Source: Lachnospiraceae bacterium (lineage in GTDB: Bacteria > Bacillota > Clostridia > Lachnospirales > Lachnospiraceae). Taken from it: DNA of 64,000 nt. Where the stretch lies: the NCBI GenBank assembly GCA_024695145.1, contig JAILIS010000033.1, positions 1-64,000 of the forward strand, in the 5' to 3' direction. A program made the translations under genes and the position numbers. Below, one piece after another: positions 1 through 64,000 of this stretch. The notes beneath the pieces were generated by a model. That model saw only the letters and a program-made list of their open reading frames with translations, did no database searches and was not told where the DNA came from. Every line of letters starts with the position of its first letter. Within the stretch, counting starts at the first letter, position 1.

Positions 1-94
1 GAAAATGCCGATATATTTTTTCGGCTTATTAAAGTACACTGATTTTGCTACAGCCTAAATGAGTTATACTAATAACCCCGGTTTTATGGCATTG

Positions 95-145
95 AAAAAG
101 GGCGTCGCCCAGATGATTTTATCATCTAAAGCGACAGCCCCCTTT
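95..145 (-). terminator. Rho-independent terminator of the secreted Ig-like gene
   Basis: Read on the minus strand, a long stem (GGGCTGTCGC pairing with GCGACGCCC, with an inner AGATGAT/ATCATCT pair) is followed by TTTTT. It lies just beyond the stop of the minus-strand gene ending at 178. Positions 1-94 hold no gene that I can support. Confidence 0.75.
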
Positions 146-177
146 GATCTTAGAAGATTCTTAGAAAATCCTGTTTA

Positions 178-1320
178 TCAGTCTTTTGTAAGCAGTGCAA
201 AAGCATATCCTTCAACATTGAGAGGTGATGTAAATACGTAAGGGAATGCATCGGTATCCTGATAGATCTTTACAACACCGCTCTTGTCCATTGCCATCAG
301 GGCATATGATCTGCCGGGTCTGATATAATCACTCGGAACATACACTTCGATGATACCGTTCTTGAGATCGGTCGTGTTCTTCTTGTCATAGCTCATCGAG
401 AATGTGAACGCCTGTGACCATCCCTGGGGAACGGATGCATTAAACGCCGCCTGACAGGCGGGACCCTGAGCCTGTTTTCCGAACTCGGCCCTGTAATCTT
501 TTCTGTGAGCATTATAGTCTGCCTGATTCAGATAGTAGTTTACAACGATCGCGTCACGGTTGACCTTTGCAGCGGGAATATTTGAATCACCCGAATTCTT
601 ACCGCCCTTTATAATGAGAGGAAGTGAGATAACTGTCGTTGTACCGTCGGCGAAGGTTATCTTGACGGTGTAGAAGTATCTGCCGCCTTCCTTCGGTGTT
701 CCCACAAGCCTTACGGTCTTTCCGTCGGGATCCACTACGATCCGCATTCCTGGAGGAAGGCTTCCGCCTATGATCTCGGCCTTCTCTATTGTAGTGCCGT
801 CGGTTGCAAAGATAACATCATCATAGGGCCTGCCGTATTCTCCGGGCGGAACCTCAATGGGCCTTCTGGCCGTGCCGGCGGGCTCGTCACTCTTGTTCGG
901 ATCAATGGCATGTAGTTCAAAGAAATGAGTGAATCCTGCATCTCCAGAAGTACCTCTGTCTGTCAGCTCCCATTTATCATATTCTCTTCCGTCGGCTATA
1001 CCCTGAATAACACTCGGATTGTTTGCGCCTACGCCACCTCCGGGTTGGTCGATCTGTCCAATCCCTATTTCAGCCCCGTCAAGACCAAAGTATACAATCT
1101 CAATTCTGTAATCAGGAACCGCATCCGTAAGAGTCAGCGTATCGCCGGCTGACAGCTGCGTCCCCACCGGAATACCCGAAAAATCATTATGAGTAAAATC
1201 ATAATTCTTTGCAAATACTGTCGCTGTCATAAGGACTGAAATCGCAATAGTCATAAACAATATTGCGAATCCCTTATTGACTCTGTTTTTTGTCTGTTTT
1301 CCTTCAAACAAACTGTTCAT
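178..1320 (-). CDS. Secreted protein with putative Ig-like (He_PIG-type) domain
   Basis: A 380-residue protein with a signal peptide: basic start (KQTKNRVNKG), hydrophobic core from about residue 18 to 36, and an Ala cleavage region near VFAKN. The middle (about residues 155-240) contains GGSLPPGMRI followed by VRLVGTPKEGG and a TVKITFADG strand, a pattern typical of bacterial putative Ig (He_PIG) domains. The C-terminal part (about 250-380) has no family I recognise. It is probably exported and either released or wall-associated; no sorting signal or lipobox is visible. It is monocistronic, with its own terminator at 95-145 and an operator-like inverted repeat upstream at 1355-1410. The exact function is unknown. 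Confidence 0.75.
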   Translation of the reverse strand: MNSLFEGKQTKNRVNKGFAILFMTIAISVLMTATVFAKNYDFTHNDFSGIPVGTQLSAGDTLTLTDAVPDYRIEIVYFGLDGAEIGIGQIDQPGGGVGANNPSVIQGIADGREYDKWELTDRGTSGDAGFTHFFELHAIDPNKSDEPAGTARRPIEVPPGEYGRPYDDVIFATDGTTIEKAEIIGGSLPPGMRIVVDPDGKTVRLVGTPKEGGRYFYTVKITFADGTTTVISLPLIIKGGKNSGDSNIPAAKVNRDAIVVNYYLNQADYNAHRKDYRAEFGKQAQGPACQAAFNASVPQGWSQAFTFSMSYDKKNTTDLKNGIIEVYVPSDYIRPGRSYALMAMDKSGVVKIYQDTDAFPYVFTSPLNVEGYAFALLTKD

Positions 1321-1354
1321 TATAACACCTCTTTCTAAAAAAATAGTTGCTTAC

Positions 1355-1410
1355 TGGTCATGACTGATCTCCCCCTCAAGAGATATTTCTTACTTAAAGT
1401 GTCATGACCA
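1355..1410. promoter_or_regulatory. Operator-like inverted repeat TGGTCATGAC / GTCATGACCA
   Basis: TGGTCATGAC at 1355-1364 and its exact reverse complement GTCATGACCA at 1401-1410 lie 35-90 bp upstream of the minus-strand start at 1320. Each arm also contains the palindrome GTCATGAC. The spacing suits two regulator sites flanking a promoter, but no clear -35/-10 pair is visible between them. The divergent gap 1321-1630 otherwise holds a G-rich stretch near 1440-1466 and the plus-strand promoter at 1556-1584. Confidence 0.4.
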
Positions 1411-1555
1411 ATTCACCGAAGTCATATTAACACTTCCCGTGGGGGGGTCAAGGAAGAGGGGGGTATTTTACGAATCTTTTTGATATACCGTCACATACGT
1501 CATACCGGGCAACATCTTATGTTAAGCATTCGATGATCTTCGGTTTCTTATTGAT

Positions 1556-1584
1556 TTGTACAGAAGCATATTTTGATTTATAAT
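1556..1584 (+). promoter_or_regulatory. Sigma-A promoter for the PH-domain gene and folate run
   Basis: TTGTAC (1556-1561), a 17-bp spacer, then TATAAT (1579-1584). The start codon at 1631 follows a GGAGAGGAG ribosome binding site, which fits transcription of the 1631-5171 run from here. Confidence 0.65.
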
Positions 1585-1630
1585 CTATCTGTCATAAGAT
1601 GTTATTGATGAAGTTCGGAGAGGAGATATC

Positions 1631-2083
1631 ATGGCAGAAGATAAGAACATTATCGATGAAAAAAGGGAAGATATGACTGATCTTGAAACAAGATATCAGG
1701 ATGAGCCGCCCATATTCACGGAGCGTAAAAGATGGGTACTTTTTGCGCTGCCGTTCACTTTTACAAAGTACCTGTTAAAGGACGAGATACTGACTGTTGT
1801 CGCCGGATTTTTCAAGACGGTCATCAACGACTGTTATATGTACAAGATTGTTGATGTACAGCTTGAAAGATCGCTCGGAGAGAAGATGTTCGGGCTCGGA
1901 ACAGTCGTATGCTATACATCCGATACGACTGATAAAGTGCTTCGCATATCACATGTAAAGCATGCCGAGCAGATCAAGAACTTTATCCTTGAAAAATCAG
2001 AGAAGATGCGTATGAAACGCAGGACGCTCACGACCATGAGCCTCAATTCGGAGGCCGGAGAAGGGCTTGATGATATCGGCTGA
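1631..2083 (+). CDS. PH-domain-like cytoplasmic protein
   Basis: A 150-residue protein with no signal peptide or membrane segment. Residues about 35-125 read as a bacterial PH-like (bPH2, YdbS-type) fold: a strand-rich block (KYLLKDEILTVV, MYKIVDVQLERSLGEKMFGLGTVVCYTSD) followed by a helix (KHAEQIKNFILEKSEKM). Bacterial PH proteins of this type often act in membrane-linked or scaffolding roles, but no specific function can be given. Its stop overlaps the folC start by 14 bases, so the two are probably translationally coupled. Confidence 0.6.
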   Translation: MAEDKNIIDEKREDMTDLETRYQDEPPIFTERKRWVLFALPFTFTKYLLKDEILTVVAGFFKTVINDCYMYKIVDVQLERSLGEKMFGLGTVVCYTSDTTDKVLRISHVKHAEQIKNFILEKSEKMRMKRRTLTTMSLNSEAGEGLDDIG

Positions 2084-3383
2084 CTTTGGCTACGACAGAG
2101 CATGTGAGTATATAAAAGCATCGGCGCCTCTCGGAAGCAGGCCGGGACTTGAAAGGATAAAAGATCTGTGTGCACTTCTCGGTGATCCGCAAGACAGGCT
2201 TCGCATCATACATGTTGCCGGAACCAACGGCAAGGGGAGTACAGCATGCATGATCGCATCAGTGTTGTCTGCCGCAGGGCTTAACACAGGTATGTATTAT
2301 TCGCCGGCACTTACCGGTATTCGTGATCACTACAGGATAAACGGCGAACTGATAAGTGAAGAAGATTATGCCTTATGCGTTGCTGCCGTTGCGGATGCCA
2401 ATGAAAAGCTAAAGAAAGAGACCGGAGAGAGTGCGACACAGTTTGAACTTGAGACCGCTCTTGCATTTGTCTGGTTTGCCGAAAAGAAGTGTGATATCGT
2501 CATCCTCGAGTGCGGTATGGGCGGTACATATGATGCGACAAACATAGTTAAGAACAAATTATGCTGCGTTATCACGTCGGTTTCATTTGATCATATGCAG
2601 TATCTCGGAAGGACTCTTGCCGAGATCGCAGCTCACAAGGCCGGTGTGATCACATCGAACTGTCCGGTCATCGCCTTTTCAGACCCGAAAGAGGTTATAT
2701 CCGTCATGGAAGAGAAATGCCGCCGGACGGGAAGCCGTCTTTATACGGTTGCTCGTGGTTCGATCGAATGCGTAAATGATTTTCCCGTCGGACAGAAGAT
2801 CTCTTATGAAGAATTCTCGGATGTGACGATAAGCCTTGCGGGAACGTTTCAGGCGGAAAACGCTGCTCTTGCACTTCGCGCGATATCAGTTCTGAATGAA
2901 GATCATCTTATCGAGGGAGTATCGATCGATGAGGATGCTGTCAGGTCCGGACTGAGAAACGTATACTGGCCGTTCCGGTTTGAATGCATCAGTGTCGATC
3001 CGCTCGTGTTCGTTGACGGTGCACATAATGCGGATGCGGCAGTAAAGCTTTGGCAGACAGCAGATACATATCTTGAAGGATATAAGATCATCCTTGTCTT
3101 GGGAATATATGCCGACAAAGAATATGAGAAAGTCACTTCGATCCTGGCAGGACTGGCCGAAACCGTCTTTACGGTGGCAACGCCGAACGATAAAAGAGCA
3201 CTGCCGGCGGATAAGCTCGCGGAATGTGCACGCAGATACTGTAATGATGTCATATCCTGCGACAGCATAGAAGAAGCATATACAAGGAGCCGCGCATGTA
3301 TCACTTCCGGTGAGAGAGCGTGCATCATAGCGTGCGGGTCGCTTGCATACCTGAACGAATTCTGCAATATAGTACGAGGATAA
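2070..3383 (+). CDS. folC: Bifunctional folylpolyglutamate / dihydrofolate synthase
   Basis: Adds glutamate to dihydropteroate and to reduced folates using ATP, in the cytoplasm. The Mur-ligase-type P-loop HVAGTNGKGSTA lies near residue 50, with the Mur-like EcGMGG block (ECGMGGTYDATN) near 150, SFDHM near 175 and FVDGAHN near 310. The length (437 residues) is normal for FolC. I chose the ATG at 2070 over an in-frame TTG at 2067, with the purine-rich GGAGAAGGG just upstream. It overlaps the preceding gene and is followed by folP and folB-folK, so the run covers the dihydropteroate-to-folate steps. folE is not in the window. Confidence 0.9.
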   Translation: MISADFGYDRACEYIKASAPLGSRPGLERIKDLCALLGDPQDRLRIIHVAGTNGKGSTACMIASVLSAAGLNTGMYYSPALTGIRDHYRINGELISEEDYALCVAAVADANEKLKKETGESATQFELETALAFVWFAEKKCDIVILECGMGGTYDATNIVKNKLCCVITSVSFDHMQYLGRTLAEIAAHKAGVITSNCPVIAFSDPKEVISVMEEKCRRTGSRLYTVARGSIECVNDFPVGQKISYEEFSDVTISLAGTFQAENAALALRAISVLNEDHLIEGVSIDEDAVRSGLRNVYWPFRFECISVDPLVFVDGAHNADAAVKLWQTADTYLEGYKIILVLGIYADKEYEKVTSILAGLAETVFTVATPNDKRALPADKLAECARRYCNDVISCDSIEEAYTRSRACITSGERACIIACGSLAYLNEFCNIVRG

Positions 3384-3400
3384 AACAGACATCCGGACCT

Positions 3401-3550
3401 TCTGATTTTCGGGGCCTGTCTGACAGGGCGCCAGTCGCTCAAACAGTCCTCGCCGCTTCGGATGAATTGGGCTTCGAGAGTCGACAACAATGAATCCTCG
3501 CGTCTGCGGAACTCGCTTTGTGGCATCCCTGCAGACACCCGAAAATCAGA
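3401..3550. repeat. 150-bp MITE-like inverted-repeat element between folC and folP
   Basis: A perfect 13-bp terminal inverted repeat, TCTGATTTTCGGG (3401-3413) and CCCGAAAATCAGA (3538-3550), bounds the element. Further pairing arms (TGTCTG/CAGACA, AGGGcGCC/GGCaTCCCT) lie inside it, so it can fold into one long imperfect hairpin. It contains no credible reading frame. It resembles the non-coding repeats scattered between genes in Lachnospiraceae chromosomes, but family membership is inference. It may also separate folC and folP expression. Confidence 0.6.
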
Positions 3551-3575
3551 GGATCGGGGATATATATCATATATC

Positions 3576-4370
3576 ATGAGAATAAGAAACACAGATTTTG
3601 ATTTTGCAAAGACCACATACGTCATGGGGATCCTGAACGTGACCCCTGATTCTTTTTCGGACGGTGGTTTACATAATTCTACAGAAGACGCCGTAAGACA
3701 TGCTCTTGAGATGGAAGCGGAAGGTGCTGCGATCATCGATATCGGAGGAGAGTCCACAAGACCCGGATATACGGGAGTTTCCGAAGATGAGGAGCTTAGC
3801 CGGGTGATACCTGTTATAAAAGCTCTTCGAAATGAGACTGATATTCCGATATCGGTCGATACGACCAAGGCAGCCGTTGCGGATGCAGCCGTTGCAGCCG
3901 GTGCCGATATCATAAACACCGTATCGGGACTGTCAATAAGCACAGGGATGCTGAGTGTTGCAAAAGAAAGCGGATCCGTTCTTGTAATGACATATGAGAA
4001 TAGTTATGTCAACCAATTTGGTGAAGCTCTTATCGGTATGGCGGAGACTGCGGTTGAGGCCGGCATATCTGCTGACAGGATAATCGTTGATCCAGGTATA
4101 GGGTTTGGAAAAACGCGGGATGAGAATCTTCGTATCGTGAATGAGCTGCCGCTGATCACTCAGATCGGCTACCCGGTACTTCTCGGATGCTCCCGCAAAT
4201 CGTTCATAAGAGATGTCCTTGGTGTTGAAGCAAAGGACGCTCTTGACGGAACACTTGTCACAACGGTGCTGGCTGCTCTTGCCGGCGTCGGGATAGTCCG
4301 TGTTCATGATGTAAAGGAAAATGTCAGGGTAGTAAAAATGCTGTCGGCGGTTGTTAATTCCGCTGTATAA
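3576..4370 (+). CDS. folP: Dihydropteroate synthase
   Basis: Condenses p-aminobenzoate with 6-hydroxymethyl-dihydropterin pyrophosphate; the target of sulfonamides. The first signature MGILNVTPDSFSDGG lies near residues 17-31, followed by IIDIGGESTRPG, IPISVDTTKAAVA, DPGIGFGKT and LLGCSRKSFI. The frame is open back to 3462, but that stretch falls inside the inverted-repeat element. The ATG at 3576 (MRIRNTDF) gives 264 residues, normal for the family; its ribosome binding site (GGGGA) is weak and distant. Downstream folB-folK follows after 12 bases. Confidence 0.92.
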   Translation: MRIRNTDFDFAKTTYVMGILNVTPDSFSDGGLHNSTEDAVRHALEMEAEGAAIIDIGGESTRPGYTGVSEDEELSRVIPVIKALRNETDIPISVDTTKAAVADAAVAAGADIINTVSGLSISTGMLSVAKESGSVLVMTYENSYVNQFGEALIGMAETAVEAGISADRIIVDPGIGFGKTRDENLRIVNELPLITQIGYPVLLGCSRKSFIRDVLGVEAKDALDGTLVTTVLAALAGVGIVRVHDVKENVRVVKMLSAVVNSAV

Positions 4371-4382
4371 GAAAGGGTAGAA

Positions 4383-5171
4383 ATGGATCACATTTGTATA
4401 GAAGATCTGGAAGTATATGCATATCACGGACTGTATAAGGAAGAGGTCAATCTCGGACAGAAATTCCTCATTTCCGTAAAGATGTATTTTGATGCCTCAA
4501 AAGCCGGAAGATGCGATAACCTTACCTATTCTGTTGACTACGCAAAGGTCTGTTCGGATATAACGAAGTGGATGAAGGATAACAGATGCAGACTCATTGA
4601 AACAGTGGCCGAGCGCCTTGCATCAAAGCTTTTAACCGAGCTGCCGGCGGTGCGTGAAGTTGAGGTTACGGTAAAAAAACCGTGGGCCCCGATAGGCCTT
4701 CCTCTTGAATGTGTCAGCATCGTTATAACAAGAAAATGGCATACGGTATATCTGTCGATCGGATCCAATATGGGGGATAGAAAAAAGTATCTGCAGGACG
4801 GAACAGAATATCTGAAAAAGAATGAAAAAGTCCGCGTTCTCAAAGTATCATCCTTCATAGAGACGAAGCCGTACGGGAAAGTGGATCAGGATGATTTTCT
4901 CAACGGTGCCGTAAAGATAGAGACGCTCCTTGACCCGTATGAACTGCTGGATCTTGTCCATGAAGCGGAAGATGCCGCAAAAAGAGTGCGCACAGAACAC
5001 TGGGGTCCGAGAACCCTTGATATCGATATCCTTCTTTATGATGATCTTGTCATGGACAGCGAGGATCTTACGATCCCGCATTACGATATGATGAATCGCG
5101 ATTTTGTACTCGATCCTCTGCGTGAGATAATGAGCGACTGGCGCAGGATTATTTATCCCGGGTGTCCATAG
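4383..5171 (+). CDS. folBK: Fused dihydroneopterin aldolase / HPPK
   Basis: A 262-residue two-domain enzyme. Residues 1-117 are FolB-like (DHICIEDLEVYAYHGLYKEE, with CDNLTYSVDYAKV and LIETVAERLA). Residues about 120-262 are FolK-like (YLSIGSNMGDRKKYL, then WGPRTLDIDILLYDD and IPHYDMMNRDFVLDPL). It converts dihydroneopterin to 6-hydroxymethyl-dihydropterin and then pyrophosphorylates it, supplying the substrate of the adjacent FolP. FolB-FolK fusions are known in some streptococci. Its 3' end overlaps the convergent DUF5050 gene by 23 bases. Confidence 0.9.
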   Translation: MDHICIEDLEVYAYHGLYKEEVNLGQKFLISVKMYFDASKAGRCDNLTYSVDYAKVCSDITKWMKDNRCRLIETVAERLASKLLTELPAVREVEVTVKKPWAPIGLPLECVSIVITRKWHTVYLSIGSNMGDRKKYLQDGTEYLKKNEKVRVLKVSSFIETKPYGKVDQDDFLNGAVKIETLLDPYELLDLVHEAEDAAKRVRTEHWGPRTLDIDILLYDDLVMDSEDLTIPHYDMMNRDFVLDPLREIMSDWRRIIYPGCP

Positions 5172-6162
5172 GTGCGAAGGGCACCGATTCCCCACCGCCT
5201 CCGAAGGTGTACGTCAGATACATGGTATCTTCCCTGAAGGGAGAATAGAACGTGAATGTACTCGTGCAGTTGATATTCTCATAGTTTCCTTCCGCGATGA
5301 CGATCGCACCGCTTCCGTCGGCATTCACTCTGATAAGTGCAGGATCGGTATTCCTCTGATAGAAGATCACTCCGTCATATACGTTGAACGTATCAACGCG
5401 TTCATCCGTGATCTTCGTAAGACTCCCGTCTGACATTGAATATCTGTAAAGCTTATAATTATCTTTCATATTCATGAAATACAGATCGGTTCCGTCTGCG
5501 ACCGGATTGTATACCGCATAATCCATGTATACGCGTCCTTCTACATCACCGGGCCTGTATACCTTGAGGATCTGCGAATCCTGTTCCGAAAAATATATAT
5601 CCCCGTTCACAACACATGCCGGGTTGACTATCTCGTCAATAACCAGTCCTTTATCATTGCCGTCAAGGCTTGAGTGATAAAGCTGCATTCCGTTGGTATT
5701 GTCATAGTGTTCATAGTAGAGGGTGCTGCCGACCAGATTAAGCACGCCGGAAGTACACTTGTCAAGGCATACATAGTCCCTATCGCCTTTTTTGAGTCTG
5801 TAGATACCGCTCATCCTTCCCGCGATACCCATGAATTTGGTTCCGCCCGGATCATCAAAATAGAAGTAGAGATAATCCCCGCCCGCATTGATGTAAGCCA
5901 CGGGAATATCCGCAAGCCTGACCGGATCCGAGCCGTCTTTGTTCATGCGGTACAGACAATGAGCGTCGTTGAGATTTGAAAAATATATATAGTCGCCGCT
6001 TTCGCAAACGAGTCCTTTATTGTTGAGATTACCAGAGGTGTTGCCGATGGTGCCTGACGGATTGTTCGGAATCCGTGACAGATATTTACTGAGAACGACA
6101 CCGCCGACTATACCGCCTATGATAAGTACGACAGCAATTACACCGATGACACGCTTATACAT
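5149..6162 (-). CDS. Membrane-anchored DUF5050-type beta-propeller protein
   Basis: A 337-residue protein. Residues 5-28 form an N-terminal membrane anchor (VIGVIAVVLIIGGIVGGVVL), and the rest is predicted outside the cell. The body repeats a pattern such as GDYIYFSNLNDAHCLYRMNKDGS, DGDYLYF-type strands and VYDGVIFYQRN, characteristic of DUF5050 and other propeller-like repeats. The catalytic role is unknown; such proteins are common in Clostridia as envelope proteins. The ATG at 6162 has a strong GAGGAGG site upstream and an extended -10 box. Confidence 0.7.
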   Translation of the reverse strand: MYKRVIGVIAVVLIIGGIVGGVVLSKYLSRIPNNPSGTIGNTSGNLNNKGLVCESGDYIYFSNLNDAHCLYRMNKDGSDPVRLADIPVAYINAGGDYLYFYFDDPGGTKFMGIAGRMSGIYRLKKGDRDYVCLDKCTSGVLNLVGSTLYYEHYDNTNGMQLYHSSLDGNDKGLVIDEIVNPACVVNGDIYFSEQDSQILKVYRPGDVEGRVYMDYAVYNPVADGTDLYFMNMKDNYKLYRYSMSDGSLTKITDERVDTFNVYDGVIFYQRNTDPALIRVNADGSGAIVIAEGNYENINCTSTFTFYSPFREDTMYLTYTFGGGGESVPFAPMDTRDK

Positions 6163-6205
6163 TCAACCACCTCCTCGTCAATTAATCATCCCTTCATCTG
6201 ATCTT

Positions 6206-6214
6206 ATTATACCA
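6206..6214 (-). promoter_or_regulatory. Extended -10 promoter of the DUF5050 gene
   Basis: On the minus strand TGGTATAAT ends about 44 bases before the ATG at 6162. No good -35 is seen, as is usual for TGn-extended boxes. Confidence 0.5.
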
Positions 6215-6250
6215 CAGGCAGGTTTATCGTTGGCGGTTTAGGACATAAAA

Positions 6251-6283
6251 TTTACAACGAATGAACAAATTATTTACAACGAA
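6251..6283. repeat. Direct repeat TTTACAACGAA spaced 22 bp
   Basis: TTTACAACGAA occurs at 6251-6261 and 6273-6283, exactly 22 bp apart (about two helical turns), in the divergent gap 6163-6397 between the DUF5050 and VTC genes. It could be a tandem regulator site. No regulator gene is adjacent. Confidence 0.4.
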
Positions 6284-6397
6284 AATACACAGTTCGGTCA
6301 TACTTGTTTTTTATCATCTGCCATGTGCTCGCGCCGGCCGATACAGTGATCTGTGTAAGACGGCAGCAACATGAAAATACGTATATGGGAGACAGAA

Positions 6398-7087
6398 ATG
6401 GGATACGAAACAAGATTCAGACACGAGCTTAAATTTGAAGTTGATCGTGCTTCCTACATGGCGATCAGAACGAGGCTGATGGCAGTATGTGACCCGGATC
6501 CTCATACCGGACAAAACGGGACATATCTTATACGCAGCATCTACTTTGACACCCCGGATAACAGAGCGCTTTACGAAAAGATCAACGGCGCAGGTAGACG
6601 TGAGAAGTTCAGGATCAGATATTACAATGACAGTCTTGAATATATTGCGCTCGAGAAAAAACAGAAGGTAAACGATCTGTGTAAGAAGATCGACTGCCCG
6701 CTCACAAAGGATGAACTGTGCGATATATTGAGCGGCGATACGGCTTTTATGAAAGATCACAAAGAAGATCTTGTAAGGGAGCTGTACGGTGCAATGACGA
6801 CAAGTGCTCTTCGCCCGAGAGTGCTTGTGAGCTATACCCGGGAGCCCTATGTTTATGCACCGGGAAATGTCAGGGTAACATTCGATTCTTCGATAAGAAC
6901 CACGATGTTCTCGGATGATTTTACAAAAGATATATTTGACGTCACCGCAACGGACAGTGCCGATATGATGATCATGGAGGTGAAGTATGATGATTTTCTT
7001 CCTGACATCATAAAGATACTGGTAAACGACGGTAATATACGGCAGCAGAGCTTTTCAAAGTATGAGGCGAGCAGAAGATACAGATAA
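6398..7087 (+). CDS. VTC-domain protein (polyphosphate polymerase domain)
   Basis: A 229-residue protein of the VTC family. RFRHELKFEVDR at the start, IRSIYFDTPDNRALYEKINGAGRREKFRIRYYN and YIALEKKQKVND provide the basic tunnel residues (R, K, ExK) typical of the family; VMVMEVKYDDFLPD-like acidic residues come later (IMEVKYDDFLP). Eukaryotic VTC4 makes polyphosphate from ATP, but the bacterial homologues found next to DUF4956 and CotH genes are mostly uncharacterised. I chose the ATG at 6398 because GGGAGA lies 5 bases before it; the upstream ATG at 6371 has no ribosome binding site. Confidence 0.85.
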   Translation: MGYETRFRHELKFEVDRASYMAIRTRLMAVCDPDPHTGQNGTYLIRSIYFDTPDNRALYEKINGAGRREKFRIRYYNDSLEYIALEKKQKVNDLCKKIDCPLTKDELCDILSGDTAFMKDHKEDLVRELYGAMTTSALRPRVLVSYTREPYVYAPGNVRVTFDSSIRTTMFSDDFTKDIFDVTATDSADMMIMEVKYDDFLPDIIKILVNDGNIRQQSFSKYEASRRYR

Positions 7088-7114
7088 CACAAACATGATC
7101 AGGAGGATAATATA

Positions 7115-7786
7115 ATGAGTTTCTCAGATGTGTTCAAATCAAGTTTTTTGGAAAGTATAGAGTCTTTCACGGCAGCGGATCTGGCTGTGGGAATGACGTT
7201 CGCGGTTGTCATCAGCCTGTTCATCTTCTGGGTATACAAGAAGACATTTACGGGAATTATGTACAGTCCGGGGTTTTCCCTGACACTGATCGGCCTGTGC
7301 CTTGTCACAACGCTTGTCATCATGGCGGTCACTTCCAACGTCGTATTGTCTCTCGGTATGGTGGGTGCTCTTTCGATCGTAAGATTCCGTGCGGCGATCA
7401 AGGATCCGATGGAGATCGTGTTTTTATTCTGGTCGATCGCTGTCGGTATAGTGATAGGGGCCGGCATGATCCCGCTGGCCCTTACCGGATCGGTAGTGAT
7501 AGGGATCATCCTGATGATCTTTGCGAACCGTAAACAGGTCGGAATACCATATATCATAATAATCGACTGCGACAGCGATGCAGCCGAAAAGAGTGCAACG
7601 GAGGCGGTAAAGTCAGCCGTTTCGAAATATGTTCCCAAATCTAAAAAAGTCAATGCGGCAGGAATAGAACTGACCGCCCAGGTTCGCCTGAAAGATGAGA
7701 AGACTGAATTTGTCAATGGCATCAGTAACATAGAAGGCGTCAGGAATGCAACGCTTGTAAGCTATAACGGCGAATACGCGGGGTAG
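7115..7786 (+). CDS. DUF4956 integral membrane protein
   Basis: A 223-residue protein with about three to four membrane segments (residues about 26-44, 55-80, 105-132) and a soluble C-terminal domain. The motif SLGMVGALSIVRFRAAIKDP is a hallmark of DUF4956. The cytoplasmic tail (about 138-223) looks like a small alpha/beta domain. The family nearly always occurs with VTC-domain and CotH-kinase genes, as here, so the three probably form one membrane-associated system. An AGGAGG site precedes the ATG. Confidence 0.85.
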   Translation: MSFSDVFKSSFLESIESFTAADLAVGMTFAVVISLFIFWVYKKTFTGIMYSPGFSLTLIGLCLVTTLVIMAVTSNVVLSLGMVGALSIVRFRAAIKDPMEIVFLFWSIAVGIVIGAGMIPLALTGSVVIGIILMIFANRKQVGIPYIIIIDCDSDAAEKSATEAVKSAVSKYVPKSKKVNAAGIELTAQVRLKDEKTEFVNGISNIEGVRNATLVSYNGEYAG

Positions 7787-7790
7787 AGGG

Positions 7791-9350
7791 ATGACAGAGA
7801 ATAAATACGTCGGGTGGCTGGTTTATGCGCTTACGGCGGCAGCACTGGCGGTGATATTTTACATATCGGCAACGGTAAAGGGAGTATCCGGATCTGCCGG
7901 CATCAGTCAGGAATATGAAATGAAGCTGTTTGATAAGGCATCTGTCATGACCGTAGATATAATAATGCCCGATGAAAAATGGCAGGAGTTTCTCGACAAT
8001 GCCGTTAAAGAGGAATATTACGATTGCGATGTCGTAATAAACGGTGAAACTTTTTATAACGTCGGGATCAGAGCCAAGGGAAATACCTCACTTACGAACA
8101 TAGCGGAAGATGAGGATACAGACAGGTACAGCTTCAAGATAAAGTTTGATGAGTATGTCAGTAAGCAGACATGTTACGGACTTGATAAGCTTGTTCTGAA
8201 CAATAATTACGCCGATGCCACGAACATGAAGGAGGCACTTATATATGATATGTTTGAATATCTTGATGCGGATGCGTCGCTCTATAACTATTCGAAGATA
8301 AGCGTCAACGGTAAATACATCGGAGTTTATCTTGCTCTTGAAGGTGTAGAGGACAGTTTTTTAAGACGCAATTACGGGACAAAGTCCGGTAATCTCTATA
8401 AGCCCGAGAATATGGGGTTCCAAGATGCTCCTTCCGATAAAAGAATGCCCGAAGACTTTCCCAAAGGCGGTCCCGAAGGCTTTCCCGAAAACGGAAAAAT
8501 GCCCGAAGACTTTCCCGAAGGCGGCCCCGGCGGCGGCCCCGGCGGGATGGGAAGTGAGGGCGGATCCAATCTCAATTACACGGATGACGATCCCGACAGT
8601 TATTCTACAATATGGGAAGGTGAGATCGGCAATACATCAAAGGCCGATCATCAGCGCGTGATAGAAGCACTCAGGGCGATATCCGAAGGAGATGCATCTT
8701 CTGCGGAAAAATATATGGATGTCGATAATCTTCTTAAGTATATGGCCGTTCATGAATTTGCCGTAAACAACGATTCGCTCAGCGGCAACATGGCACATAA
8801 TTACTACCTGTACGAAAGTGGCGGAAAGCTCAATATCATTCCCTGGGATTACAATCTTTCCTGGGGTGGGATGGGCAGTAAAGATTCAGGGGATGCATCT
8901 TCGATCATCAATGATCCTGTTGATGACTCATGGGGATGCACAGACTTCTTTGACATCTTACTTGAAAATGAGGAGTACAGAAGCAGATATCATGAGTACC
9001 TTGAAATGCTGGTCGACTACGTTGAAAACGGACAATACGATGCCCTTATGAAAAGACTTCATGAACAGACAGATAATCTTGTTGCATCAGACCCTACCGC
9101 GTTCTATACTTATGAAGAATATGCCGCAGCTGCAGATGTTCTCGATAAGGTGATCAGGCTTCGTGCCGAGAGTATTAAAGGGCAGGTTGAGGGTGTGATC
9201 CCGTCGACATCCGAAGGTCAGAGAGAAGACGGTTCGCATCTGATCGACGCAGCAGGTATAGATACATCTGTCATGGGGACCATGAAAGCCGGAAAAAGTG
9301 AACCGGGTGGTTCCGAGGGGTTTTTCAAAAGGAGAAAATATTATGATTAA
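7791..9350 (+). CDS. CotH-family secreted protein kinase
   Basis: A 519-residue protein with an N-terminal membrane or signal segment (residues about 9-27). CotH core motifs are present: [61 protein letters not shown]-like [16 protein letters not shown], and the metal-binding [12 protein letters not shown] with Asp near residue 353. CotH of Bacillus subtilis phosphorylates spore-coat proteins; CotH homologues in non-spore settings act on extracytoplasmic targets. A Pro/Gly/Glu-rich segment (about residues 214-260, with a repeated KMPEDFP) interrupts the kinase region. The last 8 bases overlap trpD. Confidence 0.88.
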
Positions 9351-10371
9351 AGAGGCGATTGTAAAGATAGTCAGCAAAGAAGACCTGACTTATGATGAAG
9401 CATATGCGGTCATGAATGAGATAATGAGCGGTGAGACTTCACCGACACAGAATGCGGCATTTCTCGCTGCACTGTCGGCAAAGAGTGCAAAGGCGGAGAC
9501 GAGGGATGAGATCGCGGGATGTGCGGCGGCCATGAGGGATCACGCCACAAAAGTGGAAACCGGAATGGATGTGTTTGAGATAGTCGGAACGGGCGGAGAC
9601 AACGCCCACAGTTTCAATATATCAACGACAAGCGCGCTGGTGGCGGCAGCAGGCGGGATGAAGGTCGCAAAGCACGGCAACCGCGCCGCATCATCCAAGT
9701 GCGGCACCGCTGACTGTCTGGAGGCACTTGGCGTTAACATTTCGCAGAGCCCTGCCAGATGCGTGGAGCTGTTAAATGAAGTCGGCATGTGCTTCTTCTT
9801 TGCTCAGAAGTATCATATGTCCATGAAGTATGTCGGAGCCATCAGAAAAGAGCTGGGCTTTAGGACAGTCTTTAATATATTGGGACCTCTTACCAATCCC
9901 GCAAGTCCTTCCATGCAGCTCCTCGGTGTTTATGATGATTATCTTGTAGAGCCTCTCGCACAGGTACTCGTCAGTCTCGGAGTAAAGAGGGGAATGGTCG
10001 TATACGGTATGGACAAGCTTGATGAGATATCACTCTCATCACCCACGAGAATATGCGAGATCAATGACGGCTGGTACAAGACATTTACGATAAAGCCTGA
10101 AGACTTTGGCATGAAGAGCTGCACAAAGGACGATCTTAAAGGCGGAACACCCGAGGAGAACGCGCAGATCACACGCGACATACTGGGAGGAAAAGCGGGA
10201 CACAAGACGAACGCGGTACTCCTTAATGCCGGTGCTTCGCTTTATATCGGCGGAAAAGCGGACAGCATCAGGTCCGGTATAGAGCTTGCGGAAGATATCA
10301 TCGCGTCCAAAAAAGCGATCGAAGTGCTTGATAAGTTCATCGAGGTAAGCAACCGTCCCGATGAGCAGTAA
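9343..10371 (+). CDS. trpD: Anthranilate phosphoribosyltransferase
   Basis: Transfers the phosphoribosyl group to anthranilate, the second step of tryptophan synthesis. The signature [18 protein letters not shown] near residues 78-95 binds PRPP, and [18 protein letters not shown] follows. The length of 342 residues is normal. The ATG at 9343 has GGAG 8 bases upstream, inside the cotH coding region, and overlaps the cotH stop, so translation is probably coupled. An earlier in-frame ATG at 9298 lies within cotH without a ribosome binding site and would add a non-family leader. It is the first gene of trpDCFBA; trpE and trpG are not here. Confidence 0.95.
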
Positions 10372-10383
10372 GAGGGACAGATC

Positions 10384-11178
10384 ATGAACAGCAACCTCAC
10401 CATTTTGGATGAACTGGCGGATCACGCAAGAGAACGCACTCTGGAGAATAAGCGCAGGATATCCTCAGACGATATGAAGGCCATGGCACTTGATATGCAA
10501 AAGGGCGGTTTCGAATTCGAGAAGGCGCTTCGTGCCGACCGCCTGTCCTTCATCCTCGAGTGCAAAAAAGCTTCGCCGTCAAAAGGACTGATAGCCCCTG
10601 ATTTTCCCTATGTTGATATAGCAAGGGAATATGAAGCAGCGGGGGCTGATTGTATTTCCGTTCTTACGGAGCCCAAGTGGTTTCTCGGCTCTGACGATTA
10701 TCTTAAAGAGATCGCGGACACTGTTGATATTCCGTGCCTTCGAAAGGATTTTACCGTTGATCCGTACATGATATATGAAGCGAAGACACTCGGAGCAGCC
10801 GCGGTCCTTCTGATAGTATCGATATTATCAAAAGATCAGATCAAAGAATATCTCGGCATCTGTGATGAACTCGGCATGAGTGCTCTTGTTGAGACTCATG
10901 ATGAAGACGAGGTCGGGATCGCGGTTGAGGCAGGTGCTAAGATCATAGGAGTCAACAACCGCGACCTTCGTGATTTTTCCGTGGACAATTCCAACAGCCG
11001 GAAAATGAGGCAGTTCATACCGGAAGATATCGTGTTTGTATCGGAAAGCGGTATCAAAACGGCCGAAGATGTTGCAGGCGTAAGGGCGGCCGGGGCCGAT
11101 GCGGTTCTTATAGGAGAGACGGTCATGAGAGCATCTGACAGGAAGAGGGCATTTGATGAGCTAAGGAGTCTTCTATGA
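10384..11178 (+). CDS. trpC: Indole-3-glycerol-phosphate synthase
   Basis: A 264-residue TIM-barrel enzyme that closes CdRP to indole-glycerol phosphate. Motifs FILECKKASPSKGLI (catalytic Lys), DCISVLTEPKWFLGSDDYL, PCLRKDFTVDPYMIYEA, IGVNNRDLRDF and VSESGIKTAEDV are all present in family order. It starts 12 bases after trpD and overlaps trpF by 4 bases. Confidence 0.96.
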   Translation: MNSNLTILDELADHARERTLENKRRISSDDMKAMALDMQKGGFEFEKALRADRLSFILECKKASPSKGLIAPDFPYVDIAREYEAAGADCISVLTEPKWFLGSDDYLKEIADTVDIPCLRKDFTVDPYMIYEAKTLGAAAVLLIVSILSKDQIKEYLGICDELGMSALVETHDEDEVGIAVEAGAKIIGVNNRDLRDFSVDNSNSRKMRQFIPEDIVFVSESGIKTAEDVAGVRAAGADAVLIGETVMRASDRKRAFDELRSLL

Positions 11179-11825
11179 CGAAGATCAAGCTTTGCGGTCT
11201 TAAGCGGATCGAAGATATAACAGTCGCAAATGAAGTCAAGCCCGATTACATCGGATTTGTCTTTGCAAAAAAGAGCCGCAGATATGTAAGTGAGGATACT
11301 GCAGCGCTTCTGAGGGAAAATCTCGATCCCAAAATAAAGGCGGTGGGTGTGTTTGTTGATGAAGATAGTGGATACATCACCCGTCTGGTCGAAAGAGGCA
11401 TCATAGATATGGTGCAGCTGCACGGTAGTGAGGATGATGAGTATATCGAAAGGCTCAGACAGTCGCTCGGACTGAAGAAGGCCGGGAAACCTGAAGATGC
11501 GGTCATCATCAGGGCATACAGGATATCATCACAGGATGATGTGAAAGCGGCTGAAAGATCACCGGCAGATATCGTACTTCTTGACAGCGGTATGGGCAGC
11601 GGCATGACATTTGACTGGAACGAGGCAGCGGGCATTGACAGGCCGTTTATTCTGGCGGGCGGACTTGACTGTGAAACCGTTGTATCCGCGATCGGTAAAC
11701 TGTCACCGTATGCGGTTGATGTCAGCTCCGGAATAGAGACGCAAGGTGTCAAAGATCCCGCCAGGATGAGAGAGTTTGTAAAAAGGGTCAGAACCTGCGA
11801 TATGAAGCGGGAGGATAAAATATGA
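11175..11825 (+). CDS. trpF: Phosphoribosylanthranilate isomerase
   Basis: A 216-residue TIM-barrel enzyme. It begins [14 protein letters not shown], carrying the catalytic Cys near residue 7, followed by [33 protein letters not shown] and [10 protein letters not shown]. It is somewhat longer than average because of an extra stretch around residues 97-110 ([12 protein letters not shown]). It overlaps trpC by ATGA and trpB by 4 bases, which suggests coupled translation. Confidence 0.95.
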
Positions 11826-13018
11826 GTAAAAACAGTACGCCGGGAAGGTTTGGAGCCCATGGCGGACAGTACATTCCCGAAACACTTATGAATGCGGTCA
11901 TAGAGCTTGAAAAGGCGTATGTGCGCTTTAAGGATGACCCCGGGTTCAACGAGGAGCTTACCGCTCTTTTCAATGAATATGCCGGCAGGCCGTCTAGGCT
12001 GTACTATGCCGGTAAGATGACAAAGGATCTCGGGGGTGCGAAGATCTATCTGAAAAGAGAGGATCTCAACCACACCGGTTCTCATAAGATCAACAATGTG
12101 CTCGGGCAGGCACTTCTGGCAAAGAAGATGGGCAAGACCCGTCTTATTGCCGAGACCGGAGCGGGCCAGCACGGTGTCGCCACCGCTACCGCAGCTGCAC
12201 TTCTTGACATGGAATGCGTGGTTTTCATGGGAGAGGAGGATACGAAACGTCAGGCTCTTAACGTATACAGAATGAGACTGCTCGGGGCCACCGTCATTCC
12301 GGTCACGACAGGTACCGCTACACTGAAAGATGCGGTGTCGGAGGCATTTCGCGAGTGGACGAGACGTATTGACGATACACATTACTGTCTCGGTTCGGTA
12401 ATGGGACCTCATCCGTTTCCTACGATCGTACGTGATTTTCAGGCGGTAATATCACGTGAGATAAAGCAGCAGATACTCGAAAAAGAGGGACGTCTGCCGG
12501 ATGCCGTTATGGCATGCGTGGGCGGTGGATCCAATTCCATCGGATCGTTTTATCATTTTATAGAAGATGAGAGTGTCAGACTTATCGGCTGTGAGGCTGC
12601 AGGACGAGGGACGGACACTTTTGAGACCGCAGCGACCATCGCTACCGGCAGACTCGGTATATTCCATGGCATGAAATCGTATTTCTGTCAGGATGAATAC
12701 GGGCAGATCGCACCGGTTTATTCGATTTCCGCAGGTCTTGACTATCCCGGGATAGGACCGGAACACGCATATCTTCATGACACAGGACGTGCCGAATATG
12801 TTCCGGTGACCGATGAGGAAGCAGTGTGTGCTTTTGAATATCTGTCGCGTACCGAAGGGATAATACCCGCGATAGAATCCGCGCATGCGGTAGCTCATGC
12901 GATGAAGATCGCACCTTCGATGGATCCGGATAAGATCATCGTGATCACTATATCCGGACGCGGAGACAAGGACTGTGCCGCAATTGCCAGATACAGAGGG
13001 GAGGATATAAGTGAGTAA
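11822..13018 (+). CDS. trpB: Tryptophan synthase beta chain
   Basis: A 398-residue PLP enzyme that condenses indole with serine. It carries [13 protein letters not shown] near the start, the PLP lysine in HTGSHKINN near residue 87, [31 protein letters not shown] and [13 protein letters not shown]. It pairs with TrpA, encoded directly downstream with an 8-base overlap. Confidence 0.97.
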
Positions 13019-13781
13019 CATCCGTAAAGCTTTTGAGAACGGTAAAGCGTTCATTCCCTTTATAACATGCGGCGATCCCGATATAGAGACAACGGCAAAG
13101 ATCGTACGTGCCGCCGTATCCGCCGGGGCTTCGCTCATAGAGCTCGGCATACCTTTCTCCGATCCGACTGCGGAAGGACCTGTCATTCAGGGCGCGAATC
13201 TGCGTGCTCTTTTATCGGGTACGACCACGGATATGGTTTTTGACCTTGTAAGGGAACTTCGGCGCGACGTTACGATACCGATGGTATTTATGACATATGC
13301 CAATGTTGTTTTTTCATACGATGCCGATTCTTTTATCGGCAGGTGCGCTGATGTCGGGATTGACGGTATCATACTTCCGGATCTTCCGTTTGAGGAAAAG
13401 GGCGAATTTCTTCCGATATGCCGCAGGTACGGCGTCGATCTCATATCGCTTATCGCACCTACCTCAAAAGACCGTATAGCAAAGATAGCCAAAGAAGCCG
13501 AAGGCTTCATATATCTTGTATCAAGTCTCGGAGTGACCGGTGTGAGAAGTGAGATAAATACAGATCTTGAATCCATTGTAAAGATCATCCGGAAGAATAC
13601 GGATATTCCCGTAGCTGTAGGATTCGGGATATCGACACCCGAACAGGCACATAAGATGGCAAATGTCTCAGACGGTGCAATAGTAGGATCCGCCATAATA
13701 AAGATCATGGAACAGTACGGTAAAGATTCTCCCGAGCATGTGGGCGCATATGTCCGGGATATGGTAAAGGCCCTGGCATGA
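13011..13781 (+). CDS. trpA: Tryptophan synthase alpha chain
   Basis: A 256-residue TIM barrel that cleaves indole-glycerol phosphate. [34 protein letters not shown] (catalytic Glu and Asp) and [10 protein letters not shown] are family signatures. It uses a GTG start at 13011 inside the end of trpB, preceded by GGGGAGG. Its stop overlaps the start of the following amidase by 4 bases, tying that cell-wall gene to the trp transcript. Confidence 0.95.
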
Positions 13782-14902
13782 AACAGACCGGAAAAAGACC
13801 GACAATCATATTAATATGTATGATCCTTGTCTGTATCATATCCCTTACGGGGTGTGATGATGAACATCGCTATACTGTCGGCGGCAGCAATATAGTTATA
13901 GAAAACAATGCAAAGAATACCCCGGGCGGACAGAGCGGTAACGGGGGTATAAGTATTGAGATCCTCACCGGAACCGTCGATAAGAAAGAGACGGAAGATA
14001 TATCAGCTGCCGGATCTGATGAGGATGCAGCCGCTGCAGCCGATGATGAAGCATTACCGGAAACGCAATCCGAAGAAGATGATGAAGAGAGCACAGCTAC
14101 GGAAGAAACAGCCGTGGAAGAAACAGCTGCGACAGAAACTCCGGTGGTTGCCGGTGCGGTAGAGCAGGTAGGTTTTGACAGCAGCTGGGAATACGCCGGT
14201 TTTTCGAAGATCAATTCCGGGACGGCAACCATGTACCGCGCACCGGATAACAGGAAAAATGTCGTGATAGCCGTAAACGCGGGTCACGGAACAAAGGGCG
14301 GGCAGAAGGTAAAGACGCAGTGCCATCCCGACGGATCCCCAAAGGTTACCGGCGGGTCCACATCCGCGGGCGCTATCGAAGCGACGGCTGTTTCGGGCGG
14401 GATGACATTTAACAACGGCTCCAGCGAGGCTTCCGTAGTGCTGCGTGTCGCAAAGCTTTTAAAGGACAGGCTGATAGCAAACGGATATGATGTCCTGATG
14501 ATACGTGACGGCGATGACGTACAGCTTGACAATGTGGCGCGTACCGTTATGGCAAACAACATGGCAGCGTGTCATATCGCACTTCACTTTGACGGCGACG
14601 GCCTTGCTTATGACAAAGGATGCTTTTATATTTCAACTCCTGACGGGTTAAAGGGTATGGAACCTGTGGCATCCCACTATCAGGAGCATGAGGCTCTGGG
14701 ATCGTCACTTATAGCAGGGCTTAAAGAGGCAGGCTGCAAGATAAACGGGAGCGGGAAGATGGCAATAGACCTGACCCAGACTTCATACAGTACGAAACCG
14801 TCTGTAGATATCGAACTGGGGAACCAGACATCCGCGACAGATGATGCCTCGCTTACAAAACTCGCCGACGGACTGTTGCTCGGAATACAAAAAATGTATT
14901 GA
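13778..14902 (+). CDS. N-acetylmuramoyl-L-alanine amidase lipoprotein (Amidase_3)
   Basis: A 374-residue exported enzyme. A lipobox, LTGC, lies at about residues 22-25 after a hydrophobic segment, so the mature protein is probably lipid-anchored. Residues about 30-125 form an acidic, Ala/Glu/Thr-rich linker. The Amidase_3 domain (about 150-374) carries zinc ligands in VNAGHGT, in the Glu of SSEASVVLRVAKLLKDRL and in IALHFDG, plus the catalytic Glu in VDIELGNQ. It cleaves the bond between MurNAc and the stem peptide. The ATGA overlap with trpA suggests co-transcription, an odd pairing. No clear terminator follows; a weak ATGCC/GGGCAT hairpin lies at about 14962-14977. Confidence 0.85.
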   Translation: MKQTGKRPTIILICMILVCIISLTGCDDEHRYTVGGSNIVIENNAKNTPGGQSGNGGISIEILTGTVDKKETEDISAAGSDEDAAAAADDEALPETQSEEDDEESTATEETAVEETAATETPVVAGAVEQVGFDSSWEYAGFSKINSGTATMYRAPDNRKNVVIAVNAGHGTKGGQKVKTQCHPDGSPKVTGGSTSAGAIEATAVSGGMTFNNGSSEASVVLRVAKLLKDRLIANGYDVLMIRDGDDVQLDNVARTVMANNMAACHIALHFDGDGLAYDKGCFYISTPDGLKGMEPVASHYQEHEALGSSLIAGLKEAGCKINGSGKMAIDLTQTSYSTKPSVDIELGNQTSATDDASLTKLADGLLLGIQKMY

Positions 14903-15031
14903 CGAATGAAAGCTCCGCAGATAATATATAGAAGAATCCTGATGCGGACAATTTACATTTCATGCCTTTTCGGGCATAAGTTCCCTTTGTTACATACAGT
15001 GATACTTTTTAAAAATCATTAAAAAACCATG

Positions 15032-15060
15032 TTGACAAAATCGAACAGATGTTTTATGCT
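15032..15060 (+). promoter_or_regulatory. recA promoter
   Basis: TTGACA (15032-15037), a 17-bp spacer, then TATGCT (15055-15060). The first LexA box fills the spacer, so repressor binding would block polymerase. Confidence 0.8.
15042..15055. promoter_or_regulatory. LexA (Cheo) box 1 of recA
   Basis: CGAACAGATGTTTT matches the Firmicute SOS consensus CGAACRNRYGTTYC at 13 of 14 positions and lies between the -35 and -10 of recA. Confidence 0.85.
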
Positions 15061-15067
15061 CTTATAC

Positions 15068-15081
15068 AGAACAGATGTTCA
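15068..15081. promoter_or_regulatory. LexA (Cheo) box 2 of recA
   Basis: AGAACAGATGTTCA is a symmetric GAACANATGTTC-type site 26 bp downstream of box 1, near the expected transcription start. Two boxes in phase suggest cooperative LexA control. Confidence 0.75.
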
Positions 15082-15122
15082 CGTATGAGGGCAGTGATTG
15101 ATTTGGGTAAAGGAGATTTATA

Positions 15123-16199
15123 ATGGAACGTGAGGACAAATTAAAAGCATTGGATGCGGCACTTGCACAGATAGAGAGACAGTTCGGAAAAGGTTCTGTC
15201 ATGAAACTGGGAGATCCCGGCACACAGATGAACGTTGAGACGATCCCTACCGGATCACTCAGCCTTGATATCGCTCTCGGACTCGGCGGGATCCCTAAGG
15301 GCAGGATAGTAGAGATATACGGCCCCGAGAGCAGCGGCAAGACTACCGTTACACTTCATATGATCGCTGAGGTTCAGAAACGCGGCGGTATCGCGGGCTT
15401 CATCGATGCGGAACATGCTCTTGATCCGGTATATGCGAAGAACATAGGTGTTGACATTGACAATCTTTATATATCACAGCCCGATAACGGAGAGCAGGCT
15501 CTTGAGATCACGGAGACCATGGTCAGATCGGGAGCCATAGACATAGTCGTCGTCGACTCTGTTGCAGCGCTCGTACCGAAGGCGGAGATAGACGGAGAGA
15601 TGGGAGATTCCCATGTCGGACTGCAGGCAAGGCTTATGTCACAGGCTCTTCGGAAGCTTACGGCAGTTATCAGCAAGAGCAACTGTACAGTGGTATTTAT
15701 CAACCAGCTTCGTGAGAAAGTGGGTGTTATGTTCGGTAACCCCGAGACGACAACGGGAGGAAGAGCACTGAAGTTCTATTCTTCAGTCCGTCTCGATGTC
15801 CGCCGGATAGAATCGCTCAAGCAGGCCGGTGAAGTGATCGGTAACCGTACGAGGGTCAAGGTCGTGAAGAACAAGATAGCACCGCCTTTCAAAGAAGCGG
15901 AATTTGATATCATGTTCGGTAAAGGCATATCCAAAGAAGGTGATCTTCTCGATCTGGCGGCCAATGCCAATATCATAGTCAAGGCCGGAGCGTGGTATGC
16001 TTACAAGGGACAGAAGATAGGTCAGGGAAGGGAGAATGCGAAGCAGTACCTTCTCGACAATCCCGAGATATTCAATGAAGTTGAGAAGACCGTGAGGGAT
16101 CGTTATTTTGCGGCTGATACAGGAGAAGCGGCACAGGAAGATACAAAGGATGCCGCAAAGGATGCCGCACCCGCAAAGAAAGCACCGAAGAATGAATAA
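15123..16199 (+). CDS. recA: Recombinase RecA
   Basis: A 358-residue DNA-strand-exchange ATPase that triggers LexA self-cleavage. Walker [10 protein letters not shown] lies near residues 66-74; Walker [11 protein letters not shown], the L1/L2 loop region ([37 protein letters not shown]) and a C-terminal Ala/Asp/Lys-rich tail follow. AAAGGAG precedes the ATG. It is preceded by an SOS promoter with two LexA boxes and overlaps recX by 8 bases. Confidence 0.98.
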
Positions 16200-16827
16200 C
16201 CGTATCGTCACGGCAATAGAACCTTCTCCGAAGGGGAGGGGATATGCCGTATATATTAATGAAGAGTTCGCCTTTGTCCTGTACAAAGGCGAACTTGCAA
16301 AATACGGACTTCGAAACAAAGAAGCGATCGATGATACAACGTATGAGCGTATCCTGTCGGAGACTGTAGCCGTCCGGGCAAAGAAGCGGGGGATGGATCT
16401 ACTTATGAAGACGGACCGCACCGAGGCTGACGTGCGCAGAAAGCTTATCGAAGGGATGTATCCCCCGGAAGCGGTGGATATTGCGATCGACTATCTGCGT
16501 TCCTACCATTATATAGATGATATGCGATATTCATGCGACTATATCAGATTCAAATCTGCCAGGTTCAGCCGCAGGATGATAGAGAAGAAGCTCGCCGAGA
16601 AAGGTGTATCGTCTGCTGTTATACAGGAGGCATTTGCCAGATGCGAGGAAGAAGACGGCATCTGCAGTGAACAAAGCGAGATGGAACTGATACAAAAGCT
16701 TGTCAGAAAGCGCCATCCTGAAGGAATTGAGGGACTTGATTATGCCGGGAGGCAGAAATTATACGCATATCTGTATGGAAAAGGTTTCCCGGTATCCGCA
16801 ATAGACAACATATGTTCGAAAATGTGA
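16192..16827 (+). CDS. recX: Regulatory protein RecX
   Basis: A 211-residue RecX-family protein that modulates RecA filaments. Three-helix repeats are visible: [71 protein letters not shown], and a final [13 protein letters not shown]. The frame is open back to 16108, but the ATG at 16192 inside the recA stop region gives the family's start, so I use that. It is co-transcribed with recA. Confidence 0.9.
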
Positions 16828-16858
16828 TTTTTTTGTGAAAATTTTTTAAAATTTATAC

Positions 16859-16887
16859 TTTACAGACGGTAGGACTCGGTTTATAAT
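16859..16887 (+). promoter_or_regulatory. Promoter of the 29-residue-repeat protein gene
   Basis: TTTACA (16859-16864), a 17-bp spacer, then a perfect TATAAT (16882-16887). A 5' untranslated region of about 75 bases leads to the GAGAAAGGGG site before the ATG at 16969. Confidence 0.75.
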
Positions 16888-16968
16888 ACAGATGTTATTT
16901 GGGTAATTGTGAAAATTCTGTGTTTTCTATTTACACCAAGTTAAGCTTATGAGAAAGGGGATAGTTTT

Positions 16969-17889
16969 ATGAAAACAAAGACGATCAACAAAATGATTGC
17001 CGGTATCGTTACACTGGCAATGGCTGCTTTCGTAGCAGTTGTACCCGTCAAGGCTGATGCTATTTCTGACGGCGCTGCAGGATTCAACGGAGGACTTTCC
17101 GCACTTCAGGCAACAGGCGCAGGCAATGCATACCTTGTTAACCAGGTTCAGGCTGATTACGAGAGAGGACTTGCTTATCTTCAGTCAATCAAAGATGCTA
17201 CTGTAGCAGCAGCTATCGCACAGGATGAGTATGTAAAGGCTGATTTCGCTAAGGGTCAGGCTTATCTTGAGACGATCCGTGAGGCAACAAAGGCAGCAGC
17301 AGCAGCTCGCGATGCAGAAGCTAAGAGTGGTCTTGACAGAGGCAGAGCTTATCTTGAAGCTATCAACGCTTCAACACAGGCAGCAGCAGCAGCTCGTGAT
17401 GCAGAAGCAAGAAGCGGTCTTGAGAGAGGCAAAGCTTATCTTGAGAGCATCAACCAGGCTACAATCGCTGCACAGGCAGCTAGAAACGCTGAGATCAAGG
17501 CATCTGCTGACAGAGAGATTGCTTGGATCAACGCTCTTAATCCTTCACTTGTTCCTGCTATCCAGGCTGACATCGACAGAGAGATGGCTTGGCTTGCAGA
17601 CATCGACGCAAGAACACTTGCATCTGCAGCAGCTCGTGATGCAGAAGCAGCAGCAGCTGGTGAGAGAGGTCTTGCTTACCTTGAGAGCATCAACCAGGCT
17701 ACAATCGCTGCACAGCAGGCTCGTGACGCTGAAGCAGCAGCAGCTGGTGAGAGAGGTCTTGCTTATCTTCAGTGGATCACAGCTCAGATCGATCCTGCTA
17801 TGGATTGGGTAAAGGCTGAAGGCGAAAGCGGATTCACAAGAGGATATGCTTATCTTCAGGCAATCCACGCTACAATCGGTGCTCCCTAA
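16969..17889 (+). CDS. Secreted Ala-rich protein of 29-residue helical repeats
   Basis: A 306-residue protein with a clear signal peptide (hydrophobic core about 9-25, cleavage near VKADA at 28-31). After that the protein is built of units that begin G/E-x-A-Y/W-L/I and end D/E-R. Unit starts fall at residues 52, 67, 96, 125, 154, 183, 205, 234, 263 and 292, so unit lengths are 15, 29, 29, 29, 29, 22, 29, 29, 29 and a final partial 15. All lengths differ by multiples of seven, as expected for helical heptads. There is no Cys, sorting signal or recognised domain. Codon use resembles gap (GCT, CTT, ATC, AGA rich), which suggests high expression. I do not recognise the family; a structural, wall-associated or secreted scaffold role is inference. 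Confidence 0.8.
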   Translation: MKTKTINKMIAGIVTLAMAAFVAVVPVKADAISDGAAGFNGGLSALQATGAGNAYLVNQVQADYERGLAYLQSIKDATVAAAIAQDEYVKADFAKGQAYLETIREATKAAAAARDAEAKSGLDRGRAYLEAINASTQAAAAARDAEARSGLERGKAYLESINQATIAAQAARNAEIKASADREIAWINALNPSLVPAIQADIDREMAWLADIDARTLASAAARDAEAAAAGERGLAYLESINQATIAAQQARDAEAAAAGERGLAYLQWITAQIDPAMDWVKAEGESGFTRGYAYLQAIHATIGAP

Positions 17890-17920
17890 GTTTTAGCTTA
17901 GAAATTTCACAGATTATTTA

Positions 17921-17950
17921 CAGGAAGGCTTATAGCCTTCCTGTTTTTTT
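17921..17950 (+). terminator. Terminator of the repeat-protein gene
   Basis: CAGGAAGGCT-TAT-AGCCTTCCTG forms a near-perfect hairpin (17921-17943) followed by eight T. Confidence 0.92.
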
Positions 17951-17998
17951 GCCTGAATTCAATACTTTTTGCGATGACTTACGGCAGTGATTTTCACT

Positions 17999-18026
17999 TG
18001 ACATAACTTGTTGGAGTGTTTATTAT
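17999..18026 (+). promoter_or_regulatory. rny promoter
   Basis: TTGACA (17999-18004), a 16-bp spacer and TATTAT (18021-18026). The start codon lies 80 bases downstream after AAGGAGG. Confidence 0.65.
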
Positions 18027-18106
18027 AAAAATGTTGTATTATTGCAAGTACATGTATACAATATATATTTTCATTGTACTATGACAATTTTATAAGGAGG
18101 TAAACC

Positions 18107-19660
18107 GTGCAATTAGCTCTTATTATTATTGGCGGTGTTATACTTCTTGCGGTTGCAGTTCTGGTGGCATATAAGTTCGGATATAATGCCCGCAGCAAAG
18201 CTGACGAGGGAAAGATCGGAAATGCCGAGCAGAAAGCAAGAGAGATCATTGATGATGCTCTCAAGACAGCCGAGACGAAAAAGCGTGAGAGTCTCCTGGA
18301 GATCAAGGAAGAGTCTATAAAGACGAAGAATGAACTTGAGAAGGAGACAAAAGAACGCAGGGCAGAGCTTTCAAGAAACGAAAGAAGACTTCAGCAGAAG
18401 GAAGAGAACGTTGACAAGAAGCTCGAGCAGATCGAACGTCGCGAGCAGTCACTTGCATCCAGAGAAGATTCACTGGCCAAGAAAAAAGAAGAAGTAAACA
18501 AACTGCATGAGCAAAGAGTACGGGAACTTGAACGGATTTCAGGTTTGACCTCTGAACAGGCAAAAGAGTATCTGTTAAAAGTCGTTGAAGAAGAAGTAAA
18601 GCACGAGACCGCTGTCAAGATCAAAGAGATGGACATGCGTGTCAAGGAAGAAGCAGGCAAGAAAGCGAGAGAGTATGTCGTAGGTGCAATACAAAGATGC
18701 GCCGTAGATCATGTCGCAGAGTCGACGATCTATGTTGTACAGTTGCCCAGCGATGAGATGAAAGGCCGTATAATCGGTCGTGAAGGCAGGAATATCCGTA
18801 CCCTCGAGACCATGACCGGAATAGATCTTATCGTTGATGATACTCCCGAAGCAGTCGTACTGTCGGGCTTTGATCCTATCAGGAGAGAAGTTGCAAGGAT
18901 AGCTCTTGAGAAGCTTATCGTTGACGGACGTATACATCCTTCAAGAATTGAAGAGATGGTTGAAAAGGCTGAGAAGGAAGTCGATAACGGCATCCGCGAG
19001 GCCGGAGAGGCAGCGCTTCTTGAAACCGGAGTGCACGGAGTGCACCCCGAACTTATCAAACTGCTCGGACGTATGAAGTTCCGAACCAGTTACGGACAGA
19101 ATGCGCTCAAGCATTCGATCGAGGTTTCGCTCCTTGCGGGTCTTCTCGCACAGGAAGTCGGGGTAGACGTACGTATGGCAAAGCGTGCGGGTCTCCTTCA
19201 TGATATCGGTAAAGCCGTTGATCATGAGATGGAAGGAACGCATATCCAGCTTGGTGTTGAGCTTTGTAAGAAGTACAAAGAGTCAGCGATCGTCATCAAT
19301 TCGGTCGAGTCACATCATGGTGATGTTGAGCCTCAGTCACTGATAGCATGCCTTGTACAGGCAGCAGATGCGATCAGTGCCGCTCGTCCGGGCGCAAGAA
19401 GAGAAACACTTGAGACTTATACTAACAGATTACAACAACTTGAAGATATTACAAACGGCTTCAAAGGAGTCGATAAATCTTTTGCTATTCAGGCAGGAAG
19501 AGAGATCCGCGTAATGGTCGTTCCCGAACAGGTAAACGATTCCGAAATGGTACTGTTGGCGAGGGATATCAGCAAGCAGATAGAAGCAGAGCTGGAATAT
19601 CCCGGTCAGATCAAAGTAAGTGTCATAAGAGAGAGTCGTGTAACCGATTACGCAAAGTAA
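18107..19660 (+). CDS. rny: Ribonuclease Y
   Basis: A 517-residue membrane-anchored endoribonuclease that starts mRNA decay. The N-terminal membrane helix ([23 protein letters not shown]) is followed by a long charged coiled coil (about 30-200), a KH domain ([24 protein letters not shown]) and an HD domain ([14 protein letters not shown] and [14 protein letters not shown]). It starts with GTG at 18107, 6 bases after AAGGAGG. The length matches the family. It is monocistronic between its own promoter and terminator. Confidence 0.97.
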
Positions 19661-19672
19661 AGAAACAGATGG

Positions 19673-19698
19673 CTCCGGTCGAAAGACCGGAGTTTTTT
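19673..19698 (+). terminator. rny terminator
   Basis: CTCCGGTC-GAAA-GACCGGAG is a perfect 8-bp stem with a GAAA tetraloop, followed by TTTTTT. Confidence 0.93.
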
Positions 19699-19699
19699 G

Positions 19700-19708
19700 T
19701 GTTATAAT
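19700..19708 (+). promoter_or_regulatory. Extended -10 giving a near-leaderless mRNA
   Basis: TGTTATAAT ends at 19708, 10 bases before the ATG at 19719, so transcription should begin within a few bases of the start codon. No ribosome binding site exists between them. Confidence 0.55.
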
Positions 19709-19718
19709 TACGTTTATT

Positions 19719-20537
19719 ATGAGTAACAGACAAAACCGGATAACAACATATCGTATTGTAAAAACGACGGTCGCTGTCGGGGTGGTGCTTAGCTGCCTTT
19801 CGATCGCGGGCTGCGGTCATAGCGACAGCAGCAAAGCAGAGGCTGATCCTGTCATAGAGGTCATCACTTCGCTACCTGAGCAGACTGAATCTCCGGTGCC
19901 TGAACCTGCCTCTGAACCTGCGCCTGACCCCACGCCTGAACCTGAGCCGGATCCGGCCGAATCCTTCTATGCCGAAGAGATAAGTGATGAGATATTTGCA
20001 AGAATGGAAGGGAAGAGCTTTCCCGAAGAGTGCACAACATCACGTGAAGATCTTCGCTATCTACATCTTCTTTACAGGGATATTGAAGGCAGAGCGCACG
20101 AAGGAGAGATGGTGTGTAATGCTGCCATATCCTCAAAACTGATCGATATTTTCAGAAAGCTTTACGAAGCAGGCTATCCGATAGAACGTATGGTACTGAT
20201 CGATGATTATGATGCGGATGACATGGCCTCCATGAGCGACAACAATACATCATGCTTTAATTTCCGAGTTGTTTCCGGGACCGCCAAGCTCTCAAAACAC
20301 GCGCTCGGTATGGCCGTTGATATCAATCCGCGTTACAATCCTTATGTATACACAAGAGACGGCGAAACACACATAGAACCGGATAACGGCGCTGATTATA
20401 CAGACCGTTCGGCTGACTTCGACTACAAGATCGATACGGATGATCTTGCCTATAAGCTCTTCACCGAGGCCGGCTTCACATGGGGCGGTGCCTGGAAAAA
20501 CACCAAGGATTATCAGCACTTTCAAATATCGGAATGA
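19719..20537 (+). CDS. M15-family D,D-carboxypeptidase-like lipoprotein
   Basis: A 272-residue exported protein. A lipobox, IAGC, lies near residues 28-31, and a Pro/Glu-rich linker (EPAPDPTPEPEPDP) at about 50-85. The peptidase domain (about 110-272) carries SKHALGMAVDINPRYNP (zinc His and Asp) and the C-terminal DYQHFQ, matching the HxxxxxxD...HxH pattern of M15 (VanY/VanX-like) enzymes. It probably trims peptidoglycan stem peptides outside the membrane. The start has no ribosome binding site and appears leaderless. Confidence 0.82.
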   Translation: MSNRQNRITTYRIVKTTVAVGVVLSCLSIAGCGHSDSSKAEADPVIEVITSLPEQTESPVPEPASEPAPDPTPEPEPDPAESFYAEEISDEIFARMEGKSFPEECTTSREDLRYLHLLYRDIEGRAHEGEMVCNAAISSKLIDIFRKLYEAGYPIERMVLIDDYDADDMASMSDNNTSCFNFRVVSGTAKLSKHALGMAVDINPRYNPYVYTRDGETHIEPDNGADYTDRSADFDYKIDTDDLAYKLFTEAGFTWGGAWKNTKDYQHFQISE

Positions 20538-20556
20538 CTGTGTCCGTATATCTGAT

Positions 20557-20586
20557 TTGACTTTTTTAATCCCCATCTGATATAAT
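20557..20586 (+). promoter_or_regulatory. Promoter of thrH and the MBL gene
   Basis: TTGACT (20557-20562), an 18-bp spacer and TGA-TATAAT (-10 at 20581-20586), followed by AAGGAGG at 20611-20617 and the GTG at 20626. Confidence 0.7.
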
Positions 20587-20625
20587 TCACATTATGTAAA
20601 CTAAAGTAGTAAGGAGGATCTTGCT

Positions 20626-21228
20626 GTGAATTTGGTATGCCTTGACTTGGAGGGCGTTCTTGTGCCCGAGATCTGGATCGCATTCTCGCAGGAGAGCGGG
20701 ATCAGCGAGCTGTCCCGTACAACAAGGGATGAGCCGGATTATGATAAGCTGATGAAATACAGGATAGGGATCTTAAAGGAGCACGGACTCGGGCTTCGCC
20801 AGATCCGGGAGACTATCGCCAAGATAGATCCGCTTCCCGGGGCACGTGATTTTCTGGATGAACTTCGCAGCCTGACACAGGTGATCATACTCAGTGACAC
20901 ATTTGAACAGTTTGCAGCTCCGCTCATGAAGAAGCTCGGATGGCCCACACTCATGTGTAATACTCTTGAGGTTGCCGAAAACGGAGAGATAACGGGGTAC
21001 AAAATGCGCTGCGAGCAGTCAAAGCTTACGACGGTCAAGGCGTTACAGTCTGTCGGCTATGACACCATTGCATGCGGCGACAGTTTCAATGACCTTGCCA
21101 TGATCGGCGCCGGCAGGACCGGGTTTTTATTCAGGACTACCGACAGCATAAGGGCGGATCATCCGGAACTTGAAGCTTTCACGGAATACGATGATCTGCT
21201 TGGTGCCATAAAGAAAGCGCTGAAGTGA
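20626..21228 (+). CDS. thrH: ThrH-type phosphoserine phosphatase / homoserine kinase
   Basis: A 200-residue HAD-superfamily enzyme closely resembling Pseudomonas ThrH: CLDLEGVLVPEIWIAF, TRDEPDYDKLMKYRIGILKEHGL, VIILSDTFEQF and ACGDSFNDLAMI are nearly colinear with it. ThrH can dephosphorylate phosphoserine and pass the phosphate to homoserine, linking serine and threonine synthesis. It starts with GTG at 20626, 8 bases after AAGGAGG. It is probably transcribed with the MBL gene 25 bases downstream. Confidence 0.9.
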   Translation: MNLVCLDLEGVLVPEIWIAFSQESGISELSRTTRDEPDYDKLMKYRIGILKEHGLGLRQIRETIAKIDPLPGARDFLDELRSLTQVIILSDTFEQFAAPLMKKLGWPTLMCNTLEVAENGEITGYKMRCEQSKLTTVKALQSVGYDTIACGDSFNDLAMIGAGRTGFLFRTTDSIRADHPELEAFTEYDDLLGAIKKALK

Positions 21229-21253
21229 CAATACTGCCGGAAAAGGATGAAAG

Positions 21254-21886
21254 ATGTCTGTAAACATCGCGGTAAACATACAAAGCAGTATTCGGATACG
21301 CGGTTCGAAGACTTTATATTTTGATCCCTGGCAGATCGACGGTGAGCCTCATGACGGGGACTATGTTTTCATCACACATGAGCACTACGATCATTTTTCG
21401 CCTGAGGATATCATGAAAGCCATCAAATTCGACGGCTATCTTGTGGTACCTTCATCCATGAAGCATCTGACCGGTGAGATAACAACTATCCCCGAAGGTC
21501 ATATAGTCACCGTGCGTCCCGGAGAGAAGAGAGAGATCGCGCGCATGATGGTCGAAGTATATCCGGCCTACAATCAGAACAAGCCTTTTCATATCAAAAG
21601 GAACGGATGGGTCGGATATCTCATCACTATGGACGCCGATAAATACTATATTTCGGGAGATACCGATGCGATCCCCGAGATCAAGGACATCAGATGCGAC
21701 GTGGCATTTCTGCCTATCGGCGGCACATATACGATGGATGCCTCGGTAGCTGCGGGCCTCACCAAAAAGATACATCCCAGGGTCGTCATACCGACACACT
21801 ACGGAAGTATAGTCGGCAGTCCCGTTGACGGAGACTTCTTCCAGGGCCTGCTTCCGCGCGACATCCGATGCGAATTGCTGTTGTAA
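21254..21886 (+). CDS. UlaG-like metallo-beta-lactamase-fold hydrolase
   Basis: A 210-residue cytoplasmic protein. The metal motif THEHYDHF (HxHxDH) lies near residues 36-43; YISGDTDAIPEI supplies a metal Asp, and IPTHYGS the last His. The short, compact form matches the UlaG-like MBL group that acts on small-molecule or phosphodiester substrates. The substrate is unknown. It follows thrH closely. Confidence 0.82.
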   Translation: MSVNIAVNIQSSIRIRGSKTLYFDPWQIDGEPHDGDYVFITHEHYDHFSPEDIMKAIKFDGYLVVPSSMKHLTGEITTIPEGHIVTVRPGEKREIARMMVEVYPAYNQNKPFHIKRNGWVGYLITMDADKYYISGDTDAIPEIKDIRCDVAFLPIGGTYTMDASVAAGLTKKIHPRVVIPTHYGSIVGSPVDGDFFQGLLPRDIRCELLL

Positions 21887-21929
21887 GGAATATTTTTGAT
21901 AATAGTGTTATAAGGAGATAATAAAAACA

Positions 21930-24890
21930 ATGAAGAGATTACGTACAATGCCGGCTTTATTGATCTTTGCCCTGACGGTACTTTACATGAGTGCGGTTAC
22001 CGTTATGGCCAAGGAAAGTAAAGAAGGCGATACGGAGAAGTTCCGGAATCTTATGAAAGAGAATGATATGTATGTTCAGAGCGGTCTTTTCCGGGAATTT
22101 GACACGGTAAAGCTTGCGTCGGAAGGGAAGCTTCTGAGCTGTTTCGGAAACAATGCCGGATCGGCTTATCTGGTATTTAATCTTCCGGCGGCTCCCGAGC
22201 AGGACACATCGCTCGGTTCTAAAGAATACGGATGGCCGGATGAGACGGCGACGGCCTATGATGATCCCAAAGTGGAGAATGCACCTGCAAATCCGTACTT
22301 TGCTCCGGGAGGATGGGAATATAAGCTGCGGCAGGACGAGGCTGTTGTTCTGACAACCGAACTGCCCGGAGAGTGTAAGTATTACTCATTCATCAATTAC
22401 TTAATGTTTACCGAGGATAAGCCGGGCAAGGATTACAGCAATACTCCAGGTATGTTTTCCGTGGGAAATGAGGAGACCGGCATATACCATCCGATCTTCG
22501 GTTCCATAGGCAATTCCGTGAACATGACAAACATAAAACACAGCGGTGACAGTGCATTCGGTACACAGGCTGTCATCGTTATCGGTGCCAACCGTACAGT
22601 CAACGATCAGGTTGTAAGCGATCTTGAGGCTGCAGGTTACGGCAAAGACATGATAAACGTCATGCCGATACCGGTTGACACGTATAAAATGGGGCTCGAA
22701 AAAGGAGCCGATACATTCTCGTTCCTGCAAAGAGTGTCCCAGCCGGTAGATGAGGGTGCATACGAGGATTACCTTAAACACATATCCGAGCGTTCCGCAG
22801 TTTTCAGGGTGACTCCCAAAAAGGAGGCTGAAAGATCACCTTACAGGAACGAAAAAGTCATCCCTCGCGGAACCGGTGAACACGAATCGGCAGAACTTGA
22901 GGATGCCGAACAGAATCTCGACAGCATCCGGAAAGCCCTGATCGAACAGTATGGTGACGAGTATGATTACGAAGAGCCGTCATGTGAGATAGCCGTTCCG
23001 GAAGGACTTACCGCATATTTTACTGATTTTAACGCAAAAGGTGACAACAGAGACGCCATGTATCTGATGACACCTGAGTTTAAGCTCAATTCGGACGAGG
23101 ACTTTATCGTAACCTACGGTGTTAACCATACCGCTGCCGGAAAGGGAATATATTCGAATGCAGTTCTGTATGCGAAACCTATGCTGAACGGAGTTACAAG
23201 CATATATGATTCCATGTATGAGGGAACTGCCGGGGAGTATCTGCCGGGTGACTGTAAGGATGCAGACAAGTATTACGTATACAAGATGGCCCGCGAAAAG
23301 ATGGATGACAATACCGCGATAATCCCGTATTCGACAGGAAACGAGCAGGGAAAATACTACGGCGTTGATAACGATAATCCGGTTCTTGTGGCTTTCAGGT
23401 CATATCTCGAAGATACCGGAGCGGGAGCGTCATACTATGAGGTCGTGTATGACCGTGTTATTGTATTTCACAAGAAACCGGGCAGCGGAGCATCAAAGAC
23501 CGGATATACCGATCATTCCGATAAGCTTCGATCATCATTGGAAAAATCAGACCTGACGGTTCAGGAAGGAAAACTCTATCCGTTTGATACATTAAAGCTT
23601 GCTTCCGAAGGAAAACTCATGACGTGTTTCGGAAACAACGCAGGTTCCGATTATCTGATACTCGATCTTCCCGATGCGCCTGACCAAAAAGTGCCCAATC
23701 CGTTCTTTTCGCCTGAAGGAATGCATTTCAAGCTGCGCCAGGATGAAGCGGTGGTAGTTGTGACAAAACTTCCGGATCCGTGCAAATACTGGTCCTTTAT
23801 AAACTATCAAATGTTCTCGGCGCAGAAAGAGGGAAAGGACTATTCCAAAGAGAAAGGGTTCTTCGGCATAGGAGATGATAAGTCCGGACTGTATCATACT
23901 ATCTTCGCGTCCATCGGGGCACCGGTCGATATGCTAAATGCCCGTCATGACGGGGACAGTGCATTCGGATCGACCGCAGTCATCGTGATGTGCGCCAATA
24001 AGGATGTCAAGGAGCAGGTCATAAAGTGTCTCGGAGAGGCGGGATATCCCGAGAGTATGGTCAATGTTATGGAGATCCCTTCGAATATATATAAGATGGG
24101 TCTTGAGAAAGGCAAAGATACTTTCAGTCTTTTCGGGCGCATTTCACAGCCTGAGGACAGAGATGCCTATGATAAATACATTGATACACTTTCACAGAAT
24201 TCATTCGTTTTCCGCGTCACTCCCAATAAAGAGGTAAAGGAGAATACTTTCCCCGTTATGGATCTGACTCCGCGCGGAAGCGGTGTACATGAAGCCGGAC
24301 AGGTTACGGACTGTACAAACAGTCTTGATGAGATCCGAAGGCAGATAATAGACAGGTATTCTGATGAATACGATTATGAAGAGCTTACTACCGAGATCGG
24401 TATCATAGACGGACTTACCGCCTATACAAACGATGTCAATGCAAACGGTGACGTTCATGATGCGGCGTATCTGCTCACACCTGATTTTAAACTGAAGAGC
24501 GATGATGACTTTGTCGTAGTTTACGGTGTCAACCACAAGACGACGGGAAAGGCGCATTATTTCAATGCCGTGCTCCACGCCAAACCCATGTTGAACGGAG
24601 TGTGCACGGTATTTGATTCGATGCTATCGAACAGTGCCGATGAGTTCCTTCCGGAAAAATCAGCCGGCAGCGATGAATTCTATGCGTATAAGATGGCAAG
24701 AAGCGAGCTCGATGATAAAACGGCTGTCATCCCGTATTCAACGGGAAATGAGCAGGGTAAGTTCTACGGGGTGGACAATGACAATCCGGTATTTGTGCTG
24801 TTCAGGATTTATCTTGATCAGACGGGTGTCGGTGCATCATACTATGAACTCGTAAATGACAGGGCTATAGTATTCCACAAAAAGAAATGA
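21930..24890 (+). CDS. Large secreted protein of two homologous halves
   Basis: A 986-residue protein with a signal peptide (PALLIFALTVLYMSAVTVMA, residues about 8-27). Residues about 44-525 and 535-986 are homologous halves: FDTVKLASEGKLLSCFGNNAG against FDTLKLASEGKLMTCFGNNAG, and later NEQGKYYGVDNDNPV against NEQGKFYGVDNDNPV. The first half has an extra stretch near residues 93-115. Two Cys per half (SCFG/TCFG and ECKYYSF/PCKYWSF) may form disulfides. No catalytic motif, sorting signal or known domain is recognised. It is probably an extracellular protein that arose by internal duplication. Its terminator sits inside the convergent hemolysin III gene. Confidence 0.8.
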   Translation: MKRLRTMPALLIFALTVLYMSAVTVMAKESKEGDTEKFRNLMKENDMYVQSGLFREFDTVKLASEGKLLSCFGNNAGSAYLVFNLPAAPEQDTSLGSKEYGWPDETATAYDDPKVENAPANPYFAPGGWEYKLRQDEAVVLTTELPGECKYYSFINYLMFTEDKPGKDYSNTPGMFSVGNEETGIYHPIFGSIGNSVNMTNIKHSGDSAFGTQAVIVIGANRTVNDQVVSDLEAAGYGKDMINVMPIPVDTYKMGLEKGADTFSFLQRVSQPVDEGAYEDYLKHISERSAVFRVTPKKEAERSPYRNEKVIPRGTGEHESAELEDAEQNLDSIRKALIEQYGDEYDYEEPSCEIAVPEGLTAYFTDFNAKGDNRDAMYLMTPEFKLNSDEDFIVTYGVNHTAAGKGIYSNAVLYAKPMLNGVTSIYDSMYEGTAGEYLPGDCKDADKYYVYKMAREKMDDNTAIIPYSTGNEQGKYYGVDNDNPVLVAFRSYLEDTGAGASYYEVVYDRVIVFHKKPGSGASKTGYTDHSDKLRSSLEKSDLTVQEGKLYPFDTLKLASEGKLMTCFGNNAGSDYLILDLPDAPDQKVPNPFFSPEGMHFKLRQDEAVVVVTKLPDPCKYWSFINYQMFSAQKEGKDYSKEKGFFGIGDDKSGLYHTIFASIGAPVDMLNARHDGDSAFGSTAVIVMCANKDVKEQVIKCLGEAGYPESMVNVMEIPSNIYKMGLEKGKDTFSLFGRISQPEDRDAYDKYIDTLSQNSFVFRVTPNKEVKENTFPVMDLTPRGSGVHEAGQVTDCTNSLDEIRRQIIDRYSDEYDYEELTTEIGIIDGLTAYTNDVNANGDVHDAAYLLTPDFKLKSDDDFVVVYGVNHKTTGKAHYFNAVLHAKPMLNGVCTVFDSMLSNSADEFLPEKSAGSDEFYAYKMARSELDDKTAVIPYSTGNEQGKFYGVDNDNPVFVLFRIYLDQTGVGASYYELVNDRAIVFHKKK

Positions 24891-25598
24891 TCAAAGGATA
24901 TACAGATAGATAGCGAAAAACTGCAGGATAGAGCCTGCAAGGACGAAAAGATGGAAAACGGAATGTATATACCGTTTTCCGTTTTTTTTGCCCAGTGAGT
25001 ACAAAACGGCACCGATGGTATATGAGACCCCGCCGCCGAGTATCCATATGACAGGCGCCCAGCCGATAGCTTCGACAGTTGGCTTTGCCGCGATCACGAT
25101 GCACCAGCCGATCGCGATATAACATATCATCGACAAACGCCGGTATTTATTATGATCGATAGCCGTAAATACCGCAGCGGCTATTGACATTCCCCACACT
25201 ATACCGAAGATGGTCCATGCCCAGCCCGGATGTATTTTCCGAACTCCGGCAAGTACTATGACCGTATACGTGCCGCCGATGAGATAGTATATCGTACAGT
25301 GGTCTATGACCTGCATGACTTTCTTACCCATGTTTTTGTGAAGGCCGTGATAAACGCTGCTCATGGTGTACAGGATTATCAGAGAGGAGCCGTATATCGA
25401 TGATGTGACAACACCCCAGGTATCACCTTTGAGGGCGGATTTTACAACGCACAGTACCAAAGCGGCGATACCGAGTGCTCCGCCGACGATGTGACTGACC
25501 ATATTAAAAATCTCTTCGCCCTTGGTGTAATCGGGAAGTACCCTGTCACGAAGTTTTGTTCTCGGCTGTCTGAGATTTGATAAGGCTTTTGAACTCAT
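24891..25598 (-). CDS. Hemolysin III / PAQR-family membrane protein
   Basis: A 235-residue protein with seven predicted membrane segments. Hallmarks are MVSHIVGGALGIA, MSSVYHGL, VIDHCTIYYLIGGTYTV and the C-terminal YIHSVFHLFVLAGS; the Ser/Asp/His residues form the PAQR zinc site. The name is historical: members are seven-transmembrane proteins possibly with hydrolase activity, and true haemolysis is rarely shown. It ends base-to-base against the upstream plus-strand gene, the two stops forming TGATCA. AAGGAGG precedes the ATG. Confidence 0.88.
   Translation of the reverse strand: MSSKALSNLRQPRTKLRDRVLPDYTKGEEIFNMVSHIVGGALGIAALVLCVVKSALKGDTWGVVTSSIYGSSLIILYTMSSVYHGLHKNMGKKVMQVIDHCTIYYLIGGTYTVIVLAGVRKIHPGWAWTIFGIVWGMSIAAAVFTAIDHNKYRRLSMICYIAIGWCIVIAAKPTVEAIGWAPVIWILGGGVSYTIGAVLYSLGKKNGKRYIHSVFHLFVLAGSILQFFAIYLYIL
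24953..24989 (+). terminator. Terminator of the 986-residue gene, inside antisense hlyIII
   Basis: GGAAAACGG / CCGTTTTCC (24953-24961 and 24972-24980) forms a perfect 9-bp stem, followed by G and eight T. It lies wholly within the minus-strand hemolysin III coding region (its GKKNGKR codons). Confidence 0.85.
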
Positions 25599-25649
25599 GT
25601 CTGCGGGCTCCTCCTTACAACAAAAATAATAACATGAATCGCATCATCT

Positions 25650-25678
25650 AATATAACACATTAGATAGCCTGCGACAA
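25650..25678 (-). promoter_or_regulatory. Promoter of the hemolysin III gene
   Basis: On the minus strand TTGTCG (25678-25673), a 17-bp spacer and TATATT (25655-25650) lie about 50 bases before the start. Confidence 0.5.
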
Positions 25679-25719
25679 CATCATATTGCGATCTGCACGT
25701 AATAAAGAGTACAGAGTGG

Positions 25720-25748
25720 TTGTGAAATGGCGGGACATACTATATAAT
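25720..25748 (+). promoter_or_regulatory. Promoter of the aminotransferase-Nudix pair
   Basis: TTGTGA (25720-25725), a 17-bp spacer and TATAAT (25743-25748). Confidence 0.7.
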
Positions 25749-25804
25749 TGTGGGGATATTGAGTCTTGCATGTTCCAAAAGATACCAAAAGGGGGATATG
25801 ACCT

Positions 25805-27097
25805 ATGAAACCTTACAGCGAACTTACCAGAAGCGAACTGATCGAGCTTGAGCAGAGACTGTTTCTGCAGTATGAAGATATGAAAGCAAGGGGGCTGAAG
25901 CTTAACATGGCCAGAGGACTCCCTTCCGCCGAGCAGCTCGATATGGAAGCCGACTTTTTCGGAATGTTGTATCCCGATTCCACGTTTATATCCGAGGAGG
26001 GAAAGGACTGCCGTAACTACGGAGAGCTTACGGGAATACATGAAGCGAGAAGACTCATGGGCCAGATGATGGAGATCGGTTCGGAGAATGTGATAGTATT
26101 CGGCAACTCCAGTCTCAACGTCATGTACGATACCGTTGCAAGATCGATGATACTCGGCGTGTGCGGCTCAACTCCCTGGTGCCGGCTGGACAAGCTCAAA
26201 TTCCTGTGCCCCGTTCCCGGCTATGACAGACACTTTGCCATCACCGAGCAGTTCGGGATAGAGATGATCAACATCCCGATGACTGATGAAGGCCCGGATA
26301 TGGATCTGGTTGAGAAGTATGTTAACAACGATCCCGCCGTCAAGGGGATATGGTGTGTACCAAAGTATTCGAACCCCGGCGGCATCACATACTCGGACGA
26401 GACAGTACGCAGATTTGCGGCCTTAAAGCCTGCAGCGGAAGATTTCCGTATATTCTGGGATAATGCTTATTGTATTCATCACCTGTATGATGACAAACAG
26501 GACAAGCTCATTGAGATCCTAGATGCCTGCGAAAAGGCGGGGAATCCCGATATGGTCTACAAGTTCTGCTCGACATCCAAAGTCACGTTCCCCGGAAGCG
26601 GACTGGCAGCTCTCGGTGCGAGCAAGAGAAACCTTGACTACATAAAAAGCGTGATATCAATACAGACTATCGGACACGACAAGCTCAACCAGCTTAGGCA
26701 TGTGCGCTATTTCAAGGATATAAACGGCATGAGAGAGCATATGAAGAAACATGCCGCGATACTGCGTCCGAAGTTTGAACTCGTACAGAAAAAGCTTAAT
26801 GACGAGCTTGGCGGACTCGGAATCGGCACATGGTCGAATCCCGTCGGCGGATATTTTGTATCGTTTAATACGTTGACAGGCTGTGCACAGACAGTTGTCA
26901 GCCTTTGCAAGGATGCCGGAGTGACCATGACGGGAGCCGGCGCCACATATCCGTACAAGAAGGATCCGAATGATTCCAACATCAGGATCGCGCCGACGTT
27001 CCCGCCGATCGCGGAACTTGAAAAGGCACTCGATGTCTTTGTTCTGTGCGTAAAGCTTGTGAGCGTGAAGAAACTGCTTGAAGAGGTCAGCGGGTAA
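25805..27097 (+). CDS. Class Ic aspartate aminotransferase (MocR-aminotransferase type)
   Basis: A 430-residue PLP-dependent fold-type I aminotransferase. YGELTGIHEARRLM, FGNSSLNVMYDTVA, CPVPGYDRHFAI, VPKYSNPGG, FWDNAYCIHHL and the PLP-lysine motif CSTSKVTFPGSG (near residues 258-269) match the subgroup represented by Corynebacterium AspT, which converts aspartate and 2-oxoglutarate to oxaloacetate and glutamate. This assignment is recalled from the family; other amino-acid donors are possible. The Nudix gene follows after 24 bases. Confidence 0.82.
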   Translation: MKPYSELTRSELIELEQRLFLQYEDMKARGLKLNMARGLPSAEQLDMEADFFGMLYPDSTFISEEGKDCRNYGELTGIHEARRLMGQMMEIGSENVIVFGNSSLNVMYDTVARSMILGVCGSTPWCRLDKLKFLCPVPGYDRHFAITEQFGIEMINIPMTDEGPDMDLVEKYVNNDPAVKGIWCVPKYSNPGGITYSDETVRRFAALKPAAEDFRIFWDNAYCIHHLYDDKQDKLIEILDACEKAGNPDMVYKFCSTSKVTFPGSGLAALGASKRNLDYIKSVISIQTIGHDKLNQLRHVRYFKDINGMREHMKKHAAILRPKFELVQKKLNDELGGLGIGTWSNPVGGYFVSFNTLTGCAQTVVSLCKDAGVTMTGAGATYPYKKDPNDSNIRIAPTFPPIAELEKALDVFVLCVKLVSVKKLLEEVSG

Positions 27098-27121
27098 AAT
27101 CCCGGGATAACGGAGACAGAT

Positions 27122-27682
27122 ATGGAACAAAGACCCGAGCGTATCGGACGTACGCTTATACATAACGGCGCGATCGTGGACATATATCAGGATCGCATGA
27201 GGCTTCCGGACGGAAGCGAGGAAAACTTTGATTTCATCAAGCATAAGGGAGCTGCCGCGGTCATCCCTGTGATGGATGACGGCAGGATAATCATGGTCAG
27301 GCAGTATCGTAACGCGATAGATTCGTATACGCTTGAGATTCCCGCGGGCGGGCTTGACGGTGCAGACGAGCCTACCAGAACCGCAGCCCACCGGGAGCTT
27401 GAAGAGGAGACCGGATATTATGCGAAGATCGAAGATGTGGAATTTCTTCTGTCTCTGTATACAACGGTGGCTTTTTGCAACGAGAAGATTGACATCTATG
27501 TTGCGCACAACCTCACCAAGACACACCAGCATCTTGATGACGATGAGTTCATAGATGTCGAGGCATTTACGGTCGATGAGCTTACCGACATGATCATGCA
27601 GGGCAGGATCGTTGATGCGAAGACGATAGCGGCACTGTCCACATATGCACTCAGCAAATATTATGTAAAAAAATTATTGTAA
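27122..27682 (+). CDS. Nudix hydrolase, ADP-ribose pyrophosphatase type
   Basis: A 186-residue protein with the full Nudix box: GLDGAD-E, then REL, EE and GY at about residues 81-103 (GX5EX7REUXEEXGU). RQYRNAIDSYTLEIPAGG just before it is typical of NudF-like ADP-ribose pyrophosphatases, which recycle ADP-ribose to AMP and ribose-5-phosphate. It is probably co-transcribed with the aminotransferase. Confidence 0.88.
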   Translation: MEQRPERIGRTLIHNGAIVDIYQDRMRLPDGSEENFDFIKHKGAAAVIPVMDDGRIIMVRQYRNAIDSYTLEIPAGGLDGADEPTRTAAHRELEEETGYYAKIEDVEFLLSLYTTVAFCNEKIDIYVAHNLTKTHQHLDDDEFIDVEAFTVDELTDMIMQGRIVDAKTIAALSTYALSKYYVKKLL

Positions 27683-27683
27683 A

Positions 27684-27749
27684 CTTTTCACAACATATAG
27701 TTAGGGGTCAAAATCGGTCTAGCGATATGTTGTGTCAAGCCCCCAAAAG
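27684..27749 (+). ncRNA. Candidate pseudoknotted RNA or DNA element after the Nudix gene
   Basis: CTTTT-CACAACATAT (27684-27698) pairs with ATATGTTGTG (27725-27734) and AAAAG (27745-27749). GGGG in the loop (27704-27707) can pair with CCCCC (27740-27744) beyond the stem, giving a pseudoknot-like layout. No U-tract follows, so it is not a standard terminator. It lies upstream of the xerD promoter. No known riboswitch matches. Confidence 0.35.
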
Positions 27750-27784
27750 TCTTATAAATGCGATAAAATCAAGGAATTTTGTGG

Positions 27785-27813
27785 TTGATTTTATGTAGAA
27801 ATCTGCTTATAAT
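27785..27813 (+). promoter_or_regulatory. xerD promoter
   Basis: TTGATT (27785-27790), a 17-bp spacer and TATAAT (27808-27813). A GCGTA/TACGC hairpin may form in the short leader. Confidence 0.72.
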
Positions 27814-27873
27814 AAAACGCGTAGCGCAAATTTTACGCATTTGCACGGGCGTAGAAAGAGGCAGATTTTTTTT

Positions 27874-28758
27874 ATGGAAAAGGCTATTTCCGGGTTCATA
27901 ACTTATTTACATAACGTCAAGAAAAAATCCCTGAATACCGAACTTTCATATAAGAGAGATTTGAGCAAGATGCAGGATTACTTTAAGGGTGTCGGGATCA
28001 CTGAAGTCAGTGATGTGACCGAAGAAGCACTTTCGAAGTACGTATCGCATCTGGAGGAGAGCGGTTTTGCCGCGGCTACGGTATCAAGATCCGTAGCATC
28101 GGCAAAAGCGTTCTTCCATTACTGTGCAAATGAAGGCCTTATCGTCAAAGATCCGACCGGAGCACTCAAAGCTCCCAAGATCGAGAAGAAGATGCCTGAG
28201 ATCCTGACCATGGATGAAGTCACAAGACTTCTCGAACAGCCAAAGGGCGACAGCCCCAAGGAGATCAGGGACAAAGCGATGCTCGAGCTTTTGTACGCAA
28301 CCGGGATCAGAGTGTCTGAGCTTATGAACCTTGAGATTTCGGACATTAACATGCAGATGTGCTACATAACCTGCAAAGATGCGTCAAAAGAAAGAGTGAT
28401 ACCGTTCGGAAGAGAGGCCAAGCATGCGCTCACGAGATATCTCGACGGCGGCAGAGCGGCGCTCGTTGAGGATCAGACATCAAAGGTATTGTTTGCCAAC
28501 TGTTCGGGGCAGAAGATGAGCCGTCAGGGATTCTGGAAGCTGATCAAATACTACGCGAAGAAGGCAAAGATCACGACCGACATCACGCCCCACACACTTC
28601 GTCATTCATTTGCGGCGCATCTCGTGGAAAACGGTGCGGATCTTCGTGCGGTGCAGGAAATGCTCGGACATTCCGATATCTCGACTACGCAGATATATGC
28701 CACAATGAACCATAACAAGATCAGGGAAGTATACGCCAAGGCTCATCCGAGAGGATAA
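27874..28758 (+). CDS. xerD: Tyrosine recombinase, XerD/XerC type
   Basis: A 294-residue site-specific recombinase that resolves chromosome dimers. The N-terminal SAM-like domain (FITYLHNVKKKSLNTELSYKRDL) precedes the catalytic domain. The catalytic set is complete: Arg146 (ATGIRVSEL), Lys172, His240 and Arg243 (HTLRH), His266 (LGHSD) and Tyr275 (QIY). The ATG at 27874 (MEKAISGF) with GAAAGAGG upstream fits the family; an earlier TTG at 27841 lies in the leader. The 3' end overlaps the convergent PHP gene by 16 bases. XerD rather than XerC is inference from overall similarity. Confidence 0.88.
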   Translation: MEKAISGFITYLHNVKKKSLNTELSYKRDLSKMQDYFKGVGITEVSDVTEEALSKYVSHLEESGFAAATVSRSVASAKAFFHYCANEGLIVKDPTGALKAPKIEKKMPEILTMDEVTRLLEQPKGDSPKEIRDKAMLELLYATGIRVSELMNLEISDINMQMCYITCKDASKERVIPFGREAKHALTRYLDGGRAALVEDQTSKVLFANCSGQKMSRQGFWKLIKYYAKKAKITTDITPHTLRHSFAAHLVENGADLRAVQEMLGHSDISTTQIYATMNHNKIREVYAKAHPRG

Positions 28759-29561
28759 AGCACGGGCCGGCGCTGTTTAAATACCGCGTGATATTTATAT
28801 CCGCATTCAAGAAGCAGCTTTTCAATACGGTCAAAATCATACGCCAGGGCTTCGGTCGAATGGGCATCACTTCCTATAGTGATAAGCTCACCTCCCAGTT
28901 CCTTATATCTCATAACGATATCTTTACAAGGATTCGGCTCGCCGAGTCCTTTTCTGTATCCTGCAGAGTTGATCTCCAGCGCGATCCCCTTTTCAATGAG
29001 AAGTTTTAATATCGGGTCGAGATGTTCACGGTATCTGTCATATGAATATTCTCTGTTTTTGTTCGGACCGTAGCGGACCACGTAATCAAGGTGTCCCAAA
29101 GTGTCAATATCATCAAACAGCTGTATATCAAGAAGGGTCTCATCGAAATACTCGTTGTATGCATCCTCTTCACTGCGTCCTTCAAAGAACGAAGCATAGT
29201 AAGGATCTCTTCTTCCTATCGTATGGGCAGAGCCTATTACCAGATCAAAAGGATATTGGTTAACATAATTAATATTCCAGTCAACCAGGTGAGGCTGCAT
29301 TCCGAGCTCCACTCCGAATAAAAGTTCTATCGTCCCTTCATATTTATCTTTAAGTTCCAGATATCTTGCCCTGTAGGCATCGGTATCAAGAAAGAATTCC
29401 GGGGCAGAAGAGCTGTCTGACTGCGGATAGTCCCTGTCCATGTGCTCGGTAAAGCATAGCGTTGTAAGACTCCTTGATAAAGCGGCTTTTATAAGCGCTT
29501 CCATATCGGTATCGCAGTCGCTTGAAAACATTGTATGTGTGTGTATATCTGCTTTTATCAT
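28743..29561 (-). CDS. PHP-domain histidinol-phosphatase
   Basis: A 272-residue metal-dependent phosphoesterase. KADIHTHTMFSSD (first metal motif), FTEHMD, FGVELG, VIGSAHTIG, DTLGHLDYVVRYG and ITIGSDAHS are the expected PHP ligands. It resembles HisK/HisJ, which dephosphorylates histidinol phosphate in histidine synthesis, but no his genes are adjacent. On the minus strand TTGCGC-17-TGATATAAT ends 7 bases before the ATG and no ribosome binding site is present, so the mRNA is probably leaderless. Confidence 0.83.
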   Translation of the reverse strand: MIKADIHTHTMFSSDCDTDMEALIKAALSRSLTTLCFTEHMDRDYPQSDSSSAPEFFLDTDAYRARYLELKDKYEGTIELLFGVELGMQPHLVDWNINYVNQYPFDLVIGSAHTIGRRDPYYASFFEGRSEEDAYNEYFDETLLDIQLFDDIDTLGHLDYVVRYGPNKNREYSYDRYREHLDPILKLLIEKGIALEINSAGYRKGLGEPNPCKDIVMRYKELGGELITIGSDAHSTEALAYDFDRIEKLLLECGYKYHAVFKQRRPVLYPLG

Positions 29562-29568
29562 GGAAGTG

Positions 29569-29597
29569 ATTATATCAGAACTTCTTCATCCGCGCAA
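29569..29597 (-). promoter_or_regulatory. Leaderless promoter of the PHP gene
   Basis: On the minus strand TTGCGC (29597-29592), a 17-bp spacer and TATAAT (29574-29569) preceded by TGA. The expected transcription start coincides with the ATG at 29561. Confidence 0.6.
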
Positions 29598-29604
29598 AAA
29601 ACTG

Positions 29605-29633
29605 TTGTATTTTCCGCAGCATGTGTGTAAAAT
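29605..29633 (+). promoter_or_regulatory. gap promoter
   Basis: TTGTAT (29605-29610), a 17-bp spacer and TAAAAT (29628-29633), back to back with the divergent PHP promoter. The leader then carries TTTAGGAGG before the ATG at 29699. Confidence 0.5.
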
Positions 29634-29698
29634 AGACGTGCTGGTTATTAGAGTGCAAAGCGCTTTATCACAATAATAATGTTTAGGAGGATTCAAAC

Positions 29699-30700
29699 AT
29701 GGCAGTAAAAGTAGCAATTAATGGTTTTGGTCGTATCGGTCGTCTTGCTTTCAGGCAGATGTTCGGTGCTCCCGGTTACGAGGTTGTAGCTATCAACGAT
29801 CTTACAACACCCAAGATGCTCGCTCATCTTCTCAAGTATGACAGTGCTCAGGGTAAGTACGCACTCGCTGATACGGTTTCAGCAGGCGAAGATTCCATCA
29901 CGGTTGATGGCAAGACTCTCAAGATCTACAAAGAGCCCGATGCAAACAACTGTCCTTGGGGCGCACTTGATGTTGACGTAGTTCTCGAGTGCTCAGGATT
30001 CTATACATCCAAGGAAAAGGCTCAGGCACACATCAATGCCGGCGCCAAGAAGGTTGTTATCTCTGCTCCTGCCGGTAATGATCTTCCTACCATCGTATAC
30101 AATGTTAACCATACAACCCTTACAAAGGATGACAAGATCATCTCAGCAGCTTCATGTACAACAAACTGCCTTGCTCCCATGGCTAAGGCTCTTAACGATC
30201 TTGCTACTATCAAGTCAGGTATCATGTCAACGATCCACGCTTACACAGGTGATCAGATGATCCTCGACGGTCCTCAGAGAAAGGGTGACCTCAGAAGAAG
30301 CCGCGCAGGCGCTATCAACATCGTTCCCAACTCAACAGGCGCAGCAAAGGCTATCGGACTTGTTATCCCCGAGCTTAACGGCAAGCTCATCGGAAGCGCT
30401 CAGCGTGTTCCCACTCCTACAGGTTCAACAACGATCCTTGTTGCTACAGTAGAGAAGAGCGTTACCAAGGAAGAGATCAATGCGGCAATGAAGGCTGCTT
30501 CATCAGAGTCATTCGGATACAACGAGGACGAGATCGTTTCTTCCGATATCATCGGCAGCACATACGGTTCTATCTTTGATGCTACACAGACAATGGTTGG
30601 CGCTGACAACCTTGTTCAGGTAGTTTCATGGTCTGACAACGAGAACAGCTACACATCACAGATGGTTCGTACTATCAAGTATTTCGCTGAGCTCGGCTAA
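29699..30700 (+). CDS. gap: Glyceraldehyde-3-phosphate dehydrogenase
   Basis: A 333-residue NAD-dependent glycolytic enzyme. [18 protein letters not shown] is the NAD fold; the catalytic Cys lies in [12 protein letters not shown] (near residue 154), with [33 protein letters not shown] and [13 protein letters not shown]. Codons are strongly biased, as expected for an abundant protein. A terminator follows, but pgk and tpiA come next, so partial read-through may set their ratio. Confidence 0.98.
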
Positions 30701-30716
30701 GCTTTGCTAAAATCAT

Positions 30717-30745
30717 AACCCCGGTCAAAACTGGCCGGGGTTTTT
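30717..30745 (+). terminator. gap terminator
   Basis: AACCCCGG-TCAAAACTGG-CCGGGGTT forms a GC-rich stem ending in TTTTT (30741-30745), between gap and pgk. Confidence 0.88.
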
Positions 30746-30767
30746 ATTGAAGATAGGAGGTTTTCAT

Positions 30768-32000
30768 ATGGCACTTAACAAAAAGAGCGTTGACGATTTC
30801 AACGCGAGCGGCAAGAGAGTACTCGTAAGATGTGATTTTAACGTTCCGTTAAAGGATGGTGTGATCACGGATGATACAAGGATCAGGGCTGCACTTCCCA
30901 CGATCGAAAAGCTTATAAAGGATGGAGCAAAAGTCATTCTCTGCTCACATCTCGGCAAGGTTAAGGAAGGCCCCAACGAGAAGGAAAGCCTTGCACCCGT
31001 AGCAAAGGCACTTTCCGAAAAGCTCGGCAAGGAAGTTGTATTTGTCGGCGACTATAATGTTACCGGACAGGCTGCAACCGACGCTGTTGCAAATATGAAG
31101 AACGGCGATGTTGTTCTTCTTCAGAATACACGTTTCCGCGGCAAGGAAGAGACCAAGCCCGAGGATGCCGGAGAAGCATTCGCGAAAGAGCTTGCTGATC
31201 TTGCCGATGACTATGTATGTGATGCATTCGGATCAGCTCACAGAGCACATGCATCCGTTGCGGTTGTTACAAAGTACATCAGTGAAAAAGGCGGCACAAA
31301 CGCAGTCGGTTACCTCATGCAGAAGGAGATCGATTTCCTCGGTAATGCGGTTGAGAATCCCGTACGTCCTTTCGTAGCCATTCTCGGTGGCGCCAAAGTT
31401 GCCGACAAGCTTAAAGTTATAGACAATCTTCTTGAGAAGGCCGATACACTTATCATCGGCGGCGGCATGGCTTTCACTTTCCTGAAGGCTAAAGGCTATG
31501 AAATCGGAAAATCACTCGTTGACAACGAGAAGATCGACTACTGCAAAGAGATGATGGCAAAGGCCGACAAGCTTGGCAAGAAGCTGCTTCTTCCCGTAGA
31601 TACCGGTATTGCAAAATCATTCCCGGATCCCATCGACGGACCGATCGATGTTACTTATGTTGATTCCGACAAGATCCCTGCTGATATGGAAGGCCTTGAC
31701 ATCGGACCGAAGACACAGGAACTTTTTGCGAATGCCGCAAAGGAAGCCAAGACCGTTGTATGGAACGGACCCATGGGCGTTTTCGAGAATCCCACTCTTG
31801 CAAAGGGTACGATCGCCGTTGCAAAAGCTCTTGCTGAGACTGATGCAACAACTATCATCGGCGGCGGTGATTCCGCAGCTGCATGTAACCAGCTCGGTTT
31901 TGCTGACAAGATGAGCCACATCTCAACAGGCGGCGGAGCATCTCTTGAGTTCCTCGAGGGCAAGGAGCTTCCGGGTGTTTATGCTGCGGACGATAAATAA
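30768..32000 (+). CDS. pgk: Phosphoglycerate kinase
   Basis: A 410-residue two-domain kinase that makes ATP from 1,3-bisphosphoglycerate. [64 protein letters not shown] and GGGDSAAA are family motifs. The ATG at 30768 has AGGAGG 7 bases upstream; the earlier in-frame ATG at 30747 lies in the terminator trailer without a site. Confidence 0.97.
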
Positions 32001-32023
32001 GATCGTTATTGACGGGGCGTCCG

Positions 32024-32141
32024 ACGATATCATTCACTTCGGGGACGCTCCCGCTCATTGTCCTCGGTGCTCACGTTACTAAGCTCGAAAAAACCTCGCT
32101 AAGTAACGAGCCTGCGGAATGCCCCGAAGCGAATATATCGT
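32024..32141. repeat. 118-bp imperfect inverted-repeat element between pgk and tpiA
   Basis: ACGATAT...CTTCGGGG (32024-32044) pairs with CCCCGAAG...ATATCGT (32122-32141). Inner pairs are CATT/AATG, GCTC-x-CGTTACT/AGTAACGAGC, with a loop near 32081-32101. It contains no gene and shows the same design as the folC-folP element, although the ends differ in sequence. Confidence 0.5.
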
Positions 32142-32166
32142 GGCCACCCCGGTCAGAAAGTGGCCG
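32142..32166 (+). terminator. Weak hairpin ahead of tpiA
   Basis: GGCCAC (32142-32147) and GTGGCC (32160-32165) form a 6-bp stem followed by GCTTTGTT. It could attenuate transcription into tpiA, but the U-tract is poor. Confidence 0.3.
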
Positions 32167-32193
32167 CTTTGTTAAAGAAAGGATAGAATTAAA

Positions 32194-32940
32194 ATGGCTA
32201 GAAGACGTATAATCGCCGGTAACTGGAAAATGAACAAGACACCGGCTGAAGCAGTTGAACTTTGTAATACACTTAAGGATCTCGTAAAGAACGATGATGT
32301 GGACGTTGTTTACTGTGTACCTGCCATCGATATCGTACCCGTTGTTGAAGCGGTTAAAGGAAGCAATGTCAAAGTCGGCGCACAGAACTTCTACATTGAA
32401 GACAAGGGCGCTTTCACAGGCGAGATCGCAGCTCCCATGCTGAAGGAAGCAGGAGTTGAATACATCATTATCGGACACTCCGAGAGACGTGATATCTTCG
32501 GGGAGAACGATATCCTGATCAATGCCAAGGTTAAGAAGGCATTTGCGGCAGGTCTCAAGCCGATACTGTGCTGCGGTGAGTCTCTGGCACTGCGCAAGGC
32601 AGGCACATACAAAGAGTGGATAGCACGCCAGATCAAATGGGATCTTGACGGTATCACGGCTGACCAGGTCAAGAACCTCGTTATCGCTTACGAGCCCATC
32701 TGGGCTATCGGAACCGGCGAAACAGCTACAGCCGATCAGGCAGAAGAAGTCTGCAAGATGATCCGCGAGATCATAGGCAGTATGTATGACGCTGCAACCG
32801 CAGACGCAGTGCGCATCCAGTACGGCGGATCGATGAACGCCGGCAATGCGGCTGAGCTTCTCAGCAAAGACAACATCGATGGAGGCCTTATCGGCGGAGC
32901 AAGCCTCAAGCCCGACTTCGGCCAGATCGTCAACGCCTGA
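32194..32940 (+). CDS. tpiA: Triosephosphate isomerase
   Basis: A 248-residue TIM barrel that interconverts dihydroxyacetone phosphate and glyceraldehyde-3-phosphate. [10 protein letters not shown] at the start, catalytic His in [11 protein letters not shown], catalytic Glu in [11 protein letters not shown], and YGGSMNAGN at the phosphate site. A GAAAGGATAG site precedes the ATG. It forms a glycolytic run with gap and pgk. Confidence 0.98.
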
Positions 32941-32969
32941 CCCGTTTTCACATAATGAGTTTATTACAG

Positions 32970-33006
32970 CCGCCCGGTCGCCTCTTGCGACGGGCGGTTA
33001 TTTTAT
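32970..33006 (+). terminator. tpiA terminator
   Basis: CCGCCCGGTCGC-CTCT-TGCGACGGGCGG forms a strong stem followed by TTATTTTATT. Confidence 0.85.
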
Positions 33007-33034
33007 TGAATTAGTTTCGGATATGGAGTACAAT
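33006..33034 (+). promoter_or_regulatory. Promoter of the sortase-EAL pair
   Basis: TTGAAT (33006-33011), a 17-bp spacer and TACAAT (33029-33034), giving a leader of about 15 bases to the ATG at 33055. Confidence 0.55.
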
Positions 33035-33054
33035 CTATAGATATGTAACGGGGT

Positions 33055-33900
33055 ATGTTTATGTCAAAGCTCAGGATCACGATAATAATAATAGCATCCA
33101 TTGCAACCGTTGTCTGTGCCGTTATGCTCATACGCACGACAATGCAGTACAAGGCTGCCGACAATGAATACAGCAGTCTCGAGCAGTATGCAAAGGTCGG
33201 CGGTGAGGATCCTTCATCCGGGACGGAATCATCTGAAACGGAAGAGGTGAAGGAGCAGGCAGTCGAGGAGACTGTGGAGGAAGAGGAGAAGGTCCTGACC
33301 CGTAACTACAACAGGGCCGATTTTCCCGATATAGCAGTTGATCACGAGGCGCTCAAGAAGATAAACGGAAGTTATGTCTGCTGGCTCTATGCCCCCGGTG
33401 CCCAGATCAACCATCCTGTTGTACAGGGTACCGATAACGAGTTCTATCTGCATCACACATTTGAGATGCAGAAGAATATCGCCGGATGCGTGTTCATGGA
33501 TTATGAAGTGGATCCGATGCTCACAAGCTGGAACACGTTTTTCTATGGACACAACATGAAGAACGGCTCAATGTTCGGGCACCTCAAGAATTATATCAAT
33601 GACAAGTCGGTGTACGACAAGGAAAAATACATCTATGTTTTCCGTCCCGAGGGCATTTACAGATATGAGATTTTCTCGTTTTATCTTGACCCGACGGATT
33701 CTAAGATGTACTATACTTGCGATACATTCAGAGAATACAGGGCTTATCTGCGGGAGGCCACGAAGAAGTCCGTACGCGAATGCGAGGCCAGACCGGACCC
33801 GGATCTTAATATCGTGACACTCGTCACCTGTTCGGGAAGCGGATCCAACAAACAGAGATTTTTCGTTCATGCTCAGTTCAAGGATTACTATTTATTTTGA
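33055..33900 (+). CDS. srtB: Class B sortase
   Basis: A 281-residue membrane-anchored transpeptidase. One N-terminal membrane helix (ITIIIIASIATVVCAVMLI) is followed by an acidic linker (about 50-80, rich in Glu) and the sortase domain. The catalytic residues are His166 (YGHNMKNGSMFG), Cys259 (TLVTC) and Arg268 (KQRFF); the long region between His and Cys marks class B. Sortases join a sorting-signal Thr to cell wall or to another pilin-like protein. The nearest likely substrate is the giant adhesin two genes downstream. An EAL-domain gene follows 9 bases later. Confidence 0.9.
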   Translation: MFMSKLRITIIIIASIATVVCAVMLIRTTMQYKAADNEYSSLEQYAKVGGEDPSSGTESSETEEVKEQAVEETVEEEEKVLTRNYNRADFPDIAVDHEALKKINGSYVCWLYAPGAQINHPVVQGTDNEFYLHHTFEMQKNIAGCVFMDYEVDPMLTSWNTFFYGHNMKNGSMFGHLKNYINDKSVYDKEKYIYVFRPEGIYRYEIFSFYLDPTDSKMYYTCDTFREYRAYLREATKKSVRECEARPDPDLNIVTLVTCSGSGSNKQRFFVHAQFKDYYLF

Positions 33901-33909
33901 AGGTAGAAT

Positions 33910-35592
33910 ATGCGTTTAGCACATGCACGCCATAAAACATTAATACTGAGATCATGCATATTGATGGGATTTTTTCTCATCGTTCTCAATGCCATGATAT
34001 CCGTTAAGTACAGCAATGTGATGTTTTCGATAGGGAACGCGCAGCTGCCGGTCACCAGCCTTAACGGGTGTATTCAGGTCATTATCAGCCTCATATGCAT
34101 CATCATGGTACTGACCGATGCGAAGAAAGGCCTTGTATGGTCATCTATCGTTCTGGGCATATCGGTGCTTGGTGCTGTAAGAGCGATGATCGTGGCCCGT
34201 AACCTTATGCCCGCTCCGGGTGTTTTCAATACCGCTATCTTTTTGATATCGATGTATCTTATCTCGCGTCAGATACAGTACAGTGACAGGATGGCCGTCA
34301 CCGACACGGTGACAGGCCTCAATAACAGATACGGTTTTGATCATGATATCCGCAGCAAGAAATGGATGAATGAAAAGGGCAGTATAGTTTTCATACATCT
34401 GGACGGCTTCTGGCCGGTCAACGCCAATCTCGGCCGCAGATACGGCGATGAACTGCTTCGTATTGTTGCAAGCAGGATCAAAACTGCACTAGGAGAGAAA
34501 AACGGCGAGGCATACAAGATCGAGGGAGCCGAGTACGCACTGATCCTTCCCGCAGAAGTTGATCATGATGCACTTGTTCGCGAGATGATCAAATCCGTCG
34601 AGGAAACTATCACCCTCAACAAGGACGGTGTTCCTTCGAACTGTTATTTAAGCGCGTTTGCCGGTATTGCTGATATAGCGGATCCTTCCGCAGATGCCGA
34701 TACGATAATGAAGCGTGCCGATGTGGCCATGAACTACGCCATGAAGTCCGGCAATATCAAGTACTGTCTGTTTAATGACGAGATGAACGAGTCCCTTGCC
34801 CGTCAGGTTCACATTGAACTCCTTGTAAAGGACAGCCTTCGCAACGATTGGTTCTACCTTGTTTACCAGCCCCAGTATACGATAGCCGACAAGCGCCTGC
34901 GCGGTTTTGAGACTCTTATCAGGATGAACGCGCCCGGAGAAGAGAAGATCCCGCCTTCGGAGTTCATCTCGATTGCAGAGATGTCGGACCTTGTGCTTGA
35001 TATTGATAAATTCGTTCTGCACCGTACAATGACGGAATTCCGTGAGATTTGTTATTCATCGGGCAATACTATCACCGTTGCCGTTAATGTATCGGCTAAG
35101 AGTGTCGCACGTGCAGGGTTTGCCGATAAGGTACTCGGGCTTTTGAAAGAGACGGAGTTCCCGGCGGAGTGTCTCGAGATCGAGATAACCGAATATTCGT
35201 TTGTTGAAGAAGGTAACCATACTCTCGAAAACATCAAGAAACTTCGTGATAATCAGATCATGATCGCACTTGATGATTTCGGCACAGGCTACACATCCCT
35301 TGAACAGCTGATGAAACTGCCTGTCAACCTTGTGAAGATAGACAAATCACTCATAGATAACCTTGTCCGCAACGAGATGAACATTGACTTCGTCAAGTCT
35401 GTCATCTATATGGGTCATTTGATGGATGCCGAGGTCATTGCGGAGGGTGTTGAGCACGACAATCAGGTGGACTGCCTTAAAGAACTCGACTGTGATTTTA
35501 TCCAGGGCTTTATCTGGGGCAAACCGATGGAGTACGACGAGGCCTGCGATCTTGCCAACACAATATACGACAAACTTCCCCGTTATCATTGA
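33910..35592 (+). CDS. Membrane c-di-GMP phosphodiesterase (degenerate GGDEF + EAL)
   Basis: A 560-residue protein. The N-terminal region (about 12-125) has four or five membrane segments. A GGDEF-fold domain (about 130-290) carries EGAEY at 205-209 in place of GGDEF, so it is probably not a cyclase. The EAL domain (about 300-555) keeps the expected metal and catalytic residues: Glu334 in ETLIR, EIEITE, Asp455-Asp456 in DDFG, Lys476, Glu512 and QGFIWG, so it should hydrolyse c-di-GMP to pGpG. It is transcribed with srtB and lies just before the giant adhesin gene, which suggests local c-di-GMP control of surface attachment. Confidence 0.88.
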   Translation: MRLAHARHKTLILRSCILMGFFLIVLNAMISVKYSNVMFSIGNAQLPVTSLNGCIQVIISLICIIMVLTDAKKGLVWSSIVLGISVLGAVRAMIVARNLMPAPGVFNTAIFLISMYLISRQIQYSDRMAVTDTVTGLNNRYGFDHDIRSKKWMNEKGSIVFIHLDGFWPVNANLGRRYGDELLRIVASRIKTALGEKNGEAYKIEGAEYALILPAEVDHDALVREMIKSVEETITLNKDGVPSNCYLSAFAGIADIADPSADADTIMKRADVAMNYAMKSGNIKYCLFNDEMNESLARQVHIELLVKDSLRNDWFYLVYQPQYTIADKRLRGFETLIRMNAPGEEKIPPSEFISIAEMSDLVLDIDKFVLHRTMTEFREICYSSGNTITVAVNVSAKSVARAGFADKVLGLLKETEFPAECLEIEITEYSFVEEGNHTLENIKKLRDNQIMIALDDFGTGYTSLEQLMKLPVNLVKIDKSLIDNLVRNEMNIDFVKSVIYMGHLMDAEVIAEGVEHDNQVDCLKELDCDFIQGFIWGKPMEYDEACDLANTIYDKLPRYH

Positions 35593-35630
35593 AAACAGGG
35601 CTTATCCCGTATATCGAAAATCAGTCGTTT

Positions 35631-35666
35631 AGCAAAGTTGCACAGAAATGAGCGTGCAACTTTGTT
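35631..35666 (+). terminator. Terminator-like hairpin after the EAL gene
   Basis: AGCAAAGTTGCAC (35631-35643) pairs with GTGCAACTTTGTT (35654-35666), a 12-13-bp stem. The downstream T-run (TTTTTTT) is about 25 bases further on, so termination strength is uncertain. The rest of 35593-35818 is the giant gene's leader, with no convincing -35/-10 pair; GAAGGAGAG precedes its ATG. Confidence 0.55.
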
Positions 35667-35818
35667 CGTTATTTAGAACAATTTTTTTGTGAAATTTACT
35701 CATGCGTGAACCTTTTTTTGCCGATAAAAAGTCCTTATATTTGAACGGGATTGGGTAAACTATGTCCATATCCCGTACTCTTATATATCAACCCCTATAG
35801 GATAGAAGGAGAGAAACA

Positions 35819-38800
35819 ATGAAGAGAAGGAACTGGCTTAAAACCACGATCGCGATGTTAACACTCATCGCAACGGTACTTGAGACCGGCTTTACGTCGG
35901 TATCTACCCTGGCAGCCGAGATTACTACCGAAGACGGTATCGTTGTCAACAACGACGAGATCAGCGGTGATAATCAAAACACAGGTGATGACCTTCAGAT
36001 AGAAGTGTCACATGATGAACCGCAGGAGAATTTCGAAGACAGCACCGAAGTGTTCTCAGACGAATCTTCGGCTGATCGGAATTCGTTCAACGAGAGCTCA
36101 TATGAGGAAGGCTCTCCCGAAGACGGAATCGTTGAAGACGGATTCAACGACGGTGAAGTCGTCGAAGGCGAAGAGCTCGCTGAAGAGAATGTTGAAGGCG
36201 AAGCTGCCGAAGAGACCTTCGAGGAAGCCGAAGAGCTCAAGGAAGGCGTACTCGATCTTTCCGACAACGGCATATCCGGTTCAAACTATGACGAGATCTC
36301 GGTATATGTGAACACCGAAAATCTCGCCAAGAGAGACAAGTTCCGTATCGAATTCACGGGACCTGCAAGCTCTTCATACAACCCCGTCATTAATGACGAA
36401 CTTGACAAGACAAACGGCGGCAGATACGACTTCGAAGGACTCGAAGGCGGTGATTTTACCGTACGTGCAACCTCCTCTGAAAATGTTTCTATCTCCTATA
36501 TATACAATGAAGAAGGATATCCCACGATCGTTCTTGAGAGCGCTGAAGTTGAGAAGATCCTTGAGAAGAAGACCCTTACATCCGTAGCGGATGAAGAGAT
36601 CCAGGCTGTCACCGGTCAGGGATACGAAAGCATCACGGTTGACTTTAATACCGAGGAACTTTCCGACAAGGCAGCATTCAAGCTTGTCGTTGAGAGTGAT
36701 GCAAATGCGACCGTAGACGGATATGATGCAAGATCAGGTATCACGGGCCTTGATAAGAACACACAGTTTCTTACGATCGAAAACCTTGAAGAAGAGAGCT
36801 TTACCGCTTATGTAATTACGGATAATGACGAAGTCAAGATCAGCACGATCGCTGACATTGACAGCATCGAAGACGGCCGCGTCACATTTACCGTCGACAA
36901 CGTCAATACAAAGCGCGTTTACGAATACGAAGATGATAAGGTAAAAGTTACGGCAACACTCGAGAAAGCCGATGCGGTTCCCGATGATGCCTATTTTGGC
37001 GTTGAGCTTCTTCCCGAGCAGATGACGGAAGAGTACCTTGACGTACTGAATCAGGACAAGGGCGAAGATGAAGTGCCCGCAACCATAGAGAATACATTAC
37101 TTTATGATATAGGATTCTATACGGATGATTCCAAGAGCGAAGAGATAGAGCCCGAAGAAGGTTCCGTAAAGGTTTCCATAGAGTTTAAGAAAGAACAGCT
37201 TTCAGAAGATATCGGAGCAGCCGAACCCGAAGATATCACAGTCACCCATATAGTTGAAGAAGGTGCAAACGTTACGACCGAAACCGTGGATGCAGACACA
37301 TCTGTTGACGGAGAAACGGTTGAATTCTCAACCGAGAATTTCTCCAAATATGCTATTCAGGGCAACGGAACAGTTAAGTTCGAGCCCGGTACAGCCAGAG
37401 ATTTCAAGACGGCTCTCGGAAACAACGTTAACTATGGTATGGTAGCAAACTCGATCACCATGGTCGGCCACAGTGAGACAAACTTTGCAACGAAGACCCT
37501 TAACGGTAATGTTGCAATGAACTCATGCAGAAACAACGGGGGTGGCACGGGCTACACATTTATAGCGGATTATACCGGAAGTGAGTTCAAACTGACCGGC
37601 AACAACAATGCCGGCAACGTGGTAATATACACGACTCCCGAAGCCAAGGCCAAGTTTAATTCCGATCAGGAATCAAGCGGGACCCGTGTTGATACGACGA
37701 GCTATACCAAGAAACAGATAGAAGACAAAATAGATGATCTTTTAACAGAAGCCACGACTAATTCAGACGCGATCGCTGCAGAAACAAATTCTTATAATTT
37801 CAGCGAAAACGGCCTTCTTGCAAAGATCAAGACCAATAAAGATCCTAATAATTCCGAGAATAAATACACACTTGACCTGACGTCGTTTGGTGAAGGAACG
37901 TACTACTTTAACTTTGACAACGAAAAATACGGCACACTTTGGGCAAATGATACGTCAGGCATGATCATCAAGATCAATGGCAATCAGACTGTTGTTTTCA
38001 ACATACCTGATACAAGTATTTCCCTTAAACAGAATTATAAGCTGAACATTGACGGGCAGGAAAAGTCACCCAGCGGTGATAACTTTGCCATAAGTGAGCA
38101 CCTTATCTTCAATATGCCAAATGCTACAACGGTCAATTTCGACGGCGCTATTGACGGTGTTTTCCTGTGCCCTAAAGCTGATGCGTATGTAAATACGACA
38201 AGCGGCGGATGGCTTATAGCCAACAATATACCCAAGGTCGGCGGTCAGGAATGGCACTGCACATGGCATGATATGCCCGAGACCGAAACAGAAGAGAAGG
38301 AATATGAATTCAAGGTAACCAAGAAGTTTGAAGCTCCCGAAGGAGTCAACTGGCCTGCTGAAGGATTCACATTTACTCTCGAGCCCTATTCGAGCGACAA
38401 AGATAAAGGAAACACATGGAATCCCAACCCTCCCATGCCGGATAATCAGGAAAAGGTTGAGATAACCATACATCAGGGCAGTGATCCGGCATCCAATACC
38501 GGTTCATTTGGGAAGATCTCATTTGATGCGCTGACGATTTACAATGAAGGAAAAAAGCTTGGTCAGGTTTCTGATCATTTTGCGGGTGTTACAGGTGTTG
38601 TAGACAAGTATTACATGGTCTACATGTACACGATCAGGGAAAAGATCCCTGAAGGTGCACAGCCGTATGCTGATGAAAACGGAAATGTCGAGAAGTTCCA
38701 TGATCATATTGAAAATGTTGACAGCGTTAAGTATTACATCAAAGACGGTGTTCTTTATGATGCAGAGCCATGGTCGCTGAAACTGTGGGTAAATGCCGCC

Positions 38801-41800
38801 AAGATCAGATATGGCAATACCGACTCATACATACTGAGCTTCGGTTCGGGTGACTGCCATCCCAAACAGGCCTGGGAAGCAAGCTGTACTCCCGAGAATA
38901 CTCATCCGATCACATTTACCAACAAGTACGATAAGAAACCGATCAGCGAGCCTTTGATCATCGAAGGTGAGAAGCTGGTCAACGGCAGCGCGGTAAATGT
39001 TCCGGATGGAAAGTTCAAATTTAATCTTTCCACATATACCAAGAACGACATATGGAATTCCCCGCAGGGTGCATTCGCAAATGTTCCGAATACAGGCAAT
39101 CATTTTGAGTTCCCTGAGATAGAGCTTAAATTCTCTCAGGCTACTTCGTGTTATGATGCCAACGGCGTACAGCTTACGGACAGCAAAGATTTCGAGTCGA
39201 GAGGGAAGACGGCTTACTTCTATTTCAAGATAGACGAGTCCAACGACTGTGCTCCATATGCTTTTGATAAAGCTGTTTATGTTGTCAAGGTTAAACTGAC
39301 CAAGAACGGTACCGGATTTGACAAGGAGATCAAGTACTTCAGATTTGATGATCCGAGCAAGGTGAACTGCAAGACAAATCCTCAGCAGGATATAGTCAAT
39401 GAGGAACAAGGCATAACGCTTGCGGATTCGATATCATTTGACAATACCTATACTGCTACCGGTTCAACAAAGCTTTACGGACATAAGAAGATCGAGAATC
39501 GTAAGTTCAAAGAAGGTGATACGTTTACCTTTACGCTCACTCCAAAGGAAGTAAACGGAGTCATAGATAAGCATAATGCCGCCCAGACGATCGTTATCGA
39601 ACCTAAGGCATCAGATAATTATGATTATGATTTTGAGTTTGACGAGCTGACATATACCTATGCGGATGCAGGCAGGACATATACATATACTCTTGCCGAG
39701 ACGCAGGGTAATGACAATACACTGACATATTCGACACAGACATATGATGTAAATGTCAGCGTAACTGATGACGGAAACGGCTCAACGCTTACAGTTACAC
39801 CTGATAAAGCGACGCAGGCCGCCAGAGCAAACTTTGTCAATACATACGGTGCCAGCGGAAAGATACAGTTTGGTGCGCATAAGAAATATGTGACCGGATC
39901 GAAGCTTGCACAGACCGAAACATTCTCATTCACACTCGCAGGTGACGGCATAGAGTCTGAAACAAAGAGTGTTACCGGTGAGAACACTGTTATGTTCTCC
40001 GAGATCAGTTATGAGAACATAAGTAAGATCGGCACATATCATTACACGATCAATGAGGTGCTGCCTGCAGGTGCTACGGCAGACAATAACTATACCGTAA
40101 ACGGTATCGTATATGATAACCGTACATACAACATTACGGTCGTGGTTTCCGATAACGAGTCGGGCGAGCTTCAGACAAGCGTTACCGGTTCGTATGACAA
40201 CGGTGATGCTGCCGAAAATGTTAAGATACCTGAATTTGTTAATGATTACACAGTAAATGAGACATCAATACGCCTCGGCGGCAATAAGGAGCTTCACGGA
40301 CGCGATCTTGAAAGGGGTGAGTTCACATTCACACTTGCAGCAGCCGATACAGCCACATCAAATGCGGTTACTGCAGGTACTGTTGTGCTGCCCGAGTCCA
40401 GATCAGTTAAGAACGGACAGCCTGAAGATAAGATACAGGATAAGAACGCATTCAAGTTTGATGAGATAAAGTTCACAGCTGCAGGCATTTACAAGTTCCT
40501 TATTAAAGAAACAGCCGGTAATGAGGCTGATATGGAGTATTCCAATGCGGAATACACCGTAACTGTAACTGTCAAGGATGACGGTAATGGAAACCTTAAT
40601 GCAACAAGTGACAAGACGGATTCCGAGGTTAAGTTTATCAACACCAAGAACGGTAACGGAGAGATCACGCTGTATGCGAAGAAGGTTCTTACCGGAAGAA
40701 AGCTGCAGGCGGATCAGTTCACATTTGATCTTAAGGACAGCGCGGGCAATACTATTGACACCAAGACAAATGACGCATCAGGTTCTGTCACATTTAATAA
40801 GCTTACATTCCGCAACCACGCACAGGGTCTTGATCTTAATAATACGGGAGATAAAGCTGAATTCACTTATACAATAAGCGAGCGCAAGCCTGATCCCGAG
40901 ATCAAGGGATATTCGTATGATACGCATACCGAGACAGTAACCGTAACGGTTACTCTCAAGGCTGACGGTTCACTGGAAGTTACATCCGACAAGGCCGGAC
41001 TCAACAGCCCCGCTGTATTTAACAATACATATACGGCCAAAGGTTCGGTTACCTTTGACGGAACAAAACAGATTACCGGCAGAAAGTACGAAGAAGAAGA
41101 TAAGGACAAGTTCTTCGCGGATCTGTACTATAATGGTGAAAAGAAGCAGAGCGTAAATATCACCAAGGAAACGAGCCTCTTTGGTGATAAGGGTGGCGCG
41201 TTTGAGTTTAAGCCGATAGAATTCACACAGGACGACCTTAAGGTTCCCGGTCAGGAGAACGAATACTATACCAGCATTACGAGAGAGTATACGATCAAAG
41301 AGTCCGGTGAGGCAGAAGGTGTTCAGTTCGATGATACCGTATATAAGGTAGTCGTTACCGTGACCGATCCGGGAACCGGCGAACTGAATGTTCAGAAAGA
41401 GTATTCGTATAACAATAAGACCGTTGAAAAGCCTTCATTTATCAACAAATATACCGCTAACGGTTCGGCATCGATAGTTGCGAAGAAGGAACTTTCCGGC
41501 ACAGAACTTAAGGATAAGATGTTCAAGTTTGAACTTCGTGATTCTGCGGGTTCTGTTCTTGACACCCAGTCAAATGATGACGGCGGTTCGGTGATCTTCA
41601 ACAAGAACGGAAATGAGATCAAGGCTTTACAGTACACACAGGAAGATATAGATAAAGAGTTTATATATACTCTGAAAGAGAAGATCGAAGGCAAGCAGGG
41701 ATATGTATATGATGAAAGAACATATACTGTAAAGATCACACCTGTTGCCGATCCCGATGATAAGACAAAGATCAAGGCAGTTCCCAAATACTATAAAGAG

Positions 41801-44800
41801 GATGGTACTCCGGTTGCCGAAGCAAATGTAATATTTGAGAATACATACAATGCAACAGGAGAGGTTGAACTGTACGCCTACAAGAAACTGATAGGCAAGG
41901 ATCTTGCCGCGGGTAAGTTCACGTTTACGCTGTATGATGAGGCCGAAACCCGTGTCTCGCAGGCAAGCAATGTTGAGGCAAAGGCCGGCGAAGATGCAAA
42001 GGCAACGTTCCCTGTCATCGAGTACAAGCAGGATGATCTTAATGCTACTAAGAGTCACAAGGTTGATGACAATACTTATGCCAAGTATTACTACATCAAA
42101 GAGGATATACCTGAAGGTGCCACTGCAGACAATAACTATACCGTAGACGGCATCACATACGATCCCGGTGTATACAACGTTGTTGTCACTCTTGAAGATA
42201 AGGGCAACGGTGTTATCGAAACAGACTGGTATGCATACAAGACAGGAACTGTTTACGAGAAGCCTTCGCTCTGGGATAAGATCGTCGAATTCGTGACCGG
42301 TAAGGGTGCGAACAAGAACGCTGCTTTTGAGAATAGGTACGAGGCAGAAGGTGCTATCGATCTTAGCGCCAAGAAGACCTTGTCCGGAAAAGAACTCAAA
42401 GCAGGTGATTTTGAATTCACTCTTACAGGAAAGGGCGAGGATGGTAAGAAGTATACCGATACGAAGTCAAATGGTGCTGACGGCATTGCAAAGTTTAACA
42501 GGATCGTCTATACGAAGCCCGGAACATATGAGTACAAGATAAAAGAATTAATACCTGATGATGCCGAGGAAGAAAACGGTATATACGTAAAGAACGGCGT
42601 CAAATATGACGATGGTGAATATACTGTTACCGTGACCGTAACTGATCTTGAAAACGGAAAACTTCAGGTTTCGGCATCCATCAACGGCAGTGCAGCTACA
42701 ACATCTGCCGAAGTTACGGATCCTGACAGCGGCAAGACGATACAGCTTTGCACTCCGGATCCCGCAGGCTTTATAAACACATATTCGGTTAAGCCTGTAA
42801 GCGTTACCCCGGGCGGTGTCAAGACACTTACCGGACGTAAGCTCAAGGATGCCGAGTTCACCTTCAATATGGTGAGCAAGGATGGCAACCCCAAGACTTA
42901 CAACGAAAGCGTCACCAACAAAGGCAAGGAGTTCACTTTCCCTGTCATCGAGTTTACAGGCGATGATATGAAGGACGGTGACTACTATGCATCCGAGAAG
43001 ACATTTGAATATACCGTGACCGAGACTGCAGGCAGTCTTAAGGGTATTACATATGCAACAACGAAATTTGATGTTGTTATCACGGTCAAGAACAATAACG
43101 GTGAGCTTTCGGCAGAGATCACAAGCAACGGACAGAAGGCTGCTGCCGACAAGATCGCTGAGTTTGTAAATACTTATGATGCAGACGGATCGACAACGTT
43201 CAAAGTTCACAAGACGGTTACAGGAACAAACGATCCCGACAAGGAATTCAGCTTCGTACTCATCGAGGAGGACGGAACTGAGCATACCGCAACAGCCAAG
43301 GCCGGCCAGACAGTACCTATCGCGCAATTTGAATATGATCTCGATGATCTGGATGAGCATGCTGACGGAACATACAAAGACTTTAAATATACCGTAAAAG
43401 AGGTCGAGCCCAAAGATCCGGACGGATACACTTACTCAAAGGATGTCTATGATGCGGTAGTTACCGTAACGGATATGGAAGACGGTACGTTTGATATCAA
43501 ACGTGTCATCAAGAAGAATGGTGAGGTTGTTGCTGATGACCCCATGGGATTTGACTTCGTCAATGAGTACAAGGCCAAAGGCGATACCGAGATAGAAGGT
43601 ACGAAGGATCTTGTAGGCAGTGAACTTAAGGACGGGGATTTCGAGTTTGTTCTTTCAAAGAAGGGTGAGGACGGAACATACAGTCCGGTTGATACAAAGG
43701 CTAATAAAAACGGTAAATTCTCGTACAAGCTTGATTATACCCAGGAAGATATCGGTAAAACATATTACTACAGGGTTAACGAAGTTATTCCTGATGATTG
43801 GAAAGAGAAGGGCATAGATTACGACAAGTCCGTATATGATATAACCGTTACCGTTGACGACAACAAAGACGGAACACTCAAGGTGACGAAAGATATCAGG
43901 AAGGGCAGCGCGGCTGCTACATCGTGTGATTTTGTCAATCCTGTGATCGATCCCGGCTCGGCGACATTTACAGCCAAGAAGACTCTCACAGGCAAGGCAC
44001 TTGAATCCGATACGTTCACATTTGTTCTCGAACAGAACGGTGAGGAACTGCAGAAAGTTCAAAACAAGGGTGAAAAGGTTACTTTCGAGCCCATCCCTTA
44101 TGAGTTTAAGGATGCAGGTGAAAACGGTGAGGGTAAAGTATATACCTACACGATCCGCGAGCTTGGAAGAAGAGAACTTGGCGGGGAAGAAGACGACATC
44201 ACATATGATACAAGGCAGTACACTGCAGAGGTTACTGTCAAGGTGGTCGACAACAAAGTTGACGCTCAGACGGTTTATAAGCTGAACGGTGAAGTCGTAT
44301 CCGAGATCAAGTTTGAGAACAAATATGAGTCATCGGTGGATGTGCCTCTTGGCGGACACAAGCATCTTCAGGGATTTGCGGGAGATATTCCGTCGCTTGG
44401 CAAGTACTCATACTCATTTGTGCTCAAAGATTCGACAGGTGCTGAAGTTGAGACGGTTTCGGTAACGCCCGAGAAGGCTGACGAGCCGGTTGAGTACAAG
44501 TTTACTGATCTGCACTTTGATCAGGATGATTACCAGGATTCTGCAGCAACTGACCATACATTCACATATACGGTCAAGGAAGTGGAGCCTGTTATAGAAG
44601 ATGAAAAGGCACCTAATGTTACATATGCGACAAATGAATATGATGTAGTGATCAAGCTTTCATATGACGCAAGCGGAAAGCTTCAGGCTACATCGAGTAC
44701 AAAGCAGGGTGTTGCGCTTAATGAACTTGATTTTACAAACGTATACGCTGCAGAAGGTGATATAACACTCAAAGGTATCAAGACCATAACCGGTAAGGAA

Positions 44801-47800
44801 CTTGAGAACGGTGCATATACATTCACTCTTACCGGAGAAGGTCAGGATCAGGAGATCCAGAACAAAGGAAATGAGTTCACATTTGATCCGATCCACTATG
44901 AATCAAAGGATATAGGAGAGCATACGTACACCATCAAGGAAACTGCAGCAACTGACAATTCCGTGATCGATACGACCGAGTATAAGGTTATCGTAAACGT
45001 TAAAGAAGCTACGGGTGGAGTTCTTGATGTAACGAAGGTTGTCAAGAAGATCGACAAGGACGGAAAAGAAACCGAGCTCGGTCCCGAAGAGGCGATCACA
45101 TTTGAGAATACTTTCAAGGCTTACGGAGAACATCCTGTTGAAGTTAAGAAGATAATGCACAACAGGCCTCTTAAGGATGGAGAGTTCACATTCAGACTGA
45201 AGGACGAGAACGGCAAGACTCTTGAAGTCAAGAACCAGGCGGCTCCTCTTGTTAAGGGATCCGATCCGGTAGCAGAGTCAACAGTACAGTTTGAGACACT
45301 CAAGTTTACACAGGAAGACCTTAAGGGTCCCGACAAGAAGAGTTATCTGCCTGAGATCCAGAAGTACTATACGGTAGAAGAGGTTTACGAATCCAGAAAG
45401 GGTTATGTATACGACAGAACGGTTTATGTCCTTGAACTGACTGTAAAACCGACAGATAAGCAGATAACGGCAGGACAGTATGAGGGCGACGAGCATGTCG
45501 GAGATTATGACCTCGAAGTGACCGAGAAGATCGTCAAAAAGAGCGGTGTTTCGACAGACAATAAGGAGAAGGGATTCTTCGAAAAACTGTTTGCCGGACT
45601 TATCAGCAGCGATGATAATGCAGCCAAAGGTGGTATCGTGTTTGAAAACACCTATGATGCGGAATGCATTGCTGATCCTCCGGTACTGTCCAAGGTTATA
45701 ATGGGCAGGACTATAGACCGCGGCATGTTCGAGTTCCATATTCACGGTGATGAGGGACTGCCGAGCATGAATGAGAGCGTGTATGACAGAGATGTATCTA
45801 ACGGATATAAGGTATCCGGCGGATTTGCTTCCAATCCGGGTGAGATCTCGGTTGACGATCTTAAGTTCAAGATCACAGACTTACTCTACTATGCAACCGA
45901 CGAAGAGCTTGATGCTTACAATAATGGCGGAAACCTGGAGCACGAGTTCGTATATACTGCAAAAGAAAACAAAGATACATCGGTAGAGGGTGTTACCAAT
46001 ACTAAAGCGGAATTTGTTCTGAAATTTAAAGTTATTGATAAAGGAACGGGAGTACTTGAGACTGATCCTCTTCTTCCTTCCGATCCCCGCGCGGTAGCAG
46101 ATCCTTCACTGGCTATGAAGTGGGAACAGACGAGCAAGAACGCACTTACCGATGAGCAGTATGACAACGTATTCCTGAACATCTACAATATGGAAGGATC
46201 TGTAGAGATCAGGGGTATCAAGAAGATGGAAGGTCGCGAACTTACAGAGAAGGATGTATTTGAGTTCACGATCAAAGATGACAAGACAGGCGAAGAAGTT
46301 ACAGTAAAGAGCACCAATGATGCTTACGGTGTTCCGAGCGAGGTAGTATTTAACGGTGATAATGTACCGTTCCTGAATTACAGCGAAGGCTTCTTCCCTG
46401 AAGGATATGAAGATGCAAGAGGCAGAAGCGGTGAGCTGCATGATATCAGTCCGGATAAAGATGTCAGGACTGCAGAGTTTACCTACACGATTTCAGAGAA
46501 GTACGATAAAGAGGCGCTTGACGAAAACGGTGTTGACAAGAATACCGGAGTAAAATATGACCAGGCTTCCTATAGGGTTTATGTAACGGTCAGCAAAGAA
46601 GAGGCTCCTTTGAACGGCAAGGGATGGCTTGACGCCAAGGTTACAAAGTCTGAGAAGATCGTGTCCGACAATAATAAGGTACGATTCGGAATCGCAGACG
46701 GTAACCACTTTGAGTTCGAGAACAGATTCAAGGCAACCGGAGAACTTCAGATCGACGGTATCAAGAGCCTTAAGTATCTTGACGGAAGTGAGCCTGCCTC
46801 AATCGACTCCATGAAGGGACAGTATGAGTTTGCACTCTACAGGTATGAGGATGAAGATGCAAGATCCAGACAGGATTCAAAGGGTATGCTCATCGATGTT
46901 CAGACTACAGGAGACAACGGTGAATTCACACTGACAGAACCTAAAGGATATACGCAGGAGATCCTCAAGGAAGATGACGGAAACTACAATACAACAGACA
47001 CCAAGAAACTTCTTTATAAGATAGTTGAGACAAAACCTTCAACAGGCAAAGTAAATTCTGAAGGCAAGATCGAGGCTAACGGTGTTACTTATGACGATAC
47101 AGAGTATCTCGTGGATGTTTACGTGAAGTATAACGGTACCGGTAAGCTCGATGTGACAAGGACAGTCACGAACAAGAAGACGGGCGAAGTGATCGCTTCG
47201 GAAGTTCCGGTCAAGGATAAAGTCACGGTCGGCTTCGAAAATACTGTTAAGAAGTTCACAAGCATCGGAGGTGTGAAGTACTGGAACGACGGAGAGAAGG
47301 ATCCGGCTAAGAGGCCTGATGTCCATGTAAACCTTTACTCCAGAACAGCCAGCGGTGTTGTACGTAAGATCAATACATACACAATAAAGGCTCCCGACAC
47401 TGAATATTACTTCGAATTTGACAGTGAGGGTAACAGACTTGCCACAACCGACAGTGCCGGAAATACTATAACCTATGAGGTAGAAGAGGAGCCCATAGAA
47501 GGCTATGATTGCCGCCAGGTTGGCTTTGACTTCTACAATACAAAGGGCAGAGTTCTGATCAGTAAGATCGATGCCAATACGAGAGAACCTCTCTCGGGTG
47601 CTACTCTTGCCATTTATGACGGCACAAAAGAGATCGAAAGATGGATAAGCGATCCTTTCGCACATCGTGTTGAGGCCAGCCTTACAGCGGGCAGGACATA
47701 TACGCTCAGAGAGATAACTGCTCCCGAAGGGTATGCAACAGCTGCTGATATGACGTTCACAGCTCCTGCGGACGGAAAGAATATTACAGTAACAATGTCT

Positions 47801-48811
47801 GATCCTCCGATAATCGGTTCAGTCAGACTGACGAAGCGGGATGCGACAACCCGTGAGGCGCTTGCAGGTGCGGAATTCGCACTTTACACGGATGCGGGTG
47901 CACGTATCTACGCAACAGGTAATGTAGGCAGCTACAGAGCTACCAGCCTGACGAGCAACGGTATATTCATAACCGATGCAACCGGCAGCCTTACGATCAC
48001 CGATCTGCCTTACGGCACATACTACTTCGTGGAGACAAAAGCTCCCGACGGATACGCTTTATCTGCAGAGCGCTTAGGCTTCACGATACTTAGAAACGGA
48101 GAACTTGTTGAAGTAACATACCTTAACGAAAAGGCACTTGGTTCTGTAAGATTGCGCAAGGTTAACGAGAACGGAACCAGAAGTCTTGCCGGAGCGGTAT
48201 TCGAACTGTACTCGAGGACACCGAGAACGATAGGTCAGGCGGCAACGTCAACCATCTTCACGGATGCATACTTCAGATACGGAACATACCGTACCAATTC
48301 AGCCGGAGAACTCTATGTCGGAGATCTTCCTTGGGATGACTACTTCTTCGTAGAGGTGGATGCACCTACAGGTTATGGCGTGAACAGGGATGTTAACGGT
48401 GATGATCTTGTATACACCTTCACAATTGACAGATATACGTCAAACAGGGTGATAGATATAGGATACGTATATAATACGCCGGAGACACCTCCTCCGCCGC
48501 CGTCAACAACACCTACGCCGCCGCCGACGACTACGCTGACACCTACACCGCCTCCGACAACTACTACAACGACGCCGACTCCGAGCGGAGTGCTTGGCGC
48601 AAGAGTTGACAGGATTGAGAAGGGTGGAGTTGTTAAGGGCGTACTCGGTGTACGTGCCGCACCCAGTAAGGGTGTACTCGGTGTAAGAAGCGGCCCTGTA
48701 ACGGGTGATGCAAGCAACATTATCCTTTGGCTCCTGCTCCTGTGTGCATGCGTGGCTACAATAGTGGCAACGATCGTAACCGGGAAGAAGAAAAAGGTAA
48801 CTAAGCAGTAA
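35819..48811 (+). CDS. Giant sortase-anchored surface adhesin with tandem isopeptide domains
   Basis: A 4330-residue surface protein. A signal peptide (about 1-33) is followed by an acidic Glu/Ser-rich segment (about 34-150), a beta-rich head, and a choice-of-anchor A-like region (about 522-815). From about residue 825 to 3810 it repeats about 20 FctA/Spy0128-type domains of 125-180 residues, starting near 825, 1040, 1211, 1343, 1478, 1611, 1739, 1879, 2010, 2175, 2322, 2454, 2584, 2711, 2837, 2977, 3099, 3279, 3457 and 3637. Each has a Lys in an xKKxLxG strand, a Glu in YTIxE, and an FxNxY end, the Lys-Glu-Asn pattern of self-forming isopeptide bonds. Next come a Cna-B domain (about 3811) and three SpaA-like domains (about 3908, 3998, 4106), a Pro/Thr stalk (about 4220-4250), three GVLGxR motifs, the sorting signal GPVTGD (about 4292), a hydrophobic helix and a KKKK tail. 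A rod-like adhesin is inferred. Confidence 0.9.
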   Translation: MKRRNWLKTTIAMLTLIATVLETGFTSVSTLAAEITTEDGIVVNNDEISGDNQNTGDDLQIEVSHDEPQENFEDSTEVFSDESSADRNSFNESSYEEGSPEDGIVEDGFNDGEVVEGEELAEENVEGEAAEETFEEAEELKEGVLDLSDNGISGSNYDEISVYVNTENLAKRDKFRIEFTGPASSSYNPVINDELDKTNGGRYDFEGLEGGDFTVRATSSENVSISYIYNEEGYPTIVLESAEVEKILEKKTLTSVADEEIQAVTGQGYESITVDFNTEELSDKAAFKLVVESDANATVDGYDARSGITGLDKNTQFLTIENLEEESFTAYVITDNDEVKISTIADIDSIEDGRVTFTVDNVNTKRVYEYEDDKVKVTATLEKADAVPDDAYFGVELLPEQMTEEYLDVLNQDKGEDEVPATIENTLLYDIGFYTDDSKSEEIEPEEGSVKVSIEFKKEQLSEDIGAAEPEDITVTHIVEEGANVTTETVDADTSVDGETVEFSTENFSKYAIQGNGTVKFEPGTARDFKTALGNNVNYGMVANSITMVGHSETNFATKTLNGNVAMNSCRNNGGGTGYTFIADYTGSEFKLTGNNNAGNVVIYTTPEAKAKFNSDQESSGTRVDTTSYTKKQIEDKIDDLLTEATTNSDAIAAETNSYNFSENGLLAKIKTNKDPNNSENKYTLDLTSFGEGTYYFNFDNEKYGTLWANDTSGMIIKINGNQTVVFNIPDTSISLKQNYKLNIDGQEKSPSGDNFAISEHLIFNMPNATTVNFDGAIDGVFLCPKADAYVNTTSGGWLIANNIPKVGGQEWHCTWHDMPETETEEKEYEFKVTKKFEAPEGVNWPAEGFTFTLEPYSSDKDKGNTWNPNPPMPDNQEKVEITIHQGSDPASNTGSFGKISFDALTIYNEGKKLGQVSDHFAGVTGVVDKYYMVYMYTIREKIPEGAQPYADENGNVEKFHDHIENVDSVKYYIKDGVLYDAEPWSLKLWVNAAKIRYGNTDSYILSFGSGDCHPKQAWEASCTPENTHPITFTNKYDKKPISEPLIIEGEKLVNGSAVNVPDGKFKFNLSTYTKNDIWNSPQGAFANVPNTGNHFEFPEIELKFSQATSCYDANGVQLTDSKDFESRGKTAYFYFKIDESNDCAPYAFDKAVYVVKVKLTKNGTGFDKEIKYFRFDDPSKVNCKTNPQQDIVNEEQGITLADSISFDNTYTATGSTKLYGHKKIENRKFKEGDTFTFTLTPKEVNGVIDKHNAAQTIVIEPKASDNYDYDFEFDELTYTYADAGRTYTYTLAETQGNDNTLTYSTQTYDVNVSVTDDGNGSTLTVTPDKATQAARANFVNTYGASGKIQFGAHKKYVTGSKLAQTETFSFTLAGDGIESETKSVTGENTVMFSEISYENISKIGTYHYTINEVLPAGATADNNYTVNGIVYDNRTYNITVVVSDNESGELQTSVTGSYDNGDAAENVKIPEFVNDYTVNETSIRLGGNKELHGRDLERGEFTFTLAAADTATSNAVTAGTVVLPESRSVKNGQPEDKIQDKNAFKFDEIKFTAAGIYKFLIKETAGNEADMEYSNAEYTVTVTVKDDGNGNLNATSDKTDSEVKFINTKNGNGEITLYAKKVLTGRKLQADQFTFDLKDSAGNTIDTKTNDASGSVTFNKLTFRNHAQGLDLNNTGDKAEFTYTISERKPDPEIKGYSYDTHTETVTVTVTLKADGSLEVTSDKAGLNSPAVFNNTYTAKGSVTFDGTKQITGRKYEEEDKDKFFADLYYNGEKKQSVNITKETSLFGDKGGAFEFKPIEFTQDDLKVPGQENEYYTSITREYTIKESGEAEGVQFDDTVYKVVVTVTDPGTGELNVQKEYSYNNKTVEKPSFINKYTANGSASIVAKKELSGTELKDKMFKFELRDSAGSVLDTQSNDDGGSVIFNKNGNEIKALQYTQEDIDKEFIYTLKEKIEGKQGYVYDERTYTVKITPVADPDDKTKIKAVPKYYKEDGTPVAEANVIFENTYNATGEVELYAYKKLIGKDLAAGKFTFTLYDEAETRVSQASNVEAKAGEDAKATFPVIEYKQDDLNATKSHKVDDNTYAKYYYIKEDIPEGATADNNYTVDGITYDPGVYNVVVTLEDKGNGVIETDWYAYKTGTVYEKPSLWDKIVEFVTGKGANKNAAFENRYEAEGAIDLSAKKTLSGKELKAGDFEFTLTGKGEDGKKYTDTKSNGADGIAKFNRIVYTKPGTYEYKIKELIPDDAEEENGIYVKNGVKYDDGEYTVTVTVTDLENGKLQVSASINGSAATTSAEVTDPDSGKTIQLCTPDPAGFINTYSVKPVSVTPGGVKTLTGRKLKDAEFTFNMVSKDGNPKTYNESVTNKGKEFTFPVIEFTGDDMKDGDYYASEKTFEYTVTETAGSLKGITYATTKFDVVITVKNNNGELSAEITSNGQKAAADKIAEFVNTYDADGSTTFKVHKTVTGTNDPDKEFSFVLIEEDGTEHTATAKAGQTVPIAQFEYDLDDLDEHADGTYKDFKYTVKEVEPKDPDGYTYSKDVYDAVVTVTDMEDGTFDIKRVIKKNGEVVADDPMGFDFVNEYKAKGDTEIEGTKDLVGSELKDGDFEFVLSKKGEDGTYSPVDTKANKNGKFSYKLDYTQEDIGKTYYYRVNEVIPDDWKEKGIDYDKSVYDITVTVDDNKDGTLKVTKDIRKGSAAATSCDFVNPVIDPGSATFTAKKTLTGKALESDTFTFVLEQNGEELQKVQNKGEKVTFEPIPYEFKDAGENGEGKVYTYTIRELGRRELGGEEDDITYDTRQYTAEVTVKVVDNKVDAQTVYKLNGEVVSEIKFENKYESSVDVPLGGHKHLQGFAGDIPSLGKYSYSFVLKDSTGAEVETVSVTPEKADEPVEYKFTDLHFDQDDYQDSAATDHTFTYTVKEVEPVIEDEKAPNVTYATNEYDVVIKLSYDASGKLQATSSTKQGVALNELDFTNVYAAEGDITLKGIKTITGKELENGAYTFTLTGEGQDQEIQNKGNEFTFDPIHYESKDIGEHTYTIKETAATDNSVIDTTEYKVIVNVKEATGGVLDVTKVVKKIDKDGKETELGPEEAITFENTFKAYGEHPVEVKKIMHNRPLKDGEFTFRLKDENGKTLEVKNQAAPLVKGSDPVAESTVQFETLKFTQEDLKGPDKKSYLPEIQKYYTVEEVYESRKGYVYDRTVYVLELTVKPTDKQITAGQYEGDEHVGDYDLEVTEKIVKKSGVSTDNKEKGFFEKLFAGLISSDDNAAKGGIVFENTYDAECIADPPVLSKVIMGRTIDRGMFEFHIHGDEGLPSMNESVYDRDVSNGYKVSGGFASNPGEISVDDLKFKITDLLYYATDEELDAYNNGGNLEHEFVYTAKENKDTSVEGVTNTKAEFVLKFKVIDKGTGVLETDPLLPSDPRAVADPSLAMKWEQTSKNALTDEQYDNVFLNIYNMEGSVEIRGIKKMEGRELTEKDVFEFTIKDDKTGEEVTVKSTNDAYGVPSEVVFNGDNVPFLNYSEGFFPEGYEDARGRSGELHDISPDKDVRTAEFTYTISEKYDKEALDENGVDKNTGVKYDQASYRVYVTVSKEEAPLNGKGWLDAKVTKSEKIVSDNNKVRFGIADGNHFEFENRFKATGELQIDGIKSLKYLDGSEPASIDSMKGQYEFALYRYEDEDARSRQDSKGMLIDVQTTGDNGEFTLTEPKGYTQEILKEDDGNYNTTDTKKLLYKIVETKPSTGKVNSEGKIEANGVTYDDTEYLVDVYVKYNGTGKLDVTRTVTNKKTGEVIASEVPVKDKVTVGFENTVKKFTSIGGVKYWNDGEKDPAKRPDVHVNLYSRTASGVVRKINTYTIKAPDTEYYFEFDSEGNRLATTDSAGNTITYEVEEEPIEGYDCRQVGFDFYNTKGRVLISKIDANTREPLSGATLAIYDGTKEIERWISDPFAHRVEASLTAGRTYTLREITAPEGYATAADMTFTAPADGKNITVTMSDPPIIGSVRLTKRDATTREALAGAEFALYTDAGARIYATGNVGSYRATSLTSNGIFITDATGSLTITDLPYGTYYFVETKAPDGYALSAERLGFTILRNGELVEVTYLNEKALGSVRLRKVNENGTRSLAGAVFELYSRTPRTIGQAATSTIFTDAYFRYGTYRTNSAGELYVGDLPWDDYFFVEVDAPTGYGVNRDVNGDDLVYTFTIDRYTSNRVIDIGYVYNTPETPPPPPSTTPTPPPTTTLTPTPPPTTTTTTPTPSGVLGARVDRIEKGGVVKGVLGVRAAPSKGVLGVRSGPVTGDASNIILWLLLLCACVATIVATIVTGKKKKVTKQ
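48482..48588 (+). repeat. Pro/Thr-rich stalk-coding repeat
   Basis: ACA/CCT/CCG-rich codons encode alternating PPPP, TPTPPP and TTTTTTP blocks just before the cell-wall sorting region of the giant adhesin. Such low-complexity stalks span the cell wall and vary in length between strains. Confidence 0.75.
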
Positions 48812-48829
48812 GATACAGCACGTGATTAT

Positions 48830-48855
48830 CGAGCCGGTCCGATCGGGCCGGCTCG
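48830..48855 (+). terminator. Stable hairpin after the giant adhesin gene
   Basis: CGAGCCGGTCC-GAT-CGGGCCGGCTCG is a very stable stem 19 bases after the stop, but lacks a T-tract. It may act as an mRNA end or a 3' stabiliser. Confidence 0.5.
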
Positions 48856-48900
48856 AAGTGCGTTCTGATCAAAATACCGGTCATTAAACGCAGGATTTAC

Positions 48901-48929
48901 TTGATTTTGCATTCGCTTTGTGGTAAATT
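48901..48929 (+). promoter_or_regulatory. secG promoter
   Basis: TTGATT (48901-48906), a 17-bp spacer and TGG-TAAATT (-10 at 48924-48929). Confidence 0.58.
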
Positions 48930-48978
48930 ACGAAAGTACGGTTTTTTGGTATACGTAAATGATCATTGGAGGTGCTTT

Positions 48979-49218
48979 ATGGGCGCATTGAGAATAGTTC
49001 TTACAATAGTGTTTATTCTGGTGAGTGTTGCGCTTGCCACTATAGTTCTGATGCAGGAAGGCAAGAGTGCGGGACTCGGAGTTATCAGCGGCGCCGCTGA
49101 GACATACTGGGGCAAGAATAAAGGCCGTTCAATAGAAGGCAAGCTTGAGAAGATAACGAAGATACTGGTTGTTGCTTTTATGCTGATCGCAATATTGTTG
49201 AACATGAACATATTCTGA
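48979..49218 (+). CDS. secG: Preprotein translocase subunit SecG
   Basis: A 79-residue protein with two membrane helices (about 3-22 and 55-77) and the SecG loop LMQEGKSAGLGVISGAAETYWGKNKGRSIEG. It assists SecYE-mediated export. The ATG at 48979 follows GGAGG; the open frame further upstream lies in the promoter. In many Firmicutes secG precedes rnr, smpB and ssrA; here an S41 protease gene sits in between. Confidence 0.93.
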   Translation: MGALRIVLTIVFILVSVALATIVLMQEGKSAGLGVISGAAETYWGKNKGRSIEGKLEKITKILVVAFMLIAILLNMNIF

Positions 49219-49235
49219 GTTATTTGATAAATAGA

Positions 49236-49274
49236 AAAGAAGAGGCACCGTTATGAGGTGCCTCTTCTTTTTTA
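49236..49274. terminator. Bidirectional terminator between secG and the S41 gene
   Basis: AAAGAAGAGGCACC-GTTATGA-GGTGCCTCTTCTTTTTT works on the plus strand (secG), and the A-run on the left gives a T-run for the minus-strand S41 gene. Confidence 0.88.
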
Positions 49275-49284
49275 CGGACCGGGA

Positions 49285-50997
49285 TCATCGGTATCCATTG
49301 ATCATATCTGTCAGAGACTCTCTGTCGTAATATTCCGTGATCTTGTCAATATAAATATCCGGATCCGCCCCACGATCTATGTCATAGAATGCGCCGTTCT
49401 TGAACATGCTCATGCTCCTGTATCCGGAGATCGTGAAAGTAGCCCCTCCGGCGGTTGACATCGGAATGTATGAACATGTGCCGCCTCCCGATGTCTTACC
49501 AATCAGTGTTACATGCGGATCGACCTTGAACTCGTTGGGCACGAGATTTCCGCACGAAAAACTCACGGGTGATATCAGGCAGTACAGGTTCAGCGCTCCA
49601 TTTGCAAACGTATCTTTATCATCAAACTTACCGTCCCTGTTAGCATCAATGTAGAACCGGGATGTCGTTGATGCGCCCGTCATAGTATTCCTGACGTTGA
49701 TCTCTCCGACATCAAGGAACATTCCCAGCACATAACACGCAGCATTGATAGATCCGCCTGTGTTACATGAAAGATCGAGCACCACGTTTTCTATCGGACT
49801 GTCAGGTCTCGTGATGCGGTCGTAACAATACTGCATCAGTCTGACGGTATCCTGTAGATCATCCTCTGTCGGCTCTGACATATAATCTGCGTCCGGCCTT
49901 GGACCGGTAAAACTGTCAAAAGTGATATACGCCGTGTTATCGATCTCCTCATACGGCTCAACACCATCGGGAAATGCTTTGTTTCGTGCCGCTTCAAACT
50001 CATCGATACAGTTTACAAACTTTGTATTCCATGGGCCCGTAACGCCATCTGCCTGCTCCAGGAAAGCCTCTCCATCGGTTCCGCATGACGTTTGCTGGAA
50101 TTTACTGTGAAGATCATCCAGATAACAGGTGATGAACTCATACAGAACAGCATCTGACGTTGACTGATCTGTCCCCATCAACCGGCCCCTCATACCGAGT
50201 TCTACGAAATACTCATCAAAACTGTCGATATAATGAACATCCTTCAGACCGTATAAGTGATCGAGTGCAAAACACAGTTCATGGTAATCATATCGGGCGA
50301 ACTCATCCGTCCTCTCCGGTTTTGCGGAATAGTATAATTCAGACAGATCCCTGTCAAGTCCCGATGTGATGATCACTGACTTTCCGTTATAAAGGGAGTA
50401 GGCATTATAGTATGACAAAAAGAGATCACTGAATGTCTGCATCGGTATATAATAACCGTCGTCCGAGCTCACAAGATCGATCTCATAGGGCTTCAGATCA
50501 AAGCAGATTGTCTTTCCATACCTGTCATTCGTCAGTTCATCCACAGATTTAAAGAGAGAGCCGAATACACTCATACCTCCAAAACTGACAAGCGGATCGT
50601 TCTCATACTTCATGAACGCGTCATAATCCAAAAATGTAATGGTATCGTCATTAAAATCTATATCTGCAGTATAAGGACTGTCCTTCCGGGTAATGGTCAC
50701 AACCGATCCATTCTCATCTGTTGATACTTCATACTTATGATCCTGCTCAAAAATCGCCTCCAGTAAATGTGGGATAATATCCGGTGAGATATAAGGGACT
50801 CCTGTTTCGTTGACAAAATAGAGGCTGATTTCCTCTTTATTGTCAATATCATCAAAGTATAACGGCATTTTCCTCTCTGTTATACTGTACTGTTTTGAAA
50901 TGTCGGATTCTTCAGGCGCAGATACACTTACATTACAGCCTGTAAGCATTGTCAATGCAAGCAAAAGGGATAGGATCCTTATCAGTTTTGGTTTCAT
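49285..50997 (-). CDS. S41-family peptidase lipoprotein
   Basis: A 570-residue exported protein. The lipobox LTGC is at about residues 18-21 after LSLLLALTM. The C-terminal S41 (CtpA/tricorn-like) domain shows VVLDLSCNTGG, the presumed nucleophile Ser in SPVSFSCGN, and IGKTSGGGTCSY with the partner Lys region. The N-terminal part (about 30-300) has no domain I recognise. The ATG at 50997 has GGAGGAC 7 bases upstream; an earlier in-frame ATG at 51060 lies in the tmRNA terminator region. It may process other envelope proteins, but targets are unknown. Confidence 0.8.
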   Translation of the reverse strand: MKPKLIRILSLLLALTMLTGCNVSVSAPEESDISKQYSITERKMPLYFDDIDNKEEISLYFVNETGVPYISPDIIPHLLEAIFEQDHKYEVSTDENGSVVTITRKDSPYTADIDFNDDTITFLDYDAFMKYENDPLVSFGGMSVFGSLFKSVDELTNDRYGKTICFDLKPYEIDLVSSDDGYYIPMQTFSDLFLSYYNAYSLYNGKSVIITSGLDRDLSELYYSAKPERTDEFARYDYHELCFALDHLYGLKDVHYIDSFDEYFVELGMRGRLMGTDQSTSDAVLYEFITCYLDDLHSKFQQTSCGTDGEAFLEQADGVTGPWNTKFVNCIDEFEAARNKAFPDGVEPYEEIDNTAYITFDSFTGPRPDADYMSEPTEDDLQDTVRLMQYCYDRITRPDSPIENVVLDLSCNTGGSINAACYVLGMFLDVGEINVRNTMTGASTTSRFYIDANRDGKFDDKDTFANGALNLYCLISPVSFSCGNLVPNEFKVDPHVTLIGKTSGGGTCSYIPMSTAGGATFTISGYRSMSMFKNGAFYDIDRGADPDIYIDKITEYYDRESLTDMINGYR

Positions 50998-51066
50998 GTT
51001 TTTGTCCTCCGATTCTGATTTTCCAACAAACTCCGTAAAAGTACGATCATTATCGATCATATTGAT

Positions 51067-51102
51067 AAAAAAATCAGATCCTGCTTATTGAATCTGATTT
51101 TA
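51067..51102 (-). terminator. ssrA terminator
   Basis: On the minus strand AAATCAGAT...ATCTGATTTTTTT forms a stem with a T7 tail about 90 bases after the tmRNA 3' end, just before the S41 gene. Confidence 0.75.
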
Positions 51103-51140
51103 TATGGTGATCTACAGATGACAGTCTGTGTTCTTGCGAG

Positions 51141-51166
51141 CCCCTGTCATAATTCCCCGACAGGGG
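51141..51166 (-). repeat. CCCCTGTC/GACAGGGG hairpin downstream of tmRNA
   Basis: An 8-bp perfect inverted repeat around a 10-base loop, between the tmRNA 3' end and its terminator. It could act in 3' processing. It is not a tRNA. Confidence 0.4.
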
Positions 51167-51192
51167 TTCGACACACGGAACTCAAGTGAAAC

Positions 51193-51538
51193 TGGACCTG
51201 AGGGGAGTTGAACCCCTGTCCGAAAGCCCGTCCGTTAAGACTTCTCCCATCACAGTCATTTGCAAATGATTCCCGAAACTGCAAGGCAAATGACAAACCG
51301 GCAGCTCCGGTAGCTTCATATTTCTTCCGCCCGCTCAAAGCTTTGCGGGTGAAGTTCCCTACCTTGTTGATGCCGTATCCGCAAGCAGTAGGCTACCTGC
51401 GGGCGACACGCAGCACTTAGGCTGCGAACGCTAACTTATTGTCTGCGTTTAATTTTAAGTTTCTCATTTGATAACGCGGTATGAGGCCGCGGATGGCTAT
51501 CCTAAGTTCAAGACCCCCGTCGAAACCGGTACAGGCCC
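51193..51538 (-). ncRNA. ssrA: Transfer-messenger RNA
   Basis: On the minus strand the RNA starts GGGCCTGTACCGGTTTCGAC and ends GGTTCAACTCCCCTCAGGTCCA; GGGCCTG pairs with CAGGTCC as the acceptor stem, and GGTTCAA is the T loop. The 3' CCA is not encoded and must be added. The tag frame (51446-51417) begins at the resume codon GCA and reads Ala-Asp-Asn-Lys-Leu-Ala-Phe-Ala-Ala then TAA. Length is about 346 bases. It rescues stalled ribosomes with SmpB, encoded next door. No promoter is visible between smpB and ssrA, so it may be cut from a joint transcript by RNase P. Confidence 0.93.
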
Positions 51539-51620
51539 TGACGTGAGGTGGTATCTGCGAAGCAGATGACGGAGCCCTGACGTCCACGCGACATCGACGA
51601 AGTCGATGTTGGCTGCAGAT
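51535..51620 (-). promoter_or_regulatory. smpB-ssrA spacer with direct repeats and hairpins
   Basis: GCCCTGACGT occurs at 51535-51544 (at the tmRNA 5' end) and again at 51574-51583. Two stem-loops, ATCTGC/GCAGAT near 51553 and CATCGAC/GTCGATG near 51591, flank the second copy. The layout suggests processing of a joint smpB-ssrA RNA. Confidence 0.45.
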
Positions 51621-51633
51621 CAAGCCAAAACCC

Positions 51634-52104
51634 CTATTTATACTTTATCTTGAATTCTCTTTCCGCCTCTCTTTTCTGATCTCTTGCTGAAATTGCTTCA
51701 CGCTTGTCATACAGTTTCTTACCTTTGGCAAGGCCTATCTCGACTTTGCACAGACTCCCTTTCAGGTAAACCTGTAAGGGAACTATCGTGTATCCCTTTT
51801 CTGTGAGCTTGCCGAGAAGCTTTCGTGTTTCCTGCTTGTGCAGCAGGAGCTTGCGTGTACGAAGAGGATCCTTGTTGAAGATGTTCCCCTTCTCATAGGG
51901 AGGTATGTGCATACCGAATATGAACGCTTCACCGCCTTCTATACCGATATAAGATTCCTTGATAGAGCATTTTCCCTGTCTCAGAGACTTGATCTCGGTC
52001 CCGTACAGTTCGATCCCGGCCTCGTATTTGTCTTCGATAAAGAAATCGTGATATGCTTTTTTATTGTTGGCGATCAGTTTGACGCCGTGATTGTCCTTGC
52101 CCAT
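51634..52104 (-). CDS. smpB: SsrA-binding protein SmpB
   Basis: A 156-residue RNA-binding protein that delivers tmRNA to stalled ribosomes. [48 protein letters not shown] opening, then HIPPYEKGN and [28 protein letters not shown] at the C-terminal helix, are family signatures (read here in separate pieces). A TGTTATAAT box lies about 30 bases upstream (52140-52135). Confidence 0.95.
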
Positions 52105-52275
52105 TACACTGTACCTTTTATCGGATTCAAGTGTATTATAACACGAATTCGCGGCGGTAACATAAACTGTTGGTTCATTTCAGGCATAATTCGGGAAAAA
52201 CTATATTTCATTTTTCGAAAAATGTCGTATAATAGGGGAAAATGTTTGTTTATATCCCACAGGAGGATTTGTGAA

Positions 52276-52899
52276 GTGGAAAACAATGATACTGATGTTA
52301 AGGCAGCATCAAAGAAAAAAGTGATCATCATTGCCGCTATTGTCGGAGTGCTTGTACTGCTCGGCGTGTGCGGCTATCTGGTGTACAGGAACATGTATTT
52401 TATAGAGATCAACCTGCCCAAGGAATTTGCGGGAGGTGTTGCCGGAGCGACAGGCACATCCGGATCGGACGGAATCGAGATCAGAAGTAACGAAGACGGA
52501 AGTGTCACGTACAGAATGCCCAGATCCCAGCACGAGGAACTGATGACCGGGCTGACACAGACACTTGAACAGTCGCTGGACGATATGGCAACATCCGATA
52601 ATGCCGTATTCTCAGCTGTATCTCATAATCCGGAGTTTACGGAATTTACTGTCACATGCAAATCAGACAGCCTTGGTCTGTCCGAGACTATTTCGCGTGT
52701 AGGTCTTTATTATATCGGGAGTTTCTATAACATATACAACGGTACCCCCGCGGATAATATCAAGGTAATCTATCTGGCTCCTGATGGCAGCAAGCTTGCC
52801 GAACTGAACTCCAGTGATGATGACGGAATGGGTCAGGACCAGATTCCGTCCGGTGATCAGGTGCCCACTGAAGAAACGGCACCGGAGCAGGCACAGTAA
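52276..52899 (+). CDS. Membrane-anchored protein of unknown function
   Basis: A 207-residue protein with an N-terminal membrane helix (VIIIAAIVGVLVLLGVCGYLVY, about residues 16-37), probably with its C-terminal part outside. Gly/Thr/Ser residues follow the anchor, then an alpha/beta region with a VGLYYIGSFYNIY segment, ending in an acidic and Gln/Pro-rich tail. I recognise no domain and no sorting signal. The GTG at 52276 has AGGAGG 9 bases upstream, supporting this start over the long upstream frame that runs across smpB. It precedes the second sortase by 30 bases. Confidence 0.78.
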   Translation: MENNDTDVKAASKKKVIIIAAIVGVLVLLGVCGYLVYRNMYFIEINLPKEFAGGVAGATGTSGSDGIEIRSNEDGSVTYRMPRSQHEELMTGLTQTLEQSLDDMATSDNAVFSAVSHNPEFTEFTVTCKSDSLGLSETISRVGLYYIGSFYNIYNGTPADNIKVIYLAPDGSKLAELNSSDDDGMGQDQIPSGDQVPTEETAPEQAQ

Positions 52900-52929
52900 C
52901 TGTAACCATACAGCCGTAAAGCTGAGATC

Positions 52930-54030
52930 ATGAAACAAAAGTACGCGATAGTATTCACAATAATTCTGTTATCGATCATGACGCTGCCCATAGTGGCAGC
53001 TGTTGTGATCTCTGGGAAGAAAAACAGCTCCGATATCCCGGCAAATGATGCGGTGATGAACAATACAGATGTCACTGTATCCGAAGCCGAACCTATGCCG
53101 GAGCCGGATCCTGAGCCCGTGTCCGGGGCCGAAGCGGAAACAGAAACAGAAACCGAACCTGAGTCTGAACCTGTACCGATGCCCCTTGTTCCTGAAAAGA
53201 TCCCACTTTCTAAATACGAACCTTATCTTGAGATCAACCCTTATGTATCGGGCTGGCTTGAGATCGACGGTTCTAAGATTGATGACGCTGTAGTATATAC
53301 TCCTGGCAGTCAGAATTATTTTCTTCATCGAGCACTTGACGGTAGCCCGCTTGAACGCGGTACGTTTTTTATAGCCATTAACTGGCAGGATGGATTTAAC
53401 AATACTCTTATATACGGGCATAACATGAAGGACGGGAGCGGATTCGGCAGCCTGCCCAGATATGCGGACAAAAAATACGGGATGGATCATTCGGTCATCC
53501 GGTTTGATACTCTCTATGATGAGAAAGAGTATGAATTGTTTGCGGTGTTCTATTCTCAGATAGATGAGGAGGAACTTGAAACGGAAGAGGACAGGGCAGA
53601 AGCCGACAGGATGATCGCCGAAAAAAGTCTCGATGAAAAGCGCGAGCAACAACAGGAGCAGCAACAGCAGGAGCAGCAACAACAGGAGCAGCAACAACAG
53701 GAGCAGCCGCCTGAGGCGGAAGAACCTGTCGATCTCATCACGGAAGAGGAACTTACGGTCAAAGATCTCAATCTTCACAGAGATTTCGGTGATGAAGATA
53801 TATACAGAAGCGAAAAGGACGAGGATAACGGACGGTTCAGGTACTATTACTACAATGATCTCTCCGACAGGGATGATTTTGAATATTTTGTAGATAATGT
53901 CAGACAGAGAGCACTCTATGACACGGGAGAGGATGTTTCGTGGGGCGATGAACTGCTGACACTTTCCACCTGCAGTTACCATGTCAGGAACGGGAGACTG
54001 GTCGTTGTGGCTGTACATCATCCCGATTAG
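52930..54030 (+). CDS. srtB2: Class B sortase with Gln/Glu-rich insert
   Basis: A 366-residue membrane-anchored sortase. The N-terminal helix (AIVFTIILLSIMTLPIVAAVVIS) is followed by a Glu/Pro-rich linker (about 50-85). Catalytic residues are His164 (YGHNMKDGSGFG), Cys348 (TLSTC) and Arg356 (NGRLVVVAV). The His-to-Cys distance is 184 residues, against 93 in the other sortase of this window, because about 90 residues are inserted, including a QQQEQ repeat at about residues 238-260. The order of motifs is intact, so it is probably active. It shares no close neighbour with a sorting signal. Confidence 0.86.
   Translation: MKQKYAIVFTIILLSIMTLPIVAAVVISGKKNSSDIPANDAVMNNTDVTVSEAEPMPEPDPEPVSGAEAETETETEPESEPVPMPLVPEKIPLSKYEPYLEINPYVSGWLEIDGSKIDDAVVYTPGSQNYFLHRALDGSPLERGTFFIAINWQDGFNNTLIYGHNMKDGSGFGSLPRYADKKYGMDHSVIRFDTLYDEKEYELFAVFYSQIDEEELETEEDRAEADRMIAEKSLDEKREQQQEQQQQEQQQQEQQQQEQPPEAEEPVDLITEEELTVKDLNLHRDFGDEDIYRSEKDEDNGRFRYYYYNDLSDRDDFEYFVDNVRQRALYDTGEDVSWGDELLTLSTCSYHVRNGRLVVVAVHHPD
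53643..53708 (+). repeat. 15-bp tandem repeat coding (QQQEQ)n within the sortase
   Basis: GAGCAGCAACAACAG-type 15-base units recur about four times, each coding five residues, so copy-number change keeps the frame. A strain-variable length is likely. Confidence 0.85.
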
Positions 54031-54060
54031 AAAATATTACGACAAAATACGCAAATACCC

Positions 54061-54089
54061 TTGACAATTTGCGGTTTTTATTTGAGAAT
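54061..54089 (+). promoter_or_regulatory. Possible promoter of the L,D-transpeptidase gene
   Basis: TTGACA (54061-54066), a 17-bp spacer and GAGAAT (54084-54089). An alternative is TTGAGA (54082-54087) with AATAAT (54105-54110). Confidence 0.4.
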
Positions 54090-54140
54090 TATTCAGTATT
54101 CTGTAATAATGTAACAATTACTGAGATTTCGGAGGGGGAT

Positions 54141-54785
54141 ATGATGTGTAAATTGTTAGGTTTTTTACCGGTAATGTTTGCCGCATCCGTGATAGTGTTT
54201 GCGCCGGTAACGGTGCATGCGGATGTGACGGCAAATACCGCGGTTGTTCTTTCTGCCGAGGAGCAGGCAGCGCTCGATGCTGCGGCAGCTCAGGCGCTTG
54301 CACTTCAACAGGCGTCGCTTCAGGCACTTCTTGACCAGCAGGTTGCAGCGGCAACGGCAGCGGCACAGGCTGCGGCAGCCCAGGCTGAAGCGGCTCAGGC
54401 GGCGGCGATCGTAACTGCGGCAGGGATGACTTATATCGATATCAATATAGATGCTCAGACACTGACATATTTTGTTAACGGTGTTCCCTTCATTTCAACT
54501 TCATGTGTTACCGGAGGCCCGGGAAATGGTACTCCCAGAGGGTTTTATACGATACTCAACAAGGTTCCGGGCAAGTATCTGAAAGGTCCCACATGGAATG
54601 TGTGGGTTGACAGATGGATGCGTTTTACAGGCAATGTAGGCATTCATGATGCTTCATGGCGCAGGAAGTTCGGAGGAAATATATACAAGAGCAACGGATC
54701 CCACGGATGTGTCAACATTCCTTTTGCGGCTGCAGATCAGCTTTATAACACCGCACCTGTCGGCACAGTGGTTTACGTTCACTGA
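54141..54785 (+). CDS. Secreted L,D-transpeptidase (YkuD domain)
   Basis: A 214-residue exported enzyme. A signal peptide (about 1-27, ending VTVHAD) is followed by an Ala/Gln-rich helical spacer (about 35-95) and a YkuD domain with SHGCVNIPF, catalytic Cys near residue 190, and GIHDASW. It makes 3-3 cross-links or modifies peptidoglycan. GGAGGGGG precedes the ATG at 54141 (ATG at 54144 is an equal choice); the open frame upstream runs into the promoter. The hybrid kinase gene follows 9 bases later. Confidence 0.87.
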   Translation: MMCKLLGFLPVMFAASVIVFAPVTVHADVTANTAVVLSAEEQAALDAAAAQALALQQASLQALLDQQVAAATAAAQAAAAQAEAAQAAAIVTAAGMTYIDINIDAQTLTYFVNGVPFISTSCVTGGPGNGTPRGFYTILNKVPGKYLKGPTWNVWVDRWMRFTGNVGIHDASWRRKFGGNIYKSNGSHGCVNIPFAAADQLYNTAPVGTVVYVH

Positions 54786-54794
54786 CGGGGGCTC

Positions 54795-57410
54795 ATGCCG
54801 GATAACGATACTAAAAACATCAGTTCAGACAGTACACGCGTATCTCCTCTTGAGATGCTTAAGTGGTATGGGATAAAAAAGGCCATTATCTTTCCGATAA
54901 TGGCGCTTTTTTTCATTTTGATCATCATCGTATATCATATGCTGCTTCTCAACTATGCAAGAGACAGTATCATAACGAACGGCGAACTCAGCGCCAACCG
55001 GGCCGCGGAAGAGATCGAACTCTATCTTTCAAGCGGTCTTGATACTATAAAAAGCGCGTCGTATACACTGGAAAAGATGCTTGGAGAAGGCGCATCACAT
55101 AATGATGTGCTCAAATACCTGACGGAAGAGACGGAGCTTTTATCTGATACCAATATCATTGATTCGACAGGGCTTTATGCATATATTCACGGAGAGTATC
55201 ATGACGGTTCCGGGTGGGATCCCGGCCCGGCTTATGAGGCGACTGACCGCCCGTGGTACATCGAAGCAAAGGCGGCAAACGGAAGCATTGCACTGGTCAA
55301 TCCGTATCTTGATTCATATTCCGGTGATATAGTCACTACATTAACGAGGATGCTGTCAGACGGTGACAGCGTTGTTGCAATTGACGTTAAGCTTGATAAG
55401 ATACAGACCATCATTGATACCCATACGAATCTGAACAGAAATACCGTGAATATGGTTATTGCCAATAACGGAGTGGTCGTGGCACATACCGCCCAGTCCG
55501 AATTGGGTAAGAATTACTTTGAAGAGAGCGATACTCTGGGTGGGACAGTACTTAAGAGTCTGTCCGAAAAACCGGGCGGATCGGTTCAGACAGGGTTTGA
55601 TTTTGAATATGAGAATCGCAACTATACGGCATATTCCATCAAGATGTCCAATAACTGGTATTGTATATCGATCGCTGATTCGGATGATATCTATGCACCG
55701 ATCAAAATGATGGTTTGGCTCAGTATCTCCGTTATTATCCTGACGCTTGTGATCTTTGCGGTGATTATGATATATACGGGCCGGAAAGAGTTTATGCAAA
55801 GACGCCTTGAGAATCTCCTCAGATCGTCGGCGGATATTTATATGTCACTGTGCGAATTTGATCTTACAAACAATACAGTGACAGAGATCAAAAATGTTAA
55901 TCCGGCCATTTCAAATGCGGTAAAAACAGTCAATCATAATGCGGTTGAAGTGTTTAAAAACGTGATGACCGCGCTGCCTGAAAGTCCGACAAGACAGGCG
56001 GCGATCGATTTTACGGATCTGTCCAACATTGACGAGAGAATGAAGGACAGGGACATTACAACTGTCGAGTATCAGAGTTTCAATGATGTCTGGGTAAGGG
56101 CACGGCTCATTGTTTCGGAAAGAAACGCGGACGGGAAGGTAACACACGTTCTGTGGATGCTTGAGAATATCACGAAAGAGAAGCAGGAGCGTGACAGCCT
56201 CATTAATATATCAGAGCAGGCGATTGCGGCAAGCGATGCCAAATCCGCCTTTCTGTCTAATATGTCTCATGAGATCAGAACGCCGATCAACGCTGTGCTC
56301 GGCATGAATGAGATGATATTGCGCGAGAGCGATAATGAGGATATCAACTATTATTCCAGCAACATCAAAAGTGCCGGCAATTCGCTTCTGGCGCTGATCA
56401 ATGATATCCTTGATTTTTCAAAGATCGAATCGGGCAAGATGGAGATCGTTCCGGTGGACTACGATCTGTCATCAATGATCAATGATCTGGTGACGCTCAT
56501 CAGTGTGCGCGTGATCGACAAGGGTCTCGAACTCAACGTCAACATCGATCCGGATCTGCCGGTCGGCCTTTTTGGCGATGAAGTCAGGATCAAACAGGTA
56601 ATAGCAAATCTGCTGACAAATGCCGCCAAATACACGGATAAAGGAAGTGTCACCTTCACGATATCTTCCGACAAGGATTACGGAAAGGATGATACCATCA
56701 CTCTCCATATTTCCGTTAAAGATACGGGAATAGGTATCAAAAAGGAAAATCTGAAACAGCTCTTCACGGCATTCGAACGTATCGATGTCAAGAAAAACCG
56801 CAACATAGAAGGCACAGGGCTTGGAATGGCCATTGCAAACAACCTACTGTTGCTGATGGGAAGTACACTTAAGGTGGAAAGTGAGTATGGAGTCGGATCC
56901 GAGTTCTCGTTCGATCTCGTTCAGACCGTCAGAAGCTGGAACCATATCGGCGATTACAAGACCGCATATAAAGATACTGCGGCAAAAGCCGAGGTGTACA
57001 CACCTGTATTTACGACATCAAAAGGCCGAGTTCTCGTTGTCGATGACATGGCGATCAATCTGGTGGTGTTCAAAGGACTGCTCAAGAAGACAGGCCTTGA
57101 AATAGACACTGCAGGCGGAGGGCAGGAAGGCCTGGATGAATCCAAAAAGAACCATTATGACATCATGTTCATAGACCATATGATGCCGGGACTTGACGGT
57201 GTTGAGATGCTGCATGCCATAAAGAAAGATGAAAACAATCCGAACAGGGATACTCCTGCGATCTGCCTTACCGCAAATGCAGTTACCGGGGCCCGGGAAT
57301 ACTATCTTCAGGAGGGCTTTGACGGGTATCTTACGAAGCCTGTCGATCCAAAACTTCTCGAGGAGATCATATACCGTCATTTAAGCCCCGAACTCCTAGA
57401 AAAAACTTGA
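54795..57410 (+). CDS. Hybrid sensor histidine kinase with Cache domain and receiver
   Basis: An 871-residue membrane kinase. The first membrane helix (FPIMALFFILIIIVYHML) and a second near residues 310-330 bracket an extracytoplasmic dCache-like domain (GAYEATDRPWYIEA-like TDRPWYIEAKA motif). Then a PAS-like linker, the HisKA helix with His492 (SNMSHEIRTPINAVLGM), an ATPase domain (N box LTNAAKYT, GTGLGMAI) and a receiver domain with phosphoacceptor Asp794 (MFIDHMMPG). The signal sensed is unknown. It lies in an operon-like string with the L,D-transpeptidase before it. Confidence 0.88.
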   Translation: MPDNDTKNISSDSTRVSPLEMLKWYGIKKAIIFPIMALFFILIIIVYHMLLLNYARDSIITNGELSANRAAEEIELYLSSGLDTIKSASYTLEKMLGEGASHNDVLKYLTEETELLSDTNIIDSTGLYAYIHGEYHDGSGWDPGPAYEATDRPWYIEAKAANGSIALVNPYLDSYSGDIVTTLTRMLSDGDSVVAIDVKLDKIQTIIDTHTNLNRNTVNMVIANNGVVVAHTAQSELGKNYFEESDTLGGTVLKSLSEKPGGSVQTGFDFEYENRNYTAYSIKMSNNWYCISIADSDDIYAPIKMMVWLSISVIILTLVIFAVIMIYTGRKEFMQRRLENLLRSSADIYMSLCEFDLTNNTVTEIKNVNPAISNAVKTVNHNAVEVFKNVMTALPESPTRQAAIDFTDLSNIDERMKDRDITTVEYQSFNDVWVRARLIVSERNADGKVTHVLWMLENITKEKQERDSLINISEQAIAASDAKSAFLSNMSHEIRTPINAVLGMNEMILRESDNEDINYYSSNIKSAGNSLLALINDILDFSKIESGKMEIVPVDYDLSSMINDLVTLISVRVIDKGLELNVNIDPDLPVGLFGDEVRIKQVIANLLTNAAKYTDKGSVTFTISSDKDYGKDDTITLHISVKDTGIGIKKENLKQLFTAFERIDVKKNRNIEGTGLGMAIANNLLLLMGSTLKVESEYGVGSEFSFDLVQTVRSWNHIGDYKTAYKDTAAKAEVYTPVFTTSKGRVLVVDDMAINLVVFKGLLKKTGLEIDTAGGGQEGLDESKKNHYDIMFIDHMMPGLDGVEMLHAIKKDENNPNRDTPAICLTANAVTGAREYYLQEGFDGYLTKPVDPKLLEEIIYRHLSPELLEKT

Positions 57411-57434
57411 ATAATAAGCAGTATTTGATATAAT
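57407..57434 (+). promoter_or_regulatory. Promoter of the chemoreceptor gene
   Basis: TTGAAT (57407-57412), a 16-bp spacer and TATAAT (57429-57434), 70 bases upstream of the start codon at 57504. Confidence 0.6.
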
Positions 57435-57503
57435 TAAGTCTGTAATTTGCTTTTATTTTCGGACATAATCAGAGATTACGTAAAGGGGAAAGGGAGAAAG
57501 CTT

Positions 57504-59204
57504 ATGAAGTTAAGATCAAAGATCATCATGATTTCGGTCATACCGGTTGTTGTATTCGGTATCTTTATCTACATTTTTGCAAGGATAAGGGTTACGAACA
57601 GCATGGAAGCCGAGGTTTTCAACGGCCTGCATTCGTCAGTCCTGGCTGTACGTTCGGCTCTCGGTGAGATCAATACCGATCCGTATGAGCTTAACGGCGA
57701 TTTCCTGATGAAGGGAAATTTCAACGTTACGAATGAGACGGGCATAGTTGATGATGTCAAGGCCGGAACGGGAACAGTTACGACCATATTCTTTGGGGAT
57801 ACCCGTTATGCAACGAGCGTTGTGAAGCCGGGGACGAATGAAAGAGTTCTGTATACCCAGGCGGGCGAGAAGGTCATCGATACCGTATTAAAGGGTGGTC
57901 AGGAATATTCGGCATCCAACGTTGATATAGTCGGAAGCAAGTATTATACATACTATGTTCCTCTTTACCAGCAGGGCTCTAAGGAAGTTATAGGTATGGT
58001 ATTTTGCGGACGCGCACAGGATGAAGTTCAAAAAGAGATCAACGTTGTTACGAACAGCATCCTTGCAGCCACGATCGTGGCAATCCTGATCGCGGCAGGT
58101 CTTTCGTTCATAGTAGCTATGATGATAACCAACGCGATCCATAAGAGTGTTCAGATACTTGAGAGAGTTGCGGAAGGTGACCTTACGCATGAAGTTCCCG
58201 GCGATATAATCAGCCGCAAGGATGAGCTCGGCATCATGGGTAAGTGTATAGAGGAACTTCGTGAGAGCCTCATAGAGATAATCTCGGAATTGAAAAATCA
58301 TTCGTTCAACCTGTACTCATCATCGGATAAGCTCGATGCCGCATCGCAGGAGGCAACCGATTCGATCGGACAGGTCAATCAGGCTATCGCCGAGATATCG
58401 GACGGTGCGAACTCGCAGGCGAGTGAGACCCAGTCGGCAACCGAGAATGTTATCCTTATGGGTAATATGGTTGAAGATACATCATCTCAGCTCAAGAACC
58501 TGATCGATATTTCCGAGTCAATGCGTCAGGCCGGTACAAGGGCCATCGATACGCTTGACAAGCTTGACAAGATCAACAGGAGAGCATCGGATGCAATCGA
58601 TCTTATATATGAACAGACCAATACAACCAATGAATCTGTAGCACGGATTCAGGAAGCAACGGCTCTTATCACTGACATTGCCGAAGAGACGAACCTTCTG
58701 TCGCTTAACGCTTCGATCGAAGCAGCCAGAGCAGGAGAGCAGGGAAGAGGCTTTGCGGTTGTTGCCAACCAAATCCAGAAACTTGCTGAACAGTCCAATG
58801 AGAGTGCGAGCAGGATAGCATCGATCATCACCGAGCTTCTTTCCGATTCCGAGAAGAGCGTCAAGACGATGGATGAAGTACGCCAGATCATGGAAGAACA
58901 GAGCGAAGATGTTCGCAGGACTCAGGAAGCATTCCAGGATGTCAGCTCCGGTATCGATCAGACCACATCCGGTATGGGGGATATCTCAGAGAAGACAACG
59001 AACCTTGATCAGGCAAGAGTATCTGTTGTTGATGTGGTTCAGAACCTTACCGCCATCGCGGAGGAGAATGCAGCAAGCACCCAGCAGACGAGTGCCAGCG
59101 CAAACGAGTTCTCATCGCTTGTCGGCAACATCAAGGATGAGACGGTTACGCTCAAAGAGATCGCAGACGGTATTGAGCGCAGCGTAGGACAGTTCCAGAT
59201 CTGA
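57504..59204 (+). CDS. Methyl-accepting chemotaxis protein
   Basis: A 566-residue receptor. The N-terminal helix ([19 protein letters not shown]), an extracytoplasmic single-Cache-like sensor (about 30-185), a second helix ([19 protein letters not shown]), a HAMP linker ([14 protein letters not shown]) and a long cytoplasmic coiled coil with the hairpin tip [23 protein letters not shown] (core motif, read in pieces). It controls the flagellar motor through CheA/CheW. The ATG at 57504 follows AAAGGGAGAAAG; the upstream open frame crosses the promoter. Confidence 0.93.
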
Positions 59205-59230
59205 TGATCGCACATTTCATATGATTGGGA

Positions 59231-59260
59231 GAAAGCGGTAAGAGATTACCGCTTTCTTAT
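59231..59260 (+). terminator. Terminator of the chemoreceptor gene
   Basis: GAAAGCGGTAA (59231-59241) pairs with TTACCGCTTTC (59247-59257), followed by a short T-rich tail. Its position inside the upstream open frame of the next gene supports the later start of that gene. Confidence 0.65.
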
Positions 59261-59281
59261 ATAAACCGGAGGATATCAAAA

Positions 59282-59845
59282 TTGGCTTCAAGATCGGTAA
59301 TAGACGGATACTCTTTCGCGGATGATGCGGACCTTTCCCTTGCATCTTCCGAAATCGAGAAGATCAAGTTTATCGCTGGCAAGATGAATATGGATAATGC
59401 ACAGGGAGTTCTTGCCGTATACGATAAGCTGATCACCAGCGGGATATTTGTTACACCTGTAGGGAACGAGTATCTCAGAACGCTTCAGAATTTCCTGTAC
59501 AAGAATAATGATATACCGGATGAAGCCATAAAAGAGATACCGGTGCCCATATCGTATACACGGGCCCTCAATCTGCGAAGTGAAGAGCGGGACGAGAAGA
59601 TAGCCGAAGAACGTTCAAGACGCACACTTCGCAAAACATTCAGAAACGAATACAAGATATCACTTATCGTCAACATCATTCTGATAATCATGGTCATCGC
59701 GATGTTCATCATTACACTCAAGGCGGAAAACCCCAATATGATCAACTATCGCACGGCGATACTGAACCAGTACAGTGAATGGGAACAGGAGCTCAATGAG
59801 CGTGAAGCGGCGATCAGGGAAAAGGAACTGGAACTCGGAAAGTGA
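59282..59845 (+). CDS. Small membrane protein with coiled-coil tail, unknown
   Basis: A 187-residue protein. The N-terminal soluble part (about 1-120) is helical and basic, followed by one membrane helix (SLIVNIILIIMVIAMFIITL, about 129-148) and a charged C-terminal coiled coil (NQYSEWEQELNEREAAIREKELELGK, read in pieces). It starts with TTG at 59282, with CCGGAGGA 8 bases upstream. No family is recognised. It sits 9 bases before a response-regulator gene and is probably co-transcribed with it. Confidence 0.68.
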   Translation: MASRSVIDGYSFADDADLSLASSEIEKIKFIAGKMNMDNAQGVLAVYDKLITSGIFVTPVGNEYLRTLQNFLYKNNDIPDEAIKEIPVPISYTRALNLRSEERDEKIAEERSRRTLRKTFRNEYKISLIVNIILIIMVIAMFIITLKAENPNMINYRTAILNQYSEWEQELNEREAAIREKELELGK

Positions 59846-59854
59846 GGATAGGAA

Positions 59855-60529
59855 ATGGACAAGATCAAGATACTGGTTGTTGATGATGAGAGTCGTATGA
59901 GAAAGCTGGTAAGTGATTTTCTCATCAAGAAAGATTACCAGGTTGTGGAAGCGGCTGACGGGCAGGAAGCCATTGATATCTTCTTTGAGCAGAATGATAT
60001 TTCCCTTGTGATACTCGATGTTATGATGCCGAAGATGGACGGCTGGGAGGTGCTGCGTGAGATCAGGAGCTATTCCAGGATCCCCGTTATCATGCTTACG
60101 GCAAAGGGAGATGAGAGAGACGAGCTCAACGGTTTCGAACTCGGAGTAGACGAGTATATATCCAAGCCTTTCTCGCCCAAGATACTCGTGGCAAGGGTTG
60201 ATGCACTTCTCCGCCGCAGTAACCTAATCACCGAGGAAGCCAAGATAGAGGCCGGGGGCATCGTACTTGACAAGGCCAGTCATACCGTGCTGATAGACGG
60301 TAAAAGCGTTGACCTGTCATTCAAGGAGTTTGAGCTTCTGTCGTATTTTATGGAAAATCAGGGGCTTGCGCTCTCACGCGAGAAGATCCTCAATCATGTA
60401 TGGAATTATGATTATTTCGGAGACGCACGAACGATAGATACCCATGTCAAAAAGCTCCGTTCCAAGATGGGAGAAAAGGGTGAATGCATTAAGACAATAT
60501 GGGGTATGGGATACAAATTCGAGACGTGA
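59855..60529 (+). CDS. OmpR-family response regulator
   Basis: A 224-residue DNA-binding regulator. The receiver domain (about 1-118) has the acidic pocket VVDDE, phosphoacceptor Asp55 (VILDVMMPKMDGWE) and the conserved Lys in EYISKPF. The winged-helix domain (about 130-224) shows LSFKEFELLSYFMEN and TIDTHVKKLRSKMG. No histidine kinase gene is adjacent; the hybrid kinase upstream has its own receiver, so the partner is unclear. A likely target is the neighbouring membrane genes. Confidence 0.9.
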   Translation: MDKIKILVVDDESRMRKLVSDFLIKKDYQVVEAADGQEAIDIFFEQNDISLVILDVMMPKMDGWEVLREIRSYSRIPVIMLTAKGDERDELNGFELGVDEYISKPFSPKILVARVDALLRRSNLITEEAKIEAGGIVLDKASHTVLIDGKSVDLSFKEFELLSYFMENQGLALSREKILNHVWNYDYFGDARTIDTHVKKLRSKMGEKGECIKTIWGMGYKFET

Positions 60530-60566
60530 GGCTTTTTTATGATCAAAAAGAGATTGCAGCGGATTT

Positions 60567-60596
60567 TTGACGCACAGCGGGAATATTTGGTATAAT
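60567..60596 (+). promoter_or_regulatory. Leaderless promoter of the MFS gene
   Basis: TTGACG (60567-60572), an 18-bp spacer and TGG-TATAAT (-10 at 60591-60596), 7 bases before the ATG at 60604, which has no ribosome binding site. Confidence 0.62.
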
Positions 60597-60603
60597 AGAT
60601 CAC

Positions 60604-62517
60604 ATGAATATACAAAATACACATAAAAAAACAAGACTGTTTTTGTTCTTAGGATCTGCGGCAACCCTTGCAGTGGTTGTCGTATTCCTTGTAATGCTGA
60701 ATATCAGGGAACCGAAGGAATACACTTCGGTTCCCCTTTCTGTTCTTTTTATAGTATCGGCCATAGCGTGTGTGACGCTCGCCCTGTTCTTTGCACAGGG
60801 ACCGATATTCGATCAGGAAGGAAACCTGGAGAGCGTTAACATTAAAGCGATGCTGCTGGTAGTGCTTGTTATTATACAGGTGGCATTTTTCTTTGAGATA
60901 ATCTCGGTCCGTAACCAGAAACTGAACTATCAGCTTTATTCCGATATCAGAAAGGACATCGCTGTGGCCGAAAAGGCCGAGGCAGGTGAACTTGACGCGC
61001 TGTTAAAAGATATGCGGGGCGGTGCCATTACGGATATTGCGGTTATCGACGAGAACGGAGTCGTTAAAAGATCATCAGACAGTGCGCTCATCGGCACAAC
61101 GATCGATCAGAATGTATATACATATCCTTTTACCGGTAAGGATAATATCAGTTTTATCGTTGATCTGTCGTATAACGGCAAGCAGATGAGATCGGTCATT
61201 CTCGACCTTCTCACGGTTCTTGTTACATCCATATTCTTCTCCGTTGAAATCGTAATACTGATGACGAGGGTCATAACGAGGAGAACGTCGGGAGAGGAGC
61301 AGGTTACCACGTCTCTTTACTATATCAGACAGATATCATTCCTGTTTTATTTTGCATCAAGACTGTCTTCGGCATTTATTCCGATAATGGCCAAGTCTTT
61401 GTTCAATCCGTTTTCCGGAATGTCAGACAATGCGGCCGCGGGTCTTCCGCAGTCTGCGGAAACGCTGCTCACATGCTCGGCTATATTTATCACCACGCTT
61501 ATACTTGAAAAGAAAGGATGGAAGCTTCCTTTTGTGGCAGGCGTTGTGATGGTGGCGGCAGGAACATTCCTTTCGGCAGTTTCGCTCAACCTGCCCATGT
61601 TTGTACTTGCAAGGGCTGTCGTAGGACTCGGGTATGGATTTTGCTGGATGACACTCAGGAATCTCTCGCTCTTCGGAAAGGATTCAAGACAACAGCTTGT
61701 GGGATTCGCTTTGCTCAATGCCGGTATATATGCCGGAATGAACTGCGGAGCGTCTCTTGGAGCCATACTTGCACAGATCTTCGGATACAAATTCGTATTT
61801 GTCATTTCCGGTGTTGCGACGCTGCTCACATCCCTGTTCATCATCCGCATGGAAAATGAATTGCTGCCGCACAGAGAAACGGCAGACGATAGTACCGCAA
61901 AAGATCGGCAAAGTGCCGGAAATATTATATCCGCATTATTGTTTGTGGTACTTATGATCGCACCGGCATGTATTGCGGCATCGTTTACCAGTTATTATCT
62001 TCCTCTTTATTTCGAGAGCATAGGAAGAAGCGTGGCGGATGTCGGAAGAGCACAGCTTCTTTACGGTATCGTTATAGTGTTTGCCGGACCGTTCCTCTCG
62101 GGTGTTATTGCTATATTCAAGACCAGAGCATTAAAGAGGATCAACCTGATCTATAACCTGCTCATTTCAGTGAGTCTGTTCCTTCCGGGGATCGGGTCGG
62201 GCCTGCTGTCATCGTTTATAGGTTCGGCGCTTCTCGGTACGGCTGACAGTGTCGGATTCGGTGTGCAGAACAATTATTTCCTTGCACTTCCGGCGGTCAG
62301 AAATATGGGAGCATCAAGATCCCTGTCAGTGTTATCGTTTATTAAAAAACTCATAGAGATGGCCGGGCCTTTAGTTTTCGCCGGAGTAATGGTTCTGGGT
62401 TATCAGGCCGGCATACGGATGCTCGCCATATGTTTTGCCGCGATGGCAATTGCTTTTGTGGTGCTTGATCCTTTATTAAGCAGAGGAGCGAAAACGGAAG
62501 TGGAGGATAAAAATTGA
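60604..62517 (+). CDS. MFS transporter fused to N-terminal sensor-like module
   Basis: A 637-residue membrane protein. Residues 1-103 contain three membrane helices, followed by an extracytoplasmic domain (about 104-198) with the single-Cache/PAS-like pattern AITDIAVIDENGVVKRSSD and LIGTTIDQNV, and a fourth helix (about 199-222). Residues about 240-630 are a twelve-helix Major Facilitator unit, with LARAVVGLGYGFCW as a recognisable MFS motif region. The fusion suggests sensing coupled to transport; the cargo is unknown. It appears leaderless, and overlaps the next gene by 4 bases (TTGA). Confidence 0.8.
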   Translation: MNIQNTHKKTRLFLFLGSAATLAVVVVFLVMLNIREPKEYTSVPLSVLFIVSAIACVTLALFFAQGPIFDQEGNLESVNIKAMLLVVLVIIQVAFFFEIISVRNQKLNYQLYSDIRKDIAVAEKAEAGELDALLKDMRGGAITDIAVIDENGVVKRSSDSALIGTTIDQNVYTYPFTGKDNISFIVDLSYNGKQMRSVILDLLTVLVTSIFFSVEIVILMTRVITRRTSGEEQVTTSLYYIRQISFLFYFASRLSSAFIPIMAKSLFNPFSGMSDNAAAGLPQSAETLLTCSAIFITTLILEKKGWKLPFVAGVVMVAAGTFLSAVSLNLPMFVLARAVVGLGYGFCWMTLRNLSLFGKDSRQQLVGFALLNAGIYAGMNCGASLGAILAQIFGYKFVFVISGVATLLTSLFIIRMENELLPHRETADDSTAKDRQSAGNIISALLFVVLMIAPACIAASFTSYYLPLYFESIGRSVADVGRAQLLYGIVIVFAGPFLSGVIAIFKTRALKRINLIYNLLISVSLFLPGIGSGLLSSFIGSALLGTADSVGFGVQNNYFLALPAVRNMGASRSLSVLSFIKKLIEMAGPLVFAGVMVLGYQAGIRMLAICFAAMAIAFVVLDPLLSRGAKTEVEDKN

Positions 62518-63425
62518 AGGTAAGTGTTGTATACGGAGGAACCAAAGAGGAGAGGGGCCCCTCCGAGATGAATGCAAAGGAGATAGCTGCAGCACTTGAC
62601 AGACGAGGATATACGACCACACTTATCGACTTTGGAAAAGATATAGTAAAGACATTAAGAGATGCACAGACGGGTGCGGTTTTTCTCTGTGTACAGGGAA
62701 AGGGATACGGAGACGGAACTCTTCAGGGCATCCTGGAACACGAGGGGATCCCGTTTACCGGATCGTGTATGAGAGCGGCATCACTTATAAATGACAAAAT
62801 ATTATGTAAACTATTGTTTGACAGATATAACATTCCGACACCGCGTTGGGATATACTCGGTAAAAGCGAGTATGAAAGCGGCACATACAGTTATGAGCTC
62901 CGATATCCCTTTGTTGCAAAAGCCCCCACACAGGGCGGCAGCTTTGGGATAGAGCTGATCAGGAACGCCGGGGATGTATCGCATATAGGTAATATATTTG
63001 AATTTGACGATCCGATACTGCTTGAGGAATTCATTGACGGGCGTTTCTATACGGTGGGAATGTATGAGAGTTCGGGACGTATTATCACACTCCCGATAGC
63101 TGAGGGTATCGATCTTACGCCGAAAGAACCCGGAACGGAAGAGAATCTTATCGTATTCAGTGGCAGCTGCGATACCATACGTTCCGAACTGGATGAAGAT
63201 CTTTCGGAAGAGATGGAAAAGATCGCCCTGAAGGTGTTTGAGATAACCGGCGCGCGAGGAGTCGGAAGGGTTGATTTTATGGTTGACAGGAATAACAGAC
63301 CTTTCGTCCTTGAGATAAATGCGGTACCCGGAATGTGCAGAACAAGCCTGATACCGATGGAAGCGGAATTTGCCGGGATAGAATATGATGACATGGTTGA
63401 GGACATTTTAAAAGCTGCGCTTTGA
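62514..63425 (+). CDS. ATP-grasp ligase, D-Ala-D-Ala-ligase-like
   Basis: A 303-residue enzyme of the D-alanine-D-alanine ligase/ATP-grasp superfamily. VVYGGTKEERGPSEMNA, LINDKILCKLLFDRYNIPTPRW, PFVAKAPTQGGSFG, EEFIDGRFYTVG, GVGRVDFMVDR and VLEINAVPGM are the expected substrate and ATP-binding stretches. A true Ddl usually sits in the cell-wall pathway; position after a sensor-transporter suggests a specialised ligase for a dipeptide or similar product. It uses a TTG start at 62514 overlapping the MFS stop. Confidence 0.83.
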   Translation: MKVSVVYGGTKEERGPSEMNAKEIAAALDRRGYTTTLIDFGKDIVKTLRDAQTGAVFLCVQGKGYGDGTLQGILEHEGIPFTGSCMRAASLINDKILCKLLFDRYNIPTPRWDILGKSEYESGTYSYELRYPFVAKAPTQGGSFGIELIRNAGDVSHIGNIFEFDDPILLEEFIDGRFYTVGMYESSGRIITLPIAEGIDLTPKEPGTEENLIVFSGSCDTIRSELDEDLSEEMEKIALKVFEITGARGVGRVDFMVDRNNRPFVLEINAVPGMCRTSLIPMEAEFAGIEYDDMVEDILKAAL

Positions 63426-63450
63426 GAAGGGAATATACGGAGGAATTGTA

Positions 63451-64000
63451 ATGTTTAGGAACATGAAGATCAGCATTAAAATACTGCTTGTGATACTTGT
63501 GATGTCGCTGGGTTCATTACTTGTTGTGTTCGGAGCTTCTTTTTATTTCATGAATTCCATGGTGGATGAGTTCGAACAGGCAAATATAACGCTGGGCATC
63601 AATTCTTCCGATATAGCCAAGGAATCCCTCATATCACAGATGGAAGGATATCTGGAACAGCTTGTAAAAAAACAGTCGCAGGCGACAAATATCAGACTGA
63701 ATACGGTCAACAGAGTGGTAACGGAAGCTGCCCAATATACGGGAAGTCTTTATGCCAACAGCAGTAATTTTGTCGGAAAGGATATGCCGAGACCTGACGA
63801 GACGGAGGCCGGTGTAGCGTGCTCCAAGTATTTTCTTGCAAAGGATGTGGTCGAGACTCCGAAGGTCGCACAGGAAGTCAGAACGCTTTCCAACTGCGAG
63901 TATATGTTTGGCCCGCTCCTTCAGGAAAATGAACTGCTCGACAATATTTATATTGGAACCGAGAGCGGGATCTCATACAGATTTTCCAAGTACAATGAGT
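63451..64000 (+). CDS. Membrane sensor protein, truncated by the window end
   Basis: The first 183 codons of a longer gene. It has an N-terminal membrane helix (ISIKILLVILVMSLGSLLVVFGASFYF) and the start of an extracytoplasmic dCache-like sensor (LYANSSNFVGKD, then NIYIGTESGISYRF). The output domain is beyond the window; a chemoreceptor, SpoIIE-type phosphatase, kinase or cyclase are all possible. CGGAGGA precedes the ATG. It probably ends the MFS-ligase operon. Confidence 0.72.
   Translation, partial: MFRNMKISIKILLVILVMSLGSLLVVFGASFYFMNSMVDEFEQANITLGINSSDIAKESLISQMEGYLEQLVKKQSQATNIRLNTVNRVVTEAAQYTGSLYANSSNFVGKDMPRPDETEAGVACSKYFLAKDVVETPKVAQEVRTLSNCEYMFGPLLQENELLDNIYIGTESGISYRFSKYNE

Follow-up and report, generated by a model that had tools for sequence, protein, structure and literature searches.

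In S. pyogenes a class B sortase, Spy0129, is encoded beside Spy0128, an FctA isopeptide substrate, in the FCT pilus locus, as PMC3019223 describes the pair. SrtB of C. difficile, also a class B sortase, is described in PMC4371152 as recognising [SP]PxTG, and among its substrates CD2831 and CD3246 have c-di-GMP riboswitches; c-di-GMP is reported in PMC6200980 to raise two sortase substrates in this species. Fibrillar adhesins, and the 7,651-residue cross-linked adhesin of Mobiluncus mulieris, combine a signal peptide, a head, a cross-linkable stalk and a wall anchor by the accounts in PMC8286594 and PMC10619420. In Streptomyces, a GGDEF-containing protein is tied to a sigma/anti-sigma pair: within the RsiG/sigma-WhiG/RmdB system, RmdB is described as binding sigma-WhiG through its GGDEF domain (PMC13232838).

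We describe here a locus from a Lachnospiraceae bacterium, contained in a stretch of 64,000 nucleotides that was analysed as a whole (the window), which shares something with each of these systems. Like the S. pyogenes genes, it joins a class-B-type sortase to an FctA substrate, but that substrate is a single chain of 4,330 aa with about 20 repeats and a head, not a polymer of small pilins; its sorting motif contains GPVTG where S. pyogenes has EVPTG, and no other pilin genes occur at the locus in the window. With the C. difficile system it has in common the class B type of sortase, a motif resembling [SP]PxTG and the involvement of c-di-GMP enzyme genes, but no c-di-GMP riboswitch was found with the giant gene, which has a predicted sigma-type promoter instead. 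From the fibrillar adhesins and the M. mulieris protein it differs by its FctA repeats, its ice-binding-like head, the adjoining class-B-type sortase and the sigma-type element. Finally, as in Streptomyces, a GGDEF-containing protein accompanies a sigma factor, but binding was shown there, whereas here it is gene order that suggests the tie.

The locus consists of three neighbouring genes (Table 1): srtB, a gene for a GGDEF-EAL protein 9 bp behind it and, 226 bp further on, the giant gene, with tpiA on one side of the block and secG on the other. The closest relatives with a name are MAGs from uncultured Lachnospiraceae, and several of these come from sheep, goat and yak rumen. The original prediction had taken the three genes for a single surface module in which the EAL enzyme controls the adhesin locally by way of c-di-GMP. 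All three open reading frames are present where it had placed them, and the adhesin locus is both real and well conserved; its interpretation as one c-di-GMP module is only partly supported, and local control of the giant is the weaker reading beside that of a separate promoter and sigma factor. We consider it probable that a giant of about 20 repeats with a predicted adhesive head, likely anchored by SrtB, is transcribed from its own ECF-sigma-type promoter. What can be read directly from the DNA is the architecture, the Lys/Glu/Asn positions, the intact active-site residues of sortase and EAL domain, an element of fixed spacing and its repeated divergent placement. The novelty lies in the link between promoter and sigma factor and in an EAL gene that follows the sortase gene in one clade.

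Table 1. Features of the adhesin locus, numbered from the first nucleotide of the window.
Feature	Position	Strand	Basis
srtB, class-B-type sortase, 281 aa	33055..33900	+	profiles, alignment, PDB relatives
GGDEF-EAL protein, 560 aa, hydrophobic N-terminal part (by eye)	33910..35592	+	profiles, alignment
Terminator-like hairpin, 12-bp stem, T-rich tail (imperfect: 6 T in 12)	35632..35665	+	folding
Predicted ECF-sigma-type promoter, TGAACCTTTTT-N13-GTC	35707..35733	+	alignment, pattern search
Hairpin at presumed 5' end of the giant's mRNA	35745..35776	+	folding, clade-A comparison
Giant fibrillar adhesin, 4330 aa	35819..48811	+	ORF, domain profiles
Head domain, residues 516-835, predicted beta-solenoid, ice-binding-protein fold	37364..38323	+	structure prediction
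Stalk, about 20 FctA/Spy0128-type repeats, residues 836-3811, with Lys/Glu/Asn positions	38324..47251	+	profiles, alignment, fold
One Cna_B and three SpaA domains	47270..48440 (end approximate)	+	profiles
Sorting signal GPVTGD, hydrophobic stretch, GKKKKVTKQ, stop	48692..48811	+	sequence

The features that define a fibrillar adhesin were all found in the giant: a secretion signal (by eye), a head (by predicted fold), a repeat stalk and a wall anchor. The FctA profile PF12892 gave 714.6 bits over 19 stretches, and a twentieth FctA-like unit (residues 836-1062, boundaries set by hand) aligned with the same Glu and Asn columns as the other repeats, in agreement with the 20 or so domains counted originally. 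The Cna-B/SpaA domains and the sorting signal that had been claimed were likewise seen. Lys, Glu and Asn occupy the bond positions in 17/17 aligned repeats, and Glu and Asn in 20/20. In fold the repeats match FctB, PitB and Spy0128. To judge from these residues, isopeptide bonds would form in each repeat and stiffen the rod; the head is predicted to be the adhesive tip. The giant is likely a fibrillar adhesin that SrtB anchors, and is predicted to belong to an ECF-sigma regulon.

The srtB product matched PF04203 above the cut-off (52.2 bits) and scored 152.7 bits with the class B model TIGR03064, 1 bit short of the cut-off of 153.75, and is for this reason called class-B-type. His166, Cys259 and Arg268, which we take from the family to be the catalytic residues, are invariant across 11 aligned sequences, its own included. 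Most of the 15 closest PDB sequences are named sortase B or C60B, and Spy0129 (3psq) is among them. Since a class-B-type sortase with an FctA-domain substrate is also what S. pyogenes has (PMC3019223), the giant could be a pilin that SrtB polymerises as Spy0129 does Spy0128. A single 4,330-aa protein, though, gives a long rod without polymerisation, and from tpiA to the S41 peptidase gene the window codes for no pilin, the locus consisting of srtB, GGDEF-EAL, giant, secG and S41 peptidase genes; we regard a sortase-polymerised pilus as very improbable.

The genome has two PF04203 sortases above the cut-off (a sequence search with SrtB gave four matches in it, two of them among the matches listed). 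The other one, on a different contig (G000:C15, L134:6538-7368), passes the class B cut-off of TIGR03064 with 167.6 bits, a better score than that of SrtB, and as a full class B match it lends weight to the alternative that it anchors the giant and that the neighbourhood of srtB is historical. In the same direction, srtB persists in one relative (L044) whose locus lacks a giant, which leaves room for further substrates of SrtB. This alternative has to accommodate how often giant and srtB go together: the two are neighbours in 12 of the 13 genomes of clade A, and 15 of the 21 srtB loci mapped elsewhere in the genus have a giant, complete or fragmentary, on one side or the other. The giant is, besides, the sole sensible GPxTGD carrier found in its own assembly. 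We therefore judge anchoring by the second sortase to be unlikely; SrtB, not the second class B sortase, would link the giant to the cell wall. Six FctA proteins of the genus could be read to their C-terminus; the motif there is GPVTGD or GPATGD in five and TPATAD in the sixth (L171). A GPxTGD match at C13:54659 was rejected as a sortase substrate, being antisense to a gene. The second sortase gene adjoins genes for a receiver-like protein and a large secreted protein.

We mapped the surroundings of srtB across the genus, where orthologues (E 2.2e-78 or better) occur in 34 of 37 genomes, giving the window's own locus and 33 loci of relatives. In clade A, srtB and the EAL gene lie on one strand, 1-36 nt apart, in 13/13 genomes. 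The pair recurs in 12 related genomes at identities of 69-81% for srtB and 60-74% for EAL and is for this reason more than chance, which bears out the close pairing noted at the outset; in this clade the EAL gene is likely co-transcribed with srtB. The giant follows in 12 of the 13, ten times directly, counting one genome whose contig ends just after the giant's start (G033) and one with the EAL end and the giant on a second contig (G031). Kept order of this kind is what would be expected if srtB, EAL and giant were one operon-like unit in which the EAL enzyme controls the giant locally. In the two remaining cases, though, a convergent gene separates EAL and giant: a prepilin-like gene (N_methyl) inserted at L036:6472-7497, and a like-placed gene in L033. 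L044, from a genome 99% complete (G004), has srtB-EAL and then a secG-like gene, with the giant absent there; this genome has no match to the sigma factor discussed below, no exact copy of the promoter-like element and one weak FctA match somewhere. On the other side of srtB, five clade-A relatives (L033, L034, L037, L042 and L043) have genes other than tpiA, in L037 those of a Na/alanine symporter and a response regulator.

Outside clade A the order breaks down at the EAL gene, none of the 21 srtB loci mapped having one adjacent, while 15 of them have the giant or a fragment on either side of srtB. It lies behind srtB in five (L047, with one gene between, L048, L049, L051 and L053), and giant-matching sequence precedes srtB in ten. 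Only fragments of 92-318 aa were found in L045, L059, L061 and L063, and in L060:2-10725 (G023) the giant-like sequence is split into several separate open frames. No giant stands on either side of srtB in L050, L052 and L056. Three loci (L046, L054 and L065) are short or cut by contig ends; distant EAL genes (25-28% identity) occur 5-6 kb behind srtB in L045, L046 and L054. A further set of 80 named srtB loci included 11 records already counted as genomes (L185-L195); an adjacent EAL gene was found in five, all of clade A and all among those records, and thus not new cases, and in none of the remaining 69, many of which have short flanks. In L263 an EAL gene lies 2.3 kb off srtB. The predicted gene order is kept in 12 of the 13 clade-A genomes and was found at none of the 21 other loci. 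Since EAL stands beside srtB in clade A only and the giant is kept elsewhere, sortase and giant look like an old pair, by gene order, and EAL like a feature of clade A.

The second gene had been described as coding for an EAL protein. The EAL domain is there (PF00563, 211.6 bits), but the product also has a GGDEF domain (PF00990, 70.2 bits), whose signature reads EGAEY and is degenerate in the orthologues too. The EAL residues E(TL), N, E, DD, K, E and Q, which we take to be those that hold metal and substrate, are invariant in 12-13 sequences, and the domain aligned to PDB 4rnh, labelled a motility regulator and presumably MorA. Because these residues are invariant and the GGDEF signature is degenerate, the protein is predicted to be a c-di-GMP phosphodiesterase, which fits local control of the giant, as does the report that c-di-GMP raises two C. 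difficile sortase substrates (PMC6200980).

A riboswitch before the giant would offer a direct route for such control, and this candidate was rejected for the window: cmscan at the gathering threshold, extended to E<=5 for positions 29000-52000, found no c-di-GMP riboswitch, including in the giant's 5' leader one of the C. difficile type. RF01051 (c-di-GMP-I) was found at 15 places in 13 of the 37 genomes, but before none of the mapped giants, nor among the 87 of 174 first-look candidates that were scored in the window's own genome. RF01786 gave no match in any of the genomes and none in the controls, so that for this family only the window scan is informative. In seven clade-C genomes a c-di-GMP-I riboswitch lies 79-226 bp behind srtB (L296, L297 and L300-L304; for example G018:C58:20071-20191). 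We dropped these as a second c-di-GMP link at srtB: in L062 the riboswitch precedes a branched-chain amino-acid ABC operon, the gene behind it coding for a Peripla_BP_6 protein (Pfam), and in L055 and L057 the gene at this place reads the same (three of the seven loci read). The placement in L062 suggests c-di-GMP control of amino-acid uptake.

The space between EAL gene and giant, which is within the 230 bp first given, holds a terminator-like hairpin, and a hairpin with a T-rich tail was found in eight of nine adjacent loci tested (L034 had none). The one in the window is only modestly special, 9 of 200 shuffles being as good; because of its weak T run and modest fold, some read-through may occur. 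Behind it, TGAACCTTTTT, 13 free bases and GTC are fixed before 11/11 aligned clade-A giants, and the exact element precedes 12/12 clade-A giants tested. ECF factors typically recognise a -35 that contains AAC, a run of T and a -10 of the GTC type. Before 28 giants of the genus the element is exact in 14, within one mismatch in 20 and within two in 25, the 25 sitting at -62 to -214, compared with a mean of 0.08 at two mismatches in 60 dinucleotide shuffles of the same regions. This count leaves aside G017, G019a and G019b, whose start was not resolved (1, 2 and 1 mismatches in a looser scan), and G036 and G027a, which have no upstream sequence. The 37 genomes contain 55 exact sites, versus 2 for the reversed pattern. 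Two are in the window's own genome, where two-mismatch matches were set aside as mostly noise (36 versus 19 in the control). No such element was found before srtB in the 13 clade-A loci (best 3 or more mismatches). These signals predict for the giant a promoter of its own, of the kind read by ECF (stress-type) sigma factors, and not transcription within a srtB-EAL operon. The hairpin and the separate promoter-like element thus join the convergent genes, L044, the 21 loci without EAL and the riboswitch-free window in speaking against one locally controlled unit, which we consider quite improbable. Of the module first proposed, the sortase and giant as neighbours in most of the genus, the Lys-Glu-Asn set of the repeats and the kept EAL catalytic residues are supported; the three genes as one unit are not. 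Even so, c-di-GMP may act on the giant by way of the sigma factor or at the post-translational level.

At the place equivalent to the second hairpin, hairpins of differing sequence fold in clade A, with a mean z of -2.2 in 12 loci versus -0.9 in 16 others; RNAalifold on a MAFFT alignment gave no support. A 5' hairpin might protect the 13-kb message.

The genes behind the element were read at 30 of the 55 exact sites. Besides giants, these genes code for small membrane proteins whose ends resemble VPLAAAP, for CAP proteins and for large coiled surface proteins; about seven sites had another or no clear gene. Secreted CAP-like proteins lie behind the element in L096 (PF00188) and, by eye, in L098, L113, L114 and L122.

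The second exact element of the window's own genome is divergent from an operon of GGDEF, ECF sigma, TM protein and transglutaminase lipoprotein genes. This operon lies at L127:860-4127 (G000:C13), and the divergent gene codes for a 146-aa membrane protein with VPLAAAP before a hydrophobic stretch. The sigma protein (190 aa; gene at G000:C13:26262-26831) matched PF07638, PF08281, PF04542 and TIGR02937 over cut-off, as an ECF-type sigma-70 region 2/4 protein does. Its gene is present in 29 of the 37 genomes (E 1e-30 or better), and a divergent element with at most two mismatches occurs at the operon in 23 of 26 loci with room; L142, L149 and L164, at contig ends, are left out of the 26, and the 23 do not include a site in L154 that lies 356 nt from the GGDEF match. 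Overall, 13 of the 55 exact elements lie within 2 kb of this sigma gene. ECF factors often autoregulate, yet none of the 26 loci with room has an element within two mismatches upstream of the operon on the same strand; the one same-strand element, in L167, is downstream. Exact sites occur in 21/29 genomes with the sigma gene and 4/8 without, a difference that is not significant (Fisher p 0.39). No sigma match was found in G016, G023 and G028, incomplete assemblies with exact sites, nor in G003, where the site before a giant has 3 mismatches; the window's own genome has another ECF-type sigma gene (C15). We infer that the linked ECF sigma factor reads the element before the giant, and that the small TM protein may hold it back as an anti-sigma factor; no family match backs the latter role, and neither this protein nor the divergent 146-aa protein gave a convincing Pfam or NCBIfam family. 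Searches of the open-licence PMC literature found no published ECF sigma-GGDEF operon, and nothing pertinent on an ECF promoter consensus or on c-di-GMP, sortase and sigma in rumen Lachnospiraceae.

A GGDEF gene directly precedes the sigma gene in 28/28 loci where this is visible (of 29), which raises the question whether c-di-GMP acts by way of the sigma factor. The GGDEF protein encoded with it, whose signature is degenerate, the GGDEF-EAL protein or both could bind the sigma factor or its TM partner and gate the regulon. RmdB and sigma-WhiG provide a precedent (PMC13232838), and in G028 an exact site is followed by a PilZ gene. The candidate interaction is here suggested by gene order, and EAL is at srtB in clade A only. 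Moreover, the signature of the sigma-operon GGDEF reads NGNEF, SGNEF or GGNEF in 28/28, with Asn third, so that GG[DE]EF was found in none, and differs from DgcZ at further positions, presumably catalytic; given both, we do not call it a cyclase, and by sequence it is likely none. Such gating is possible but on balance doubtful. Spelled out, a catalytically dead GGDEF membrane protein, produced along with the sigma factor, would sense the nucleotide and free or hold the sigma factor, the sigma factor would turn on the genes for the adhesin, for CAP and PilZ proteins and for small membrane proteins, and the clade-A EAL protein, produced along with the sortase, would reset the signal; we put this forward tentatively, as a speculative scheme. 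If true, it would link anchoring capacity to the order for making the rod. WhiG is not known as an ECF factor, and if the GGDEF protein gates the sigma factor here, the Streptomyces c-di-GMP/sigma link would be extended to ECF factors of Firmicutes.

In our preferred reading, that of a giant with its own sigma-type promoter, production of the sortase would go along with a lowering of c-di-GMP by the EAL protein in clade A, the one clade with this gene directly behind srtB. The effect of the EAL protein would most likely fall on the common pool or on protein partners and not serve as a dedicated switch of the giant. A plausible c-di-GMP story for sortase-anchored rods of gut clostridia is thereby replaced by a defined promoter element, a sigma operon and a surface gene set. 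If the sigma assignment holds, it offers a handle on when an uncultured Lachnospiraceae genus puts out very long stapled rods.

Some further observations concern single loci. In L125:5577-9248 and L126:5519-9259, three exact elements fall within 4 kb, before genes for small membrane and large coiled surface proteins, and these clusters adjoin genes reading as ribosomal proteins and EF-G. Elsewhere in the window, a 15-bp tandem repeat, AGCAACAACAGGAGC, spans 53645-53707 inside overlapping ORFs (4.2 copies, 95% matches), and a tmRNA gene with the tag ADNKLAFAA lies at 51190-51538 on the minus strand.
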